From NCBI GenBank assembly GCA_021776335.1, contig JAJFGB010000011.1, positions 434,001-498,000 on the forward strand: a stretch of DNA of 64,000 nucleotides, written 5' to 3'. Of the stretch, positions 1 to 64,000 are shown one piece after another. Position numbers and translations under genes: made by a program. Under the pieces are notes generated by a model. It saw only the letters and a list, made by a program, of their open reading frames with translations, was not told the DNA's origin and did no database searches. Numbering within the stretch: position 1 is the first letter of the stretch; each line of letters starts with the position of its first letter. Source of the DNA: Hyphococcus sp. Lineage in GTDB: Bacteria > Pseudomonadota > Alphaproteobacteria > Caulobacterales > Parvularculaceae.

Positions 1-153
1 CCAAATCTCGAGTGGACGCTCAACCAGATTGGCGCCAAACATAAGCGTGCGCGTTATGTGGGTCGCGCAGCATCGGCATCGCCTGCAACCGGCCTTGCCA
101 GCAGGCATAAAAAAGAACTTGATGACTTTATGGAAGAGGCGTTGAAATTATGA
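1..153 (+). CDS. sucA: 2-oxoglutarate dehydrogenase E1 subunit, C-terminal end (partial)
   Basis: Open from the first base in frame 1 and ending at TGA 151-153, this is the last 50 codons of a gene that starts outside the window. The tail [20 protein letters not shown] is the characteristic C-terminus of the thiamine-diphosphate-dependent E1 component of 2-oxoglutarate dehydrogenase, which decarboxylates 2-oxoglutarate and passes the succinyl group to the lipoyl arms of E2. The E2 gene follows 31 bp downstream and lpd after that, the usual sucA-sucB-lpd operon order. None of the catalytic domain is visible, so the call rests on the C-terminal motif and the neighbours. Confidence 0.9.
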
Positions 154-184
154 CGCCCATCTTCATGATACGGAGAATAGCGTA

Positions 185-1666
185 ATGGCCACCGAAATTC
201 GTGTTCCCGCGCTTGGCGAATCTGTTACCGAAGCGACAATCGGAAAATGGATGAAACAAGCTGGCGACACAGTGAGTGTTGATGAACCGTTGGTTGAACT
301 TGAAACCGACAAGGTCTCGGTGGAGGTTCCCGCGCCTGTTGCGGGTGTTCTTGCGAGCATCGCCGTTGCAGAGGGCGATACAGTTGCGGTTGACGCGCTG
401 CTTGGCTCGATCGACGTTAATGGCGCAGTGGCGCAAGTTTCCCAAACCCCGGCTTCAACGCCCGCGGCGGCGCCTGCCACAGCGGGTGAGGAAATCGAAT
501 TGCGCGTGCCTGCCGCTGGCGAATCGGTCACTGAGGCTGATATTGGCGAATGGTTGAAACAAGAAGGCGACGTTGTCGCCATCGATGAGCCCGTCGTCAG
601 CCTTGAGACCGACAAGGCGGCTATGGATGTGCCGTCTCCAGCTGCCGGGACCCTTAAAAAGATTGTCGCCAAAGCGGGTGATACGGTTGAGGTTGGCGCG
701 CTTCTCGCGATTATTGAAACCGGCGCTGTCGCCAAACCCAACGGCGCTGCGAAAGCGCATGTCGAAGCAGTTGCGGCGCCCGCTGGGTCATCTGACACGC
801 CTACCTTGTCTCCGGCGCCACGCCGTGTTGTTGCTGAAAGCGGACTTGATCCGGCGTCGATCAAGGGCACCGGCAAGGACGGCCGCGTGACCAAGGGCGA
901 TGCGCTGCAGGCTGCAGCCACGCCGCCCTCGGCAGCGCGCGCGCCCTCTGCGCCGCGCGAAACAGGCTCTCGTGAGGAGCGCGTGAAGATGTCTCGCTTG
1001 CGTCAGACCATCGCGCGCCGCCTGAAAGAGGCGCAATCAGAAGCCGCGATGCTCACGACGTTCAATGATGTGGACATGTCGGCGGTCATTGACCTTAGAA
1101 AGCAGTACAAAGATCTTTTCGAAAAGAAACATGGCATAAAGCTCGGCTTCATGTCGCTTTTTGTTAAAGCCTGCGTCCATGCATTGAAAGAAGTGCCCGA
1201 TGTCAATGCCGAAATCGACGGAACTGACATCATTTACAAAAACTTTTATGATGTCGGCGTTGCGGTCGGCTCGGATAAAGGCCTCGTTGTGCCGGTGGTG
1301 CGCGATGCGGACCTCCTCTCTCTGGCGGAGATCGAACTGACGATTGCTGACTATGGCCGCCGCGCCCGCGTCGGCGATCTGAAACTTGAAGAGATGCAGG
1401 GCGGCACGTTCACCATTTCAAATGGCGGGATTTACGGCTCGCTTTTGTCAACGCCGATCCTCAACCTGCCGCAATCGGGTATTCTTGGCATGCACCGCAT
1501 CGAACAGCGACCCGTCGCCCGCGATGGCGAGGTGGTTATTCGCCCCATGATGTATCTGGCGATGTCCTATGATCACCGCATTGTCGATGGCAAAGGCGCG
1601 GTGACATTCCTTGTGCGCGTTAAGGAAAACCTCGAGGATCCGCAGCGCTTGTTGCTTGATCTGTAA
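185..1666 (+). CDS. sucB: Dihydrolipoyllysine-residue succinyltransferase (E2 of 2-oxoglutarate dehydrogenase), two lipoyl domains
   Basis: E2 core of the 2-oxoglutarate dehydrogenase complex, transferring succinyl from the lipoyl arm to CoA. The 493-residue protein begins with two tandem lipoyl domains, each with an ETDK motif (modifiable lysines K43 and K144), separated by an Ala/Pro linker. A peripheral subunit-binding domain follows (about 200-240, [21 protein letters not shown]), then the acyltransferase domain with the catalytic signature YDHRIVDG near the C-terminus (H464, D468). Classical SucB proteins are about 400 residues with one lipoyl domain, so this is a longer variant. It lies between sucA and lpd (12-bp gap to lpd), consistent with cotranscription. 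ATG 185 puts the first lipoyl domain at the N-terminus, as usual for the family. Confidence 0.95.
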
Positions 1667-1678
1667 GAAAGACTCCAA

Positions 1679-3082
1679 ATGACAAATTCTTATGATGTCG
1701 TCATTATCGGCGCAGGCCCCGGCGGCTACAATGCAGCGATCCGCGCCGGACAGCTTGGCCTAAAGGTCGCGATCATTGAAAAGCGCGATGCGAAAAAACT
1801 TGGCGGCACATGTTTGAATGTAGGTTGTATTCCGTCAAAAGCCCTGCTGCACGCTTCGGAACTTTACGAGACTGCCGAGAAAAATTTTGAAGGTCTCGGT
1901 ATCAACACCGGCAAGCTTTCGCTCGATCTTGATCAAATGCTCAAGCAAAAAGATGACGCCGTTGACGGTCTGACCAAGGGCGTTGCGTTTCTGATGAAGA
2001 AAAACAAGGTAGAGACCTTTTTCGGCGCCGGTGAGATCATCGCGCCAGGCAAAGTGCGCGTCACTGGCGATACGCCGGCAGAACTTCAGGCTAAAAATAT
2101 TATTATTGCTACCGGTTCGGAAGTAACACCTTTGCCTGGCGTTGAAATCGACGAAACCCAGATCGTCTCATCTACAGGCGCGCTGTCATTTCCGTCGGTA
2201 CCCAAACATCTGGTTGTTATTGGCGCGGGCGTTATTGGTCTTGAGCTTGGGTCGGTGTGGCGTCGGTTGGGCGCCAAAGTTACCGTGATCGAGTTTCTCG
2301 ACCGTGTTTTGCCGACTATGGACGCTGAAGTCTCCAAGCAGTTCCAGCGTATGCTCAAAAAGCAGGGCGTCATTTTCAAGCTTTCCTCAAAAGTCACCGG
2401 TGCTGAAAAACTCAAAACAAAAGTGAAGCTCACCGTCGAGCCAGCGGCCGGCGGTAGTGCAGAAGCGATCGACGCCGATGCGGTGCTTGTGGCCATTGGC
2501 CGCCGCCCGCATACGGATGGCCTCGGGCTCGCTAATGTGGGTGTTGAAACCGACAAGCGCGGCTTTATTGTCACTGATCATTTCAAGACCAATGTTCCGG
2601 GTGTCTGGGCGCTCGGGGATTGCATCACCGGACCGATGCTCGCCCACAAAGCCGAAGATGATGGAACTGCCTGCGTCGAACTGATCGCCGGTAAAGCGGG
2701 ACACGTGAATTACGACACGGTGCCCAGCGTTGTTTACACGTGGCCTGAGGTGGCGTGCGTCGGTAAAACAGAAGAGCAATTAAAAGAAGCTGGCATTGCC
2801 TATAAAACTGGCAAATTCCCCTTTGCTGCAAATAGCCGCGCCAAAACTAATCACGAAACGGATGGGTTTGTAAAAATCCTCGCAGATGCCGAGACCGACC
2901 GCGTGCTTGGTTGTCATATCGTCGGGGTTGGCGCCGGCGAGCTCATTGCCGAAGCCGTCAGTGTGATGGAATTTGGCGGTTCGTCCGAAGATATCGCGCG
3001 CACTTGTCATGCACACCCAACGCGTTCGGAAGCTGTGCGTCAGGCGGCCATGGGCGTTGAAGGCTGGACGATGCAGGCCTGA
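1679..3082 (+). CDS. lpd: Dihydrolipoyl dehydrogenase (E3)
   Basis: Flavoprotein that reoxidises the dihydrolipoyl groups of 2-oxoacid dehydrogenase complexes using NAD+. The 467-residue protein has an N-terminal FAD-binding GxGxxG ([10 protein letters not shown], residues 11-20), the redox-active disulfide in [13 protein letters not shown] (C45, C50), a central NAD-binding Rossmann motif ([10 protein letters not shown]) and the C-terminal dimerisation domain carrying the catalytic histidine motif HAHPTRSE. Length is normal for the family. It follows sucB by 12 bp and is the third gene of the sucA-sucB-lpd set; the E3 may also serve other complexes encoded elsewhere. The downstream acetyltransferase begins 2 bp after the stop codon, so it probably shares the transcript. 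Confidence 0.96.
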
Positions 3083-3084
3083 CG

Positions 3085-3546
3085 ATGAGTGCGGCGCAGT
3101 TTTCTATCCGCGTGATTGAAAAACGAGACATTGACGTGTTGTTCGAAATGATCTGCGAGCTTGCAGATCATGAAAGCGAGCGTGAATTTGTTACAACGAC
3201 GCCAGCGCGCCTTACTGAAACCGGTTTCGGCGATAACGCAAATTGGCGTGGGTTTATTGTTGAAATTGACAATCACGCCGTCGCTTACGCTACTTATACG
3301 GAAGATTTTCACATCTGGAGCGGCGCGCCGCGGATCACGATTGATGATATTTATGTACGGGCCGAATTTCGCCGCCACGGGCTTGGGCGGCAATTGATGG
3401 AGCATGTGTTCGAACTTGCCGGTAAAGCCAACGCTTTTGTGAGCTGGACAGTTCAGCCCGGCAATGACCGGGCGATCGCATTTTATAAGCAGCTTGGCGC
3501 CCGCTACAATGTTGTGGGCAAATGTGGCTGGCGGCCGGACAGCTGA
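3085..3546 (+). CDS. GNAT family N-acetyltransferase
   Basis: Single-domain GNAT acetyltransferase of 153 residues. The acetyl-CoA-binding motif A is visible as IYVRAEFRRHGLGRQLMEHV (R-R-H-G-L-G pyrophosphate loop), followed by the motif B region with N-D-R-A-I-A-F-Y-K-Q-L-G-A, where the Tyr is the usual general acid position. Overall it resembles the diamine/small-molecule acetyltransferase branch, but the substrate cannot be read from sequence. ATG 3085 lies 2 bp after the lpd stop, so it is probably translationally coupled to the 2-oxoglutarate dehydrogenase operon. That proximity may be incidental rather than functional. No obvious terminator follows. Confidence 0.85.
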   Translation: MSAAQFSIRVIEKRDIDVLFEMICELADHESEREFVTTTPARLTETGFGDNANWRGFIVEIDNHAVAYATYTEDFHIWSGAPRITIDDIYVRAEFRRHGLGRQLMEHVFELAGKANAFVSWTVQPGNDRAIAFYKQLGARYNVVGKCGWRPDS

Positions 3547-3864
3547 CAAAGCGCTTTTTGTTTTCATTCTAAGCTTGGCCAGGATGGCTTCATGGATCTC
3601 ATGACGCTGGATGTGGTCGAGCGATCACAAAACAGCCAAAGCCCCATGAATAGGGGGTTTTCGCGAGTGTGGTCGCTTTTTTGCCATAAAGTTAAGCTGG
3701 TCTGGCGCTGTGAGCGCACCTGCATGCCGATGACCGCCAGCAAGTACTGGATTTTCCGGGGAAATCTGGCATAGAGTGCGCGCTAATTTGCGCGCCGGGG
3801 CAGGCGTGAGCAGGGAAGAAAAGATGCGGCGGCCCAATGTGGTCACGCGATTGAGGGAGTTTTT
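3547..3864. other. Intergenic region without a supported gene
   Basis: 318 bp between the acetyltransferase and the peptide transporter. A 60-codon frame from 3592 has no family resemblance and no convincing ribosome-binding site. The stretch contains a short inverted repeat GCGCGC-taattt-GCGCGC around 3778-3796. A purine-rich site, TGAGGGAG, about 5 bp before the transporter ATG is its likely ribosome-binding site. The transporter promoter presumably lies here, but no confident -35/-10 pair was found. Confidence 0.5.
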
Positions 3865-5700
3865 ATGAGCGACACAGCCGCAGCCGGCGGTATCCCCGCC
3901 GGCGAAAAGACCATCTTTGGCCATCCGCGTGGCCTTTACATTCTGTTTTTTACCGAGATGTGGGAACGGTTTTCCTACTACGGCATGCGCGGCCTGCTCA
4001 TTTTATATCTGACGCAGCATTTTTTGTTTTCCGATGAACGCTCTGCGGTGATGTACGGCGCCTATACGGCGCTGGTTTATGTGATGACGATCATCGGCGG
4101 TTCACTCGCTGACCGTTATCTGGGCCAACGCAAGGCCGTGGCATATGGCGCCATACTTCTCGTGATGGGTCATGGGTTGATGGCGTTTGAGGGGAGCGGT
4201 TCAAAGCAATTTATCACATATGAGGGCCAAGATTATCAGGTTACCCTCGAAGGGCGCGGAAGCGATGCGCCGCGCTTTTTGACATCGGACATTGGCCGTT
4301 CGCAAATAAAATTTAGCGATGGCGGCGAGGAAATGATTATTGACGACCCTGATGTTGTTGGCTTGCCTGCGACGATCGCAACTGATGCGTTTACGACCAG
4401 GGTCGAAAAACAGCAATTGTTCGTAAATACTCTCTATCTGGCGCTGGCCTTGATTATCGCCGGTGTTGGTTTCCTCAAAGCGAATATATCCACCATTGTG
4501 GGCTCGCTTTACGGGCTTGGCGACACAAGGCGCGATTCCGGATTCACAATATTTTATATGGGGATCAATCTTGGTTCGCTACTTTCGTCGGTTACCGTCG
4601 GGATTATTGGAATCCGCTATGGCTGGAACTGGGGGTTCGGCCTCGCTGGCGTCGGTATGCTCGCCGGTCTCATAACTTTCCTTGTGTTCCAGCCCTGGTT
4701 GGAGGGCCGCGCCGATCCCCCGAGCTTTGAAAAACTAAAAGAAAAGGTTTTTGGGCCGATCAATGTTGAGTGGGCCTGCTACCTCACCGGCGTTGGCATC
4801 ATTGTGTTCGCCATGCTCACCGTCATGAATGCGCATCTGGTGCCGGAATGGTTTGTCGGCATGCTTGGCGTCTTCGTCTTCGTGTTTCTCGTTGGTTATG
4901 CGGTCACCAAATTGGCCGGCGAAGAGCGCGATCGCATGTTGGCGGCGATATATTTCATCCTCGCGCAGATTCCGTTCTGGGCGCTGTTTGAGCAGGCAGG
5001 CTCGTCGCTTACGTTGTTCACGGATAGGTTTGTTGACCGTGATATTTTTGGATGGCACGTAGAAACCCCGGTTTTTCAAGCGTTGAATGCTGGGTTTATC
5101 GTCATGTTCGCGCCACTTTTTGCGTGGGCGTGGGTTGCCCTTGCCAAACGTAAAATGGAACCATCTGCGCCGGTGAAATTTGCTTTCGGTGTCTTTCTGG
5201 CGGGGCTCGGGTTTCTGTCGCTTGTTGGCGGTATTGCTGCCTCTGGCGCTGGGCTCACGGCGGTCTATTTCATCTTCCTGATTTACTGGATTCACACCAT
5301 GGGCGAATTGATGCTGTCGCCGGTCGGCTTATCACAGGTGACAAAGCTCGCCCCCGCGCGCGCGGTCGGCATGAGTATGGGCGCCTGGTTCCTTTATTCA
5401 GGTCTTTCAAATTATCTTGCAGGCGTTATCGCTCGCACAACAGGCGCCGAGACAATTGGCGGGCAGTTGACTGACGTTGCTGCGGCAAAGGCTGGATATG
5501 CAGAGGTCTACACAAATGTCGGCTATGTTGCGATGGGCGTCGGCGTTGTGATGCTGCTGATCTCGCCGATCATCAAAAAGCTTATGCATCTTGATACGCT
5601 CAAAGGAGATCCATCGCATGCGCTGGCCGGCGAATCTCAGCTCGGCCAACCCGGTGCCGGCGGTATTCATCCGCCGCAAAAAGAGCAGCCAGCTGAATAG
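3865..5700 (+). CDS. POT/PTR family proton-dependent oligopeptide transporter (MFS)
   Basis: Inner-membrane symporter that takes up di- and tripeptides with protons. The N-terminus carries the POT signature ExxERF in TEMWERFSYYGMRGLLILYL (E31, E34, R35), and hydrophobic helices follow to the C-terminus. The second signature region with W-I-H-T-M-G-E-L-M-L-S-P-V-G-L is present near residue 475. At 611 residues it is about 100 longer than E. coli DtpA. Most of the excess is a hydrophilic segment at about 110-185 between TM3 and TM4, predicted to face the periplasm. ATG 3865 is preceded by TGAGGGAG. A strong intrinsic terminator follows the stop codon, so the gene is probably monocistronic. Substrate range cannot be inferred further. 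Confidence 0.92.
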   Translation: MSDTAAAGGIPAGEKTIFGHPRGLYILFFTEMWERFSYYGMRGLLILYLTQHFLFSDERSAVMYGAYTALVYVMTIIGGSLADRYLGQRKAVAYGAILLVMGHGLMAFEGSGSKQFITYEGQDYQVTLEGRGSDAPRFLTSDIGRSQIKFSDGGEEMIIDDPDVVGLPATIATDAFTTRVEKQQLFVNTLYLALALIIAGVGFLKANISTIVGSLYGLGDTRRDSGFTIFYMGINLGSLLSSVTVGIIGIRYGWNWGFGLAGVGMLAGLITFLVFQPWLEGRADPPSFEKLKEKVFGPINVEWACYLTGVGIIVFAMLTVMNAHLVPEWFVGMLGVFVFVFLVGYAVTKLAGEERDRMLAAIYFILAQIPFWALFEQAGSSLTLFTDRFVDRDIFGWHVETPVFQALNAGFIVMFAPLFAWAWVALAKRKMEPSAPVKFAFGVFLAGLGFLSLVGGIAASGAGLTAVYFIFLIYWIHTMGELMLSPVGLSQVTKLAPARAVGMSMGAWFLYSGLSNYLAGVIARTTGAETIGGQLTDVAAAKAGYAEVYTNVGYVAMGVGVVMLLISPIIKKLMHLDTLKGDPSHALAGESQLGQPGAGGIHPPQKEQPAE

Positions 5701-5722
5701 GCGCGTAAAGCGGTGTTAAATA

Positions 5723-5757
5723 AAAAAGCCCGGCGCTAGGTTAGCGCCGGGCTTTTT
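5723..5757 (+). terminator. Intrinsic terminator after the POT transporter
   Basis: Perfect 16-bp inverted repeat (arms 5723-5738 and 5742-5757, GC-rich core GCCCGGCGCTA, 3-bp loop) ending in TTTTT. It lies 22 bp after the transporter stop codon and 18 bp before the next start codon, so it separates the two plus-strand genes. Confidence 0.92.
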
Positions 5758-5774
5758 CTATACGGAATAAATGA

Positions 5775-6338
5775 ATGCCAAGCAGGCTGTCAAAAATCGT
5801 AACCCGCGGCGGCGACAAAGGTGAAACCTCGCTTGGCGACGGGACGCGCATTGGGAAAGACGATCTGCGGGTCGCGCTTCTTGGCGACATAGATGAGCTG
5901 AACAGCTGGATTGGCGTTGTGATTACGCATCTTGATGATGGCGAGGTCAAGAAACTGCTCGGCGGCGTACAGCATGATTTGTTTGATCTTGGCGGCGCCA
6001 TGTCATTTCCCGGCGCGCCATTACTGTCGGACGCTCATGTCGCACGCCTTGATGAAGCGGCGGCGGCCCTTAATGACGGCTTGCCGCCATTAAAAGAATT
6101 TATTTTGCCGGGCGGCGCGCCGCTTCTCGCCTGGCTGCATGTGGCGCGCACCGTTTGCCGTCGCGTCGAACGCGCCATGGCGACGTTTTTGCGCGATACG
6201 CCAGAGGCGGCTCTTGCGCTGCAATATCTTAATCGATTGTCGGATTATCTTTTCATCGCAGGGCGCGCAGAAGCCCGGCGTCTCGGTATTAGCGAAACGC
6301 TCTGGAAAAAAGAATCAAGCCTGTCAGGAAGGACATAA
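5775..6338 (+). CDS. Cob(I)yrinic acid a,c-diamide adenosyltransferase, PduO type
   Basis: Transfers the 5'-deoxyadenosyl group of ATP to cob(I)alamin, making coenzyme B12. The 187-residue protein has the PduO-type ATP-binding N-terminus KIVTRGGDKGETSLGDGTRI, followed by D-I-D-E-L-N-S-W-I-G and the late motif R-R-V-E-R-A, all typical of this trimeric helical family. Length is normal. No other cobalamin biosynthesis gene lies nearby, which fits a role in maintaining adenosylcobalamin for an enzyme encoded elsewhere. ATG 5775 starts just after the upstream terminator; an ATG at 5771 is out of frame. PduO-type enzymes are distinct from the CobA/BtuR and EutT types. Confidence 0.92.
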   Translation: MPSRLSKIVTRGGDKGETSLGDGTRIGKDDLRVALLGDIDELNSWIGVVITHLDDGEVKKLLGGVQHDLFDLGGAMSFPGAPLLSDAHVARLDEAAAALNDGLPPLKEFILPGGAPLLAWLHVARTVCRRVERAMATFLRDTPEAALALQYLNRLSDYLFIAGRAEARRLGISETLWKKESSLSGRT

Positions 6339-6381
6339 AGCCACCGCCGATACGCCATTGGGCGCATCGGCGGGCAGCAAT

Positions 6382-6513
6382 TTATAGTTCGGCGTCGTCA
6401 GCCTGCTTGGAAACTTCAATCATCGGCACGTCATAGGCGCCTGTATAATCAACAATTGAAGCAACACCGACAGCTGCCAGCGCTAGTAGAATTAGCCAGA
6501 TAAGAGCCTTCAT
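6382..6513 (-). CDS. Small single-pass membrane peptide (43 aa), function unknown
   Basis: Short minus-strand frame, ATG at 6513-6511 and TAA at 6384-6382, giving 43 residues: a hydrophobic N-terminal helix (MKALIWLILLALAAVGVASI), then an acidic tail ending in A-D-D-A-E-L. A G-rich site (GTGGGG) lies upstream of the start at plausible spacing. The single clear TM helix, sensible start and otherwise empty intergenic position support a real small membrane protein or a short lipid-anchored leader. Without a homology search this remains a prediction. It could be cotranscribed with nothing else; the next minus-strand gene, the M28 peptidase, lies upstream at its 5' side. Confidence 0.5.
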   Translation of the reverse strand: MKALIWLILLALAAVGVASIVDYTGAYDVPMIEVSKQADDAEL

Positions 6514-6695
6514 TTGGATACCCCACGTTTTCGTCAATTCCCCGAAGGCCGACTATAAACGTCAAAATTATTATATCTACAGGAAAGAATGCCTGTTCGA
6601 CCGCGGCATTGCGCCCTATTTCGCAGTGTGGTTGCAGATTTGATCATTTGCTCGCCTGATATGGGCGCCGCAGACCAGATCGGTGATCCCGTCAT

Positions 6696-8054
6696 TTATT
6701 CACCAAAACTACCGGCGGGACCTGGAAAAACCACAGGACTCTCAGCGCCATCTTTTGCGACCGAGGAAACCCCGAAATAGTAATTATCGATGACAACATT
6801 TTTGAGCGTGTATTCCGACACATCGCCTGCATAGACGCTGTAGGTCCATTGCGATGCATCGGTAAGACGCCAGTGAATGCGATACCCGGCGAGATTTCGA
6901 GCCGGCTTGCCCTCAGGGCGGGTCCATTTCAAGGTTGTCGATGGCGACACCGCGCCTTCGATCTCGACATTGGCTGGGAAAGGCGGCGCCGCTGCCATCG
7001 AGGCGAGCGCGACGACGTTTAGTGACGTCAGTTTTCGCGCGTAATCGAAATTAACACCACTCAAGACATCGCCATAGGCAATGCCGTCTTCGGTGCGTAA
7101 ATCCTGATGCTGACGATTATAATTTTCATGTGTTTCCATGATGCGCACCCCGGGAATGCCCACATCGTTAAACGGCCGATGGTGGCCGCCGCGGCGAAAA
7201 CGATCAAGCCGGTAGACCATCATGACATTGAGGTTGGGAATGTATCGATCAGCCAGACGGTCAATATGACGGGCGAGATTGCGCGATGGCGAATCGACCT
7301 CACCGCCTCTGAACCGGCGCAGATTCGCCTCTTCGGGTGTTTCCACAGCACGCGTGCCTTCAGAAAACACACGCGCGGTGGCATTGTCGATGACGCCATC
7401 AACGCCTTCGATATTGCCAATCATGTCGTTGTTAAGAACGGCCTTAATACGCCAGCCTTCTTCCAGAGCCTGAGCTGCGAGGATTTTTCCGCCGAACAAC
7501 CCCTGCTCTTCGCCAGCAAGTGCTGCATAGACAATTGTGCCGCCGAATTTTTCTTTGGACAAAACCCGTGCTGCTTCGAGGACGCCGGCGAGACCGGACG
7601 CGTTATCATTGGCGCCGGGGCTGTCCGAGGTTCCGTTAAGGGGATCTGTGACCCGCGAATCAATATCGCCGCTCATCATCACAATACGATCTGGGTCGAG
7701 GCGGCCGCGTTGGATTGCGATCACGCTGACGACCTCAGTGCGCTCAGGAATGCGTCGTTCGCCCTCAACGAAATCACTCACATAGCGAACCTCAAGACAG
7801 CCGCGACAATCAGCAGAAATGCGCTCGAATTCCGCCTTGATCCAGCGCCGGGCAGCGCCGATCCCGCGTGATTCGGACTGCGTGTCGGACAATGTGTGGC
7901 GCGTGCCAAAACCTACCAGCGTTTCGATGTCCGTTTGAATTCTCTCAGCGGAAACAGCCGCCTGCAGTTCATGCAGGCGGGTGGCGTCATCATCTGCGGC
8001 AAGCGCTGGGATGAGGGGGGTAAGGAGGAGCAATGAAATGGCGGCAACGCGCAT
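6696..8054 (-). CDS. Secreted M28 family zinc metallopeptidase
   Basis: Exported aminopeptidase-like enzyme of 452 residues. A Sec signal peptide (MRVAAISLLLLTPLIPALAA) leads into an M28 catalytic domain. Visible metal/catalytic positions are D150 in GANDNASG, E182/E183 in LAGEEQGLFGG, D210 in NNDMIG and H309 in METHENYN. At the usual first-histidine position (HxDS) the sequence reads GDIDSR (D130), so one canonical zinc ligand is Asp here. The C-terminal 100 residues look like a fibronectin-III-like beta domain (S-T-T-L-K-W-T-R-P start). The start has AAAGGGA just upstream. No partner genes are adjacent; a role in extracellular or periplasmic peptide degradation is inferred from family. Confidence 0.88.
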   Translation of the reverse strand: MRVAAISLLLLTPLIPALAADDDATRLHELQAAVSAERIQTDIETLVGFGTRHTLSDTQSESRGIGAARRWIKAEFERISADCRGCLEVRYVSDFVEGERRIPERTEVVSVIAIQRGRLDPDRIVMMSGDIDSRVTDPLNGTSDSPGANDNASGLAGVLEAARVLSKEKFGGTIVYAALAGEEQGLFGGKILAAQALEEGWRIKAVLNNDMIGNIEGVDGVIDNATARVFSEGTRAVETPEEANLRRFRGGEVDSPSRNLARHIDRLADRYIPNLNVMMVYRLDRFRRGGHHRPFNDVGIPGVRIMETHENYNRQHQDLRTEDGIAYGDVLSGVNFDYARKLTSLNVVALASMAAAPPFPANVEIEGAVSPSTTLKWTRPEGKPARNLAGYRIHWRLTDASQWTYSVYAGDVSEYTLKNVVIDNYYFGVSSVAKDGAESPVVFPGPAGSFGE

Positions 8055-8299
8055 GATTTCCCTTTCTGTCAGCTATTTCAGCGTCGTATATGTCGCTTGG
8101 GTGACAAATCTATCCCCAGTCTTGCAGGGGGCGATGCGTTGATGCAACATCGTTAATATGATTTCGCCCGAAACCCGGCGATTGACAGCTACGCGCCTAT
8201 ATTTTGGGACCTAAAGCGGTTACCAAAATGCCTGAATTTTGCCGGATTCCGCACAGATATGCTGGCGGTGAATAGATGATCCACCTTAGGAGGGGAAAT

Positions 8300-9430
8300 A
8301 TGAAAATCAGAACGACTTTGCTTGCGGCCGCTGCGACTTTGGCGATTGCCCCGGCAGCTCATGCTTATGAAGGCCTTTATGGCGCGATCGGCGCCGGCCT
8401 GAACCTTCTCAAAGACGGCGACGTCAGCAATGACGGCCCTGGCGGCGGCGGCGCCTTTATTTTTGATAGCTCTGCGGATCATTCCAAGGGCATCGGCGTT
8501 TATGCAGCGGTTGGCTATGATTGGGGCAATAGCTGGCGAACGGAATTAGAATTTTCCCATCGCAATAATGATATTACGAGCATCGCTACAAATCCTGGGT
8601 TCGCCGGATTTCCAGCCGGAACCGTTAGCGGCGACTCTACAGCTGTCGCATTGATGTTCAATTTGCTGCATGATTTCAATTCAGGCACGCGGTATACACC
8701 TTACATCGGCGGTGGCGTTGGTTTTGCTGACGTTGACCATGATATCATCGGCGCGAACGGCCCCATTGCAATCGGATATGGCGCAAATAACCGGAGCTTT
8801 GCTTATCAGGGGATTGTTGGCGTTGCCGTTGATTTGGCAGATAGCTTGGCGCTCGATCTTTCTTATCGTTATTTTGGCACCACAAAAGAAAACATCACTG
8901 GGACATTGAACGGCGCTCCGGCCAGCATTGCTGTCGGTTATGGCGCGCACAGCATTTTCGCCGGGTTGCGCTGGAACTTTGGTGCGGAAGAGGCAAAAGC
9001 GCCAGAATATATGGATTGCTGGGACGGTTCGAGTGTGCCTGTGTCGTCTTCATGTCCTCCACAACTTGTCGAAGACGCAAGTGCTGATCTCGATCCGGTG
9101 AATTTCACGGTCTATTTTGATTATGATAAATCGAACCTCACCGCACAGGCGGCAACGCTTGTTCGAGAAGCTGCTTCCCGCGCACTGGCCAACGACATCG
9201 ATACCGTTGTTGTACAAGGTAATGCGGACCGTTCAGGGAACTCTGCCTACAATCAGGCGCTTTCCGAACGTCGCGCCGGCGTTGTGCGTGACGCTCTGGT
9301 GGCCAATGGCGTTTCTTCAGATGGCATCCGCACAGAGGCGTATGGCGAGGAAAATCCAGCGAAACCAACGGCAGACGGTGTGCGCGAGCCGCTTAACCGC
9401 CGCACGGATGTGACGATCAGCTTCGAATAA
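8300..9430 (+). CDS. OmpA-family outer membrane protein with C-terminal peptidoglycan-binding domain
   Basis: Outer-membrane protein of 376 residues. ATG 8300 is chosen because AGGAGG lies 8-13 bp upstream and the protein then begins directly with a signal peptide (MKIRTTLLAAAATLAIAPAA); a longer in-frame start at 8276 is unlikely. Residues about 23-225 form an eight-stranded OmpA/opacity-like barrel rich in Gly and aromatic residues. A short linker with two cysteine-containing turns (D-C-W-D and S-S-C-P-P) follows. The OmpA C-domain starts at VYFDYDKSNL and carries the peptidoglycan-binding N-R-R-T-D-V motif. It probably anchors the outer membrane to the wall. A strong terminator follows, so it is likely monocistronic. 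Confidence 0.92.
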   Translation: MKIRTTLLAAAATLAIAPAAHAYEGLYGAIGAGLNLLKDGDVSNDGPGGGGAFIFDSSADHSKGIGVYAAVGYDWGNSWRTELEFSHRNNDITSIATNPGFAGFPAGTVSGDSTAVALMFNLLHDFNSGTRYTPYIGGGVGFADVDHDIIGANGPIAIGYGANNRSFAYQGIVGVAVDLADSLALDLSYRYFGTTKENITGTLNGAPASIAVGYGAHSIFAGLRWNFGAEEAKAPEYMDCWDGSSVPVSSSCPPQLVEDASADLDPVNFTVYFDYDKSNLTAQAATLVREAASRALANDIDTVVVQGNADRSGNSAYNQALSERRAGVVRDALVANGVSSDGIRTEAYGEENPAKPTADGVREPLNRRTDVTISFE

Positions 9431-9453
9431 GAATCGTCGTCAAAAAAGTAATG

Positions 9454-9488
9454 GAGCCGGTGCAGTGAAAAACTGCACCGGCTCTTTT
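9454..9488 (+). terminator. Intrinsic terminator after the OmpA-family gene
   Basis: 13-bp perfect stem (arms 9454-9466 and 9472-9484, GAGCCGGTGCAGT and its complement), 5-base loop, followed by TTTTA. Placed 23 bp after the stop codon. Confidence 0.9.
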
Positions 9489-9560
9489 ATGTTCTGATTG
9501 GCAGCGCGCCCTAAGGACGAAACCGCCCTCTGCGGAATTTAATCCAACCCTCATTCGATT

Positions 9561-10187
9561 TTATGCAGGACTGTAAATTTTCATAAAGGCGGCGACACCG
9601 CGATTAACCTGATCGTCAATGGCCTCGTCAAGATTGTCCGGGGCCGCGCCCATTAGAACTTTTGTGTGCAACGGTTCTGTAATAAGAGCGCCAAGTTGCC
9701 AAATCGCCTGCCTGGCGTCGGTGATCTCAAATACGCCTTTTTTAGCGAGCCGTTCCATAATCGGCGCATATTGATCAACCATCCATTGCGGGCCGTGCTT
9801 CAGAAACGCTTGCCCGATGGCCGGCGTGCGCTCTGCCTCGAAAGCGGCAATGCGGCGCAGAGATAGCGCTTCTGGCTGCAGAATACCGCGGACAACCTGT
9901 CTGCTGAGTTCGAGGACCAGTTCTCTCGGTTCAAGGCTCGCTTCAATATCATCAACATTGACAGGCAGGAGGTTTTGACAAGTCTCCGTAATCGCCGCCC
10001 CAAAAAGCTCCTCTTTGGAGCGAAAGCGGTTGTAAACTGTGCGCTTTGACACGCCGGCCGTCAGTGCAATGTGGTCCATGCTTGCAGCGTCAAACCCGCG
10101 TGACAAAAAGGTTTTGCGTGCGGCCTCAACGATTGCAGCGGTCTTTATATCGATTGGCGCATCCAGCTGCGCTGCCATTTCCGGCAT
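9561..10187 (-). CDS. TetR/AcrR family transcriptional regulator
   Basis: DNA-binding repressor of 208 residues. The N-terminal TetR helix-turn-helix is clear: AAIVEAARKTFLSRGFDAAS followed by M-D-H-I-A-L-T-A-G-V-S-K-R-T-V-Y-N-R-F. The C-terminal ligand/dimer domain resembles AefR-like TetR_C types. The start is placed at ATG 10187, with AAGGGGG about 6 bp upstream; an in-frame TTG at 10223 adds only unconserved residues. It is transcribed divergently from the class A PBP gene 155 bp away, but nothing shows that it controls that gene. Ligand and regulon are unknown. Confidence 0.9.
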   Translation of the reverse strand: MPEMAAQLDAPIDIKTAAIVEAARKTFLSRGFDAASMDHIALTAGVSKRTVYNRFRSKEELFGAAITETCQNLLPVNVDDIEASLEPRELVLELSRQVVRGILQPEALSLRRIAAFEAERTPAIGQAFLKHGPQWMVDQYAPIMERLAKKGVFEITDARQAIWQLGALITEPLHTKVLMGAAPDNLDEAIDDQVNRGVAAFMKIYSPA

Positions 10188-10342
10188 TGCTAGCCCCCTT
10201 CTACTTGTCTTCCCCGCGATCAAACCAATTATTGCTGATTTTGCTTTTTTTGGAAACTTGCACGCGCAGCCGCAAGGGCAGTCTGTGAACGCATCGATGT
10301 TTGTTTACCTTGCGTTAACCATGGGCTCCGAAGCATAGGGCA

Positions 10343-12211
10343 ATGGCGCGCAAACAGATAAAAAACCGGCGAAAACGGGGCCGCAGATCGCAAGGTGCAC
10401 CAATTGCGCGGCTTTTGGGCGATATTGGCGTTTTTTGCATGACGCTATTGATTGGGTTGGCGGCGCTATTTGCCTATTTTGCCCGCGATTTGCCGGACAC
10501 GCAGGCGCTGTGGCGCGACACGGGCGCGCCAAAAATAACGCTTCTCGCAGCAGACGGATCACCAATTCTCATTCAAGGCGCCAGCGCTGGCGCCCCTGTA
10601 CGGCTGGCGGATTTGCCGATCCATGTGCCTCACGCCATTCTCGCTGTCGAAGATCGCAATTTTTATCATCATTTCGGCGTTAATCCTGTTTCGGTGATCC
10701 GCGCGTTCATCGTCAACGCCAAAGAAGGCGAGATACGCCAGGGCGGTTCGACGATCACCCAGCAATTGGCGAAGAACATCTTCCTGAACGCCGACCGCAC
10801 CATTAAACGTAAAGTGCAGGAATTGTTGTTGGCGGTTTGGCTGGAGCAAAAATTCACCAAGGATGAAATTCTAACACTCTATTTGAACCGTGTTTATTTT
10901 GGCGCTGGCGCATATGGTGTTGATGCTGCGAGTTATCGCTATTTTGGCAAGCAAGCGCGTTTTTTAACGGTAGGTGAAGCCGCTGTCTTGGCGGGCCTTT
11001 TAAAAGCGCCGTCGCGTTTTGCGCCGACGAGTCACCCCGAGGATGCGGGGCGTCGCGGGCGGCTCGTTATTGAACAGATGGTTACGGCGGGTTTTTTGTC
11101 GCGTGCGGAGGCGGATCAAGTCATCGCTCATCCGATACAGCTTTCCTCACCGCGTTTTTCTGCGGCGCCCTTTTTTGTTGACTATGCGCTGCGTGAAGCG
11201 AGCCTGGAGACGCAGGGAATAGACGCCGACTTGATCGTGCACACGACGTTTGAACCCGATATTCAGTCGGCGGCCGAACTAGGGTTGTTTGCGGGGATCG
11301 CGGTTACGCCAGATGACCTCGAGGGTGTTGAAGCCGCAGCGGTGATTGTCGATCAAGAAGGGGCCGTCCGGGCGATGATTGGCGGGCGTGACTATAAGAA
11401 GAGCCAATTTAATCGGGCGGTGCAGGCGCAGCGTCAGCCGGGGTCAGCGTTTAAACCCTTTGTCTATCTTGCGGCACTTAAGGGCGGCGCCAGTGGAGAT
11501 GATGTGGTTCTTGATGCGCCCGTGAAAATCGGCAAATGGGCGCCAGACAACTACAACAGCAAATTTTATGGCGAGATTACACTGCGCGAAGCGCTGGCGC
11601 GTTCACTGAACAGTGCGACGATACGCGTTCAGGAAAACACAGGACGAAACGCTGTGCGGCGTTCCGCCAGGGCTATGGGCTGGCGCGGCCCCTTGAGCCC
11701 GGGGCCGTCACTCGCGCTAGGTGTCGACGCGGTATCGCCGCTCGATCTTGCGGCAGCCTATACGCCCTTCGCCAATGGCGGCTTGCGGGTAGAACCTTAT
11801 GTCATCGATCGCATAGAAACTGCAGAAGGCGACCTTGTATTTAGTCGCGCCGGCTCGAATGTAGGTGAGGCGGCTTCCCCTCAGGTGATCGCGCAAATGA
11901 ATGATATGCTGCGCGGCGTCGTCGAGTGGGGTACCGGGCGAGCCGCAAGCGTTCCCGGATATCGCGCTGCCGGGAAAACCGGTACGTCACAGGACAGCCG
12001 CGACGCCTGGTTTGCAGGTCACGCTGGCGATTTTGTCGCTGTCGTGTGGGTTGGTCGTGATGATAACAGCCCAATGCCCGGCGTCACTGGCGGGCGCTCA
12101 CCTGCCGTGATTTGGCGTGAAGTCATGGTGCGGACATTGGAAACGCAACGGCCATCATCTGTGTTTGCACAGGACGACCCGATCGCCGCATTGCTTGAGC
12201 CCGGAGATTGA
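10343..12211 (+). CDS. Class A penicillin-binding protein (bifunctional transglycosylase/transpeptidase)
   Basis: Peptidoglycan polymerase of 622 residues anchored by one N-terminal TM helix (about 24-48) after a basic cytoplasmic tail. The GT51 transglycosylase domain shows AVEDRNFYHHFG (catalytic E103) and GGSTITQQLAKN. The transpeptidase domain has all three penicillin-binding motifs: SxxK in PGSAFKPF (S368), SxN in R-S-L-N-S-A-T, and KTGT at 545. It polymerises lipid II glycan and crosslinks stem peptides on the periplasmic face. The size is compact for PBP1A but normal for alphaproteobacterial class A PBPs; assignment to a named E. coli paralogue is not attempted. It converges with the YgjP-like gene (3-bp gap). 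Confidence 0.95.
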   Translation: MARKQIKNRRKRGRRSQGAPIARLLGDIGVFCMTLLIGLAALFAYFARDLPDTQALWRDTGAPKITLLAADGSPILIQGASAGAPVRLADLPIHVPHAILAVEDRNFYHHFGVNPVSVIRAFIVNAKEGEIRQGGSTITQQLAKNIFLNADRTIKRKVQELLLAVWLEQKFTKDEILTLYLNRVYFGAGAYGVDAASYRYFGKQARFLTVGEAAVLAGLLKAPSRFAPTSHPEDAGRRGRLVIEQMVTAGFLSRAEADQVIAHPIQLSSPRFSAAPFFVDYALREASLETQGIDADLIVHTTFEPDIQSAAELGLFAGIAVTPDDLEGVEAAAVIVDQEGAVRAMIGGRDYKKSQFNRAVQAQRQPGSAFKPFVYLAALKGGASGDDVVLDAPVKIGKWAPDNYNSKFYGEITLREALARSLNSATIRVQENTGRNAVRRSARAMGWRGPLSPGPSLALGVDAVSPLDLAAAYTPFANGGLRVEPYVIDRIETAEGDLVFSRAGSNVGEAASPQVIAQMNDMLRGVVEWGTGRAASVPGYRAAGKTGTSQDSRDAWFAGHAGDFVAVVWVGRDDNSPMPGVTGGRSPAVIWREVMVRTLETQRPSSVFAQDDPIAALLEPGD

Positions 12212-12214
12212 CTT

Positions 12215-13012
12215 TTACCGGCCAGCGCTGGCGCCGTATGAAAACAAAGACGCCCCGTGATTATTAAACCAATTGGCTGCTGCCCGTGCGTCAACATCCA
12301 GCGTTGCCAATAGCCGCCAGAATGCTGGCGAATGGTCTAAATGGATAAGGTGCACGCATTCATGGGCTGCCACATATTCGAGAATAGCAGGCGGCGCCAG
12401 GATCAGCCGCCAGGAGAACGACAATGTTCCGTCTGATGAGCATGACCCCCAACGCGTGCGCGTGTCGCGTATTCTGATCGGGCCGCGTTTTTTGCCAAGG
12501 CGCTCACAATAATGATCGACGCGGCTCAGAAGATTTGAGCGCGCCTGGCTTTTTAGCCAGTCTGTCATGCGTCGATTGATGTGTGCCGGCTCGCCGCCAA
12601 CCCTGATGACCGGGAGGTAATCATGCTCCACGCGGATCGTCGCCCGGGGACCGCCGCTATTGATGATCAGGTGATCATCACCGCAAAACGGTATTTTCAT
12701 ACCTGCAACGAATGGTTTTCCCCGAAGGTCGTCACTCAACTGCCCGGCGATCCAGTCGATCCGTTCATTGGCGAATCGGATTGCTTCGGGCATAGTGCGC
12801 TTGGATGGCGCCGTGACCAGAATTTCCCCGGCCACCGGATCAACTTTTATGATCAATCGTTTGGCGCGGCGATTGACCCGGGCGACCACTGGCACGCTGC
12901 GCTCGCCGATATTGATTTCGGTTCTGGTAATGTGATTTACGGACATGACTATACTATGATCAAACGCTGGGCTTCCAAAGATGCATCCTCGCCTGTTTCG
13001 CCGAAAGATCAA
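12215..13012 (-). CDS. YgjP-like zinc metallopeptidase domain protein (DUF45)
   Basis: Putative cytoplasmic metalloprotease of up to 265 residues related to YgjP/DUF45. The zinc motif HECVH lies in AAHECVHLIHLDHSPAFW, with a third histidine ligand in the following H-S-P-A-F-W, as usual for the family. The upstream conserved block reads RWGSCSSDGTLSFSWRLILA. The start is uncertain: the open frame begins at 13012, but an ATG at 12946 (MSVNHITRTE) would remove 22 unconserved residues and leave more room for the divergent mutS promoter. Cellular substrate is unknown; E. coli YgjP has been poorly characterised. The gene is convergent with the PBP gene and divergent from mutS. Confidence 0.85.
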   Translation of the reverse strand: MIFRRNRRGCIFGSPAFDHSIVMSVNHITRTEINIGERSVPVVARVNRRAKRLIIKVDPVAGEILVTAPSKRTMPEAIRFANERIDWIAGQLSDDLRGKPFVAGMKIPFCGDDHLIINSGGPRATIRVEHDYLPVIRVGGEPAHINRRMTDWLKSQARSNLLSRVDHYCERLGKKRGPIRIRDTRTRWGSCSSDGTLSFSWRLILAPPAILEYVAAHECVHLIHLDHSPAFWRLLATLDVDARAAANWFNNHGASLFSYGASAGR

Positions 13013-13080
13013 TCATGTTTGGCGCAGGACGGAAAAATTAACACTCGCCAGTTGCGACTTAACTGAGACGGCATGATTTG

Positions 13081-15816
13081 ATGGCAAAGACAGCGCCTTT
13101 ATCGGCCAATTCGAAAAAGACCGTGCGCGCGAAGCTGGCAGCGCAGCCAACGCCCATGATGGTGCAGTATATATCTATCAAAGAGAAAGCAGAAGACGCG
13201 CTATTATTCTATCGAATGGGTGATTTTTACGAGTTATTCTTCGACGATGCGATCGCCGCCGCCGGTGTTCTTGGTATCACGCTGACCAAACGCGGTCAGC
13301 ATGGCGGAGAAGACATACCCATGTGCGGTGTGCCTTACCACGCGCATGAGAACTATCTTGCCAAGCTGATCCGCGCTGGATTTAAGGTTGCGATCTGTGA
13401 GCAAATGGAAAACCCGGAAGCCGCCAAAAAACGCGGATCAAAATCCGTTGTGCGCCGGGAAATTGTTCGCACGGTGACACCCGGCACTATTTTGGAAGAT
13501 GCGCTGCTTGATGCGCGCGCCAATAATTTTTTAAGTGCTGTTTCCATTCTGCGCGGCGGCGAAGAGGCGGCGCTCGCATGGGTCGATGTTTCAACGGGTG
13601 AGTTATTTGTGCGCGACACCAATTTGGATGGTCTCGCCGCCGACATCGCCGCCATCTCACCAAAGGAATTATTGGCGCCTGACCTTGTTGACGCGGATGG
13701 CTGGCGTTCCAGGCTTTCAGAGTTCAGCGATACCCTATCGCTGACATGGCAGCCGTCGCAATATTTTGATTCAACTTCGGGCCAGCGCCGCATCATGGAG
13801 GCGTTCAGCGTTGCATCGCTGGATGGTTTTGGCAGTTTTTCACGGGCGGAGTGCGGCGCCCTCGGCGCTCTCTTGTCCTATGTCGAGTTGACGCAAGCCG
13901 GGCGCATGCCGGTGTTGAGCCCGCCGCGACGCGCGGCGGTTACCGAAACCATGGCAATCGACGCGGCGACCAGAGCTTCTCTTGAATTGCTGGAAACACA
14001 AAATGGCAGCAGAAAAGGATCGCTGCTTTGGGCGGTTGATCACACGGTAACCGGCGCGGGCGCTCGGCGTCTCGCAACTCGCCTCGCCAGACCATTGTGC
14101 GACGTAGCGCCTATTGCTGCGCGTTATGATGCAATCAGTTACTTTTGCGATGCGCCTGTGTTGCGTGAGGCTGTGCGTCATTGCCTCAAGGAAACGCCTG
14201 ATATTGCGCGCTCGCTATCACGCCTTTCTTTAGGGCGCGGCGGCCCCCGTGATTTCGCAGCCATTCGCGATGCATTAATAGCCGCGCGCTCGATCGCAAA
14301 AGACATCGCCGGCGCGAACAGTCTGGATAACATGCCGGCGGTTGTTCGGTCGGACGCCGCCGCGCTTGAGGATTGTGAGGGAGAGGGGTTTTCTGCGTTA
14401 ACAAGCAAACTACGCCAGGCGCTTGATGAAAATCTGCCGATGCTGGCGCGTGATGGCGGGTTTATCGCTAAAGGTTTTGATCCGGCGCTCGATTCGGTGC
14501 GTGTGTTGCGTGATGAGTCCCGCCGTGTGATCGCTGGCCTTGAAATGCAATATCGTGACATTGCCGGCGTTAAAACGCTTAAAATTCGGCACAATAATGT
14601 GCTTGGCTATTTCGTTGAGACACCGCCGTCGCAGGGCGACCGGTTGCTCGCGCCGCCAATGAATGAAACTTTTATTCATCGTCAGACGTTGGCGAGTGCT
14701 GTGCGATTTACAACTACAGAGCTTGCAGAGCTTGATGCAAAAATTTCCCGTGCACGGGATGAGGCGTTGGCGCGTGAGCTCGAGATTTTTGAAGATATAT
14801 CAAATTCCATTCTCGAACGCCGTGATGAATTGACAACGACTGCTGCGGCGATTGCTGATCTTGATGTGGCTGCAGCGCTTGCTGATCTTGCAGTCGAACA
14901 TTCATTTGTTCGGCCGCAGATCGATAATTCCTTCTCCTTTGATATCAAGGAGGGACGTCACGCCGTTGTTGAACGCAGCAGCGCAACTGGCGATGCGGGT
15001 TTCATCGCCAATGATTGCCTCTTAAGCAAAGATGGTGACGCGCATTTATGGCTCATTACTGGGCCTAATATGGCCGGGAAATCTACCTTCCTGCGGCAGA
15101 ACGCGCTTATTGCCATTCTTGCGCAAGCCGGGTCGTTTGTTCCTGCAGCGTCAGCGCATATCGGTGTTATTGATCGCGTTTTTTCGCGCGTCGGCGCTGC
15201 GGATGATCTTGCGAAGGGGCGGTCCACCTTCATGGTCGAAATGGTGGAAACGGCTGCGATCCTTCACCAGGCAAGTGAACGCTCGTTGGTTGTGCTCGAC
15301 GAAATTGGGCGAGGTACGTCGACATTTGACGGGCTCTCCATCGCCTGGGCGGCTGTGGAGCATCTTCACGAAACGAATCGCTGCCGCGGTTTGTTCGCGA
15401 CACATTACCATGAATTGACAGCATTGTCGGATCAGCTCGGGCGCATGTTCAACATGTCCATGAAGGTGCGCGAATGGAAAAACGATGTCGTCTTCCTGCA
15501 CGAGGTGGCGCCGGGCCCCGCCGATCGATCCTACGGCGTTGCGGTTGCGCGCCTTGCGGGCCTGCCTGCGCCGGTGATTGTGCGCGCTGAAGCCGTATTG
15601 GCGCTGCTTGAAAAGCAAAGGGCGGATGGCGGCGCCGTCGAAGATTTGCCTCTTTTTGCGGCAGCAGGCCCGCTCGAAACATCAGAAGAGAGTGAAGAAG
15701 GGGAATATGAGGAGGCGCTGGCGGCGGCGCTGCAGAAACTTGACCCCGATGCGATGTCGCCGCGCGAGGCCATTGATGCACTCTATCAGCTGAAACAGAT
15801 ATTAGGGGGCCGCTAG
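13081..15816 (+). CDS. mutS: DNA mismatch repair protein MutS
   Basis: Mismatch-recognition ATPase of methyl-independent or methyl-directed repair, 911 residues from ATG 13081 (an adjacent in-frame TTG at 13078 is the other option). The N-terminal mismatch-binding domain has the Phe-x-Glu motif in [14 protein letters not shown]. The connector, lever and clamp domains follow, then the ABC-type ATPase with Walker [10 protein letters not shown] at about 661, signature region GRSTFMVEM, Walker [17 protein letters not shown] and the His switch FATHYHEL. The C-terminal dimerisation tail is present. The length is slightly above the E. coli protein (853). It stands alone, 105 bp upstream of glnD; mutS next to glnD is a familiar alphaproteobacterial neighbourhood. 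Confidence 0.97.
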
Positions 15817-15921
15817 CACGCTTCCGGAAAAGTCGAAAAGGACGCGGTTGAATTTCATTGTGCGCCAAGGCAACAATAGCGAGCCCGAAGACTTAGCGAC
15901 GTCAGAACGGATCCGGCCAAC

Positions 15922-18642
15922 GTGACGAAACCATCAACGCCGAGCGGCGGCCAGCAACTCATTGCACGTTCGGCAATCAATAAGGCCATCGCTGAGGCAA
16001 TCGCCGAAGAGCGCGCGGGACAAGCATATGGTGTTACCGGCAAGGTTCTGAAAAATACAATTATTGACCTTCGCCGTCAGACGCTGCGTCGGTTTGTGCG
16101 TGGCGACCACATTACTGCACAACTTTCCGAAGGTGTTGACCTTGTCGTTCGAGGGCTTTTCGCGGCGGCGCCGGAAAATGTTCGCAGCGAGCTATGCATT
16201 GTCGCTGTCGGCGGTTATGGGCGCAGCGAGCTTGCGCCTTATTCAGATGTTGATTTGTTGTTTCTATACGATCCAGGCTTCGAAGAACAGTTGAGCGCGG
16301 CGCTCGATTTGTTCTTGTATCCGCTGTGGGATTCCGGATTGAAAATTGGTTATTCGGCGCATTCCGCACAAAGTGCTGTTCAATTCGCCAAGGACGATAT
16401 GGTCGCGCGCACCGCGTATCTTGATGCGCGCTTGATAAGCGGCCCTGATGCGCTTTTCGGCATGTTTCAATCGACCTATGACAAGCTGCGTCGGAAAACA
16501 AAAAGTCAGTTTGTGGCTGCCAAACTCGACGAACAAAATAAGCGACAGGCAAAATCTTTCGAAACAAGGTATCTTGTCGAGCCTGACGTCAAGGAGGGCA
16601 AGGGTGGGTTACGTGATCTTCAAACGATCCGCTGGCTCTACAAATATGTTTACGGAGGTTCTGTCGGCGGAAATCGCGCTGCCGATAAAGTGATGGAGCC
16701 ATCAGAGCGACGCGCCCTCGCTAAAGCCGAACGGTTTTTGTGGTCTGTGCGCGCCCACATGCATGATTTCCGCGGCCGCGCAGATGAAAAGCTGACCTTC
16801 GATATACAACCCGACATTGCCGAACGGCTCGGATATCAAGATCGACCCGACATGCTGGCCGCCGAACGGCTCATGAAACACTATTTTGTCAATACAGTTG
16901 AAATCGGACGCCTCACACGAATTCTTTGCGCTCGCCTCGAAGAGGAGCGCGCCAAGCGCCTGCCGCATCTGCCAAAGCTTCTGCCGCGCCGATTGCAGGC
17001 GGATGAAGCGCCGGGCAAACCCAATCTGCGTATCCACAATGGCCGCCTCGATTTCGGAAGCGCAGCGAAAGCACGACGTCAACCCCGCGACCTCTTCCGT
17101 TTATTTCGGGCATACTCAAAACAGCCAAAGATAGATTTTCATCCTGCAGCGCTTGCTATCGTGACAGAGCAAGTTCCTCAGGTCGTTTCGGATGTTCGTG
17201 CGGATCCAGTTGTGGCAGGGCTCTTTAACGCCATATTGATCGATGCTGTCGATCCGGTTCGTGTCTTGAGAATCATGACCGAAACAGGGCTGCTTGGAAA
17301 ATATATCCCGGCCTTTGGTTCGATTGTCGGGCGCATCGACTATGGTCTTTATCGGCGCTTTACGCTTGATGAGCATGTTTTGCGTTGTATTGGATTGCTG
17401 GCGCAAATTCGCAAAGACGGATTAAAAAAACAACACCCGATCACGACGCAGATTGTACAGCAAGCAGATAACCCGTTGCTCTTTTACGTGGCGCTTTTGC
17501 TGCATGAGTCGATCTGGTCCGTAAAGCGGAAATCCATAGCCGAATGTGAAAGGCTTGTTGCGCGTATATCAAAACGTCTGGGGTTGAATGCAGAAGACGC
17601 AGCACTCGCAGGCTGGGCGTCAGCGCGGCACTTATTGATGGTGCGCACTGCGGAACGTCGAAACCTCGCTGACATACAGGTTATTTCAACATTTGCTCAA
17701 ACTGTTGGCGCGCGCGAGCGTCTTGACTTGATGCTTGTCTTGTCGGTTTGTCACTTGCGCGTCGTTGGCGTTCAATCATGGGATGAAATAACGCGCCGTC
17801 AACTTTCTGAACTTTATGAAGGCGCCAAAACCTGGATTGATCAAGGCGAAAGCGCAGTGGTCGAAAAATTCGAGGCTCGGGCTGCGGCGGTCCGCGCGGA
17901 AGCAAAAGAACGGCTTGCTGATTGGGCGGACAAAGATAAGGAAGATTTCTTGAGCCGACTGACAGGGCCAATATTGCGTTCTGTTGATCCTGATATCATC
18001 GTACGGTTTGCCCATCTCGCGCGGGCGGCAAAAAAAGACAGAACCACCAGCGCCGTCACGGTGACGCCACGAGATGGTGATCTTGAAGCCATTGTTTATG
18101 CTGATGATCGGTCGGGCCTGCTCGCTGACCTGGCTGGTGCTATTGCGTCGAGCGCTATGAGTGTCCGTGCGGTTCAAGCGCTGACGACGCGAGATGGAAA
18201 GGCGATCGATATTTTTGTCATTCAGTCTTCGGATGGATTTCCCATTGATGACGTCGACCAGGCGCAGCGCGTTCATCATGCGCTTCTTGGTGTTGCGGGT
18301 GCATCGCCTGAAAAAAGACCGTCTATGAAACGCCGTTTCGGTGACCGGCGGTCAATATTTACTGTTGAGCCTGTCGTGCGAATAGAACAAGACGCCTCGG
18401 AGGATGCCACGGTGATAGAGACCGAAGGCCTTGATCGCCCAGGACTGCTCTTTGAATTAACCGCTGCTTTGTCACGGCTTGGTCTCACAATCGTGTCCGC
18501 CCATGTTGCCACATATGGCGAGCGCGCAGTCGATGCCTTTTATCTCAAAACCAGTTCCGGCGATAAAATTACGGACGCCAAGCTTTTATCGCGCATCGAA
18601 AAAAGCGTGATGCAGGTTCTTTCTGCTGGTTCTAATCCATAA
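15922..18642 (+). CDS. glnD: Bifunctional PII uridylyltransferase/uridylyl-removing protein GlnD, with degenerate HD domain
   Basis: Nitrogen-status sensor that uridylylates PII proteins when glutamine is low; 906 residues from a GTG start. The nucleotidyltransferase motif GGYGRSELAPYSDVDLLFLY is intact, as is the later GKGGLRDLQTIRWLY block. Two C-terminal ACT domains are clear (A-D-D-R-S-G-L-L-A-D-L and L-D-R-P-G-L-L-F-E-L). The central HD domain, which hydrolyses UMP from PII in typical GlnD, is eroded. The HD dyad reads HE (H528-E529), the following K-G/D-H-S block is absent, the HHLLM site is RHLLM (R569-H570), and the late Asp is His611. Uridylyl-removing activity is therefore doubtful. 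The reading frame is uninterrupted, so this is not a simple pseudogene. Confidence 0.93.
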   Translation: MTKPSTPSGGQQLIARSAINKAIAEAIAEERAGQAYGVTGKVLKNTIIDLRRQTLRRFVRGDHITAQLSEGVDLVVRGLFAAAPENVRSELCIVAVGGYGRSELAPYSDVDLLFLYDPGFEEQLSAALDLFLYPLWDSGLKIGYSAHSAQSAVQFAKDDMVARTAYLDARLISGPDALFGMFQSTYDKLRRKTKSQFVAAKLDEQNKRQAKSFETRYLVEPDVKEGKGGLRDLQTIRWLYKYVYGGSVGGNRAADKVMEPSERRALAKAERFLWSVRAHMHDFRGRADEKLTFDIQPDIAERLGYQDRPDMLAAERLMKHYFVNTVEIGRLTRILCARLEEERAKRLPHLPKLLPRRLQADEAPGKPNLRIHNGRLDFGSAAKARRQPRDLFRLFRAYSKQPKIDFHPAALAIVTEQVPQVVSDVRADPVVAGLFNAILIDAVDPVRVLRIMTETGLLGKYIPAFGSIVGRIDYGLYRRFTLDEHVLRCIGLLAQIRKDGLKKQHPITTQIVQQADNPLLFYVALLLHESIWSVKRKSIAECERLVARISKRLGLNAEDAALAGWASARHLLMVRTAERRNLADIQVISTFAQTVGARERLDLMLVLSVCHLRVVGVQSWDEITRRQLSELYEGAKTWIDQGESAVVEKFEARAAAVRAEAKERLADWADKDKEDFLSRLTGPILRSVDPDIIVRFAHLARAAKKDRTTSAVTVTPRDGDLEAIVYADDRSGLLADLAGAIASSAMSVRAVQALTTRDGKAIDIFVIQSSDGFPIDDVDQAQRVHHALLGVAGASPEKRPSMKRRFGDRRSIFTVEPVVRIEQDASEDATVIETEGLDRPGLLFELTAALSRLGLTIVSAHVATYGERAVDAFYLKTSSGDKITDAKLLSRIEKSVMQVLSAGSNP

Positions 18643-18702
18643 ACCGCTTTATCCCTCATCGCCTCAATTGACCCGCCTGCGGCCCCTTTTTGAAATGAAC
18701 TG

Positions 18703-20298
18703 ATGAGCGGCAAAATTTTCAAATCTCTCGCGACTGTCAGCGGCATGACCATGATGAGCCGTGTGTTGGGTTTTGTGCGGCAAATATTGATGGCCGGCAT
18801 CATCGGCGCCGGAGGCAATCCGGTTGCAGATGCGTTTTGGGCGGCGTTCCGGCTGCCAAACATGTTTCGCCGTTTGTTTGCTGAAGGCGCGTTTCACGCT
18901 GCCTTTATTCCGATGTTTCAGGGGCGAAAAATCAAGGACGGCGATGCGGCGGCGAAGCTGTTCGCTGAAGAGGTGTTGTCGGGCCTGGTATTTATATTGA
19001 CGCTGCTGACAGTGCTGGTCGAGCTCGCGGCGCCGGCCTTTGTCTATTTGATCGCATCGGGATTTGAGAGCGAGCCGGAAAAATTCGCTCTGACGACGTT
19101 TTATACGCGGATTATGTTTCCTTATCTGATGATGATGTCGCTGGTGGGATTGCTGAGCGGCATATTAAATTCATTTGGGCGATTCGCGATGGCCGCCGGC
19201 GCGCCGCTCGCGCTTAATATTTGCCTTATTGCGGCTGTTCTTCTTTACGCCAACGCAGATACGGAAATTACCGGTCAGGCGGCGGCGTGGGGTGTTTTTG
19301 CTGGCGGCGTTGTGCAGTTGGCGCTCCTGATTTATGGAGCCGCACGTCAGGGTTTTTTATTAAAACTGCGGATGCCGCGCCTGACACCGGACGTTAAGCG
19401 GTTGTTTGTTCTTGGCGCTCCCGGCTTTATCAGCGCTGGCGCTGTTCAGATCAATCTCATCGTTGGCACCAATATCGCGAGCCGTGAGCCTGGCGCCGTT
19501 TCCTGGCTGATGAATGCAGACCAGCTCTATCAATTGCCATTGGCGGTTATCGGCATTGCACTTGCTGCCGTGCTGTTGCCGATGTTGTCCTTGCGCGTGA
19601 AGCAGGGCGATGAAGCGGGCGCGTTACGCGCTATCAATCGTTCGTTGGAAATTTCGGCACTTTTATGTTTCCCTGCGGCGGCTGCGTTTGTCGTCATGGG
19701 TGCGCCAATTTGCGATGCATTGTTTCGCGGGCTCGCCAGCGAGGCATTGTCGCTCTTCGGCGCCCGGCAGTCTGCTTTTACAGAGACTGACGTCCTGAAC
19801 ACGGGCGCCGCGCTTGCCATTTTTGGCTGGGGTCTGCCCGCTTTTGTCTGGCACAAGATTTTCTCGCCGGCCTTTTTTGCACGCGAAGATACGCGAACCC
19901 CGATGAATTATGCGCTGATTGCTATTGCTTTGAATACAATATTGGCGCTGGCGCTCTTCCCAACATTCGGGTTTTTGTCAGTTGTCTTCGCGACCGTGGT
20001 TGCGGCCTGGGTTCAGGTCTTTTTACTGGGTCAAAAACTTTATCGCCAGCGCCGGTTTCAACCCGGCGGCCGCCTTACTGCTCGGCTTTTGCGGATACTT
20101 CTCGCGAGCTTTGGGCTATCGGTATTTCTGAATGCTGCGCTCGACTACACGGATATTATTGCCGATCACTTATGGGATCGCTCATGGCTTGCGATCATTG
20201 GGATCTCCAGCGCCGGCCTCGTTGTCTATGGCATTTTGGCGCTGGCGCTTGGCGCCGTGCGTCCTTCTGACTACAAGACCGTCACCGGCGGAAAGTAG
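18703..20298 (+). CDS. murJ: Lipid II flippase MurJ
   Basis: Integral membrane protein of the MOP superfamily that moves lipid II across the inner membrane for peptidoglycan synthesis. The 531-residue protein starts with the MurJ/MviN hallmark SRVLGFVRQILMAGIIGAGG and A-D-A-F-W-A-A-F-R-L-P-N-M-F-R-R-L-F-A-E-G, followed by about 14 hydrophobic helices. The length is normal. It follows glnD by 60 bp and precedes trpS by 31 bp. glnD-murJ-trpS is a recurrent alphaproteobacterial order and may be one transcription unit. Within the window it works with the class A PBP and GlmM in cell-wall assembly. Confidence 0.96.
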   Translation: MSGKIFKSLATVSGMTMMSRVLGFVRQILMAGIIGAGGNPVADAFWAAFRLPNMFRRLFAEGAFHAAFIPMFQGRKIKDGDAAAKLFAEEVLSGLVFILTLLTVLVELAAPAFVYLIASGFESEPEKFALTTFYTRIMFPYLMMMSLVGLLSGILNSFGRFAMAAGAPLALNICLIAAVLLYANADTEITGQAAAWGVFAGGVVQLALLIYGAARQGFLLKLRMPRLTPDVKRLFVLGAPGFISAGAVQINLIVGTNIASREPGAVSWLMNADQLYQLPLAVIGIALAAVLLPMLSLRVKQGDEAGALRAINRSLEISALLCFPAAAAFVVMGAPICDALFRGLASEALSLFGARQSAFTETDVLNTGAALAIFGWGLPAFVWHKIFSPAFFAREDTRTPMNYALIAIALNTILALALFPTFGFLSVVFATVVAAWVQVFLLGQKLYRQRRFQPGGRLTARLLRILLASFGLSVFLNAALDYTDIIADHLWDRSWLAIIGISSAGLVVYGILALALGAVRPSDYKTVTGGK

Positions 20299-20329
20299 CT
20301 CCGCATCCATTCAGTAAAGAGCAGGTTTC

Positions 20330-21346
20330 ATGAGCGGTTATCAGGGTCCATTACGCATATTGTCGGGCATTCAGCCTTCGGGCGGCATGCATCTGGGTAA
20401 CTACCTTGGGGCTATACGAAAGTTTGTGGAGCTCCAGCATCAATATGAATGCTATTATTGTGTTGTTGATATGCATGCGATCACTGTCTGGCAGGACCCG
20501 GCAAAATTGCGCGCGCAAACCTTTCACATCGCGGCGAGTTATCTTGCCGCCGGCGTTGACCCGAACATCGCAGCGATTTTCCATCAATCTGCCGTGGGCG
20601 CCCATGCGGAACTCGCGTGGATTTTCAACTGCGTCGCGCGGTTGGGCTGGATCGACCGTATGACACAGTTCAAGGACAAAGCTGGCAAGGACAAAGAGCG
20701 CGCCTCTGTCGGCCTTTATACTTATCCGGTGCTGCAGGCCGCGGACATTCTTGTTTATAAAGCGACCCACGTACCCGTTGGCGAGGACCAGAAACAACAT
20801 CTGGAGCTATCGCGAGATATTGCCGGCAAATTCAATCATGATTTCGATGCCGAAGATTTCTTCCCTTTGCCCGAGCCCTTAATCAAAGGGCCCGGTGCGC
20901 GAATTATGTCGCTGCGGGACGGCGCGAAGAAAATGTCGAAATCAGACCCTTCTGAAAATGCCTGTATATTCTTGAGCGACGATTCTGATGTGATCGCCCG
21001 GAAAATTAAAAAGGCGAAGTCTGATCCGGAACCCTTGCCATCAGAAGCCGCTGGGTTGGAGGGGCGTCCGGAGGCGGCTAATCTTGTCGGTATTTATGCT
21101 GCGCTATCGGGTAGTTCCGATGCGGAGGTCCTTAAGGAATATGGCGGTCAGGGATTTGGCGTGTTTAAACCGGCGCTCGCGGAACTTGTGGTTGAAAAAC
21201 TCTCGCCGATCAGCGCTGAGTTGCGCCGGCTCGAAGCTGACCCCGGGTTTTTGCAAAAAACCTTGGGCGAGGGCGCGGCGCGTGCGGCGGCCGTCGCCGA
21301 TCCCGTGGTCAAAGAAGTCAAGGAAATCGTTGGATTTCTGCCCTAG
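20330..21346 (+). CDS. trpS: Tryptophan--tRNA ligase
   Basis: Class I aminoacyl-tRNA synthetase charging tRNA-Trp, 338 residues. The nucleotide-binding signatures are present: the HIGH-equivalent region in [15 protein letters not shown] near residue 15 and KMSKS in [11 protein letters not shown]. The C-terminal anticodon-binding helical part is complete, and the length is standard for bacterial TrpRS. A GAGCAGG ribosome-binding site lies upstream of ATG 20330. It sits 31 bp after murJ, suggesting cotranscription. No tryptophan-sensing leader was seen. The gene downstream, a GT2 glycosyltransferase, is 128 bp away and probably has its own promoter. Confidence 0.97.
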
Positions 21347-21474
21347 GGGGGGTGAAAATGTGCGCAGTTTCGTTGTGTTGTGGCAGTTTGTGGTAGAACG
21401 CTTTTAAATTGTTAACGCCTCGCGCGCGATGGTTGGTTGAGTGAGGTTTTCCACCCGGTTCGATAAGACTGAAT

Positions 21475-22503
21475 ATGATGATGACAGACAGTCCAGCACC
21501 GAGAGAACATCGACTGCGTCCGGCGCGGCCGCTGATTTCCATTGTGGCGCCCTGCTATAATGAGGCTGAAAGCGTCGACCTCTTTGTCGAGACAATTTTT
21601 TCGATCCTCGCGAGCCAGGATTTTGATGTCGAGCTGGTCTTCGTTGATGACGGCAGCACTGATGCAACGCGCACAAAACTGGTTGCGCTCGCCGACCAGC
21701 ATTCTGAGATTCGGCTCGTCATTTTTTCGCGCAATTTCGGCAAAGAAGCCGCCCTTACCGCCGGTCTTGACCATGCTCGCGGCGATGCTGTCATTGTCAT
21801 GGATGCTGATCTGCAGGACCCGCCAGAATTGATCCTTGATTTCATCGAAAAATGGCGTGAAGGATTTGAAGTTGTCTACGGCATGCGCGAAGATCGCACC
21901 TCTGACACAGCAGCGAAACGTATCACAGCCAATGGGTTTTATCGGCTCTTTAATAAAATCTCCGGCGTCAAGATTCCACAAAACACAGGCGACTATCGGT
22001 TGATTGATCGCCGGGTCGTTGAAACAATAAAATCTCTGCCGGAACGTTCGCGTTTTATGAAGGGATTGTTCGCCTGGGTCGGTTACAGGTCAACAGGCGT
22101 TTTATATGTGCGACCGGAACGCGCTGCGGGCGAAACAAAATTCAGTTTTTGGCGCCTCTGGAATTTTGCGATGGACGGCATTGTCGGATTTTCAACTGTG
22201 CCGTTGCGCGTATGGAGCTATATCGGCGCAGGCGTTGCACTTTTGTCTGTCGTCTATGCGTCAATAATAATATTACAAACGCTGATCAGCGGCGTCGACG
22301 TTCCCGGCTACGCATCCCTTCTTGTCTTTGTGTTGTTTTTCGGCAGTGTACAGCTTATTTCTGTTGGCGTGCTTGGCGAATACATTTCCCGGCTCTTCAT
22401 CGAAGCCAAACAACGGCCAATTTATATTGTCGATGAGATATACGCGCAGGATTCAAAAGATTACGTGGTTTCGCCGGTGCGCGGAGCGGAAGCTGCAGAA
22501 TAA
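21475..22503 (+). CDS. GT2 family polyprenyl-phosphate glycosyltransferase (GtrB/DPM1-like)
   Basis: Membrane-anchored glycosyltransferase of 342 residues. The N-terminal GT-A domain starts ISIVAPCYNEAESVDLFVE and carries the nucleotide-sugar motifs FVDDGSTDATR and MDADLQDPPELI. The loop M-K-G-L-F-A-W-V-G-Y is typical of bactoprenol-phosphate glucosyltransferases such as GtrB and of dolichol-phosphate mannose synthases. Two C-terminal TM helices (about 240-265 and 275-300) anchor it. It probably loads a sugar onto undecaprenyl phosphate for envelope glycan modification; the sugar cannot be told. Three consecutive ATG codons (21475, 21478, 21481) compete as the start. No flippase partner such as GtrA is adjacent. 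Confidence 0.88.
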   Translation: MMMTDSPAPREHRLRPARPLISIVAPCYNEAESVDLFVETIFSILASQDFDVELVFVDDGSTDATRTKLVALADQHSEIRLVIFSRNFGKEAALTAGLDHARGDAVIVMDADLQDPPELILDFIEKWREGFEVVYGMREDRTSDTAAKRITANGFYRLFNKISGVKIPQNTGDYRLIDRRVVETIKSLPERSRFMKGLFAWVGYRSTGVLYVRPERAAGETKFSFWRLWNFAMDGIVGFSTVPLRVWSYIGAGVALLSVVYASIIILQTLISGVDVPGYASLLVFVLFFGSVQLISVGVLGEYISRLFIEAKQRPIYIVDEIYAQDSKDYVVSPVRGAEAAE

Positions 22504-22630
22504 CGCGCTTTCGTTGCCAAAACCCAAACAATATCAAAAGCATAAACTAGTAGCGGAAGTGATTGAACCACTCTGCCTGTGCCGCCGACTTACTATTTGA
22601 ATGACAGTTTAAACAAAAAGCGGGGCAGTG

Positions 22631-23194
22631 ATGCACCGGGATAAAGCGCGCATATTCGACGAATACCTGGCAGCCGCTGCTCGTGTCGGCGATCGTGATG
22701 CCTTCAGCCGCCTGGCTGCGCGTTGGCAGTCGCGACTGCTGCGTCATGCATACCGCCTGTCTGGCGATCACGAGGCCGCGCGCGATATTGTTCAGGACGC
22801 ATGGGCCGACATTGTAAAAGGGCTGCCATCCCTAAGGGACTCAGGCGTTTTCCCGGCATGGGCTCATCGCATCGTGACGCGCCGCGCCGCCGATTCAATT
22901 CGGCGCGCGCAACGGCGTCGCCGGACGAATGATGCGTTTGCGGCGGAGCCTGCGCGGGAGGACCAGTCCGCGGCGGCGTTGGAGCTGGCGGTCGATGTGC
23001 CGCCGCTTGCTGTTGCGATGGCTGCATTGCCGTCTGATCAGCGGGCGGCAATCGCACTTTTTTATCAAGAGGAATTCAGCGTAGCGGAAATCGCCGTTGC
23101 GTTGGAGGTTCCCGCGGGCACCGTCAAGACCCGCCTTATGCACGCCCGCCGCAAATTGCGCGCGGCTTTGGAAGAAAGGAAGTCAGATGTCTGA
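22631..23194 (+). CDS. ECF-type RNA polymerase sigma factor
   Basis: Sigma-70 family factor of 187 residues with only regions 2 and 4. Region 2 is recognisable in YRLSGDHEAARDIVQDAWAD and the following W-A-H-R-I-V-T-R-R. Region 4 has A-L-P-S-D-Q-R-A-A-I-A-L-F-Y and the helix-turn-helix FSVAEIAVALEVPAGTVKTR. ATG 22631 is preferred over the overlapping GTG 22628 and is preceded by GGGGCAG. Its last 8 bp overlap the start of a small membrane protein, so the two are probably translationally coupled. That arrangement is typical of a sigma factor and its membrane regulator. The inducing signal and regulon are unknown. Confidence 0.9.
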   Translation: MHRDKARIFDEYLAAAARVGDRDAFSRLAARWQSRLLRHAYRLSGDHEAARDIVQDAWADIVKGLPSLRDSGVFPAWAHRIVTRRAADSIRRAQRRRRTNDAFAAEPAREDQSAAALELAVDVPPLAVAMAALPSDQRAAIALFYQEEFSVAEIAVALEVPAGTVKTRLMHARRKLRAALEERKSDV

Positions 23195-23561
23195 TCTTGA
23201 CCGACAGATCGAAGAAGCACTTACCGCTGAGGACCGTGCGCTGCTCGATGAATTCGGCGAGCAAGGGCTGATCGAGCAGGCCTTTGGCGTATATCAAGGG
23301 AAATTCCGCTGGGTCGCGATGATGGCAAGCATCGCTATGCTCGTCCTTACTGCCGGGGCTTTTTACTCGGTTTGGATGTTTTTTCAATCCGGCGATACCG
23401 TTCTCGCGGTTCGATGGGGGAGCCTGGCGTGGCTTTTGATGACCATGGTCGGATTCATGAAAGTGTGGTTCTGGATGCGCATGGAATCCAACCGCGTAAT
23501 ACGTGAGATCAAGCGGGTAGAGCTGCAGGTTGTGCAGTTGCGATCAAAGCAGATTGTATAG
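23187..23561 (+). CDS. Small two-TM membrane protein overlapping the sigma factor gene (DUF6768-like), possible anti-sigma factor
   Basis: 124-residue protein starting at ATG 23187, eight bases inside the sigma factor gene, with GAAAGGA upstream. The N-terminal 45 residues are acidic and cytoplasmic (SDLDRQIEEALTAEDRALLD), followed by two TM helices (about 48-70 and 80-98) and a basic, coiled-coil-like tail. It resembles the DUF6768 family, which commonly follows ECF sigma genes. Coupling, membrane location and a sigma-facing acidic N-terminus make an anti-sigma or signal-relay role likely, but there is no zinc-binding ZAS motif (HxxxCxxC). The assignment is by context, not by direct evidence. 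Confidence 0.75.
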   Translation: MSDLDRQIEEALTAEDRALLDEFGEQGLIEQAFGVYQGKFRWVAMMASIAMLVLTAGAFYSVWMFFQSGDTVLAVRWGSLAWLLMTMVGFMKVWFWMRMESNRVIREIKRVELQVVQLRSKQIV

Positions 23562-23612
23562 CGCGCCCTTTTTCGACTAGTCTTTCGGTTCGGATTGAAA
23601 AGGATCGATCTT

Positions 23613-24872
23613 ATGCGCTTAGGATTGTTTTTCGCCCTTGGTCTTGCAGCTTTGGCGGGCTGCACTGCGCGTGAAGAACACGTCGCCAGTGAAAATACAC
23701 CGACACAAAGCGTTCGATTTGCAACGTTCAACGTCTATCTCAATCGCCCGATGGAAGGTGCGTTGGTCACGGACCTCGGAACGACAGATAACCCGCAGGC
23801 GCAAAAAGTTGCGGAAATTATTCAACGCATGGCGCCGGACGTTCTCTTGCTGAACGAGTTTGATCATGACGACGCAGGCGAAGGGTTGCAGCTGTTTCGC
23901 GAGAATTATCTGGAACGGAGCCAGAATGGCGCCGCGCCCGCAATATACCCGCATGTACTCGCTGCGCCCTCAAACACCGGACTGTCGTCCGGCCATGATC
24001 TTGACCGCGATGGGATGGTTACTACCGAATCGGGGTCGCGCGCTTATGGAGGCGATGCTTTCGGGTATGGTGAATTTCCGGGTCAATACGCGATGGCAAT
24101 CCTGTCGAAATACCCCATCGATGAGGAGCGCGTGCGCAGTTTCCAACAATTCCGATGGATAGATATGCCAAACGCATTGCTGCCTGATGATCCGGAAACA
24201 GCTGAACCGGATGATTGGTACAGCGCTGAGGCGATGGAGGAGTTTCGCCTGTCGTCAAAAAGCCATTGGGATGTGCCGATCATGATTGGCGACAAGGTCG
24301 TGCATGTGTTGGCGGCGCACCCAACGCCGCCGGGGTTTGACGGCGATGAAGACCGGAACGGCAAGCGCAATCACGACGAAATAAGACTGCTTGCCGATTA
24401 CCTGACGCCAGGCGCGATGGCGTATCTCTATGACGATGTTGGTGACCCAGCTGCGCTTCCTGCCGGAACGCGATTTGTTATCATGGGCGACCTCAACGCG
24501 GACCCTCATGATGGCAGCGGCGTTGACGGGGCAATTGAGCAATTGCTGGATGCGCCAGCCGTCAGCCAGGCCGCTGCGCCGACAAGTGCTGGCGGCGCCC
24601 AACAGGCGCAAATTCAGGCCGGCGCCAATCTCACCCATATTGGCCCGCCGTCAGAGGATACCGCAGATTTCAATGACGACCCAACGCGCGGGATTGGCAA
24701 TTTGCACCTTGATTTTGTGTTGTTTTCAAAATTCGGTTTTCGGGAAACAGCCTCCGGCGTTTTTTGGCCGGGCCCTGAAGAGCAGCATTATGATTTGATC
24801 GGGCCGGGATTTCCCATTGAAAGTTCTGACCATCGCATGGTTTGGCGCGATCTAACTCTCACCGAGGAGTGA
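23613..24872 (+). CDS. Lipoprotein of the endonuclease/exonuclease/phosphatase fold
   Basis: Exported 419-residue protein. ATG 23613 follows AAAAGGA and opens a lipoprotein signal (MRLGLFFALGLAALAGC, acylated Cys in L-A-G-C). The EEP fold is seen in VRFATFNVYLNRP at the start, LLLNEFDHDD (metal-binding Glu), GDLNADPHDGSG and the C-terminal SSDHRMVWRDL with the catalytic Asp-His pair. Members hydrolyse phosphodiester or phosphate bonds in nucleic acids, lipids or inositides. Being a periplasmic or outer-membrane lipoprotein suggests extracellular DNA, phospholipid or phosphate scavenging. It starts 52 bp after the sigma/DUF6768 pair and may belong to its operon or regulon. Confidence 0.85.
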   Translation: MRLGLFFALGLAALAGCTAREEHVASENTPTQSVRFATFNVYLNRPMEGALVTDLGTTDNPQAQKVAEIIQRMAPDVLLLNEFDHDDAGEGLQLFRENYLERSQNGAAPAIYPHVLAAPSNTGLSSGHDLDRDGMVTTESGSRAYGGDAFGYGEFPGQYAMAILSKYPIDEERVRSFQQFRWIDMPNALLPDDPETAEPDDWYSAEAMEEFRLSSKSHWDVPIMIGDKVVHVLAAHPTPPGFDGDEDRNGKRNHDEIRLLADYLTPGAMAYLYDDVGDPAALPAGTRFVIMGDLNADPHDGSGVDGAIEQLLDAPAVSQAAAPTSAGGAQQAQIQAGANLTHIGPPSEDTADFNDDPTRGIGNLHLDFVLFSKFGFRETASGVFWPGPEEQHYDLIGPGFPIESSDHRMVWRDLTLTEE

Positions 24873-24904
24873 TCTGGGTGCGCGTCTAGAGATTTAATCT
24901 GCAC

Positions 24905-25363
24905 CTAATCATCGATCGGTTTTAGGTCTGGCGGCGCCCATTTGCGTCTTGCCTCCACGGAAAACAGTCTGTCGCGACTATAATACGCCAGTGGATAAGA
25001 TCGTTCGGCGAGTGGTGAGGCCAGCAAACGTGTGACGCATTCCGGTAGCGGCTCGTGCTTGAGCGGCGCCAGGAATTGATCAATTCGGCGCAAAAAAAAC
25101 AACGTGATCGTCTGGTGATAACCTTCACTATCAGTGTTCGAAACGCCGGTTGCTTCATTATAGGCGCGAATGAGGCTCGGCATCGCCGCTTCGGCGCCCG
25201 TCAGGCCCCGCTCGTCTAGTAGCGCTGCCGCCGCCGTCAGATGCGCGGCATGGGTCCATTCCGGTTTTGGCAATGTTCGCGCGCGCAAGCCCTCAAGAAT
25301 GCGCGCAACCATTGCCTCGTCGACAGTCGCGCCTTGGCGTAGTGGTTCGAACTTGTCGCTCAT
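24905..25363 (-). CDS. Uncharacterised 152-aa protein (family with W-T-H-x-x-H-L motif)
   Basis: Not assigned to a named family. Notable conserved-looking blocks are PEWTHAAHL (W36, H38, H41), NTDSEGYHQTITLFFL (H82, T84, T86) and YYSRDRLFSVEARRKWAPPD near the C-terminus. It is soluble and predicted largely helical, without signal peptide or TM segment. The closely spaced histidines could bind a metal, but this is inference. It begins 7 bp after the isoaspartyl peptidase stop codon on the minus strand, so the two are likely cotranscribed. A distant relative with the same three blocks lies at 51051-51443. Confidence 0.8.
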   Translation of the reverse strand: MSDKFEPLRQGATVDEAMVARILEGLRARTLPKPEWTHAAHLTAAAALLDERGLTGAEAAMPSLIRAYNEATGVSNTDSEGYHQTITLFFLRRIDQFLAPLKHEPLPECVTRLLASPLAERSYPLAYYSRDRLFSVEARRKWAPPDLKPIDD

Positions 25364-25369
25364 TAAAGC

Positions 25370-26266
25370 CTAAAAGGTCGCCGCGAAAAGTTCCTGATCG
25401 GGACCAAAACCGGCGCGTTTCATGCCATCCGAGTTCCAGGCAAAGGCGACATCGCCGTCGCGTGAAACGGCAATGACGCCGCCATCGCCGCCGAGTCGCG
25501 CAACATCTTTGATTAACCCGGCGGTTGCCTGCTGAAGGTCCGCGCCCTGATAACGGACCCGGCTCGCCACATCCTGAGCCCCGCCGGCCAGAATAAAATA
25601 TTCACCGAGCCCGGTGCAGGATGCGGCGACATATTCATCCGCCCACGTTCCTGATCCGACCAATGGTGTATCGCCGACGCGGCCTTCGAGTTTGCCGAAG
25701 ACACCGCCGGTCGATGTCGCTGCTGCAAGCAGGCCGTTCGCGTCAAGCGCCACAGCGCCAACCGTTCCATGACCGAGCTCTGCGCGCGTCATTTCCTCAG
25801 GCTCTACGCCAATCGGAACGACGTAATAATTGTCTGGATCTTCGATGAACTCAAAACCATGCGCCCTGCAAAAGTTTTCGGCGCCCAACCCCGCCAGCAT
25901 CACATGAGGGGTTTCGTCCATCACCGCTCGTGCCGCCTTAATCGGGGCCTTGAGGTTTTTGACAGCTGCGATAGCGCCAGCAACCCGTGTTGCAGAACCG
26001 GGCGCACCCGCCATTATCGAAGCGTCAAGCTCTGTATACCCCGCTCTGTTCGGCGCTGCGCCCTTGCCAGCGATATAGAGACCGGATTTCTCCATTTCTG
26101 TCACCAGCTCTTCGACGACATTTACGGCATCGGCGCCGTCTTTCAGCATTGTTTCGCCGCGCTGCGCCAAACTTAGAAGATGGGCCTCTGCCTTCGAATA
26201 GTCGCGGCCGGCACGTGCGCCGGCCCCGCCATGGATGGCCAGTGCGACTTTATGTGTTTTTGTCAT
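25370..26266 (-). CDS. iaaA: Isoaspartyl peptidase/L-asparaginase (Ntn hydrolase)
   Basis: Plant-type asparaginase of 298 residues that removes beta-aspartyl residues from damaged peptides and hydrolyses asparagine. It is an N-terminal nucleophile hydrolase; autocleavage is expected before T168 in [20 protein letters not shown], releasing the nucleophile threonine. The early I-H-G-G-A-G motif, the TSTGG loop after the nucleophile and the downstream [10 protein letters not shown] sequence are all typical. The length is normal (E. coli IaaA 321). The next gene starts 7 bp downstream and encodes the uncharacterised W-T-H-x-x-H-L protein. No signal peptide, so it acts in the cytoplasm. Confidence 0.92.
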
Positions 26267-26296
26267 GAGGCGTTCCTGAAGATTTCAATCGCACTC

Positions 26297-26345
26297 TAGC
26301 GCATTTCTGGAGCTAAAAGTGAAGCTTTTGATTCGGTGCGTTTAT
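26297..26345. repeat. Degenerate copy of an intergenic palindromic repeat
   Basis: Sequence AGCGCATTTCTGGAGCTAAA and the bases after it resemble the left half of the larger inverted repeat at 63493-63541 (AGCGCATTTCCGGAAAAGTG). It lies between two genes, 5' of the asparaginase and gpmA. A related fragment, CTTCCGGAAAAGT, occurs after mutS near 15822. Similarity is by eye and the copy is imperfect. Confidence 0.3.
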
Positions 26346-26409
26346 GCGTCTGGCCAATTGACTGCGCAGCTATTAAGAGAGCGCGAACGCCGCCAATCAG
26401 GAGAATGTG

Positions 26410-27135
26410 ATGACGCGCCTTGCGTTGGTCCGGCACGGACAAAGCCAGTGGAATCTGGAAAACCGGTTTACCGGTTGGGTTGACGTGGACCTAACAGACA
26501 GGGGCCGCACTGAAGCACATCAGGCTGGGGAGCTGCTCAAGGAAACCGGCATTGAGTTTTCTGCCTGTTTTACCTCTGTGCAAAAGCGTGCGATTCGGAC
26601 GTTATGGATTGCGCTTGATGAGATGGATCGGATGTGGCTGCCTGTAACGCGGGCTTGGCAACTCAATGAACGCCACTATGGCGGACTTACAGGGCTCAAC
26701 AAGGCGGAAACCGCTGAAAAACATGGTGCGGACCAGGTGAAAATCTGGCGACGCAGTTATGACACGCCGCCGCCGCCGCTGGATGGCGCGAGCGAGCATA
26801 ATATGGCTGATGACCCGCGTTACAAACTCTATGGCGCGACCGCGCCATCAGCAGAATCGCTGAAATCAACGCTCGATCGCGTGCAGCCATATTTTGAAAA
26901 AGAGATCGCGCCAAAGCTCAAAGAAAATGCACCGCTGATCATTGCTGCGCATGGAAATTCGTTGCGTGCGCTGGTTAAGATCTTGCTCAATGTGTCCGAC
27001 GGCGACATCGTCAACCTCGAGATCCCCACCGGCAATCCCCTGCTTTTTGATTTGATTGATGGCTCGATCACGCCCTCTGCGGTCCGGTATCTCGACCCAT
27101 CCCGCGCCGAAGCTTTACCGCCCATCGCTTCCTAG
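26410..27135 (+). CDS. gpmA: 2,3-bisphosphoglycerate-dependent phosphoglycerate mutase
   Basis: Interconverts 3- and 2-phosphoglycerate in glycolysis and gluconeogenesis. The 241-residue protein begins with the histidine phosphatase signature [20 protein letters not shown] (phosphorylated His9) and contains [13 protein letters not shown] and the second catalytic histidine in [12 protein letters not shown]. The length is typical of dPGM. ATG 26410 has CAGGAG 7-12 bp upstream and is preferred to the GTG at 26407. It sits close to the tkt-gap-pgk-aldolase group but is separated by two minus-strand genes, so it is transcribed independently. It converges on zapA (3-bp gap). Confidence 0.95.
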
Positions 27136-27138
27136 AGG

Positions 27139-27468
27139 TCAAGTCTGATCGAGACGCTCGGCGATCTCCTCGACGCGGACGACCGCCGCATCAATGGCTC
27201 TGCTTGCGCCACCAAGTGTCTCCGGTGTTAGTGCGTCGGTGGCCTGTTCCATGTCTGTAGCGCGCGTCTTCGCTTCGAATAACTCGTCGCAAATTGTCAA
27301 TGCGGAAAGCAGCATAAGCCGCGCATCGCCGATCTGGCCGAGTTCAGATGCAAGGTCTGTTACATGCCGGTCGTAATAGGCTGCCAGCTGATTGAGCCGC
27401 TCTTCCTGGCCGTCCTCGCAGGTTACGCGATAGTCGCGACCGTTCACCCGGATATCAACTTCCGCCAT
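27139..27468 (-). CDS. zapA: Cell division protein ZapA
   Basis: Small FtsZ-ring stabiliser of 109 residues. The N-terminal beta-rich head V-D-I-R-V-N-G-R-D-Y-R-V-T-C is typical, followed by the helical core (RLNQLAAYYDRHVTDLAS) and a C-terminal coiled coil containing LLSALTICDELFEA. The start at ATG 27468 is chosen because AAAG lies about 9 bp upstream; in-frame ATGs at 27477 and 27492 are possible. Its 5' end overlaps the preceding coiled-coil gene by 14 bp on the same strand, indicating translational coupling. Proximity to tkt-gap-pgk is common in alphaproteobacteria. Confidence 0.9.
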   Translation of the reverse strand: MAEVDIRVNGRDYRVTCEDGQEERLNQLAAYYDRHVTDLASELGQIGDARLMLLSALTICDELFEAKTRATDMEQATDALTPETLGGASRAIDAAVVRVEEIAERLDQT

Positions 27469-27703
27469 TGCGCTCATCTTTCGCGTGTGCACTGCTTTCC
27501 AGCAGCGTTTTCAAATCGCTGATCGAGGCGGTTAGACCGCTGCTCGCATTGCTGGCGTGTTTACGGGCGGCGAGCGCCTGGCGTCGCGCAGCGGCGATCG
27601 CATCGTCAGCTGCCGAAAGGTCGTCGAGTCGATTTTCGAGCTTCGATTCGAGGTTTTCAAGCGCATTCGCCAGATTGTGGACAGCATTTTCAAGAACAGT
27701 CAT
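27455..27703 (-). CDS. Coiled-coil protein upstream of zapA (DUF4164-like)
   Basis: Small coiled-coil protein of about 82 residues ending at 27455. The conserved-looking part begins at MTVLENAVHNLANALENLES, then R-L-D-D-L-S and a long Ala-rich helix. The open frame reaches back to 27901, but that extension lies over the transketolase start and has no family resemblance. ATG 27703 (AGAGG about 11 bp upstream) is preferred, with ATG 27712 as the alternative. It resembles DUF4164, which recurs immediately upstream of zapA in alphaproteobacteria. A cell-division role is inferred from that linkage and the 14-bp overlap with zapA. Confidence 0.72.
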   Translation of the reverse strand: MTVLENAVHNLANALENLESKLENRLDDLSAADDAIAAARRQALAARKHASNASSGLTASISDLKTLLESSAHAKDERNGGS

Positions 27704-27864
27704 CGCCGTCATCGCCTCTTTGTCACCATGTCTGCGGCTAATGTGACGCTCCCGGGTGATTCTGTCCAGCGGGCGCGGCGCCGCTCTTGACCCCCGGATC
27801 ACCGCAATGCATGTAGCGCGCAACAAATTTCCGTCTTTTTCTCCGGCGATTAGAGGTTCCTCAC

Positions 27865-29850
27865 ATGAACGGCGCCACCCCATCGCGGGCAGATTTTCCA
27901 CAGATGGCGAATGCTATCCGAGCGCTCTCGATGGATGCCGTCGAGCGCGCAAAATCCGGCCATCCGGGCATGCCGATGGGCATGGCTGACGTTGCAACTG
28001 TCCTGTTTACGCAGTTTTTGAAGTTTGACGCAGCTGAGCCCAGCTGGCCAGATCGCGACCGTTTCATCCTTTCGGCGGGCCACGGCTCAATGCTGCTTTA
28101 TTCTCTCGGCTATTTGCTTGGCTATGACGGAATGACGCTTGAGGATATAAAGAATTTTCGGCAGCTTGGATCAAAAACGGCGGGACACCCGGAATATGGC
28201 CATGCGCCAGCGGTGGAAACGACCACAGGGCCCTTGGGTCAGGGACTTGGCAATGCTGTCGGTATGGCGATCGCCGAAGCGCATCTAAATGCCCGGTTCG
28301 GCGGCGGTCTTGTGGACCACCACACTTATGTCATTGCTGGCGATGGCTGCCTGATGGAGGGGATCAGTCAGGAGGCGCTTACGCTTGCGGGCCACTTAAA
28401 ACTTGGCAAGCTGATCGTTCTTTTTGATGACAATAACATTTCTATTGATGGCCCGGTGTCGTTGTCAGATTCCACCAACCAGCTTGAACGCTTCGCAGCG
28501 TCTGGTTGGGCGACTGCGCGGATCGACGGCCATGACCTCGATGCCATTGCAACGGCCATTGAAGCGGCGCAGGCTTCCGAGCGCCCGACATTGATCGCTT
28601 GCCGCACTGTGATTGGTCGTGGGGCCCCAACAAAAGCCGGCACTTCAGGCGCCCATGGCGCGCCGTTAGGCGGCGAGGAAATTGCCGGCGCCCGTGAAAT
28701 TCTTGGTTGGCCGCATGCGCCGTTTGAAATTCCTGACGAGATCCTGAGTGCATGGCGATCTGCGGGCGTACGCGGTGGTGAGACCCGATCAAGCTGGGAA
28801 GCCCGTGTTGGAGCTGATCCGCAATGCGTGGCGTTCAAGACAGCCCTGGCTGGCGATTACGCTGGCGCGCTTGTTCCGCGAATTCGGGATTATAAAAAAT
28901 CGCTGGCGGCTGAACCAAAAAAAGTCGCGACCCGTAAAGCCTCGGAGATGGCGCTTGAAGTTATCAATGATGTCATCACAGAGACCGTGGGCGGCTCCGC
29001 GGATCTGACAGGATCGAACAACACCAAAACCAAATCACAGGGTATTTTGTCCGCGGAAAACTATGCCGGGCGTTATATATATTATGGCGTCCGTGAACAC
29101 GCCATGGCAGCGGCGATGAACGGCATGGCTTTGCATGGCGGCGTTGTTCCTTACGGCGGCACCTTTATGGTGTTTACTGATTATTGTCGCCCGTCGATCC
29201 GACTTGCGGCCCTGATGGGATTGCGTGTTGTCTATGTAATGACACATGATTCCATCGGTCTTGGCGAAGATGGCCCGACGCATCAGCCGGTGGAGCATCT
29301 CGCGGCGCTGCGTGCGATCCCGAATCTCAACGTATTTAGACCCTGCGACGCCGTAGAAACGGCTGAATGCTGGGAGTTGGCGCTGAAACATATTGCAGCG
29401 CCGTCGGTTATCGCCCTGACCCGGCAAGGTCTGGAGCCGGCGCGGACAACCCATACGGATGACAATTTGTCGGCGCGTGGAGCATATGTCATCGCGGGCG
29501 GCGCAAAATATGACGCAACGATCATCGCCACGGGTTCCGAGGTTGAAATTGCACTTGAGGCGCGCCGTCTTCTAAAACAGGACGGCGTTAAGGCGCGCGT
29601 TGTTTCGGCGCCTTCATTTGAGTTGTTTGCGATGCAATCGGATGACTATTGCGCAGAGGTTTTGGGCAAGAAGCCGCGTGTTGGTGTGGAAGCGGCGATC
29701 AGTCAGGGGTGGGACCAGATATTACGCCGCAAGGACAAGTTTGTAGGCATGACAAGTTTTGGCGCATCGGCGCCGGCGGGCGATCTTTACAAACATTTCG
29801 GCATCACGGCGAAGGCGGTGGCGCACGAAGTGAAGCACTTGATTGGTTAG
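27865..29850 (+). CDS. tkt: Transketolase
   Basis: Thiamine-diphosphate enzyme moving two-carbon ketol units in the pentose phosphate pathway, 661 residues. Seen in order: N-terminal substrate motif [14 protein letters not shown], the ThDP-binding region [20 protein letters not shown] followed by the N-N-I-S-I-D-G turn, the pyrimidine domain with [18 protein letters not shown], and the C-terminal domain. The length matches E. coli TktA (663). It heads a compact tkt-gap-pgk-aldolase group with gaps of 9, 12 and 1 bp, clearly an operon. The ATG lies within the shadow of the minus-strand coiled-coil frame, supporting a shorter start for that gene. Confidence 0.96.
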
Positions 29851-29859
29851 GAGAATATC

Positions 29860-30867
29860 ATGGCATTGAAAATTGCAATTAATGGATTTGGCCGCATTGG
29901 TCGTCTTGCATTACGGTCGATCGTTGAGACCGGGCGCAAAGGCGTTGACGTTGTGGCGATCAATGATTTGGGTCCTGTCGAGACCAATGCGCATCTTATT
30001 CAGTATGATTCGGTGCATGGGCGCTTTCCTCACGAAGTGAAAACCACCAGCGACACGATTGATGTGGGGCTGGGGCCGATCAAAGTGCTGGCCGAGCGCG
30101 ACCCGACCAAACTGCCTTGGGGTGAAATGGGCGTCGATATTGTGTTTGAGTGCACAGGTATTTTTGCCGCCCGCGACAAAGCAGCGATGCATCTCGAGGC
30201 TGGCGCCAAGCGGGTGTTGGTTTCGGCGCCAGCGTCCGGCTCTGACAAAACCATCGTTTATGGCGTCAATCATGGCAGCCTGACCAGCGACGATCTGGTT
30301 GTTTCAAACGCATCCTGCACGACAAATTGCCTTGCGCCGGTTGCAAAGGTTCTAAACGACACTGTCGGTATCGAACGCGGTTATATGACGACGATCCACT
30401 CATACACTGGCGATCAGCCGACCCTCGATACCTTGCATGGCGACCTTTATCGCGCACGCGGCGCGGCGACCAATATGATCCCGACATCGACGGGCGCCGC
30501 AAAGGCGGTCGGTCTTGTGTTACCCGATCTCAACGGCAAGCTCGACGGCTCTTCGATTCGCGTACCGACGGCGAATGTCTCGGTTGTTGATCTCGTTTTC
30601 ACGCCGAAGCGCGACACCAATGTCGATGAAGTCAACGGCGCGATGATCGAAGCTTCAAACGGCTACCTCAAAGGCATTCTTGGGGTTACCGACAAGCCGT
30701 TGGTGTCGTCTGACTTTAATCACGACCCGCATTCATCGACTTTTGCGTTGCCACAGACGCAGATTCTTGAAGGCAAACTCGTGCGCATCCTGACCTGGTA
30801 TGACAATGAGTGGGGATTTTCCACACGGATGACGGATACTGCCCTCGAAATGGCGAAGCATTTTTAG
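29860..30867 (+). CDS. gap: Type I glyceraldehyde-3-phosphate dehydrogenase
   Basis: Phosphorylating GAPDH of 335 residues converting glyceraldehyde-3-phosphate to 1,3-bisphosphoglycerate. The NAD-binding start INGFGRIGRLALRS and the catalytic block SNASCTTNCLAPVAKVL (nucleophile C153) are intact, as is the C-terminal W-Y-D-N-E-W-G-F-S. At position about 35 the sequence has I-N-D-L, compatible with NAD preference, though dual use cannot be excluded. It lies 9 bp after tkt and 12 bp before pgk within one operon. The length is standard. Confidence 0.97.
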   Translation: MALKIAINGFGRIGRLALRSIVETGRKGVDVVAINDLGPVETNAHLIQYDSVHGRFPHEVKTTSDTIDVGLGPIKVLAERDPTKLPWGEMGVDIVFECTGIFAARDKAAMHLEAGAKRVLVSAPASGSDKTIVYGVNHGSLTSDDLVVSNASCTTNCLAPVAKVLNDTVGIERGYMTTIHSYTGDQPTLDTLHGDLYRARGAATNMIPTSTGAAKAVGLVLPDLNGKLDGSSIRVPTANVSVVDLVFTPKRDTNVDEVNGAMIEASNGYLKGILGVTDKPLVSSDFNHDPHSSTFALPQTQILEGKLVRILTWYDNEWGFSTRMTDTALEMAKHF

Positions 30868-30879
30868 GCCACGATAATA

Positions 30880-32100
30880 ATGGCGCGCTACCGAACACTT
30901 GATGATCTTGAAGTCGCCGGAAAGCGCGTCCTTTTACGCGTTGATTTCAATGTCCCGATGAAAGACGGCGCCATCAGCGATGCTACACGCATTGACCGAG
31001 CATTGCCGACCATAAAAGAGCTGTCAAAAAAAGGCGCGAAAGTCCTCTTGCTGTCGCATTTCGGGCGACCAAAAGGAAAAACCGACCCGGCAATGTCACT
31101 GGCGCCCGCTGCAAAGGCATTGAGCGACAAACTCGGCGGACCGGTTGATTTTGCTGCGGACTGCATCGGCGAGGCCGTGGCGACGCTTTCAAAAAATATG
31201 CTGGATGGTGACGTGGCGCTGCTTGAAAACACGCGGTTTCACGTCGGTGAAGAACAAAACGATCCGACTTTCGCCGCCGCGCTTGCTGAGCATGGCGATC
31301 TTTACGTCAACGATGCATTTTCTGCCGCGCATCGCGCGCACGGCTCGACCGTCGGCGTTGCGCGCATTCTTCCCGCAGCGGCGGGGCGCGCCATGGAGCG
31401 CGAGCTTGATTATCTTGATGCGGCGCTTTCAGCGCCGGTGCGCCCATTGATGGCAGTGGTCGGCGGCGCGAAAGTCTCATCAAAAATCGACCTTCTCCTC
31501 AATCTTGTCGGCAAGGCTGATATCCTTGTGGTCGGCGGCGGTATGGCTAACACGTTCTTGTTCGCGAAGGGCTACAGCGTCGGAAAATCCTTGTGCGAGC
31601 CCGATCTCGGCGACACCGCGAGGGAAATCATGACGCGGGCGCAAAGCGCGGGCTGCGATCTTGTTCTGCCGACGGACGTTGTCGTCGCAAAGGAATTTAA
31701 GGAAGACGCTACTCGTGAAGTCATTGGCATCGACGCGGTCAAAGCCGACGATATGATCCTCGATCTCGGGCCGGAAACGGTCGACCTTATTGCGCAGAAA
31801 ATCGAAAATGCGAAGACGCTTGTGTGGAATGGCCCGCTTGGCGCCTTTGAGACGCGACCCTTCGACACGGCGACGGTCGAAGCGGCGCTCTTCGCAGCGA
31901 AAAGGGTCAAGGAGAAAGTGCTGACAGCGGTCGCTGGTGGCGGCGACACGGTCGCGGCGCTCAATCACGCGCAAGCCGCGGACGATTTCACATATGTGTC
32001 GACAGCGGGCGGCGCATTTCTTGAATGGCTAGAGGGAAAAACATTGCCAGGCGTTGCAATATTGGAAGCGTCAGCGGCATCGGGAAAAAACAAGGGGTAA
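30880..32100 (+). CDS. pgk: Phosphoglycerate kinase
   Basis: Monomeric kinase of 406 residues interconverting 1,3-bisphosphoglycerate and 3-phosphoglycerate with ATP formation. The N-terminal substrate loop [15 protein letters not shown] is clear, as are [11 protein letters not shown], the hinge-region V-G-G-A-K-V-S-S-K and the ATP-binding GGGDTVAAL near the C-terminus. The length is normal. It directly follows gap (12 bp), and the aldolase ATG begins 1 bp after its stop codon. Its product 3-phosphoglycerate also feeds serA/serC at the far end of the window. Confidence 0.97.
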
Positions 32101-32101
32101 G

Positions 32102-33136
32102 ATGATGGATCTGGAAGCGCTGAACAAAATAGCTGTTGCAATCGTAGCGCCCGGCAAGGGAATTCTCGCGGCGGATGAAAGTTCCGGCACCATAAAAAAG
32201 CGGTTTGATTCAATCAATGCTGAATCGACTGAAGGCAGCCGTCGTGATTATCGCGAAATGTTGTTCCGCACAGATCAAGCGATGAAGGATTGCATCTCTG
32301 GTGTTATCCTGTTCGACGAAACTATCCGTCAAAAGGCCAAGGACGGCACGCCGCTCGTTAAACTCATTGAAAATACGGGCGCGATCCCCGGCATCAAGGT
32401 TGATAAAGGCGCACATGCGCTGGCTGGCGCTGACGGCGAGAAGGTCACTGAAGGACTTGATGGTCTGCGCGAGCGCCTGAAGGAATATTATGATCTTGGC
32501 GCCCGGTTTGCGAAATGGCGTGCAGTGATTGACATCGCCGGCGATGAAATTCCATCCGGTTACTGTATTTCAGCTAACGCCCATGCGCTTGCGCGCTATG
32601 CAGCGCTCTGTCAGGAAGCGGGCATTGTGCCGATCGTCGAACCGGAAGTGTTGATGGACGGCGATCACGATATCGACCGCTGTTACGACGTGACGGAGTT
32701 CACGTTGAAGTCGCTCTTTGATGAGCTCTACGCACAGGATGTGGCGCTTGAAGGCACAATCCTCAAACCGAACATGGTGATTTCCGGAAAGAAATGTTCG
32801 AAGCAAGCGAGCGCCGAAGAAATTGCCGAAAAGACTGTCCATTGTTTCCGCGCATCCGTGCCGGCGGCGCTCCCTGGGATTGTTTTCCTTTCAGGCGGCC
32901 AATCTGACGAAGATGCGACCGCGAATCTCAACGCCATGAATGCTGGCTATAAAGATCAAATGCCCTGGGGGCTGTCCTTTTCCTATGGCCGCGCGTTACA
33001 GGCAGCGCCGTTGAAAGCATGGGGCGGCAAGGCGGAAAATACCGCCGCGGCCCAGGCGGCGTTTGCCCACCGCGCCAAAATGAACAGCCTCGCGCAGCTG
33101 GGCGACTGGGCCAAAGGTCTCGAAAACGTCGCCTGA
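32102..33136 (+). CDS. Class I fructose-bisphosphate aldolase
   Basis: Schiff-base aldolase of 344 residues cleaving fructose-1,6-bisphosphate. It has the class I hallmark near the N-terminus (GKGILAADESSGTIKKRFDS) and the active-site lysine in L-E-G-T-I-L-K-P-N-M-V (K222). The C-terminal region contains FLSGGQSDEDATANLNAMN, as in animal-type class I aldolases. The start is ATG 32102 (or 32105), preceded by AAGGGG inside the pgk end; an upstream in-frame extension to 32054 lies within pgk. It is the last gene of the tkt-gap-pgk-aldolase operon. A class I enzyme in this position is usual in many alphaproteobacteria, whereas others use class II. Confidence 0.94.
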   Translation: MMDLEALNKIAVAIVAPGKGILAADESSGTIKKRFDSINAESTEGSRRDYREMLFRTDQAMKDCISGVILFDETIRQKAKDGTPLVKLIENTGAIPGIKVDKGAHALAGADGEKVTEGLDGLRERLKEYYDLGARFAKWRAVIDIAGDEIPSGYCISANAHALARYAALCQEAGIVPIVEPEVLMDGDHDIDRCYDVTEFTLKSLFDELYAQDVALEGTILKPNMVISGKKCSKQASAEEIAEKTVHCFRASVPAALPGIVFLSGGQSDEDATANLNAMNAGYKDQMPWGLSFSYGRALQAAPLKAWGGKAENTAAAQAAFAHRAKMNSLAQLGDWAKGLENVA

Positions 33137-33253
33137 CCGAATAAATCTTCCGATCCGGCCTTGAATTCCTGATCCAATGGCGCATTTTAGGATTTAGGTA
33201 AACTGGTCAGTGTAATACTATCTCATCACTGATCCCATCGCCCGGAGAAGACC

Positions 33254-34114
33254 ATGATTGGCAGCGACACGAGCACCAGGATAGAAGACATCCCGCCAGA
33301 GGAGATCGAGTGGATCAATGGCTTTGCGACGCCGCCGGCGCCGCCGGTGCGTCCGTTCCACGCACTTGCGTCAGTGCTGAAACTAATTCGCAATAAAGAG
33401 GACACGCGGCAGGTCTTTGAAACAGTGTCGGCGCTCTCCGGCGGAAGTGGCAAACGTTTGTTCAAGCGATTTACGGCAACGCCTTATGGTCGCCGCGTGA
33501 TCAGCGAGCCCGTCAGGCTTGAAAAAATTCTTAGTGATCGTGACGCATTGCGCGCCCTGCCGGAAGGCAGCGTTGGCCGCGCTTATCTCGATTTTATGGA
33601 AGGCGGAAACCTTACGCCGGACGGCCTCATCGATGCGGCAGAAGAAGCGGGCATTGATTTTCGAGGCGATACGCAATTTGAGGAATTTCGTCGCCTGTTT
33701 TTACATCTCGATGTCAGCCATGACCTTTGGCATGTGATGACGGGCTATGGCCGTGACGCGCTCGGCGAGCTTTGCAATCTCGCCTATACACGCACCCAGA
33801 CGAATAATCCGGGTTTCAGCCTTATCATTATTATTGGTCTGATCGCGCAAAAGCTTGAGCAACCCTTCGCGCCCTTGATGAAGGCGGTGGCCGAGGGTGC
33901 GCGCATGGGCAGGAACGCGAATTGGATACTAGAGCAGGACGTTGAAGTGCTTTTGAAGCTGCCGCTGGAAGAAGCGCGCGCTAAGTTGAACATCACGCGC
34001 CCCGATATCTATAATTCGGTGCCCGACGATATTAAGCAGAGCTTGCTCAAGCCGAAAATCACGAAAACCCAGACTGAGCGCGAGAATTTGAACGAGCCGC
34101 AGCCTGCTGCCTGA
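33254..34114 (+). CDS. COQ4-family protein
   Basis: 286-residue protein of the Coq4 family, which in mitochondria supports ubiquinone assembly. The diagnostic metal motif H-D-x-x-H-x11-E is complete in SHDLWHVMTGYGRDALGELC (H156, D157, H160, E172). There is no signal peptide or strong TM helix; a hydrophobic stretch around 186-200 (F-S-L-I-I-I-I-G-L) may be peripheral. ATG 33254 is preceded by GGAGAAG. No ubi genes adjoin it, so a role in ubiquinone metabolism rests on family membership; bacterial members have also been linked to other roles. It is followed by thiE 53 bp downstream. Confidence 0.85.
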   Translation: MIGSDTSTRIEDIPPEEIEWINGFATPPAPPVRPFHALASVLKLIRNKEDTRQVFETVSALSGGSGKRLFKRFTATPYGRRVISEPVRLEKILSDRDALRALPEGSVGRAYLDFMEGGNLTPDGLIDAAEEAGIDFRGDTQFEEFRRLFLHLDVSHDLWHVMTGYGRDALGELCNLAYTRTQTNNPGFSLIIIIGLIAQKLEQPFAPLMKAVAEGARMGRNANWILEQDVEVLLKLPLEEARAKLNITRPDIYNSVPDDIKQSLLKPKITKTQTERENLNEPQPAA

Positions 34115-34167
34115 AGATCGTTTTCTCCTCTCGTCATAACGAGCCCTCCTGCTTATAAGGCGGGGCT

Positions 34168-34812
34168 ATGAGCAATTCTTGCCGGTTATATCTTATTACG
34201 CCGCCGCGGATCGATGATTTCGACGCCTTTAGCCGCGACTTTACCGCAGCGCTTGGCGCCGGAGATGTCGCTTGTGTTCAGTTGCGATTGAAATCAGAGA
34301 CAGGCGCGGCGCCTGACGAAGATATTTTGCGCGCCGCCGAAAAACTGGCGCCAATCGCGCGATCACATGAGGTTGCTTTTTTGATCAATGATCGACCGGA
34401 CCTGGCAAAAAAGGCGGGCGTTGACGGTGTTCATATCGGTCAGTCTGACGGAACCTATGAGGCGGCGCGTGCGCTCCTTGGTGAGGGCGCGACTGTTGGT
34501 GTGACCTGCCATAACTCAAAAGACCTGGCGCTGGTTGCGGGCGAAGCGGGCGCTGACTATGTCGCCTTTGGCGCCTTTTTCCCAACCGCAACAAAACAGT
34601 CGGCCGCCAAGGCCGCCCTCGAGATTCTTGAATGGTGGGCCTATGCGACGACCGTTCCGTCGGTCGCCATTGGCGGGATCAATCCGGAAAATTGTGAGAG
34701 GCTTATTCGCGCCGGCGCTGATTTTCTTGCCGTGTCATCGGCAGTCTGGAATCATCCCGGGGGGCCTGGAAAAGCCGTTAAGGAATTTACTGCCACGATT
34801 GCCAACGCTTAA
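34168..34812 (+). CDS. thiE: Thiamine phosphate synthase
   Basis: TIM-barrel enzyme of 214 residues joining the thiazole and pyrimidine moieties into thiamine phosphate. Motifs: LINDRPDLAKKAGVDGVHIG (pyrophosphate/Mg site), GVTCHNSKDLALVAGEAGAD, the phosphate-binding loop YVAFGAFFPTATK and the late A-I-G-G-I-N-P-E-N. Normal length. No TPP riboswitch is visible in the 53-bp upstream gap, so it is probably expressed constitutively or from the COQ4-like gene promoter. A second thiamine gene, thiD, is encoded separately at 57750-58562. Confidence 0.94.
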   Translation: MSNSCRLYLITPPRIDDFDAFSRDFTAALGAGDVACVQLRLKSETGAAPDEDILRAAEKLAPIARSHEVAFLINDRPDLAKKAGVDGVHIGQSDGTYEAARALLGEGATVGVTCHNSKDLALVAGEAGADYVAFGAFFPTATKQSAAKAALEILEWWAYATTVPSVAIGGINPENCERLIRAGADFLAVSSAVWNHPGGPGKAVKEFTATIANA

Positions 34813-34868
34813 AGCGGTTCGCACGACAAAAGATTCCCGTTTCGTTCCAAACGCCCTATGGTCGGGCC

Positions 34869-35381
34869 ATGAGTTCAGTGATTCGCATTTTCGGGATCGA
34901 TCCCGGTTCGGCGGCGACAGGTTGGGGCGTAGTCGATCGCGCCGGCGCCCGGCTTTCCTATGTCGCTTCCGGGGTCATCCGGCCAAAGCGAGGTTCAGCG
35001 CACGCCGAAAAACTGGCGCAGATTTTCTCAGCGCTGAGCGGCCTCATCGCCGACCACCAACCTAATGAAGCGGCGGTTGAAGAGACTTTCGTCAACGCAT
35101 CCCCCCGCGATGCACTGGTGCTGGGGCAGGCCCGGGGCGTGGCGCTGTTGACCCCGTCTCTGGCGGGCTTGCCGGTCGCGGAATATGCTGCGAATTCGGT
35201 CAAAAAATCCGTCGTCGGACGAGGCCACGCAGATAAGCAACAAGTGCAGGCGATGGTGAAGGTGTTGTTGCCGCTTTGTGCAGCGAATGGAAAAAAATTG
35301 GCGGATGATGAAGCGGATGCGCTGGCGATTGCGATCTGTCATGCACATCACCTTGATATGCGCCGGTTGGAGGCGTCATGA
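34869..35381 (+). CDS. ruvC: Crossover junction endodeoxyribonuclease RuvC
   Basis: Holliday-junction resolvase of 170 residues. The catalytic carboxylates are in [16 protein letters not shown] (D11), V-E-E-T-F-V-N-A and the C-terminal [17 protein letters not shown], all typical. It cuts junctions migrated by RuvAB. The stop codon overlaps the ruvA start (ATGA), so translation is coupled, and the order ruvC-ruvA-x-ruvB is alphaproteobacterial with one extra gene before ruvB. Start ATG 34869 gives the normal N-terminus. Confidence 0.96.
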
Positions 35382-36004
35382 TTGGACGGCTTAAAGGCAC
35401 CGTCGCGGCAATTGGCGAAGAGACGGCGCTGATCGACGTGATGGGCGTTGGTTATGAAATTTATGCGGCATCGCGCCTGTTACAGCGCCTGGGTGTTGGC
35501 GAGGCAGCGACGTTGTCGATCGAAACGCTCGTGCGTGAAGATTTGATCCGGCTGTTTGGCTTTGAAAATGAAGCAGAGCGCCAGTGCTTTCGATTGTTGC
35601 AATCAGTGCAGGGGGTTGGCGCTAAACATGCGCTGGCGCTCTTACAGATATTGCCGCCGGCGGCGCTTTATGATGCGATCGCTGCCGAAGATGTGACCGC
35701 GATTTCGAGAGCCCACGGGGTCGGCAAAAAAATTGCCCAACGCATCGCAACTGAACTTCAGTCAAAGATCGGCGCTCTCGCTGGCGCCAGCGGGGAGAGT
35801 TTCACTGTGGCAGCGCGCAAAACAGCAGCGGTAGTATCTGACCCCGCACTGGCAGCGCGCGCTGATGCGGTGTCGGCGCTGGCGCATCTAGGCTATGATG
35901 GCGCAGAGGCGCGCCGCGCGGTTTCGCTTGCTGCCGAAGCGCGTGACGGTGCGGGCGTAGAGGATTTGATCAAAGCGGCGCTCAAAGAACTGGCGCCAGC
36001 GTGA
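35378..36004 (+). CDS. ruvA: Holliday junction DNA helicase subunit RuvA
   Basis: Tetrameric DNA-junction-binding protein of 208 residues that loads RuvB onto Holliday junctions. The N-terminal OB domain ([20 protein letters not shown]), the two helix-hairpin-helix segments ([11 protein letters not shown] and [11 protein letters not shown]) and the C-terminal RuvB-interacting domain ([13 protein letters not shown]) are all present. It overlaps ruvC by 4 bp (ATGA). The FtsH-like small gene starts 7 bp after its stop codon. Confidence 0.96.
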
Positions 36005-36011
36005 GGAAAAA

Positions 36012-36503
36012 ATGAAATTACTGTTTGCGCTGACCGCCGCAATTCTTGTGCTCGTAGCAAATGCCGCTGCGCAGGACGCAGAAGCGGACGGCGCTGCGGA
36101 AAGGTCCGAAATCAGTTACTCCGCATTGCGGAAATTAATCGATAATGGGCGTGTTCGCGGAGCGACAATATCTGGCGACGGATGGTGGGTTACTGTATCG
36201 ACATCCGATGGATCAATACATCATACGCGTGTAACACCGAATACGCCGATTGCAGATCGATTGGTTGATGCAGGCGTGCGTACAGAATTCCTGCACACTG
36301 ATGACGATGAAGAATTACCGCTGTTACTGTCGTTGTTTTTTAATATTCTTCCATTGCTGATTTTTATCGGCTTCTTTTGGTTCGTGATATCTCGTATGAA
36401 GGGAAAAAATAGTGATTATTATTCACGCGCTGAAAAATTGAACGCCGATTTTCTGGAGCGATTAGAAAAGCTTCTTAGTGAGCAGAAATCATCAGATGAC
36501 TGA
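36012..36503 (+). CDS. Stand-alone FtsH N-terminal-domain protein (no ATPase or protease), inserted in the ruv operon
   Basis: 163-residue membrane protein resembling only the N-terminal part of FtsH. Residues 1-21 form a signal peptide or first TM helix (ending N-A-A-A-Q). Residues about 34-97 match the FtsH periplasmic domain ([22 protein letters not shown]). Residues 101-118 ([18 protein letters not shown]) match the second TM region of the full-length FtsH in this window (its residues 99-116) at 17 of 18 positions. A short charged tail replaces the AAA+ and M41 domains. GAGGA lies 4 bp before ATG 36012, and the last 8 bp overlap ruvB, so it is translated with the ruv operon. The local sequence appears more AT-rich than its neighbours. 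Function is unknown; formation of mixed oligomers with FtsH is inference. Confidence 0.85.
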
Positions 36504-37539
36504 ACCTGCTTACGATAATGACGACCGATTGATTGAGGGAACGCGCAAGCCCGAAGATGCTGATGCGGCATTGCGGCCAAAGCGTCTTGATGATTTCATC
36601 GGCCAGCCAAGCGCCAAGGATAATCTTCAGGTTTTCGTCGCGGCTGCACGCCAGCGGGATGAAGCGCTCGATCATGTTCTTTTTCACGGGCCGCCGGGGC
36701 TGGGTAAGACGACGCTGGCCCAGATTGTCGCCAATGAACTGGGCGTCAATTTCCGATCAACATCGGGGCCGGTGATTACAAAACCCGGCGATCTTGCAGC
36801 GCTTTTGACGAATCTCGAAGCCGGCGATGTGCTTTTCATTGACGAAATTCACCGGCTTAGCCCTGTGGTCGAGGAAGTGCTCTATCCGGCGATGGAGGAT
36901 TACGCGCTTGACCTCATGATCGGTGAGGGCCCGTCTGCGCGCTCAGTTAAAATAGATCTGCCGCGCTTTACGCTGATCGGCGCCACGACGCGCTCCGGCC
37001 TTCTTGCCAAACCCCTGCTTGACCGTTTTGGCATACCGATCAGGCTCGATTTTTATTCGCCGGGTGATTTGTGCGCGATCGTTTCCCGCGGCGCCGAAAA
37101 GCTTGGGGCTGAGATGGCGATGGACGGCGCCATGGAAATTGCGCGCCGGTCTCGCGGTACACCGCGCGTTGCCGGCCGGCTTTTGCGTCGGGTCCGCGAT
37201 GTCGCAACGGTTGAGGGCGCCGGCAGGATCGATGCTGGCGTCGCTGACAAAGCCTTAAAGCGTCTTGAAATTGATGGTCTTGGTCTCGATCCGCTTGACC
37301 GGCGTTATCTTGGTCTGATCGCGGAGCATTTTGGCGGCGGGCCCGTCGGCGTTGAAACGCTTGCAGCAGCGCTCGCTGAAGCGCGCGATGCCGTTGAAGA
37401 CGTTGTTGAGCCGTTTTTGCTGCAGCAAGGCCTTATCCAGCGCACGCCGCGCGGGCGGGTTCTTTCCGCCAGCGCCTGGAAGCATCTCGGGCTTGCGGCG
37501 CCAAAGAGCATCGGCGTTGAATTGTTTCCGGAGAAGTAA
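36496..37539 (+). CDS. ruvB: Holliday junction branch migration ATPase RuvB
   Basis: AAA+ motor of the RuvABC resolvasome, 347 residues. Walker [20 protein letters not shown], Walker B in [10 protein letters not shown], sensor 1 in [11 protein letters not shown] and the arginine-finger/sensor 2 region [15 protein letters not shown] are all visible, followed by the winged-helix DNA-binding domain. The start at ATG 36496 ([10 protein letters not shown]) overlaps the FtsH-like gene by 8 bp; a GTG at 36478 is a less likely alternative. The length is normal. Confidence 0.97.
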
Positions 37540-37628
37540 AACCACGCCGAAGCGGCAATCCAATACGCCTTATTAGGAAAATTCAGAGACAATAGGCCCG
37601 TTCACGAACGCAAAACGGGAGGCGTGCA

Positions 37629-38132
37629 ATGGGCGGGTTGGTGCTTTTCTTCGGGCTGTTCTTCGCGATCGGCTTCGGCATTCTTGGTTTTGGCGTGCAT
37701 TCCATGCATATGGCGAAGAAGGCCGAGCACTGGCCGACGGTTCCGGGGCAGATCACTTCATCCGATTTTGTCGTAAGTTCCGACGACGACGGCACGAGCT
37801 ACCGGACGAAACTGTCCTATACGTACAATGCCAATGGGCGCGACTACACAAACAAAAAGATCGCTTTTGGCTATGCCGGGTCGAGCAGCCAGAAATTCCA
37901 CCGCGATATTTATGATGCGCTGCCGGTCAATTCACAGGTCGCGGTGCGCTATGATCCCGCCAACCCCGAGCGTGCCGTTCTTTCATTTGGAATTCACCAG
38001 TCGATCATGTTTTTGATGTTGTTCGGCGCGACCTGGACGCTTTTTACTGCGGGCATGGCCGCCATGTTCTGGCTGAGCGGTCAGGGCGTCGGCGGGCTGG
38101 TCGAAAATATGATCATTTTCTCGCGCGGATAA
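37629..38132 (+). CDS. DUF3592 domain membrane protein
   Basis: 167-residue protein with two TM helices (about 3-25 and 127-150) flanking an extracytoplasmic beta-rich domain. The domain pattern (W-P-T-V-P-G-Q-I-T-S-S; Y-T-Y-N-A-N-G-R-D-Y; V-A-V-R-Y-D-P-A-N-P-E-R-A-V-L) is characteristic of DUF3592. No enzymatic motif is visible and the function is unknown. It lies between ruvB and ybgC, two genes often closer together in related genomes. ATG 37629 is preceded by GGAGGCG. Confidence 0.85.
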   Translation: MGGLVLFFGLFFAIGFGILGFGVHSMHMAKKAEHWPTVPGQITSSDFVVSSDDDGTSYRTKLSYTYNANGRDYTNKKIAFGYAGSSSQKFHRDIYDALPVNSQVAVRYDPANPERAVLSFGIHQSIMFLMLFGATWTLFTAGMAAMFWLSGQGVGGLVENMIIFSRG

Positions 38133-38177
38133 TTGCGGTGCGGCGAAGCCGTCGTTCTTTGAGCCGGCGGCGCCCAA

Positions 38178-39269
38178 TCAGGCTGAAATATCAAAAGCGC
38201 GCAAATGTCCGGTAATCCGCCTGCGCAACGCAGCGTCATCTAATCCATCGACAGCGATGACGGCATAGTTTCGGACCCCAGATGCTTTGGCAATGAAGAG
38301 ATTTGCTGAATGCCACCAGTCGCGCCGGGTGAGCTCGATGACGTTTTTTGTGCGCCAGTGCATGACGCCGAACAGCGCCGAGCCTTGATCAGCAATAACG
38401 GTTTCTGTTTGCGCTGCAATGTCGTTGAATTTGTCCGGAGACGCCTCGCGTGCGTCAAAAACAACTCCGCCAACGGATTTGATGATCTTGGCAACGGCCT
38501 CAGTCGGATACTCTCTCTGTACGGATTCAGATATGGCGCTGAAACGCCCGAGATAAATTGTGGATCCTTCTTGTGGTTGCGGCGGCGTGATGCTGAATGC
38601 CTTACGATAGGCAGTGACTTCGCGATGGCTCCAGTAATAGCTTGGCAAGCGCTTGCGCAACACTGTTGCTGTGGCGATCCGTATCGGCTCTGTCGCTGCG
38701 ACGTAAGAAAGGCCCAGCGCTTTCAAGTCACGCTTCACGTATGATTTTTCGGCCAGAAATGCAGGCAGGATCAGCGGTTCGACAATATTTTCTGAAGTGG
38801 CGAGTGCACAGATGAAATCTCCGACCCAGTCGCCATATGTATAGGGCGTTTCGGCTTCAATGATGGTGCCGCGCGGCCGTTCAACAGCTGCGTGGCGCGG
38901 GGTTTTCAGGATGTCGGGAATTGACGGCGCGCGCACCGAGCAGCGCTCGACGATCTTTCCGTCGACGACGCCCATGCCTGTGGGCGTATAAGTCAGGTTT
39001 TGGAAAACCTCGCGCTCCGGACGCGCCGCCGCGTAAACCAGCCGCCGCTGTGCTGGTTTGTCGCCAGTTGGCATCAGCGTTTCGGTTTGCACGGTATCGA
39101 TTTCGGCTGTAGTTCGCGGCGTCCACCGCCCTGTATGCGCCAGCGCGCGCCGCAGTGGCCCAGCCACAATATTTTTGGCGCGCACCAAAGGGTGGGTCCA
39201 GTCTGGATTGCCGAGGATTTTCATAAGGTCAAGCGTTACAGTGCTTGAGCCTTTCGGGGCAAGCGGCAT
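38178..39269 (-). CDS. Glycosyltransferase 61 (DUF563)-like protein
   Basis: Minus-strand gene of about 363 residues from ATG 39269; an in-frame GTG at 39383 would add 38 residues that lie towards the ybgC promoter and are not clearly conserved. The C-terminal half matches the GT61/DUF563 style: T-I-Y-L-G-R-F, a following V-F-D-A-R-E-A-S-P, then VIADQGSALFGVMHWRTKNV, where the invariant G-S-A-L and the following aromatic stretch are typical. GT61 enzymes transfer xylose, GlcNAc or related sugars to glycans; substrate unknown here. No polysaccharide genes adjoin it. Confidence in the family is moderate. Confidence 0.7.
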   Translation of the reverse strand: MPLAPKGSSTVTLDLMKILGNPDWTHPLVRAKNIVAGPLRRALAHTGRWTPRTTAEIDTVQTETLMPTGDKPAQRRLVYAAARPEREVFQNLTYTPTGMGVVDGKIVERCSVRAPSIPDILKTPRHAAVERPRGTIIEAETPYTYGDWVGDFICALATSENIVEPLILPAFLAEKSYVKRDLKALGLSYVAATEPIRIATATVLRKRLPSYYWSHREVTAYRKAFSITPPQPQEGSTIYLGRFSAISESVQREYPTEAVAKIIKSVGGVVFDAREASPDKFNDIAAQTETVIADQGSALFGVMHWRTKNVIELTRRDWWHSANLFIAKASGVRNYAVIAVDGLDDAALRRRITGHLRAFDISA

Positions 39270-39401
39270 AAAATCATGGGCGTGCGTTTGATCTCGTGTT
39301 AGCAGCACAACAACGCATATTGCCCGCCCGGGTGATTGCACCTGCGATCTGGCGAAATTGATCGCGTTTGCGATCGGGGACACACAGGATCACGTCACCT
39401 C

Positions 39402-39815
39402 ATGGTCGATCAAAATATTTTCAAGCTTCCCATCCGCATCTATTACGAGGACACGGATTTTTCCGGCATTGTCTATCATGCGGCCTATTTGAAGTTTTTT
39501 GAGCGCGGCCGGACGGAAAGTTTGCGAAGCTACGGCGTCACGCATACGGAACTTTTGGGGCGTGATGAGCCGCTTGCGTTTACAATTCGCAAGATGATGA
39601 CCGAGTGGATTTCACCGTCGCGTATCGACGATATTCTTGAGGTCCGCACCTGCTTTGCAGCTGTTAAAGGCGCCCGGATGATGGTCAATCAGGAAATCTG
39701 GCGGGAAAATACCATTATCGCGCGCGCGGAGGTTGAGGCGGTTTGCATGTCTCTGGCGGGCCGTCCACGCCGTCTACCCGCTGATATCACAGCGAAATTT
39801 TTGCCTGGCGAATGA
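39402..39815 (+). CDS. ybgC: Tol-Pal-associated acyl-CoA thioesterase YbgC
   Basis: Hot-dog-fold thioesterase of 137 residues linked to the Tol-Pal operon. The catalytic motif YYEDTDFSGIVYHAAYLKFF carries the YbgC-type Asp and the V-Y-H-A-x-Y-L block, followed by E-R-G-R-T-E-S-L-R-S. ATG 39402 (MVDQNIFKLP) is the natural start; the open frame upstream to 39336 is not conserved. In proteobacteria YbgC acts on short-chain acyl-CoA or phospholipid-synthesis intermediates. It is separated from tolQ by 237 bp, so tolQRAB may also have a separate promoter. Confidence 0.93.
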   Translation: MVDQNIFKLPIRIYYEDTDFSGIVYHAAYLKFFERGRTESLRSYGVTHTELLGRDEPLAFTIRKMMTEWISPSRIDDILEVRTCFAAVKGARMMVNQEIWRENTIIARAEVEAVCMSLAGRPRRLPADITAKFLPGE

Positions 39816-39983
39816 CGCCAAATCTTCATGCAAGGGCATTAAACTTTGGCAATCGCCGTCTTCACGGCTGCTCAGCGCCCATGAATTGCCCAATTTCCGA
39901 GCGATCAGGGATTAAACACGGAGCCCATCAATGTTAACGATGTGGCAGCCCGGCGCGGGGCATATGCGCGTAGAGGATCGTTT

Positions 39984-40031
39984 GCGCCGAATTTCGGCGC
40001 TTTAAATTTCGTTCAGTCCCGCTAAAGCGGG
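39984..40031 (+). promoter_or_regulatory. Two small hairpins in the leader of tolQ
   Basis: A perfect hairpin GCGCCGA-ATT-TCGGCGC (39984-40000) followed by TTTAAATTT, and a second, CCCGCT-AA-AGCGGG (40018-40031), lie 22-69 bp before the tolQ start within a 237-bp gap. The first, with its short T-rich tail, could terminate or attenuate transcription from ybgC. The second could shape the tolQ leader. Function is inferred from structure only. Confidence 0.35.
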
Positions 40032-40052
40032 CCCTATCAGGGGATAATAAAA

Positions 40053-40763
40053 ATGGAAACAGAAGTCGCAGCAGCCGCGCTTGGGGGCGATTTCAGCCTT
40101 TGGAGATTGTTTCTGAGCGCCGACTGGGTGGTCAAAACGGTGATGGGCATTCTGGTCCTCGCCTCAATCTGGTCCTGGGCGGTGATCATCGACAAATCAC
40201 TGACCTTTGGACGATTGAAGCGCCAGTCCGCCCGGTTCGAAGACATGTTCTGGTCAGGAAAGCCGCTTGACGATCTTTATCGTAAAATGGGCGACAAGCG
40301 CGATCACCCCATGGCGCGCGTCTTCGCTGCAGCGATGGAAGAATGGGCGCGCTCCAAGGAAGCCACCCGTTCTTCGGCGCTGGTTGCGGGCGCCAAAGAG
40401 CGCATCGACAAGATTCTCAATGTTTCTGTCTCACGGGAATTAGAAAAAGCTGAAAGCAATCTCGGATTTTTGGCGACTGTCGGATCGGCAGCGCCGTTTG
40501 TTGGTCTTCTTGGAACGGTGTGGGGCATCATGAATGCGTTCCAGGCGATTGCTGTCACGAAAGACACAAATCTAGCTGTGGTCGCGCCTGGTATCGCTGA
40601 AGCGCTCTTTGCGACAGCGCTTGGTCTTCTCGCGGCTATTCCTGCGGTGGTTGGCTATAATCGTTATTCCGCGGCGCTTAATTCTTACGCGGTTCGGCTG
40701 CATGGTTTTGCGGATGAGTTTTCCGCGATCCTGTCGCGCCAGCTTGATGAGAGGTCGCGCTAA
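40053..40763 (+). CDS. tolQ: Tol-Pal system proton channel subunit TolQ
   Basis: Inner-membrane component of the Tol-Pal machine, 236 residues with three TM helices. With TolR it forms the proton-driven motor that energises TolA during outer-membrane constriction at division. The first TM (about 25-45) precedes a cytoplasmic loop. The conserved TM2/TM3 region reads LGFLATVGSAAPFVGLLGTV and GIAEALFATALGLLAAIPAV, with the channel Thr/Ser residues expected of the ExbB/MotA family. tolR starts on the last base of the stop codon (TAATG). Confidence 0.96.
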   Translation: METEVAAAALGGDFSLWRLFLSADWVVKTVMGILVLASIWSWAVIIDKSLTFGRLKRQSARFEDMFWSGKPLDDLYRKMGDKRDHPMARVFAAAMEEWARSKEATRSSALVAGAKERIDKILNVSVSRELEKAESNLGFLATVGSAAPFVGLLGTVWGIMNAFQAIAVTKDTNLAVVAPGIAEALFATALGLLAAIPAVVGYNRYSAALNSYAVRLHGFADEFSAILSRQLDERSR

Positions 40764-41197
40764 TGGGCGCTCAGCTTAACTCTGCGGGTGGCCGCCATCG
40801 GCCGGGCCGCACGCAGCCTATGGCTGAAATCAATGTGACGCCCCTTGTCGACGTCATGCTGGTGCTCCTGATTGTGTTCATGGTCGCAGCCCCGCTGCTG
40901 ACCGTTGGTGTTGCTGTTGATCTGCCGGAAACGGCCGCCAATCCTATTCAGGATACCGGTGAGCCGTTGACTGTGACCGTTTCAGAAGACGGAACGATTT
41001 ATGTTCAGGAAACGCCGGTCGAATTTGAAAACCTCGTAGCCCATCTCGAAGCGATTGCGACTGCTGGTTATGATCAGCGGATCTTTATTCGCGGCGATCA
41101 AAACCGTGCATATGGCGATGTTGTGCGCGTGATGGGCCGTATTAATGCGGCGGGCTTTCGTCGGATCGGGCTCGTTACCGACCCGGAATTGCAGTGA
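40763..41197 (+). CDS. tolR: Tol-Pal system protein TolR
   Basis: Single-TM partner of TolQ, 144 residues. The TM helix contains the essential aspartate in INVTPLVDVMLVLLIVFMVA, the ExbD/TolR signature. A periplasmic domain follows (VEFENLVAHLEAIA and R-G-D-Q-N-R-A-Y-G-D-V-V-R-V-M). The start overlaps the tolQ stop by one base. The length is normal. It precedes tolA by 38 bp. Confidence 0.96.
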   Translation: MGAQLNSAGGRHRPGRTQPMAEINVTPLVDVMLVLLIVFMVAAPLLTVGVAVDLPETAANPIQDTGEPLTVTVSEDGTIYVQETPVEFENLVAHLEAIATAGYDQRIFIRGDQNRAYGDVVRVMGRINAAGFRRIGLVTDPELQ

Positions 41198-41235
41198 CGT
41201 ACACGGACTATTTGTAGAGAAGGGCCGCCGGTTTC

Positions 41236-42072
41236 ATGCGTTTTGGCGTCTTTGTATCGATCTTGCTACACGTCACTATCGTCGGTGGGGTGTATCTCGA
41301 CGTGCTGCCCCCCGGGTGGCGGCCTGATGTGATATCGGAACCCTATATTCCGCTGGAACTGATCCGCGAAGCTGAGCTTGATTTGACCACGAGCGTGCCG
41401 GCAGCGGCGCCTGAGGTGGAGCCTGAGATTGAAGAGCCGGAACCCGATTTGCCGGAGCCGGAAATTGAAGAACTGCCGGCGCTAGTCGAGGAAGTCGTGT
41501 CGGAGCAAGCGCCGGAGCCGGAACCCGTTGCTGAAGAGGTAATCGAAAAAATTGAGCCGGAGATAAAACCAACACCCAAGCCGGCGCCGCCAAAACCAAG
41601 AAATGACGAGCTTGATTTCGACGCGCTGTCGCAATTGATCGACAAAGAGAAAGAAAATGAGCTCACAGCTGCGCCACGTGATGCACCATCGCAAGTGACA
41701 GAAACCGCGGATCAGCCACGCGCCGGTGTCGGCGCCGGCGACAGGTTGACGGCGAGTCTTGATGCAAAAATGAAAGCGGCGATCAGTGCGTGCTGGACAA
41801 CGGGAACAATCATTGGCGCGCCGGAACCGGAAAAACTGGTCGTTGTGCTGGAGTTCGAATTGAATCGTGATGGCACGCTCGCCTCCCAGCCTCGCGTTGC
41901 CAACGCCCTGGAGATCAATCTATCAGGAAACCAGTTCTGGAAGGTCGCCGAGCGAGAAGCTATCAGTGCGGTACTGGAATGCGCGCCGTATGATTTCCTA
42001 CCGCTGGAGCAATTTGAAACCTGGAAAGATATGCGCTTGAATTTCGACCCGAGTCAGATGGTTGGACTATAA
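41236..42072 (+). CDS. tolA: TolA-like energy-transducing protein
   Basis: 278-residue inner-membrane-anchored periplasmic protein coupling TolQR to the outer membrane. It has a single N-terminal TM helix ([20 protein letters not shown], with the S-x5-H style seen in TonB/TolA). A long Glu/Pro-rich linker (about residues 52-125) takes the place of the Ala-rich helix of E. coli TolA. The C-terminal domain (about 175-278) contains [10 protein letters not shown] and A-V-L-E-C-A-P-Y. Position between tolR and tolB supports the call more than sequence alone. It ends at 42072, directly in front of an AAGAG pentanucleotide tract. Confidence 0.88.
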
Positions 42073-42110
42073 GAGAAGAGAAGAGAAGAGAAGAGAAGAG
42101 AAGAGAAGAA
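42071..42110 (+). repeat. AAGAG pentanucleotide tandem repeat at the tolA-tolB junction
   Basis: Seven perfect copies of the 5-bp unit AAGAG (42071-42105) followed by a variant AAGAA (42106-42110). The tract begins within the tolA TAA codon (42070-42072) and ends 26 bp before the tolB ATG (42137). It is a textbook substrate for slipped-strand mispairing. Because it lies upstream of the tolB start, copy number would change leader length or ribosome access, not the protein. Confidence 0.95.
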
Positions 42111-42136
42111 TTTCAGGGGGCCTGAAAGAGAGTAAA

Positions 42137-43468
42137 ATGATGAACAGAATTTTTGCAATACTCCTGACAATCATTGCGGCGCTTTGCGCTAATGCGGCAT
42201 CGGCGCGTGTCACCATCGACATAACCCAAGGCAATGTCGATCCCATGCCGATTGCAGCGCCTGATTTTTTGGGCGTCGATGATTCAACGACATCGCTTGG
42301 GCGCGATATCACCAGTGTCCTCATGAATGACCTTGAGCGGTCCGGTCTTTTTCAGGTGATTGATCAGCGCGCCTATATCGAAAAGCCTGAAGGGGTGAAT
42401 GTTCGTCCTCGTTTTGCGGATTGGCGCATCATCAATGCTCAAGTGCTGATTGTCGGCGACGTTGTGGAATTGCCGGACGGACGCATGCAGGTTTCGACGC
42501 GCATTTGGGACGTATATTCTGATGAGCAGGTTGGCGCCGTCGCTTTTAAGACCCCTGCGGATAATTGGCGCCGGGCGGCTCATAAGGTTGCTGATTTTGT
42601 ATATAAAACGCTGACGGGCGAGGCCGGCTATTTCGATACGCGGGTGGTTTTTGTCCACGAGACCGGCCCCAAGGAAAAGCGCGTCAAGCGATTGATGATT
42701 ATGGATCAGGACGGCGCCAATCCGGTGCCACTGACTGATGGGCTCAATTATCAGGTTCTGACGCCGCGCTTTTCGCCAACCCAGCAGCAGATTACCTATA
42801 TGGCGCTCTTTGATAACCGTCCCGGTCAGGTCTTTCTCTTCAACATCGAAACCGGCGAACAGGAACAACTCGGTACGTTCCGTGGAATGACCTTTGCGCC
42901 GCGCTTTTCACCCGATGGTCGTCAGGTGATCATGTCGATGGAGCGCAATGGCAATTCCGATGTTTTCAAGATGGATCTGGCGACGCGGCGTTTGACGCGG
43001 CTCACTGATCACCCGGCGATTGACGTATCGCCAACCATGTCGCCAGATGGGCGGCGCTTTGCCTTCGCGTCCGATCGCGGCGGCTCGCAGCAGATCTATA
43101 CAATGACCGCGGACGGATCCGACCAGCGGCGTATTACGTTCGGCGAGGGCCGTTATCAGACACCAGTCTGGAGCCCGCGCGGCGACCTCATCGCCTTTAC
43201 CCGGCAATATAAGGGCCGGTTTTATATTGGCGTCATCCGGCCTGATGGCACTGGCGAGCGATTATTAACGGAAAGCTATCTCGACGAGGGACCGACCTGG
43301 TCGCCCAATGGCCGGGTTTTGATGTATTATCGCCAAACGCCGACCCGCCGGGACGGCACCGGCGGCAATTCGGCGCTTTGGTCAGTGGATTTGACAGGTC
43401 GCAATCAGCGTCGCGTGAGGACGCCAGCGGACGCGTCAGACCCGGCCTGGTCGCCATTGCTCCCGTAA
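42137..43468 (+). CDS. tolB: Tol-Pal system periplasmic protein TolB
   Basis: 443-residue periplasmic beta-propeller protein that cycles between TolA and Pal. ATG 42137 (or 42140) begins a signal peptide ([20 protein letters not shown], cleavage after A-S-A). The N-terminal domain precedes the six-bladed propeller, whose blades repeat F-S-P-D-G-R style motifs ([28 protein letters not shown]). The frame stays open upstream through the AAGAG tract to a TTG at 42062, but that extension (K-R-R-E-E repeats) is not a TolB feature. Confidence 0.96.
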
Positions 43469-43480
43469 TTGGGGAAAAAC

Positions 43481-43579
43481 TTGCCAATTCGTAACCGAAA
43501 AATCATTCCCAACCCGGAACAGCCGTTCTTGATTGGGCTTGCGGCTGGGGTTACGGTTGGCGCGTTGGTTAAATTTTAG
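43481..43579 (+). CDS. Possible 32-aa small membrane peptide between tolB and pal
   Basis: Short frame from TTG 43481 to TAG 43577-43579, preceded by GGGGAA at 6-11 bp. The translation has a basic N-terminus (P-I-R-N-R-K) and one hydrophobic segment, FLIGLAAGVTVGALVKF, ending the peptide. Hydrophobic pattern and ribosome-binding site make it plausible; the TTG start, tiny size and lack of a known family keep confidence low. It would sit in the tol-pal operon leader of pal. Confidence 0.3.
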   Translation: MPIRNRKIIPNPEQPFLIGLAAGVTVGALVKF

Positions 43580-43760
43580 CGTTTGACTGACATTAAATTG
43601 AAAGGCGGGGATTTTAACATTCCGCTGCTATCAAAGCGCGCCTCACGGCCTGAACAGGGTTGCGTGCCTAAAACATAGAGGGGCTTTTCGCGGGGGCGCG
43701 ATCGCATGGCCCAGACAGAATCGCCCAATCATTGGGGAAAGTGGAGCAATAGAGACGATC

Positions 43761-44267
43761 ATGACAAATTTCATTAAAATCGCAGGGGTATTTGTGTCGC
43801 TAGTGCTGCTTTCCGCATGCACGACCGGTGGCAACGTTGGTGTTGATCCGAATGCTGGTATCGATACGACCCAGACCGCTGGCCCTGTAGGGGCGATCCC
43901 GGGCAGCCAACAAGATCTTGAAGAAAACGCCGGGCATCGCGTTTTCTTTGCCTATAACCAATATACGCTGACGCCACAGGCCCAGTCGACGCTTGCCCGT
44001 CAGGCGGCATGGCTTCAGGAATATCCCGAGGCGCGCATTCTGCTGTCCGGCAATTGCGACGAACGTGGTACGCGCGAATATAATCTGGCGCTGGGCGCCC
44101 GTCGCGCTGAAGCGGCCCGCTCTTATCTGGCGAGTCTCGGCGTTGATCGCGCCCGGATTACGACCGTTTCTTATGGCAAAGAGCGTCCAATTGATCCGCG
44201 ATCAACCGAGGAAGCATGGTCATTGAACCGTAATTCCACGACGACGATTAAATCGGTGGGGTCTTAA
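43761..44267 (+). CDS. pal: Peptidoglycan-associated lipoprotein Pal
   Basis: Outer-membrane lipoprotein of 168 residues. The lipoprotein signal ends in L-L-S-A-C, and the mature part has a short Gly-rich linker. The OmpA-like domain carries VFFAYNQYTLTPQAQSTLAR and NCDERGTREYNLALGARRAE, with the C-terminal R-N-S-T-T-T. It binds peptidoglycan and is retrieved by TolB. The gap to tolB is 292 bp, so it may have its own promoter. A strong terminator follows. Confidence 0.96.
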   Translation: MTNFIKIAGVFVSLVLLSACTTGGNVGVDPNAGIDTTQTAGPVGAIPGSQQDLEENAGHRVFFAYNQYTLTPQAQSTLARQAAWLQEYPEARILLSGNCDERGTREYNLALGARRAEAARSYLASLGVDRARITTVSYGKERPIDPRSTEEAWSLNRNSTTTIKSVGS

Positions 44268-44299
44268 TAGACCCGCGCTTGATGTCGCCAATGATTGAG

Positions 44300-44338
44300 A
44301 AAGAGCGCGCCCTTGGTATCCAGGCGGCGCGCTCTTTT
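44300..44338 (+). terminator. Intrinsic terminator after pal
   Basis: 12-bp perfect stem (44300-44311 and 44326-44337, AAAGAGCGCGCC and complement) with a 14-base loop, ending in TTTT. It lies 33 bp after the pal stop codon and separates pal from cpoB. Confidence 0.88.
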
Positions 44339-44519
44339 CATATTGCGGGCTTGGCAGCCTGAATATCATTGGACGCGGTATGACGAGTTCGCCTTAGTTT
44401 TGTCGCGGTCTGGGCGTAAAACCACAGGCGGCGCTATCGGCGAAAAAAAGAGAAAAAGAAGAGAAAGTGAAGCGGGCGGAAAAATTGACACCGTCCGGCA
44501 GTCTGAAGGAATTTGAGCG

Positions 44520-45338
44520 ATGAACATCTATAAAAGCCTTGCCGTCATTTTGAGCGCAGCGTTTTTGATCGCCGCCCCTGCCATGGCGAGCACCAAGGAT
44601 GATGTTCGTGACCTGCAGGAGCGTTTGGCTATTGCCGAAAAGAGCCTTGCTGGCCAAAGCGCCGCTATGGTGCGCGTCAATGAGCTCGAACGCGAAATTC
44701 AGACATTAACTGGCCAGGTCGAAGAATTGACCTATCGTCTTGAGCTTTCAAATCAGCGCCTCAATGCGGTTAGTGCGGCGCTCTCGGGCGAAGCCGGGGT
44801 TTCTGCCAGCGGACCGACGACATATGGTGGCGCAGTGGCGGCGCGCGGGCCGGTTGATTTAACAGCAGGCGATCCGATTGCGGATCAAACTGATCAAGGC
44901 TTCACACGCGATACAGCTGTCGGTATCGGCGGCGGCGATGTCACGCTGCCGCTCGACCCTGATGCGGCGTTTATCTATGCCTCAGGCTTCCTGTTACAGG
45001 GCGATTATCAACGCGCGAAAGCGGCGTTTGAGCTTTATGTACAAGCCTTTCCGAACCACAGCCGGACACCGGATGCGCAATTCCGTCTGGGCGAAATTCA
45101 CCTCGCACTCGGCGAGAACGCCGCAGCGGCAGATGTGTTTATCAGCCATATTCGAAACTATCCCAATGATCCGAGAGCCGCGGAAGCCTATCTCAAGTTA
45201 GGCACTGCATTTTCGAGGCTGGAAAAGCCGACCGAAGCCTGCACGGTTTTCAAAACCATGAAGACGAAATTTCCAAATGCACCGGCGCCTGTCACCCAGC
45301 GCGCCGATCTGGAAATGACGCGCATCAACTGCCAGTAG
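44520..45338 (+). CDS. cpoB: Cell division coordinator CpoB (YbgF)
   Basis: 272-residue periplasmic protein coordinating peptidoglycan synthesis with outer-membrane constriction via TolA. The signal peptide (MNIYKSLAVILSAAFLIAAP) ends at A-M-A. A coiled-coil trimerisation region (about 25-85) follows, then a low-complexity linker and a TPR domain with repeated A-F-x-Y-A-S-G-F-L-L and Y-P-N-D-P-R-A-A-E-A-Y-L-K-L-G. The order pal-cpoB-tilS-ftsH is typical. An all-purine run (44442-44467) lies 52-78 bp before the start. Confidence 0.93.
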   Translation: MNIYKSLAVILSAAFLIAAPAMASTKDDVRDLQERLAIAEKSLAGQSAAMVRVNELEREIQTLTGQVEELTYRLELSNQRLNAVSAALSGEAGVSASGPTTYGGAVAARGPVDLTAGDPIADQTDQGFTRDTAVGIGGGDVTLPLDPDAAFIYASGFLLQGDYQRAKAAFELYVQAFPNHSRTPDAQFRLGEIHLALGENAAAADVFISHIRNYPNDPRAAEAYLKLGTAFSRLEKPTEACTVFKTMKTKFPNAPAPVTQRADLEMTRINCQ

Positions 45339-45345
45339 AAAGACC

Positions 45346-46656
45346 TTGCCGACGGGCGAAACTCCCCCTTCGGTGACGTCAGAAGCTTTCGGCGCGCGGC
45401 TGCGTGCGCTGAAGCTCCCCAGCCGTTTTGCGCTCGCCGTGTCGGGCGGGCGCGATTCGATGGCCCTCGCACGTCTTGCTGCTGTCTATGGGCAAGATAC
45501 CGGCGCCGAAATTTTCGCTTACAGCGTTGATCACGGTTTGCGAGCTGAAGCGGCGGCGGAAACCGCCAGGGCGGCGGTCTGGTGCGAAGCCATTGGCCTC
45601 ACCCATCGTACGTTGAAATGGATTGGTGAAAAACCAGCCAGTGGAGTCCAGGCTGCGGCGCGCGCTGCACGCTATCGCTTGCTCGCTGAAGCGGCGGCCA
45701 AAGACCGCTGCGGGGCTCTCTTAACAGCCCATAGCGCGGACGATCAGGCGGAAACGGTTTTTATGCGGCTTGCACGCGGCGCCGGGCTTTACGGGCTTTC
45801 TGCGATGCGCACAGAGACAAGAATTGCTGCAGGATCTGAGGCGCCAGTGCGGCTGCTGCGGCCGCTTTTGGGCTTTACGCGTGCGCAACTCACGGCGACA
45901 GTCGAAAACGCCGGACAAGCGTATATCGATGATCCATCCAATGAAGACCCGGTCTATGAACGCGTGCGTATGCGCGCACTTCTTGCGGCGCTTGAGGAGC
46001 AAAACCTGCTCACGGGTGCTGCGCTAAACCGAACAGCGGATCGGCTCGGCCAGGCAGCGGCGCGGTTGCGCCAACAGGAAGATGATCTCTTTGATGCGTT
46101 GGGCGGGTGTTTTTATTCTTGGGGTGGCGCTTCGATTGACAAGCTAGGGAACAGCAATGCGCTTGGTGGATTGAGCGCGCGCCTTATTCATGCTGTCAGC
46201 GGCGAGCCCCATGCGCCGGACGAGATGTCGGCGCTTTCAGCCCTCCAGGCGGCCAATCGCGACGGCGCTGCGACCCTTGGCGGCACGCTGGTTAAATTCT
46301 GGAAAGCCCGCATGTGGTTTCTCCGTGAGCCTGGCGCCGTGCTTGGCCGCGGCGGGGTCGCGCCGATAAAATCTGTTGCTATTGCCAATGCTCTGTTCTG
46401 GGACGGCCGGTTTATATTGCGCCCGGAAAATGGCGCTACCGGGCTTACCGCCGCCCCGATAGGGTTCGATCGGGGGGCGCTTGGTCCGGCTATCACGATT
46501 TTTTCGGGGCCAGGCGAAGCAATATCGACCTCACCAGGAATTTATCAGGGCGGTGCATTGACCGGTGCGCCAGCGTTCCCATTTATGGCGTCAGGCGGTG
46601 TTCGCGCCGAGCCGCTGGTCAAAGAGCGATTTTCCGGTGGGATTATAAGGTTTTAG
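45346..46656 (+). CDS. tilS: tRNA(Ile)-lysidine synthetase TilS
   Basis: 436-residue N-type ATP pyrophosphatase converting the wobble cytidine of tRNA-Ile(CAU) to lysidine. The PP-loop motif LAVSGGRDSMALARL is at the N-terminus, followed by VDHGLRAEAAAETA and L-T-A-H-S-A-D-D-Q-A-E-T-V-F-M-R-L-A-R-G, all typical. The start is a TTG at 45346, 7 bp after the cpoB stop; no in-frame ATG precedes the PP-loop, though a GTG nine codons on is possible. The C-terminal domain is less conserved. ftsH follows by 134 bp. Confidence 0.93.
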   Translation: MPTGETPPSVTSEAFGARLRALKLPSRFALAVSGGRDSMALARLAAVYGQDTGAEIFAYSVDHGLRAEAAAETARAAVWCEAIGLTHRTLKWIGEKPASGVQAAARAARYRLLAEAAAKDRCGALLTAHSADDQAETVFMRLARGAGLYGLSAMRTETRIAAGSEAPVRLLRPLLGFTRAQLTATVENAGQAYIDDPSNEDPVYERVRMRALLAALEEQNLLTGAALNRTADRLGQAAARLRQQEDDLFDALGGCFYSWGGASIDKLGNSNALGGLSARLIHAVSGEPHAPDEMSALSALQAANRDGAATLGGTLVKFWKARMWFLREPGAVLGRGGVAPIKSVAIANALFWDGRFILRPENGATGLTAAPIGFDRGALGPAITIFSGPGEAISTSPGIYQGGALTGAPAFPFMASGGVRAEPLVKERFSGGIIRF

Positions 46657-46790
46657 AAGAATTGGCGGTAATTGGCGCCGGTCACGTAGCGCTGGGCTTT
46701 TTTAACGCCTATCTAATATGGTTGAAACGCCTGCCGTCCACTGTGGACTGGCGGCAATGTTAGCCCTGCAAGGACGAGGAAGATGACGGC

Positions 46791-48725
46791 ATGAACGGAC
46801 GCAATATACTGATCTGGGGTCTTGTGATCGTCTTTTTCTTTGTTGCACTCCAGCTTTTTGAGTTTTCGCCGCAGGGCCCGCAGCAAACCGAACTTACTTA
46901 TTCCGACTTTATTGATCGGATTGAGAATGGCGGCGTGCGCAGCGCTGACGTCGCTAAATCTGAAATTACCGGCACGCTCAGCGATGGAACGGAATATATC
47001 ACGACGATTCCCGAAGACGGGCACACAGCAATCGCAGACCGTCTCAATGATGCTGGTGTTTTGACCCTGATCAAAAAAGAAGAAGAGCTTCCTTTGCTCC
47101 TCTCGCTCTTGTTCAATATTCTACCGCTACTGATTTTCCTTGCGTTCTTTTTCTTTGTGATGCGGCAGATGCAGGGCGCAGGTGGCAAGGCCATGGGCTT
47201 TGGCAAATCGCGTGCAAAGCTGCTGACTGAACGCCAGGGCCGCATTACTTTTGATGATGTTGCCGGCATTGACGAAGCCAAGGAAGAACTCGAGGAAATC
47301 GTCGAGTATTTGAAAGACCCGATGAAGTTTCAGCGCCTCGGCGGCAAGATACCGAAAGGCGCCTTGCTGGTTGGTCCACCAGGCACCGGTAAGACGTTGT
47401 TGGCGCGTGCGATTGCCGGCGAAGCCAATGTTCCCTTCTTCTCGATCTCAGGCTCGGACTTTGTTGAAATGTTTGTCGGTGTCGGTGCTTCGCGCGTGCG
47501 CGATATGTTCGAGCAGGCGAAAAAGAATGCACCGTGCATTATCTTTATCGACGAGATTGATGCTGTCGGCCGTCATCGCGGCGCCGGTCTTGGTGGCGGT
47601 AATGATGAGCGCGAGCAAACGCTGAATCAGCTGCTGGTTGAGATGGACGGCTTTGAATCCAACGAAGGCATTATTCTGATTGCCGCAACCAACCGCCCGG
47701 ATGTCCTCGATCCTGCGCTGCTGCGTCCAGGCCGATTTGACCGCCAGGTTGTTGTTCCTAATCCCGACGTTGTCGGCCGGGAAAAAATCCTGCAGGTGCA
47801 CATCAAAAAGGTGCCATTGGCGCCGGATGTTAATGTCCGCACGGTCGCGCGCGGCACGCCTGGTTTTTCTGGCGCTGACCTCGCCAACCTTGTTAACGAA
47901 GCGGCGCTGTTGGCAGCCCGGCGCGGCCGGCGTTTTGTTACGGCGAAAGAGTTTGATGACGCCAAGGATAAGGTTCTCATGGGCGCTGAACGTCGCTCCA
48001 TGGTGATGACCGAGGATGAAAAAATGCTCACCGCCTATCATGAGGCGGGCCATGCGATTGTCGGTCTCACGATGCCCGGCTCTGACCCGGTTCACAAAGC
48101 AACCATTATCCCGCGCGGGCGCGCGCTTGGTATGGTTCAATATCTTCCTGAACGCGACAAGCTTTCATTTTCTCTCGAGCAAATGAAAGCGCGCATCGCG
48201 ATGTCCATGGGCGGGCGCGTCGCCGAAGAATTGAAATTTGGCAAAGAGAAAGTTACCTCCGGCGCCTCTTCAGATATTGATCATGCGACAAAACTCGCCC
48301 GGGCGATGGTGACGCAATATGGCCTGTCAGAAAAGCTCGGACCCATTGCTTATGCAGAAGATGAAGGCGAGGTCTTTCTCGGCCAGTCGATCGCCCGATC
48401 CAAGGCGATCTCCGGTGATACGGCGAAAACCATTGAAGATGAAATCCGCCGTTTTGTGACAGAAGGTTATGACAAGGCGCGTCAGATTCTGACTGATCGT
48501 AACAATGACTGGGAAGCTGTGGCGCAAGCGCTTTTGGAATTTGAAACGCTGACTGGCGACGAAATCGATGGGTTGTTGAGGGGCGAAAAGATCGTCCGCG
48601 AAGATCCGTCCGATCCTCAGGATCACACGCCGCCTTCTTCGGTGCCGTCATCTGGCGTCCCTGCGTCAGGCAAGAAAAAAGACGATGGCGCTGGCGGTAT
48701 GGAGCCGAGCCCGCAAGGGGCGTGA
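46791..48725 (+). CDS. ftsH: ATP-dependent zinc metalloprotease FtsH
   Basis: 644-residue membrane AAA+ protease that degrades misfolded membrane proteins and regulators such as RpoH or LpxC. The first TM is at about 6-22, followed by a periplasmic domain, the second TM ([18 protein letters not shown] at 99-116), Walker A GPPGTGKT (195-202), Walker B in [15 protein letters not shown], the SRH region [18 protein letters not shown] and the zinc motif HEAGH (H417). The length is normal. A truncated paralogue of its N-terminal part is encoded in the ruv operon at 36012-36503. The following minus-strand block separates it from folP and glmM. Confidence 0.97.
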
Positions 48726-48740
48726 TTGCGCAACAAGAAA

Positions 48741-48775
48741 CCGGCGCCCGCCGCTTGGGGCTGACGAGGCGCCGG
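48741..48775 (+). terminator. Weak hairpin after ftsH
   Basis: Inverted repeat CCGGCGCC (48741-48748) and GGCGCCGG (48768-48775), 16 bp after the ftsH stop codon, between ftsH and a convergent gene. There is no T-run, so intrinsic termination is uncertain; it could be a Rho-assisted stop or an mRNA-stabilising stem. Confidence 0.35.
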
Positions 48776-48804
48776 GGGTAGATCCGAAAACACCCAATAA
48801 GTTG

Positions 48805-49950
48805 TTAGCGGGCGCTGGCGGAAATCAGTCTTTCAATAGTGATCCCGGTTTGATCCTCAATGGCGCCGGCCCAGGCCCAGCCGCCGAAGGTTTCGGAGAC
48901 GGCGATCAGCAGTTCATTATCGCCTCGTTTTAGATCAAGGCCGGCGCTGTCAAAAAAACCAACAGTGCCGAGGAAGCGATAGTCCCGGACTGTCCATCCG
49001 GCGTCGCCATAATAGACGCGCTTGCCATTGAGGTAGATGCGCACGCGGTCAGAGTAACCAAAGCGCAATTCTTTCATTTGCTTGCTGTCCGAGTTGATAT
49101 TGGTGCGGATGAAAACAGTGGAGCCGCCGTCCCGAAAGCGGTTGGTAATTTTTGAGATATTGGCGATGCCGTTTGTTTCAACGCCAAGGGCGCTCCAGGT
49201 CAGATCGCGGCTGGCGGATTTCGGCAGGGTCAACGCATTGGCGACAACGTCCTCTGAAAAGATCGATGAGACGTTCCACGCTGTTATCAAGCCTTCCGGC
49301 AGTGGAACCGGATCCTTTGCTTCGCCAACGATGTTTTCGCCGTCTTGCAAGGGGCGTATGACGATGTTGGAAAAATACGCGGTCATGCCGCCGCGCCCTG
49401 AAACGCGCAAGCCCGCGGCGCCCTCCCCGATATTCGTTTTCAGATCGGGTATATGCAGTTTGGGCGTATCACTGTTGAAATAAAAATCCGCCTTGTCGCC
49501 TTTGACAACGACTTTCACATGATTCCAGGTGTCAAATTTCTGGTCTATTGCAGCGATCGCGTTACCGTCGGAAAAGATTTGCCATGCTGAGTTGCCGTTC
49601 TCTACGGGCGTATATTGAACCGCGTCGGGTTTGCCATTCAGATGCGAGCGGAAATAGATCTCCTCGAAATGTCTGTCATTTTCAGCGCGCCAGATGGGGC
49701 CGATAAATCCCTGCTGCTCTTTATAGGCGACGTCAAATTCTATGACGCCGTCTGTAAATTCTGCACCGTCCAGCCAGATGCGGCCACCGCTGAGCGCCAG
49801 CGCTTCGCGACCCAGATGTTGTTCGACTTCTGCCCGCTGCGCTGTAATGCGCCAGTTATGTCCGTCATAGGAAACATATTGAGCTTCGTCTTGAGCGATC
49901 GCGGCGCTCGACGCACAAAGCGCGGTGAGCCCGATTATTGCGTTTTTCAT
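48805..49950 (-). CDS. Secreted protein with concanavalin-like lectin/glucanase-type domain
   Basis: 381-residue exported protein with a signal peptide (MKNAIIGLTALCASSAAIAQ). Residues about 45-210 form a beta-rich domain resembling the LamG/DUF1080 lectin-like fold (G-V-I-E-F-D-V-A-Y; W-N-H-V-K-V-V-V-K-G-D-K-A-D-F-Y-F-N; Y-F-S-N-I-V-I-R-P). The C-terminal 160 residues look like a jelly-roll carbohydrate-binding domain (V-R-I-Y-L-N-G-K-R-V-Y; L-K-R-G-D-N-E-L-L-I-A-V). No catalytic motif was recognised. It may bind or help degrade polysaccharide, but the role is unknown. It converges with ftsH. Confidence 0.7.
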   Translation of the reverse strand: MKNAIIGLTALCASSAAIAQDEAQYVSYDGHNWRITAQRAEVEQHLGREALALSGGRIWLDGAEFTDGVIEFDVAYKEQQGFIGPIWRAENDRHFEEIYFRSHLNGKPDAVQYTPVENGNSAWQIFSDGNAIAAIDQKFDTWNHVKVVVKGDKADFYFNSDTPKLHIPDLKTNIGEGAAGLRVSGRGGMTAYFSNIVIRPLQDGENIVGEAKDPVPLPEGLITAWNVSSIFSEDVVANALTLPKSASRDLTWSALGVETNGIANISKITNRFRDGGSTVFIRTNINSDSKQMKELRFGYSDRVRIYLNGKRVYYGDAGWTVRDYRFLGTVGFFDSAGLDLKRGDNELLIAVSETFGGWAWAGAIEDQTGITIERLISASAR

Positions 49951-50066
49951 CTATTGCTCCATGGATCCAGGCGCAGCATGCGCGCTGAGGTGGTGAGAGT
50001 GCGTAATCACATATTTCGCGTATTGGAAAAAACGGACCTTTCGGCCTCATGAAGCCGTTAGGTCGG

Positions 50067-50921
50067 CTACCCGGCAAGCCGCAATTCGTTGCAGGCTAGC
50101 GCCTGGCGGGCATGATGGATTTTGACAGGCGTTTGACCGCACAGGCTGCGGAAATCGGTGATCATATGCGCCTGATCGAAATACCCCACTTCATAGGCGA
50201 TGGTGGCCCAGTCCGGTGACGCCGATTCGTCGGCGCGAATGGCGGCGGCGGCGATGCGCAATTGACGCCCATAAGCTTTGGGAGACATGCCCATGGCGTC
50301 CTGAAATCTGCGCCGCAAATGGCGCTCGCTGATTTCCAGTTTTTTTGCAATCGTGTGAATGGGGATGCGTCCTTTGGATTCGCGCAACATGAACGCGGCG
50401 GCCGTTTCTGCGGCGCCGTGATTGGCGATTTCGCGATGATGTGAAATGAGATCGTTAAGAAGTGCATGCGCTATCTCGATCCTGCCGCCAGTTTCTGCAA
50501 TGCGCATTGTCTGCTGGCAAAAGGGTTTGGCGGCGGTGGTTCTGGTGACAGGATCAGCGTTTAAAAAATCGCCGGCGTGAATGCCGAATGCGGCAACAGA
50601 TATTTCCGGCTTCAGTCGGACAGCGATGAGTTCTTCGGCTGGATCGGGACTGTACCATTGCGCCCGGTCTACGGGACCGCAAACCACAAGATCGATTTCA
50701 TCAAAAGCGCCGCACCGATCGCGTCGCCGTCTAACGGCGATGCTGGGTTCGCCATGCGGCATCAAGAGATGCGGCAAGGGAGACGCTTTGCGCGCTTTGC
50801 TGACCCAGATCATGTCCACTGGCGCAGAGGGACCAAGGTCAAGCGTCCAGGCATGATAATCTCCAAGCTGTTGGACAGGCTCGGTTTGCGCCGACGCAGA
50901 ACAGGCGTGGGTTTGTGTCAT
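50067..50921 (-). CDS. AraC family transcriptional regulator
   Basis: 284-residue regulator with an N-terminal ligand or cupin-like domain and two C-terminal helix-turn-helix motifs: first in IHTIAKKLEISERHLRRRFQ, second around I-A-Y-E-V-G-Y-F-D-Q-A-H-M-I-T-D-F-R, the classic AraC signature. It activates or represses genes in response to an unknown signal. It is on the minus strand upstream of the secreted lectin-like gene (116-bp gap), so it could control that gene or be cotranscribed with it, but nothing proves it. Confidence 0.92.
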   Translation of the reverse strand: MTQTHACSASAQTEPVQQLGDYHAWTLDLGPSAPVDMIWVSKARKASPLPHLLMPHGEPSIAVRRRRDRCGAFDEIDLVVCGPVDRAQWYSPDPAEELIAVRLKPEISVAAFGIHAGDFLNADPVTRTTAAKPFCQQTMRIAETGGRIEIAHALLNDLISHHREIANHGAAETAAAFMLRESKGRIPIHTIAKKLEISERHLRRRFQDAMGMSPKAYGRQLRIAAAAIRADESASPDWATIAYEVGYFDQAHMITDFRSLCGQTPVKIHHARQALACNELRLAG

Positions 50922-51050
50922 ATCTACAGTTTACGCGTCAGGACCTGATAATGCAGCTGATCTGCGGTAGGCCGATGGTTTGCTGCGTTCCGACGAGTGG
51001 GGACCGCGTGTGAGAACGATATTTGGCCACTCGTTTGTGGGTTGCCGTCA

Positions 51051-51443
51051 TCACATGGCTGCCCTCGGCATAATGAATGATTTGCGCGCTTCGTCGGACC
51101 AGAGACGATCAGGCGCGTACCAGCGCAGCAGGAATTTTTTGTCGAGGAGGTCTTTGTTGCCCGCGATGAATTTTGTCCAGTTGGTATTTGGGGCGGCGGA
51201 GATTCGCTCCGCTATCAGTCCGAGATAGGCGAGGGTGATTGTCATGTTGAATTTTTTCGGCGCGCCGGCGGTGGCTGCGAGTTTCTCAAGACCAGACACG
51301 TAAAGCGTTGCGGCCTCCAGAAAAGACTTGTGTTGCAACAGCGCGTATGCGGTTTCGACATGTTGAACATGGCCAAAACTTTCCGGCTCGATGCGGTCAT
51401 TTGTGAAATCGTCGAGCAATTGTGCTGTTTGGCAATTAGTCAT
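51051..51443 (-). CDS. Uncharacterised 130-aa protein, divergent paralogue of the 24905-25363 protein
   Basis: 130 residues, soluble, no signal peptide. Three blocks align with the larger protein at 24905-25363: F-G-H-V-Q-H-V-E-T-A-Y-A-L-L against W-T-H-A-A-H-L-T-A-A-A-A-L-L; F-N-M-T-I-T-L-A-Y-L against Y-H-Q-T-I-T-L-F-F-L; and WYAPDRLWSDEARKSF against YYSRDRLFSVEARRKW. Both histidines of the first block are conserved; the third-block H82 is Asn here. The start codon overlaps the end of an RHH gene by 8 bp, indicating an operon. Function unknown. Confidence 0.8.
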   Translation of the reverse strand: MTNCQTAQLLDDFTNDRIEPESFGHVQHVETAYALLQHKSFLEAATLYVSGLEKLAATAGAPKKFNMTITLAYLGLIAERISAAPNTNWTKFIAGNKDLLDKKFLLRWYAPDRLWSDEARKSFIMPRAAM

Positions 51444-51690
51444 TTTCCGCGTCCTTTAACCGGTGGCTGTCTTCCGCTGTTAGATCCAGTCCGTAGACTT
51501 CCTTGAGTTGCTCGATTTGTCGGAGCGTTTCGGGAGAGAAGGCGGTTTTGCCTTCAAAGCTATGCAAAACGATTCCTTCAAGAAGATCGCCAAGGGAAAG
51601 ATCAAGATACTCAGCAAGCCCCTTGAGGACCTTGAGGAGGCGTTTTTCGACGCGAACACCGGTCTGGATACGGGTAACAGATTTAGCCAT
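51436..51690 (-). CDS. Small ribbon-helix-helix-like protein
   Basis: 84-residue protein. The N-terminal half, A-K-S-V-T-R-I-Q-T-G-V-R-V-E-K-R-L-L-K-V-L-K-G-L-A-E-Y-L-D, has the beta-strand plus two-helix pattern of Arc/CopG/ParD ribbon-helix-helix DNA-binding proteins; the second half is acidic. It overlaps the downstream unknown gene by 8 bp. A repeated GGTAC motif sits 11-25 bp upstream of its start, a possible autoregulatory site. The architecture (small RHH gene, then an overlapping gene) resembles toxin-antitoxin modules but the downstream protein does not look like a known toxin. Confidence 0.75.
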   Translation of the reverse strand: MAKSVTRIQTGVRVEKRLLKVLKGLAEYLDLSLGDLLEGIVLHSFEGKTAFSPETLRQIEQLKEVYGLDLTAEDSHRLKDAEND

Positions 51691-51700
51691 ATGCTATTTA

Positions 51701-51715
51701 TGTACCAAAGTACCA
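51701..51715 (-). promoter_or_regulatory. Candidate operator upstream of the RHH gene
   Basis: Read on the minus strand, TGGTACTTTGGTACA holds two GGTAC units 8 bp apart in direct orientation, and each GTAC is itself palindromic. It lies 11 bp upstream of the RHH-like gene start and 64 bp before the divergent folP start. RHH dimers bind short tandem repeats of this kind; the assignment is inference. Confidence 0.35.
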
Positions 51716-51778
51716 TCTTTGTCAAATGTAAACGCATTTGCTCTTGCATCGCCGGGAACTGAGCGGCATTGCGGTCCC

Positions 51779-52612
51779 ATGAGCGCTAAAAAGCCCCTTA
51801 CGCCGCCTAAACTCATGGGCATTGTCAATGTGACGCCGGATTCGTTTTCTGACGGTGGGCGCTATTTCAACCCGGCAGCGGCAATTGCGCATGGGCTAAG
51901 GCTCGCAGCGGACGGGGCCGATATTCTTGATGTGGGCGGAGAATCGACCCGGCCAGGCGCCGCCCCTGTGGCCGATGAAGAAGAACTGCGCCGGATCCTT
52001 CCCGTCATAAAAGGATTGGCTGAAAAAACCGCCGCCGCCATCTCCATCGATACGCGAAAACCTAGTGTGGCGCGCGCTGCAATCTCGGCTGGCGCATCGA
52101 TTTGGAACGACGTTTCAGCGTTGACCCATGCGCCCGATAGCCTGGAGGCGGCAACAAGTCTTGGCTGCAGCATTGTCTTGATGCATGCGCAAGGTGATCC
52201 AAGGACAATGCAGGATCATCCGTGTTATGAGGATGTTGTTGAGGAAGTTTATGGGTTTCTTGATGGCCGTGTCGGCGCGTGCGTGAAGGCGGGCGTGACA
52301 ATGGAAAAGCTCATTGTCGATCCCGGTATCGGTTTCGGTAAAACGCCACCTCATAATCTCGCACTTCTTAGGGGACTCGGACGGTTCACAGCGCTTGGCG
52401 CGCCAGTTCTTCTGGGGGCGTCGCGCAAACGCTTTATTGCAGCACTCGATGACCCTTCGGATAGCTTCGGAGGGCCTGCAGATCAGCGCTTAGGCGGGTC
52501 AATTGCCGCGGTTATTGATGGATGGCGTCGCGGCGCCTCGATTTTCCGGATTCATGATGTTGCGGAGACCCGCCAGGCCCTAAAAATAGCGGCTGCCATA
52601 GAAATGGCCTGA
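51779..52612 (+). CDS. folP: Dihydropteroate synthase
   Basis: Folate enzyme of 277 residues condensing 6-hydroxymethyl-7,8-dihydropterin pyrophosphate with p-aminobenzoate, the sulfonamide target. The start at ATG 51779 puts the signature MGIVNVTPDSFSDGGRYF near the N-terminus; the open frame upstream to 51503 runs over the divergent RHH gene. Also seen: ILDVGGESTRPGAAPV, S-I-D-T-R-K, W-N-D-V-S-A-L, DPGIGFGKTPPHNLALL and the S-R-K-R-F-I loop. Normal length. glmM follows after 71 bp; folP-glmM adjacency is common. Confidence 0.95.
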   Translation: MSAKKPLTPPKLMGIVNVTPDSFSDGGRYFNPAAAIAHGLRLAADGADILDVGGESTRPGAAPVADEEELRRILPVIKGLAEKTAAAISIDTRKPSVARAAISAGASIWNDVSALTHAPDSLEAATSLGCSIVLMHAQGDPRTMQDHPCYEDVVEEVYGFLDGRVGACVKAGVTMEKLIVDPGIGFGKTPPHNLALLRGLGRFTALGAPVLLGASRKRFIAALDDPSDSFGGPADQRLGGSIAAVIDGWRRGASIFRIHDVAETRQALKIAAAIEMA

Positions 52613-52683
52613 TTGCTGCGTTAAGGCATTGGGCAAGAAAATGTGCTAGACAATAAAGCAATAGTTAACAGGAGAGCGGCGCC

Positions 52684-54057
52684 ATGCGGGGCGACGACCA
52701 GATGACCGGTAAACGAGATATTTTTGGAACCGATGGCGTGCGCGGGCTCGCCAATGCGGGCGCTATGACCCCGGACGGCATCCTGCGCCTCGGCATGGCG
52801 GTAGGCCGTGTCTTCAAGAATGGAGCACATCGCCACCGTGTTGTTATCGGCAAGGATACGCGGCTTTCCGGCTATATGATTGAGCCGGCCCTGACTGCAG
52901 GCTTTGCCGCTTCCGGCATGGATGTCTTTTTGCTCGGGCCTCTCCCAACGCCAGCGATGGCGATGTTGACGCGTTCTCTACGCGCCGATCTCGGTGTGAT
53001 GATCTCGGCGTCTCATAATCCGTATCATGACAACGGCGTCAAATTTTTCGGACCGGACGGTTATAAGCTGTCTGATGAGACTGAGCTGGAAATTGAACGC
53101 CTGATGAAGGATGGCGCTGATGCAGGGCTCGCCGCATCTGCGGATCTTGGCCGGGTCAAGCGGATTGATGATGCTGGCGCCCGCTATATCGAATTTGCAA
53201 AAGCCGCGTTCCCGCGTCGCGCATCCCTCGATGGCATGCGTGTTGTTATCGATTGCGCTAATGGCGCGGGCTATAATGTGGCGCCCACCGTGCTCTGGGA
53301 GCTCGGCGCAGAGGTCAAAGAAATTGGCGTTGATCCCAACGGGTTCAACATCAATCACCAATGCGGCTCTACATCCACAAAACAGATGCAGGACGCAGTC
53401 CTCGAATATCGCGCCGATATCGGCATCGCGCTCGATGGTGATGCAGACCGCGTTATCATCTGCGATGAAAAAGGCCAGATTGTTGATGGCGACCAGATCC
53501 TGGCGTTGATTGCAACATCTTGGAAAAAATCCGGTAGCTTGAAGGGTAGCGGCGTTGTTTCCACGATCATGGCAAATATGGGTCTTGAGAAATTTCTTGG
53601 GGGCGAAGGTCTTACGCTGGAACGCACAAAGGTTGGCGATCGCTATGTTGTCGAAGAAATGCGTGCGAAAGGTATGAATATTGGCGGCGAGCCGTCCGGC
53701 CATGTTATATTAAGCGATTATGCCACCACCGGCGACGGTCTTGTGACCGCGTTGCAAGTATTGGCTGTGGTTGCTTCGAGTGGTCGCAAAATTTCTGATG
53801 CGTGCCGGAATTTTGAGCCATTCCCGCAGCTCTTGCAAAATGTTCGCTTTCAGGGTGGCGATCCGCTGGCCTCGGCGAATGTGAAAGCAGCAATCAAGGC
53901 GGGTGAAGATAAATTCGGCAAATCTGGTCGTCTTGTTATTCGCAAATCAGGCACCGAGCCATTGATCCGCGTGATGGGCGAAGGTGAAGACGAGCGCGCC
54001 GTACAAACTATCGTCAATGATATCTGCTCGGCAGTCGAAAAAGCATCTTCCAACTAA
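52684..54057 (+). CDS. glmM: Phosphoglucosamine mutase
   Basis: 457-residue alpha-D-phosphohexomutase making glucosamine-1-phosphate for UDP-GlcNAc, hence peptidoglycan and LPS. Motifs: [11 protein letters not shown] at the start, the phosphoserine loop [20 protein letters not shown], the Mg loop [16 protein letters not shown] and the sugar-binding GGEPSGHVI. The phosphate-binding [12 protein letters not shown] is at the C-terminus. AGGAGAG lies about 9 bp before ATG 52684; a start at 52702 is possible. The length is normal. Confidence 0.96.
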
Positions 54058-54089
54058 AAAGGCCGAACGCTAATACGCAGCGTCCGGCC
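54056..54089 (-). terminator. Intrinsic terminator for the minus-strand AhpD-like gene
   Basis: Stem with arms 54061-54071 and 54079-54089 (10 of 11 pairs). On the minus strand it is followed by TTTTT (complement of 54056-54060), so it terminates the AhpD-like gene. On the plus strand it has no T-run and may only weakly affect glmM transcripts. Confidence 0.75.
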
Positions 54090-54117
54090 AGCCATGATCG
54101 ACTTTTGTGCGGTGCGG

Positions 54118-54660
54118 TTAAGCGGCCTGCGCATTCACAACGGGAAAATCGATTTCCGTTTCAGCCACATGGTTCAGATAGTTGGTAAAGATATTGGCGA
54201 TGACATTGGCGATGGTTTCAACAATCTCGCCGTCATTAAGATTGGCGTTGCGCGCTGCGGCAAGATCTTCATTGCTGACAAACCCTCGTTTTTCGATCAC
54301 CGCAGTGGCGAAAGTCAGAATTGCTGCGAGTTTTGGATCACTCGACGTGCCGCGTAAGCGGGCGCTGATTTCGGCAGGGTCCACTTTGAGGCTTTTTGAA
54401 ATTGCCGTATGGGCAGAGGCACAATAGTCACAATTATTGGCGCCGGCGGAGACAAGCGCGATCGCTTCGCGGGTCGGAGCATCAAAGCTGCCTTTGCCGA
54501 GCGCTTCGTTGAGGCCTAGATTGGCGGCCAGAGCGGCGGGTTCATTGGCGAGAACGCGGTAAAGATTGGGCACCATGCCAACCTTTGATTTAATGGCGCT
54601 GAAAAGTTCCGCCGCTGCTGGAGAGGCTGCTTCATCCGTAAGTTGCGTTAGTCTGGTCAT
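54118..54660 (-). CDS. Carboxymuconolactone decarboxylase/AhpD-like peroxidase-related protein
   Basis: 180-residue all-helical AhpD-superfamily protein. The redox motif is C-D-Y-C in ANNCDYCASAHTAISKS, with the catalytic-site histidine following as usual. The flanking helices (REAIALVSAGANN and GEIVETIANVIANIFTNYLN) are typical of alkylhydroperoxidase-domain proteins. Start at ATG 54660 with AAAGGA about 9 bp upstream; the open frame to 54750 runs into the operator region. It is divergent from a TetR-type regulator, which likely controls it. A role against peroxides or electrophiles is inferred. Confidence 0.9.
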   Translation of the reverse strand: MTRLTQLTDEAASPAAAELFSAIKSKVGMVPNLYRVLANEPAALAANLGLNEALGKGSFDAPTREAIALVSAGANNCDYCASAHTAISKSLKVDPAEISARLRGTSSDPKLAAILTFATAVIEKRGFVSNEDLAAARNANLNDGEIVETIANVIANIFTNYLNHVAETEIDFPVVNAQAA

Positions 54661-54762
54661 GATCTTTTTTCCTTTTTTCGGCCGGGAAATCCCCCGGGAG
54701 GCTGATTCTTGAATGTCGCGGCGCGACTTGCGCCCGGTGACGAAGTGCATATATGATTGTTT

Positions 54763-54800
54763 ACCGATTGGTAAAGTACTGATTAGAGACTGATCGGTAA
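54763..54800. promoter_or_regulatory. Two operator-like motif copies between the AhpD-like and TetR genes
   Basis: The motif ACYGATYGGTAA occurs twice in the same orientation, at 54763-54774 (ACCGATTGGTAA) and 54789-54800 (ACTGATCGGTAA), 26 bp apart. The first is the core of a perfect palindrome, TTTACC-GATT-GGTAAA (54760-54775). They occupy the divergent promoter region, where a TetR dimer would be expected to bind and control both genes. Confidence 0.65.
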
Positions 54801-54823
54801 CAAATTAGTGAGGACGGACCAAA

Positions 54824-55402
54824 ATGGGCAGACCAATGGAATTTGACCCCCAGGAAACACTTCAAGAGATTATGAATGTCTTCTGGATGAACGGTTATGA
54901 AGGGACGTCGCTGCAGGATATTGAGGCGGCGACCAACTTAAAAAAACCAAGTCTTTATCGCACATTTGGTGATAAGCGGGCGATGTATCTTGCGGCCCTC
55001 GCTGCTTATGAAGAAACAGAAGTGCAGAGCGCCGAGACTCTTTTGAACAAAACGGGAAGTGCGCGGATTCGTATTCAAAGATTACTATATACCGTGATTG
55101 ATGGCGCATCAGCGAGCCAGAACAGGCGCGGCTGTTTTCTGTGCAACGCCAGCGTAGATCAGGCGCCCCATGATCCATCTACGCGAAAATTCGTCCGTGC
55201 TGCCATGGATCGACTGACAAAGGCTTTTGCCAACGCTCTGGCGGCCTCACCACCCTATGCCGCCAATACGCGTAAACGCGAAAAAATGGCGGCGAAAGTT
55301 CTCGCCGGTTATTTCGGTCTGCGTGTTTTGATCAAGGCGGGCGTGGCAGAAGAGACGCTTAAGAACGTCGTGAGCCAGTTGGTGAGTGAGATCGAGACGT
55401 AA
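54824..55402 (+). CDS. TetR/AcrR family transcriptional regulator
   Basis: 192-residue repressor with the N-terminal helix-turn-helix (Y-E-G-T-S-L-Q-D-I-E-A-A-T-N-L-K-K-P-S-L-Y-R-T-F-G-D-K) and a C-terminal TetR_C_16-like sensor domain containing a RRGCFLCNASVD segment, in which two cysteines might sense thiol stress. It resembles regulators controlling oxidoreductases or AhpD-like genes. Divergent from the AhpD-like gene over two operator-like motifs. GTGAGGA precedes ATG 54824. A strong terminator follows. Confidence 0.92.
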   Translation: MGRPMEFDPQETLQEIMNVFWMNGYEGTSLQDIEAATNLKKPSLYRTFGDKRAMYLAALAAYEETEVQSAETLLNKTGSARIRIQRLLYTVIDGASASQNRRGCFLCNASVDQAPHDPSTRKFVRAAMDRLTKAFANALAASPPYAANTRKREKMAAKVLAGYFGLRVLIKAGVAEETLKNVVSQLVSEIET

Positions 55403-55407
55403 AAAAA

Positions 55408-55442
55408 CCCGCCGGCAAAAAACGCATGCCGGCGGGCTTTTT
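55408..55442. terminator. Bidirectional intrinsic terminator
   Basis: Perfect 10-bp stem CCCGCCGGCA/TGCCGGCGGG (55408-55417, 55427-55436) followed by CTTTTT on the plus strand and preceded by seven A residues, which give a T-run on the minus strand. It serves the TetR gene and the convergent Arg-rich protein gene. Confidence 0.92.
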
Positions 55443-55461
55443 CTACGCAATGGTTCTCGGG

Positions 55462-56034
55462 TTACGAATAAACGCGGACTCTGGCGCGCGGTGAGCAATT
55501 CCGGTTCGCGATCCGGTGCATTCGGCGTTTTGAAACATAGCCGGCTTCAGGACCGCGGGCCGTGACGGTGCAGACAAGGCGACGGTTGCCGCGACGGCCT
55601 CGGACGACCTCTTCCTTAAGGACGATACGGGCGCGATAGCGCGTGTCGTAGGACTGACGGTTTACAACTCTGCCACGGCGACGTTGGTCGGCGCGATGAT
55701 AACGACGATCATTATCGCGATAGTGACGATCATTGTAGCGGCGGTCGCCATGGCGATCGCCCACGCGAATCGAAACAGTCAAGCCTGACCCGTTATACCG
55801 GCCCGCACGAAAATATTTGTCTGGTGAGTAATAGTCGTAATAATTCGATGCATGGCTTCGGTGATCGTGGTCGACATCACAAAAATCCGGTCGGTGATCA
55901 GACCGTTGATCGGATCGATAATCGGCTCTGCGATCATGTTGACGATCCGAGCGGTCGCCAGCGAGGGCAGCAGTTGCGCCGAGTGCGGCCAGAGCCATGG
56001 CGCCTGCGATGATTGGTTTCATCAGTGTTCTCAT
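55462..56034 (-). CDS. Exported Arg/Asp/His/Tyr-rich protein
   Basis: 190-residue protein from ATG 56034 (GGAG upstream) with a signal peptide (MRTLMKPIIAGAMALAALGA) cleaved near T-A-A-L-A-G. The first half of the mature part is extremely charged (D-R-S-D-R-Q-H-D-R-R; D-R-R-Y-N-D-R-H-Y-R-D-N-D-R), followed by a basic C-terminal part with two cysteines (V-C-T-V and N-C-S). It could bind metals, nucleic acids or the cell surface; no family recognised. The low-complexity segments lower confidence in any homology. Confidence 0.78.
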   Translation of the reverse strand: MRTLMKPIIAGAMALAALGATAALAGDRSDRQHDRRADYRSDQRSDHRPDFCDVDHDHRSHASNYYDYYSPDKYFRAGRYNGSGLTVSIRVGDRHGDRRYNDRHYRDNDRRYHRADQRRRGRVVNRQSYDTRYRARIVLKEEVVRGRRGNRRLVCTVTARGPEAGYVSKRRMHRIANRNCSPRARVRVYS

Positions 56035-56282
56035 TTTAGATCTCCGTGCTTGCCCCAGCTGGATTTCCATGACGCCAATGATGATGGTTAATTACGGCGA
56101 GAATGGCGCGGCTTTGCGCCCAATTGCGGCCGTTTATGCACGGTGCGGACAACTTTTTGTGATCGGCCAGTAACCGCTGAAGAGTAATCGCTGAAGGCAA
56201 AAGCCAATCCAAAAAACAGTCGATCCATATTGCGCACTCAGGCCGAAACACCATAGGCAAACCCATATGGAGGTGAGTCTTT

Positions 56283-56756
56283 ATGGCGTATTCAGATGAT
56301 GCAGGTCCTGACAAGCTTGGGGCCACGAAGGTTGATCTTGGTGATTGCGGCATGGCCCAGGCGGCGATGCTTCTCGGTGATCGGTGGACGCTGCTGGTCG
56401 TGCGCGAGGCGCTTTACGGCGTAACGCGGTTTGATTCCATGAAAACGGATCTTGGCCTGCCGCGATCCGTTTTATCCAATCGCTTAAAACGCCTCACCGA
56501 TGCGGGCGTGCTGATCAAAAGACCTTACCGGGAACCCGGCCAGCGTGCGCGTCATCAATATGTATTGACGCCCATGGGTGTTGATCTCGCGTTGCCGTTA
56601 ATTGCGCTGATGCAGTGGGGCGACAAACATATCAGGAAAACTGCCCCGGCTGCCGCCATCGTCGAACGCCGAACCGGCGCGCCGCTTATGGCTGGACTTG
56701 CCAAGAGCGACGGCGCGCCGGTGGAATTGCGCAACGCGCAATTCCGTATCGGTTAA
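56283..56756 (+). CDS. HxlR family winged-helix transcriptional regulator
   Basis: 157-residue regulator with the HxlR signature: L-L-G-D-R-W-T-L-L-V-V-R-E-A-L, R-F-D-S-M-K-T-D-L-G-L-P-R-S-V-L-S-N-R-L and Y-V-L-T-P-M-G. An early cysteine (C21, in G-D-C-G-M-A-Q) sits where redox/aldehyde-sensing HxlR proteins carry their sensor Cys. The ribosome-binding site GGAGGTGAG is strong. Target genes unknown; the convergent gene ends 4 bp after its stop codon. Confidence 0.92.
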   Translation: MAYSDDAGPDKLGATKVDLGDCGMAQAAMLLGDRWTLLVVREALYGVTRFDSMKTDLGLPRSVLSNRLKRLTDAGVLIKRPYREPGQRARHQYVLTPMGVDLALPLIALMQWGDKHIRKTAPAAAIVERRTGAPLMAGLAKSDGAPVELRNAQFRIG

Positions 56757-56760
56757 GGCC

Positions 56761-57192
56761 TCACGCCAACACCAGTTGCGGTACGCCGTTTGACGTTTTT
56801 TCGGTGGTTTTACCGTCGCTGTTGATCGTTGCGCTGATGCGACGGCGAAAGGCGGAAAAGCTGTCAAAGGTGACAACGTCAACCGGATCATCCAGTTCGA
56901 TTGTGATGCGTGTTCGACCCGGCGAGAGCGATTGAACGCCTAACACCTCACCGACAAACGCCTGACCGAGATAATGTCCGTTGATACGGGCGCCGACAGA
57001 GATTGGGGGCGGCGGGCGATTTCCAACGGCGGCGTGAAGCGTATTCCAGTCGCGCATACCATATTGTTTTGCGACCAATTCAAGACTTTCACTGTGCGAG
57101 ATAAAATCGCCATCTTCGCCAAGCCCAGCACGCAGGCGTTTGGCCTGTTGCTTCAGATCTTCCAAGCGCGGCAGGGTATGTGAGTTATTCAT
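56761..57192 (-). CDS. Glyoxalase-superfamily-related protein with N-terminal helical domain
   Basis: 143-residue protein. The first 55 residues (L-K-Q-Q-A-K-R-L-R; I-S-H-S-E-S-L-E-L-V-A-K-Q-Y-G-M-R-D-W-N-T-L-H-A-A-V-G) match a helical module often attached to glyoxalase/bleomycin-resistance-fold proteins and also found free. The C-terminal half is beta-rich with no recognised catalytic residues. Function unknown; the domain style is the only guide. Confidence 0.7.
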   Translation of the reverse strand: MNNSHTLPRLEDLKQQAKRLRAGLGEDGDFISHSESLELVAKQYGMRDWNTLHAAVGNRPPPPISVGARINGHYLGQAFVGEVLGVQSLSPGRTRITIELDDPVDVVTFDSFSAFRRRISATINSDGKTTEKTSNGVPQLVLA

Positions 57193-57429
57193 GGGTAAGC
57201 CTCATGCGTTGCCATGCGGAAATGTTCGACGGGGGCTCGCATTACCATCTGTCCGCATGCTGCATTGCTGAGCTGACCGGAACAAATCGACGAAGGACTT
57301 CACCAGAGCTTTCGCTTGCGAGCGGCAGGGGCCTTCACCCGGCGCGGGTGTTAAGCCTTGGGCGCGGGTCTGTCAATTATGGCCGCAACTCGCATTAAGT
57401 CGTACGGCCGTTACAAAGTAAGATTCACA

Positions 57430-57621
57430 TCAATGATCGCAGTTTTTGCCGCCCACGCTGATCAGCGTCGACATCAGAATTAAAAAGATTCCGAACCCAA
57501 AAACCACCCAGGAAGCGCCCACATCGACGCCGATGCGGAACGCGGCATTGGGAAAGACCTGGATCGCGAGCGCCGTCAGACAGCATATGAGACCCACCCA
57601 AATCAGCTTGTTCAGCGCCAT
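57430..57621 (-). CDS. Small two-TM membrane protein
   Basis: 63-residue protein from ATG 57621, with GGAGAG 6-11 bp upstream. Two hydrophobic segments (LIWVGLICCLTALAIQVFP and ASWVVFGFGIFLILMSTLIS) and a short tail ending G-G-K-N-C-D-H. The open frame extends to 57738, but the ribosome-binding site supports the shorter form. No known family; divergent from thiD. Confidence 0.72.
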   Translation of the reverse strand: MALNKLIWVGLICCLTALAIQVFPNAAFRIGVDVGASWVVFGFGIFLILMSTLISVGGKNCDH

Positions 57622-57749
57622 TGCTCTCTCCGTATCGCATTTCCCGCCATCGAATAACTGTTGCCATATTGCGCAATCACGGCGCTTGTTTGAAAAGAAT
57701 AGGGCAATCGCCGGATTTTCCGGCCGTGCCATCAGCAAGGAAGACCGCT

Positions 57750-58562
57750 TTGAAAGGCCGCGTTCTCATTATTGCCGGTTCTGACCCGTCAGGCGGCGCC
57801 GGTATTCAGGCCGATATCAAAACTGTAACGGCGCTTGGCGGTTATGCGGCGACGGCGATCACCGCGCTTACGGTGCAAAATACGCAAGGGGTCAGTGCAG
57901 TCCATCCGGTGGCGCCCGAGATCATTCGCGCCCAGATTGAGGCGGTGATCAATGATATTGGCGCTGATGCGATCAAGATCGGAATGATTGGCGATCTCAA
58001 AACCGCGAAGCTTATTGCTGATCTCCTGGAAGCCCGCGCCAAATCAATTCCTGTAATTCTTGATCCCGTGCTGGTCGCCACGAGCGGCGATATGCTTGCC
58101 GGCGGCGGTGTCGCAGCGATCATTCGTGACCGGCTGGCATCGCTGGCTGCTGTTATCACGCCGAACACGGAGGAAGCTGAGGCGCTGACGGGTGTTGCGA
58201 TCGTCAATGAGGCCGCCATGATTGCAGCGGGTGAAGCGCTGGTCGCGCTCGGCGCTGATGCGGCGCTCGTCAAGGGCGGGCATATGGCTGGCGATGAGGT
58301 GGCGGATATTCTTGTCGAAGCTTCGGGCGTGCTGACATTCCGCAACCGCCGTCTCGATACAACGTCAACCCATGGCACGGGCTGCACGCTGGCGTCAGCG
58401 ATCGCAACGGGCCTTGCGCAAGACATGGCTTTACCTTTGGCCGCCGAGCGGGCCATTGCCTATGTGCATGAGGCGATCAGAACAGCGCCGGGCTACGGCG
58501 CCGGGCATGGACCGCTAAATCATGGACATACCGTGAAAGAAAATGGCGACAACACGCCATAA
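57750..58562 (+). CDS. thiD: Hydroxymethylpyrimidine/phosphomethylpyrimidine kinase
   Basis: Ribokinase-fold enzyme of 270 residues phosphorylating the thiamine pyrimidine moiety. The start is a TTG at 57750 preceded by AAGGAAG; it puts the signature IAGSDPSGGAGIQADIKTVT at the N-terminus. ALTVQNTQGV and the C-terminal T-T-S-T-H-G-T-G-C-T-L-A-S-A (catalytic Cys/Asp region of the family) are present. No TPP-riboswitch elements were seen upstream. It complements thiE, encoded at 34168-34812. Confidence 0.92.
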   Translation: MKGRVLIIAGSDPSGGAGIQADIKTVTALGGYAATAITALTVQNTQGVSAVHPVAPEIIRAQIEAVINDIGADAIKIGMIGDLKTAKLIADLLEARAKSIPVILDPVLVATSGDMLAGGGVAAIIRDRLASLAAVITPNTEEAEALTGVAIVNEAAMIAAGEALVALGADAALVKGGHMAGDEVADILVEASGVLTFRNRRLDTTSTHGTGCTLASAIATGLAQDMALPLAAERAIAYVHEAIRTAPGYGAGHGPLNHGHTVKENGDNTP

Positions 58563-58724
58563 GCGGTCGTAGGCCTGCTTTTTTGCGCCTTCTTTGCTTT
58601 GGGGTGGCCGGGGTTTAAGTCCAACTATCGTTGGCGCTAAAAATACTCGGTTGATTGAGTACGCTCCGCAGTCGATATCGATCGTAAATTCGGCAGAAAT
58701 CTGCACCACCTCTAGGAGAATGCC

Positions 58725-59612
58725 ATGCGCGCTTATGATTTCGAAACGCTCGACGTTTTCACCGATGAGAAATTTGCGGGCAATCAGCTTGCGGTCCTGA
58801 TGGATGCGCAAGGGCTCTCAACCGATGAGATGCAAATCATCACAAGGGAGTTCAATCTGTCTGAGACAACTTTTGTCCTGCCGCCGGAAGATATGTCCAA
58901 CACGGCACGGGTTCGAATTTTCACGCTTGGTTATGAAATGCCTTTTGCAGGGCATCCGACAGTTGGAACAGCGATTGCGATTGCGCAGGCCCGGAAACTT
59001 GAAGGCGAGATCAAGCTGGAATTGAACACTGGTATTTTTCCTGTACGGATCGATTTAAACAATGCCGTGCCCTTTGCGGAATTTCAAAACCCAAACCTGC
59101 CAGAGGCGGCCGGCGCTGCGCCCGCTGCTGAGGCGCTTGAAGCAGCGCTGAGCTTGCCCGCCGGCGCCATTGATCGCGGCGCCCAAAATCCCCGGCTTAT
59201 GGGCGCTGGGGCTGATTACATTTATGCCTGCGCGCCGCTGGATGCTGTCCGCGCTGCACGCATTGACAGCGCTGCATTCTCGGCGCTGTCGCTGGAGGAA
59301 ACCGTTGGCGTTTATCTTTATGCAAAGGGCGGTGAGGCGGGTGACGCTTCCTATCATGCACGCATGTTTGCGCCTGACGCTGGTGTTCCCGAAGACCCGG
59401 CGACAGGTTCGGCGGCGGCTGCGTTCCCGGGGCAGATCGCACTGAGCGAAAACCTTCCTGACGGTGTCCATCGCTGGATCATTGAACAGGGTTTTGAAAT
59501 GGGGCGACCAAGCCGCATTCATGCGACCGTCGAAACATCAGGCGGCGCCGTTACGTCTGTGCGAATAGGCGGTAATGCGGTGCCCGTTCAGAAAGGTCAG
59601 CTTTTTATCTGA
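58725..59612 (+). CDS. PhzF family isomerase/phenazine biosynthesis-like protein
   Basis: 295-residue protein of the PhzF/YddE family, diaminopimelate-epimerase-like fold. The N-terminus has DVFTDEKFAGNQLAVL, catalytic Glu in F-N-L-S-E-T-T-F-V, and the G-H-P-T-V-G-T-A-I-A motif. The second half carries D-P-A-T-G-S-A-A-A-A. The family isomerises various metabolites; no phenazine cluster is present, so the substrate is unknown. Its 3' end overlaps the convergent DMT transporter by 16 bp. Confidence 0.92.
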   Translation: MRAYDFETLDVFTDEKFAGNQLAVLMDAQGLSTDEMQIITREFNLSETTFVLPPEDMSNTARVRIFTLGYEMPFAGHPTVGTAIAIAQARKLEGEIKLELNTGIFPVRIDLNNAVPFAEFQNPNLPEAAGAAPAAEALEAALSLPAGAIDRGAQNPRLMGAGADYIYACAPLDAVRAARIDSAAFSALSLEETVGVYLYAKGGEAGDASYHARMFAPDAGVPEDPATGSAAAAFPGQIALSENLPDGVHRWIIEQGFEMGRPSRIHATVETSGGAVTSVRIGGNAVPVQKGQLFI

Positions 59613-60556
59613 TCCGCCGGTTTTATTTTTCCGGGCGATGAATGCTGGCTGATTGCAACGCCGATAAGGATAACCGCCAATGCGGCGAATGCGGATGGAT
59701 TAAGTCGTTCATTAAAAATGACAGCGCCGGCTGCGACGGCCCATAACGGCACCAAATAATTGGCTAACGCCATAAAACCTGCGCCGGCGCGCTGGATGAC
59801 GATGATCAGTAATATTCCAACAAGGCCCGTTGGCCCCAGGCCAAGACCAATGACGCCTAAAAGACTTAGAAGTGACCAATTGCTGGTATCGATATCTATC
59901 AATAACAATGCCGGCGTTGAGATTATAGCTGCGCTCAATAGTGTGCCCGCTGCAAAAGCGCGCGGGCGTATAGGCGGTGCGCGCCGCGTCATCACAGCGT
60001 ATGTTGCATAACAGATTGTTGCCGCCAGAAGGGCGATTTGCGCGAGCACGCTGGAGTTCGCAGCGTTGCCGATGATCTCAGGGCCCATCAGGATGATGAC
60101 GCCAACAAAACCCAATAAAAACCCGATGATCTTTCGGGGGGAAAGGCTTTCGCCAGCAAAAAAATAAGCGAGACCAACGGTCCAGATCGGCATGAACGCC
60201 ATATAGATGCCGGCAAGACCGCTATCGATAAATTGCTGCGCCCACGGAAAAATGAAAAATGGCGCTACATAGCCGATGACGCTGATGGCGATCATCCACC
60301 GCCATTCCAAATGTACCGACCAGCCTTTTTTCGTCGCCGCTAGAAACGGCGGCAGGCGCCGTCCCGCCTGTATCATCACCCCGTAAAGAAATATGGCGCC
60401 GATCCATAAGCGCCCAACCGTAACAACCGCCGGCGGAATGGTCTCCACGGCTGTGCGAATCATTGCAAAGGAAAATCCGCCAAGCGCAACAACCAGGCCC
60501 AGAAGCGCCCAATCGTAAAGCGTTGCATCCGCCGGTGATTTAAAATTATTGGCCAT
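59597..60556 (-). CDS. EamA/DMT superfamily transporter
   Basis: 319-residue inner-membrane protein with about ten TM helices in two EamA repeats (helix starts visible at W-A-L-L-G-L-V-V-A-L-G-G-F and later I-G-F-L-L-G-F-V-G-V-I-I-L-M). It ends in a charged, cytoplasmic tail. Such carriers export amino acids or metabolites; substrate unknown. Convergent overlap with PhzF (16 bp). A second EamA gene starts at 63645. Confidence 0.92.
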   Translation of the reverse strand: MANNFKSPADATLYDWALLGLVVALGGFSFAMIRTAVETIPPAVVTVGRLWIGAIFLYGVMIQAGRRLPPFLAATKKGWSVHLEWRWMIAISVIGYVAPFFIFPWAQQFIDSGLAGIYMAFMPIWTVGLAYFFAGESLSPRKIIGFLLGFVGVIILMGPEIIGNAANSSVLAQIALLAATICYATYAVMTRRAPPIRPRAFAAGTLLSAAIISTPALLLIDIDTSNWSLLSLLGVIGLGLGPTGLVGILLIIVIQRAGAGFMALANYLVPLWAVAAGAVIFNERLNPSAFAALAVILIGVAISQHSSPGKIKPADQIKS

Positions 60557-60671
60557 AATGTCCCGCGCTACCGGTGTAAGCGCCCTCGCGCAAGGGAGAA
60601 AAACTCACGGTAATGAGAATAAATTTCCGTTGACGCCGCCCATAAGTTTGCGCGAGGGTGGTTATGGGCCA

Positions 60672-60709
60672 CGCCCCCCCAACGGGGCGCTTGCCATCTG
60701 GAAGGATGG
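60672..60709 (+). promoter_or_regulatory. Two-hairpin leader upstream of serC, candidate serC-type RNA motif
   Basis: Hairpin 1 pairs CGCCCC (60672-60677) with GGGGCG (60684-60689); hairpin 2 pairs CCATC (60694-60698) with GATGG (60705-60709) and its loop contains GGAAG, near the serC ATG at 60716. A conserved RNA of this kind has been described upstream of serC in alphaproteobacteria. Pairing here is seen directly; membership in that motif is inferred. Confidence 0.45.
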
Positions 60710-60715
60710 AACATT

Positions 60716-61873
60716 ATGAGTGATACGATGCCGGCGACGCGCCCCGAGCGTCCCAATTTTTCATCCGGGCCCTGTGCAAAGCGGCCTGGCTGGTCTCCAG
60801 AAAATTTAACGAGCGCTCCTCTTGGCCGCTCTCACCGTTCGAAAATCGGTAAGGCGCGCTTGAAAGATGCGATTGATCGCACGCGGGCTTTGCTTGGTGT
60901 GCCTGATGATTATCGCATCGGTATTGTGCCCGCCTCTGATACCGGCGCGGTAGAAATGGCGATGTGGTCGATGCTGGGTCCCCGCCCTGTCGACATGCTC
61001 GCCTGGGAAAGCTTTGGCGCCGGCTGGGTAACGGACGCCATCAAGCAGCTTGGGCTTGAAGCAAGGGTGCTTGATGCGCCCTATGGCGAGATCGCTGATC
61101 TGGCTTCTGTTAATCCGGCACATGATGTTGTTTTTACCTGGAACGGGACAACGTCCGGTGTACGCGTGCCCAATGCTGACTGGATCAGCGCTGAGCGCGA
61201 GGGGATTGTCATCTGTGATGCTACATCTGCGATCTTTGCACAGCCGCTCGACTGGGCGAAGCTCGATGTTGTGACCTACTCTTGGCAGAAAGTTTTGGGC
61301 GGTGAGGGTGGCCACGGCATGCTGATTCTCAGCCCGCGTGCTGCCGAACGCCTCGAAAGCTATGCGCCGCCGCGCCCCTTGCCGAAGCTTTTTCGACTGA
61401 CCAAGGGTGGAAAACTGATCGAAGGGATTTTTTCCGGCGCCACGATCAACACGCCCTCGATGCTGTGTGTTGAAGACTATATCGATGCTCTGAAATGGGC
61501 GTCGAGGATTGGCGGGTTGGAGGCGATGCACGGGCGCGCTGATGCAAATTATGCGACCCTTGCAGAATGGGTTGAGCGAACATCGTGGGCAGATTTTTTA
61601 TGCGCAGATCCCGCGCTACGGTCGAACACATCGGTCTGCCTCAAGATTACTGATGCGGATATCGCCGCTTCTGACGACGACGCCCAGCGTTCTTTTGTCA
61701 AGAAAATGGAAGGCCTTCTCGACGCCGAAGAAGTTGCCTTTGATATTGGCGGTTATCGCGACGCCCCGCCGGGGCTGCGCATCTGGTGCGGCGCGACGGT
61801 TGAGCGCAGTGACATTGATGCGCTTGGCCCATGGCTCGACTGGGCCTTTGCGACCGCCAAGGCGTCCCTCTGA
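60716..61873 (+). CDS. serC: Phosphoserine aminotransferase
   Basis: 385-residue PLP enzyme, the second step of serine synthesis. [15 protein letters not shown] at the start is typical of the alphaproteobacterial form; PLP-lysine is K192 in [17 protein letters not shown]. Residues for phosphate binding and the closing loop ([11 protein letters not shown]) are present. serA follows after 35 bp, likely one operon. It is longer than E. coli SerC (362), as is usual for this subgroup. Confidence 0.95.
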
Positions 61874-61908
61874 TTTCCCATTATTCAAATTGCGAACGGT
61901 AAAATCCC

Positions 61909-63489
61909 ATGCCCAAAGTTTTGATCTCTGACGCCTTAAGTGAAACCGCTGTTAATATATTCAAGGAACGCGGCGTTGATGTTGATTACCAGCCTGCGCT
62001 CGGCAAGGACAAAGAAAAGCTGCTCTCGATCATCGGCGATTATGACGGGCTGGCGGTACGCTCGGCGACGAAAGCGATGGCGCCGATCATCAAGGCAGGA
62101 ACAAACCTCAAAGTCATCGGCCGCGCGGGTATTGGCGTCGACAACATCGATATTCCGGCGGCGACGGCGGCAGGCATTGTTGTGATGAATACGCCGTATG
62201 GAAATGCTATCACCACAGCGGAGCACGCTATTGCAATGATGTTTGCGCTGGTGCGTAAAATTCCGCAAGCAAACCAGTCTACCCATGCGGGGAAATGGGA
62301 AAAGTCAGCCTTTATGGGCGCTGAAGTCTTTGCAAAAACCCTTGGCGTGATTGGATGCGGCAATATCGGGTCAATTGTCGCTGATCGCGCTGTCGGTCTT
62401 AAAATGCGCGTCATCGCTTATGATCCGTTTCTGACTGAAGAGCGCGCAATTGAGCTTGGTGTTGAAAAAGTGGAGCTCGATAGCCTTCTCGCGCGAGCTG
62501 ATATTGTAACTTTGCATACGCCGCTCACTGACCAGACACGCAATGTGTTGGGTCAGGGGAATATCGCAAAATTAAAACCCGGCGCCTATGTCATTAATTG
62601 CGCACGCGGCGGGCTCGTCGATGAAGATGCGTTGAAAGAAGCGCTGGACGAAGAGCGCATCGCAGGGGCGGCGCTTGACGTCTATGCCCGCGAACCGGCG
62701 ACGGAACATCCGCTGTTCGGTCATCCGCACGTTGTTGCAACACCGCATCTTGGCGCTTCGACGTCGGAAGCGCAGGAAAATGTAGCAATCCAGATCGCTG
62801 AACAGATGGCCGACTACTTAGTGCGCGGCGCTGTCTCAAATGCGCTTAATATGGCGTCGGTCACGGCCGAAGAGGCGCCGCGCCTGAAGCCCTATATTGC
62901 ACTTGCTGAAAAGCTCGGCGCATTTTCCGGGCAGCTTACGGAAAGCGCGCTCAAAAAAATTGAAATTACCTTTGAAGGCGAAGTTGCTGCGCTCAACACA
63001 AAACCACTGACCGCCTCGGCTGTAGCCGGTGTTCTAAAGCCGATGCTGTCCGAGGTGAATATCGTCAATGCGCCAGTGATCGCCAAGGATCGCGGCATTT
63101 CCGTTTCGGAAACGAGCAGTAACGATGCGGACGCTTATGACAGTATCATCAGGTTACGGATTATTACAGAAAAGCATGATCGTACTGTGTCGGGCGCCGT
63201 TTTTGGGCCGTCACCGCGTATTATCGAAATCAAAGGCGTTTCCATGGAGGCGGGATTTGCACCCTATATGCTCTACGTTACCAATGAAGATCGGCCTGGT
63301 TTTATTGGCGCTCTTGGTGAAACGCTGGGTGAAGCGAAGGTCAATATCGCGACCTTTAATCTCGGCCGGGCGGTGACGGGTGAAGGCGCTATTTCACTTT
63401 TGGCTGTGGATGAGCCGATCACGGAAGATGTTCTGGGGAAAGTTTGCGCACTTCCTCATGTTACTCAGGCGAAGGCGCTGGCATTTTAA
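61909..63489 (+). CDS. serA: D-3-phosphoglycerate dehydrogenase
   Basis: 526-residue enzyme committing 3-phosphoglycerate to serine synthesis. The catalytic/NAD domains include the Rossmann motif LGVIGCGNIGSIVADRA, NCARGGLVDEDAL and the catalytic H in T-P-H-L-G-A-S-T-S-E-A-Q. An intervening domain and a C-terminal ACT domain (L-Y-V-T-N-E-D-R-P-G-F-I-G-A-L-G) make it the long form that is often serine-inhibited. Cotranscribed with serC. Confidence 0.96.
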   Translation: MPKVLISDALSETAVNIFKERGVDVDYQPALGKDKEKLLSIIGDYDGLAVRSATKAMAPIIKAGTNLKVIGRAGIGVDNIDIPAATAAGIVVMNTPYGNAITTAEHAIAMMFALVRKIPQANQSTHAGKWEKSAFMGAEVFAKTLGVIGCGNIGSIVADRAVGLKMRVIAYDPFLTEERAIELGVEKVELDSLLARADIVTLHTPLTDQTRNVLGQGNIAKLKPGAYVINCARGGLVDEDALKEALDEERIAGAALDVYAREPATEHPLFGHPHVVATPHLGASTSEAQENVAIQIAEQMADYLVRGAVSNALNMASVTAEEAPRLKPYIALAEKLGAFSGQLTESALKKIEITFEGEVAALNTKPLTASAVAGVLKPMLSEVNIVNAPVIAKDRGISVSETSSNDADAYDSIIRLRIITEKHDRTVSGAVFGPSPRIIEIKGVSMEAGFAPYMLYVTNEDRPGFIGALGETLGEAKVNIATFNLGRAVTGEGAISLLAVDEPITEDVLGKVCALPHVTQAKALAF

Positions 63490-63492
63490 CTC

Positions 63493-63605
63493 AGCGCATT
63501 TCCGGAAAAGTGTGGCGCGGTTTTCCGATAAGAAATGCGCTAATATATTAATCCGGGGCGTTTCCGGACGATAAACCGGGAACTACTTTATCTCGGAAAC
63601 GCCCC
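63493..63605. repeat. Pair of adjacent inverted repeats after serA
   Basis: First element: AGCGCATTT (63493-63501) pairs with AAATGCGCT (63533-63541), and CGGAAAA (63503-63509) with TTTTCCG (63521-63527). Second: GGGGCGTTTCCG (63555-63566) with CGGAAACGCCCC (63594-63605). No T-run follows. They resemble intergenic palindromic repeats common in alphaproteobacteria and may also act as the serA 3' stem. A degenerate half-copy lies at 26297. Confidence 0.75.
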
Positions 63606-63644
63606 AGCGCTCTCGATGAAGAGCGCCTTAGGCTGAGGGCTGAG

Positions 63645-64000
63645 ATGGTGCGATACAAAACGCTCGTCCTCACGATTTTGGCCTTATCTGCATTTGCCGC
63701 AAATTCCATTCTTTGCCGAATGGCGCTGAAAGCTGAGCTTATTGACCCTGTCAGCTTCACACAGATCAGGCTCTTTGCCGGGGCGTTGTTTTTGACGCCG
63801 TTTTTCTATGCAAAACGCGCAAGTTTGTTGCCCGCAAAGATCAGCGACGGGCGCGCGCCTGTGGCTTTGTTCATTTATGCGATCGCTTTTTCACTGGCCT
63901 ATGTGAGCCTTGATGCGGGCGTCGGCGCGCTCATTTTGTTTGGCATGGTGCAGGTCACCATGATTGGCGCTGCGATCTTCAAAGGCGACAGGCTGGGTAT
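63645..64000 (+). CDS. EamA/DMT superfamily transporter, N-terminal part (truncated by window end)
   Basis: The frame opens at ATG 63645 (GAGGG upstream) and runs off the window after about 118 codons. Visible helices: V-L-T-I-L-A-L-S-A-F-A-A-N-S-I-L-C-R-M-A-L, a second starting F-A-G-A-L-F-L-T-P-F-F, then ALFIYAIAFSLAYVSLDAGV and a fourth. A-A-N-S-I-L-C-R and the Q-V-T-M-I-G-A-A helix are typical of EamA carriers. A second member after the one at 59597. Substrate unknown. Confidence 0.85.
   Translation, partial: MVRYKTLVLTILALSAFAANSILCRMALKAELIDPVSFTQIRLFAGALFLTPFFYAKRASLLPAKISDGRAPVALFIYAIAFSLAYVSLDAGVGALILFGMVQVTMIGAAIFKGDRLG

Follow-up and report, generated by a model that had tools for sequence, protein, structure and literature searches.

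What is a free-standing copy of the FtsH N-terminal region doing between ruvA and ruvB, and does it act on FtsH? The question is raised by a short open reading frame (ORF) in a 64,000-nt stretch of Hyphococcus sp. DNA, here called the window. An initial annotation, made from the letters alone, described the ORF as an N-terminal half of FtsH, suggested that it could modulate FtsH by co-assembly and that it might be a fossil duplication or an acquired regulator, and left its place in a recombination operon unexplained. Our analysis finds a real, lineage-restricted paralogue of the FtsH N-domain, remodeled at both ends, which lies in a variable slot of the ruv operon and is probably under SOS control.

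An FtsH N-domain gene within the ruv operon

The ORF is real and sits where it had been placed, on the plus strand between ruvA and ruvB, giving the gene order ruvC-ruvA-X-ruvB, where X is the FtsH N-domain ORF (Table 1). The tight coupling claimed for it also holds, as X begins with an ATG 7 nt past the ruvA stop and its 3' end shares 8 nt with the start of ruvB at ATG 36496. That ATG is the likely ruvB start and is preferred over the mechanically listed GTG at 36478 because alignments with the RuvB of relatives begin, in most loci, at the first residue encoded from it.

TABLE 1 Coordinates of the ruv operon, of the parts of the X protein and of full-length FtsH in the window
Feature	Position	Strand	Basis and remarks
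LexA-like box ATTCCCGTTTCGTTC	34833..34847	+	GTTCN7GTTC with 1 mismatch; ruvC ATG at 34869; spacing 22 nt
ruvC, first gene of the operon	34869..35381	+	Pfam RuvC
ruvA	35378..36004	+	Pfam RuvA_N, HHH_5, RuvA_C; 4-nt overlap with ruvC
X, free-standing FtsH N-domain protein, 163 aa	36012..36503	+	ORF list and Pfam; SD-like GAGG at 36003-36006
Signal-peptide-like leader, residues 1-20, in place of FtsH TM1	36012..36071	+	Sequence by eye; AxA at 18-20
FtsH_ext periplasmic domain, about residues 28-95	36093..36296	+	Pfam stretch 3-88; Foldseek to 2muy, 4v0b, 7wi3, 4m8a
TM segment like FtsH TM2, about residues 104-127	36321..36392	+	Alignments with FtsH; model helix 104-162
New tail helix, putatively cytoplasmic, not found in FtsH	36393..36500	+	Alignments, profile searches
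Overlap ATGACTGA, X stop and ruvB start	36496..36503	+	
ruvB	36496..37539	+	Pfam RuvB_N, AAA_lid_4, RuvB_C
Full-length FtsH, presumed paralogue and presumed partner	46791..48725	+	Pfam FtsH_ext, AAA, AAA_lid_3, Peptidase_M41

The X protein retains the FtsH periplasmic domain and has new ends

Pfam supports the identification of X as a free-standing FtsH N-domain protein: FtsH_ext (PF06480) is matched at 30.7 bits (E 3.7e-07), above the curated cut-off of 25.5, and the only other match at E ≤ 0.1, F-93_WHD, reaches 14.9 bits, below its cut-off of 28. As had been claimed, the AAA+ and M41 domains are missing, neither being matched at E ≤ 0.1 in the 163 residues. The named stretch with 17 of 18 residues identical to the full-length FtsH of the window is confirmed, and BLASTP against that FtsH gives 37% identity over 135 columns (E 5e-06 as a single comparison). 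Searched against its own genome (4.18 Mb), the protein matches two places at E ≤ 1, itself and full-length FtsH, the second at E 6e-20. Together with five relatives described below, the window's protein makes up a family of six short forms, and FtsH_ext is matched by five of the six at E ≤ 0.1.

The fold was examined with an AF2 model (pLDDT 88.1, pTM 0.55), whose input alignment held 37 sequences (6 short, 31 FtsH), so the model is informed by FtsH. In a Foldseek search of this model against the PDB, every hit at E ≤ 0.001 (17 of 17) is a chain from an FtsH or FtsHi-complex entry, with target-normalized TM-scores of 0.74 to 0.86 to isolated periplasmic domains and E 2.1e-06 for 2muy; weaker matches, from E 0.005, include ribosomal proteins. 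The predicted structure thus has the periplasmic alpha+beta fold of FtsH_ext.

A closer look at the six proteins shows where they part from FtsH. The description as an N-terminal half of FtsH fits the periplasmic domain and TM2 and fails for the leader and the C-terminal tail, which are not FtsH-like. FtsH starts with an ordinary TM segment where the short forms carry the leader, which we read as a Sec signal peptide; an AxA is visible by eye in all six, followed by Q, E or G, with A18 invariant in two alignments and A20 in one only. The leader and the TM2-like segment were assigned by eye, from alignments and from the model helix. Two extra residues are present in the periplasmic domain of all six short forms (GWW in four) and are absent from seven FtsH rows inspected in the same alignment. 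TM2 is poorly kept in three members (G023, G064 and G052). In the tail, the motif YYxRAEKxxADFxERLEKLL is clear in four of the six and altered in G041b and G023. As both ends are new, the leader replacing TM1 and a helical tail replacing the cytoplasmic part, the protein is not simply half of FtsH.

The tail was not found in FtsH. In the order-wide list of matches, those of full-length FtsH stop by model position 142 of 169, before the tail, and elsewhere in the window's own genome the best match to the tail covers 15 residues at 13 bits (E 0.5). A weak second match gave the idea that the tail derives from the C-terminal helix of FtsH; this was rejected, as a profile of the six tails scores at most 0.8 bits, at scattered places, in 24 full-length FtsH proteins.

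Short forms occur in a few relatives, each time at the ruvA-ruvB junction

Of 62 family genomes, six yielded a short form: four of one genus (G000, G043, G041, G023) and two of two other genera (G064, G052). In every carrier the gene sits at the junction of ruvA and ruvB. Relatives therefore conserve the protein as well as its place in the ruv operon; the initial annotation had stated that their absence would make the gene a likely neutral leftover. As no short form was detected in the other 56 family genomes, some of which are incomplete, the gene is dispensable.

No short form was seen elsewhere in the 398 genomes of the order or the 385 genomes sampled from the class. In the order search, short forms score 198 to 260 bits and the best FtsH 82 bits among the matches listed, so that a short form scoring far lower might have escaped notice. 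At E ≤ 1e-12, the class sample yielded no short form besides that of the window's own genome; a 247-aa frame (G720) also matches there, without the tail. A profile search of 54 named locus records found the protein in three, all among the six carriers; a locus search with the single protein as query returned no relative.

One metagenome-assembled genome (MAG), G041 (M_MetaBat.60), has two ruvAB sets with different slot genes on separate contigs (L073, L074), which may reflect contamination or two copies. Its FtsH N-domain gene, designated G041b, is on a contig of 4,059 bases and could come from another organism binned into the same MAG.

The junction of ruvA and ruvB is a variable slot

Of 58 loci, drawn from 57 genomes, two lack ruvA, and the gap between ruvA and ruvB was measured in the other 56. 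Within the window's own genus, 19 of 26 loci (25 genomes) have a gap of more than 150 bp and the other seven one of at most 25 bp; gaps above 150 bp are found in 4 of the 30 loci from other genera (G052, G064, G044 and G061). In three neighboring genera (g13, g18 and g19), a ruvB start with a 4-nt ruvA overlap is available in 18 of 19 loci, the exception, G054, having 10 or 22 nt. Inside one genus, this same gene pair has turned into a place where different genes insert.

As a control, neighboring junctions were compared in 19 loci of the genus, an insert being a gap more than 150 bp above the smallest. Inserts occur at ruvA|ruvB in 12 of 19 loci and at ruvB|ybgC in 18 of 19, followed by ybgC-tolQ (5), tolB-pal (2) and pal-cpoB (1), with none at ruvC|ruvA (n = 18), tolQ-tolR, tolR-tolA, tolA-tolB, cpoB-tilS or tilS-ftsH. 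The ruvB|ybgC junction is thus even more variable than the slot, its gap ranging from 23 to 4,275 bp (19 loci). In the window this interval (37540-39335) holds a DUF3592 protein at 37629-38132 and a 401-aa minus-strand ORF at 38178-39383.

The occupants of the slot vary, being the FtsH N-domain gene, genes for DUF1508, DUF559 or other proteins, or nothing. DUF1508 proteins were identified by Pfam in G021, G005 and the main contig of G041, and DUF559 by Pfam in G009 and by eye in G021, G041b, G044 and G061. The remaining occupants, several of them hydrophobic by eye, have no family above cut-off; they are 6 of the 10 proteins scanned with Pfam. Of the 23 slots longer than 150 bp, 22 have a lower G+C content than the ruvA next to them, with G061 as the exception; in the window the slot has 45.6%, compared with 59.2% for ruvA and 59.0% for ruvB. 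The presence of X in a recombination operon, which the initial annotation could not explain, is thus accounted for in part: ruvA|ruvB is a variable slot in this genus, and the operon carries a LexA-like box.

The FtsH N-domain gene fits the slot closely, starting -4 to +18 nt from the ruvA stop in all six carriers and ending -11 to +1 nt from the ruvB start in five; in the sixth, G041b, a DUF559 gene intervenes. Other genes in the slot can be coupled to ruvB just as tightly: 6 of 12 other occupants measured also overlap a ruvB start or end within 6 nt of one (G004, G011, G012, G017, G020 and G040), the one in G012 being tight to both ruvA and ruvB.

Several further features of the slots were noted. 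In five relatives (L106, L111, L073, L077 and L078) a DUF559 gene closes the slot on the ruvB side, once behind the FtsH N-domain gene, and one may speculate that it drives slot turnover. DUF1508 proteins, with leaders that look twin-arginine-like by eye, are a recurrent occupant (L106, L050 and L074). Short slots of 169 to 200 bp (L034, L036, L049 and L051) have no ORF longer than 73 aa and contain what appears by eye to be palindromic, dispersed-repeat-like DNA. In five of seven empty slots (L037, L041, L042, L045 and L048), a TACGGAT-containing segment precedes the ruvB start and could be either a ribosome-binding site or an insertion scar.

A LexA-like box precedes the operon

A GTTCN7GTTC-type operator, as expected for a member of the LexA regulon, lies upstream of the window's ruv operon and has a single mismatch (Table 1). 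Sites with at most one mismatch are found within the 160 bases searched in 39 of the 47 family loci with enough upstream DNA (related genomes, hence not independent; nine loci lie outside the count), compared with 17 of 883 random 160-base windows; the remaining 8 of 47 have no such box. Five of the carriers (G000, G043, G023, G064 and G052) have the box, and G041b falls outside the testable set. A second site with at most one mismatch lies inside ruvC in G000.

At the genome scale the picture is mixed. The tighter pattern RTTCCCSTTTYGTTC occurs once in the genome, at the ruv operon, and three GTTCN7GTTC-like sites lie 76 to 105 nt before the genome's only LexA_DNA_bind gene. The exact GTTCN7GTTC is not enriched genome-wide, with 75 sites compared with 97 for the reversed control, and no recognized SOS gene was seen by eye at the eight sites checked. 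As the exact motif lacks such enrichment, the case for the box rests on its position and conservation. In Caulobacter, passages of two papers give GTTCN7GTTC as the LexA box and name ruvC and ruvCAB as SOS genes (PMC12700426, PMC9578287), the latter paper reporting induction of ruvCAB by DNA damage. Judging from box and position, X is probably coexpressed with ruvAB and induced through LexA on DNA damage.

A single origin from the family's own FtsH is favored

We placed the carriers on a tree of RuvA plus RuvB with 54 loci, two of 56 having been dropped by a length filter. The six carriers need six changes on this tree, the maximum possible, and each adjoins a noncarrier, not all of these pairs being strongly supported. 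The short proteins themselves form one group, with support of 100/100 on all columns and 90/96 (not starred) on shared columns, and this group clusters with the FtsH proteins of the slot-bearing genera (95/86). A tree that puts the short forms outside the family's FtsH is not rejected by an AU test (P = 0.161), and some long branches are present. We infer that the family's own FtsH gave rise to the gene a single time, through a duplicate of its N-terminal part that received a new leader and tail, and that the gene was later lost or replaced many times. The scatter of carriers fits a single origin with many losses; it also fits repeated exchange of the slot through recombination in the flanking ruv genes. 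As for the proposed acquired regulator, a role as regulator is possible, and the evidence leans toward a home-grown gene over an acquired one.

The other proposal, a fossil duplication, is not borne out. The members have diverged to 20 to 52% identity and keep a common architecture, and a fossil is unlikely because all six reading frames are open and intact and mismatches are most frequent at codon position 3 in 15 of 15 member pairs. Scattered relatives with the gene at the same place suggest a working, possibly DNA-damage-linked regulator and not a gene fossil.

A possible link to FtsH and its alternatives

Our leading explanation, held tentatively and at a little under even confidence, is that X is a lineage-specific, probably SOS-coexpressed paralogue of the FtsH N-domain that docks on FtsH or HflKC. 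Such docking would be the likeliest mechanism. The N-domain would lie in the periplasm and the tail in the cytoplasm, with the surfaces of the N-domain and TM2 contacting FtsH (or HflKC), and this contact might alter how FtsH assembles, admits substrates or binds HflKC during the SOS response. Having a single TM and lacking an ATPase, X would serve as docking subunit, decoy or adaptor, and its tail helix would perhaps present a client. A precedent is LapB, whose TM helix interacts with FtsH (PMC9356133), and the role of the FtsH periplasmic region is described as still open (PMC13097134).

With regard to contact with FtsH, each short form was compared with the FtsH proteins of the six genomes, G041b being paired with the FtsH on the MAG's other contig. 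Pairs from the same genome score above expectation: for the whole region, 17 of 720 permutations reach the observed affinity, with 12 of 720 for TM2 and 101 of 720 for the periplasmic part alone, the signal having been sought after the alignment was seen and in three regions, uncorrected for their number. Without G041b, the observed values are reached in 5 (whole region), 14 (periplasmic part) and 6 (TM2) of 120 permutations. One TM2 site matches the genome's own FtsH in G000 (F, the common residue), G043 (I) and G041 (L) and does not in G023, and TM2 is equally similar to the FtsH of noncarrier sisters (72% for G017 and 53% for G022). This weak, post hoc covariation is a hint at most.

Two other accounts of a functioning or tolerated gene merit consideration. 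X may be an SOS-linked membrane effector that no longer touches FtsH, its N-domain serving as a membrane-anchored fold, for example in cell division or at the envelope. The LexA-like box, the small form with one TM, the hydrophobic look of some other slot proteins and the divergence of TM2 in three of six members would all suit such a role, for which the SOS-induced division inhibitors SidA (PMC12700426) and SosA (PMC6851548) offer precedents. We consider it unlikely, as the N-domain is still recognizable as FtsH_ext in five of six members and no division-inhibitor family is matched in Pfam or NCBIfam. It is likewise doubtful that X is nearly neutral cargo, one passenger among many in a slot that tolerates inserts in this genus. 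The unrelated, usually low-GC genes, or nothing, found in the slot otherwise point that way, as do the six changes on the RuvA-RuvB tree, the fast divergence of the members and the equally tight ruvB coupling of half of the other occupants measured. Neutral cargo sits poorly, however, with six intact genes of the same four-part layout and shared invariant positions, with the excess of position 3 changes and with the lack of decayed remnants in slots without the gene, where none scores above 2.8 bits.

It is far less probable that a phage or other mobile element delivered X to the hotspot as an FtsH interference gene, similar in effect to lambda CIII, an FtsH inhibitor (PMC1838920). The patchy distribution and low slot G+C would be in keeping with such an origin. 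Against it, the sequence groups with the family's own FtsH, in a tree that is not decisive; tblastn searches of 50,697 phage records and 72,556 plasmid records find nothing; and no relative was confirmed in viral contigs, scanned with one tail pattern. PADLOC, too, has no family for the FtsH N-domain protein. For six of seven slot proteins it gives none, and the seventh (DUF559) has part matches to four larger defense models (best E 4.7e-08).

Comparison with known systems

X differs from the systems most similar to it. With the FtsH N-terminal region (PF06480; 4v0b, 2muy, 4m8a and 7wi3), X has in common a periplasmic alpha+beta domain followed by TM2; unlike FtsH, it lacks AAA+ and M41, has a leader for TM1 and two extra residues, and ends in a new C-terminal helix. 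The FtsHi and Ycf2-FtsHi complexes (8xqw, 8xks, 8xkv and 8xku), which rank high in the fold search, contain FtsH relatives with the N-domain, but their chains have 603 to 1112 residues, compared with 163 and no ATPase for X. To our knowledge, FtsHi has no protease activity.

A possible functional likeness is to small or membrane-anchored FtsH binders that change its activity, namely HflK/HflC, LapB-YejM, YccA, SpoVM and lambda CIII. YccA and SpoVM are membrane modulators of FtsH. None of the FtsH adaptor and modulator families is matched by X in the Pfam and NCBIfam scans, and in the titles, abstract openings and passages surveyed none of these modulators is described as a copy of the FtsH N-domain itself. 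With proteins of the SidA, SosA and YneA type, X shares the form of a small membrane protein and an operon with a LexA-type box. YneA is an SOS-induced small membrane division inhibitor. These three are division inhibitors, whereas X is an FtsH N-domain to which no sequence relation of theirs was found. Among the matches listed in open-licence articles, whose titles and abstract openings were searched, none dealt with an FtsH N-domain that forms a protein by itself or with a slot for genes at the ruvA-ruvB junction.

For work on FtsH, a central protease of the membrane, X offers a natural, separately kept copy of the periplasmic domain and TM2, extended by a new tail, with which the function of the domain alone could be probed. 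Through the place of its gene, X would couple recombination genes under SOS control to proteolysis in the membrane. A broader reading, which we think rather unlikely, is that Marinicaulis-like bacteria use ruvA|ruvB as a dedicated cargo slot within an SOS operon. One recurrent occupant, a purpose-built FtsH N-domain decoy or adaptor, would tie repair to membrane proteolysis, and the others, half of which are likewise coupled to ruvB, would serve as alternative effectors upon DNA damage. The junction may be variable outside this family as well: three records named Oceanicaulis (L191, L197 and L198) have ruvA-ruvB gaps of 124 to 151 bp, and others of that name differ.
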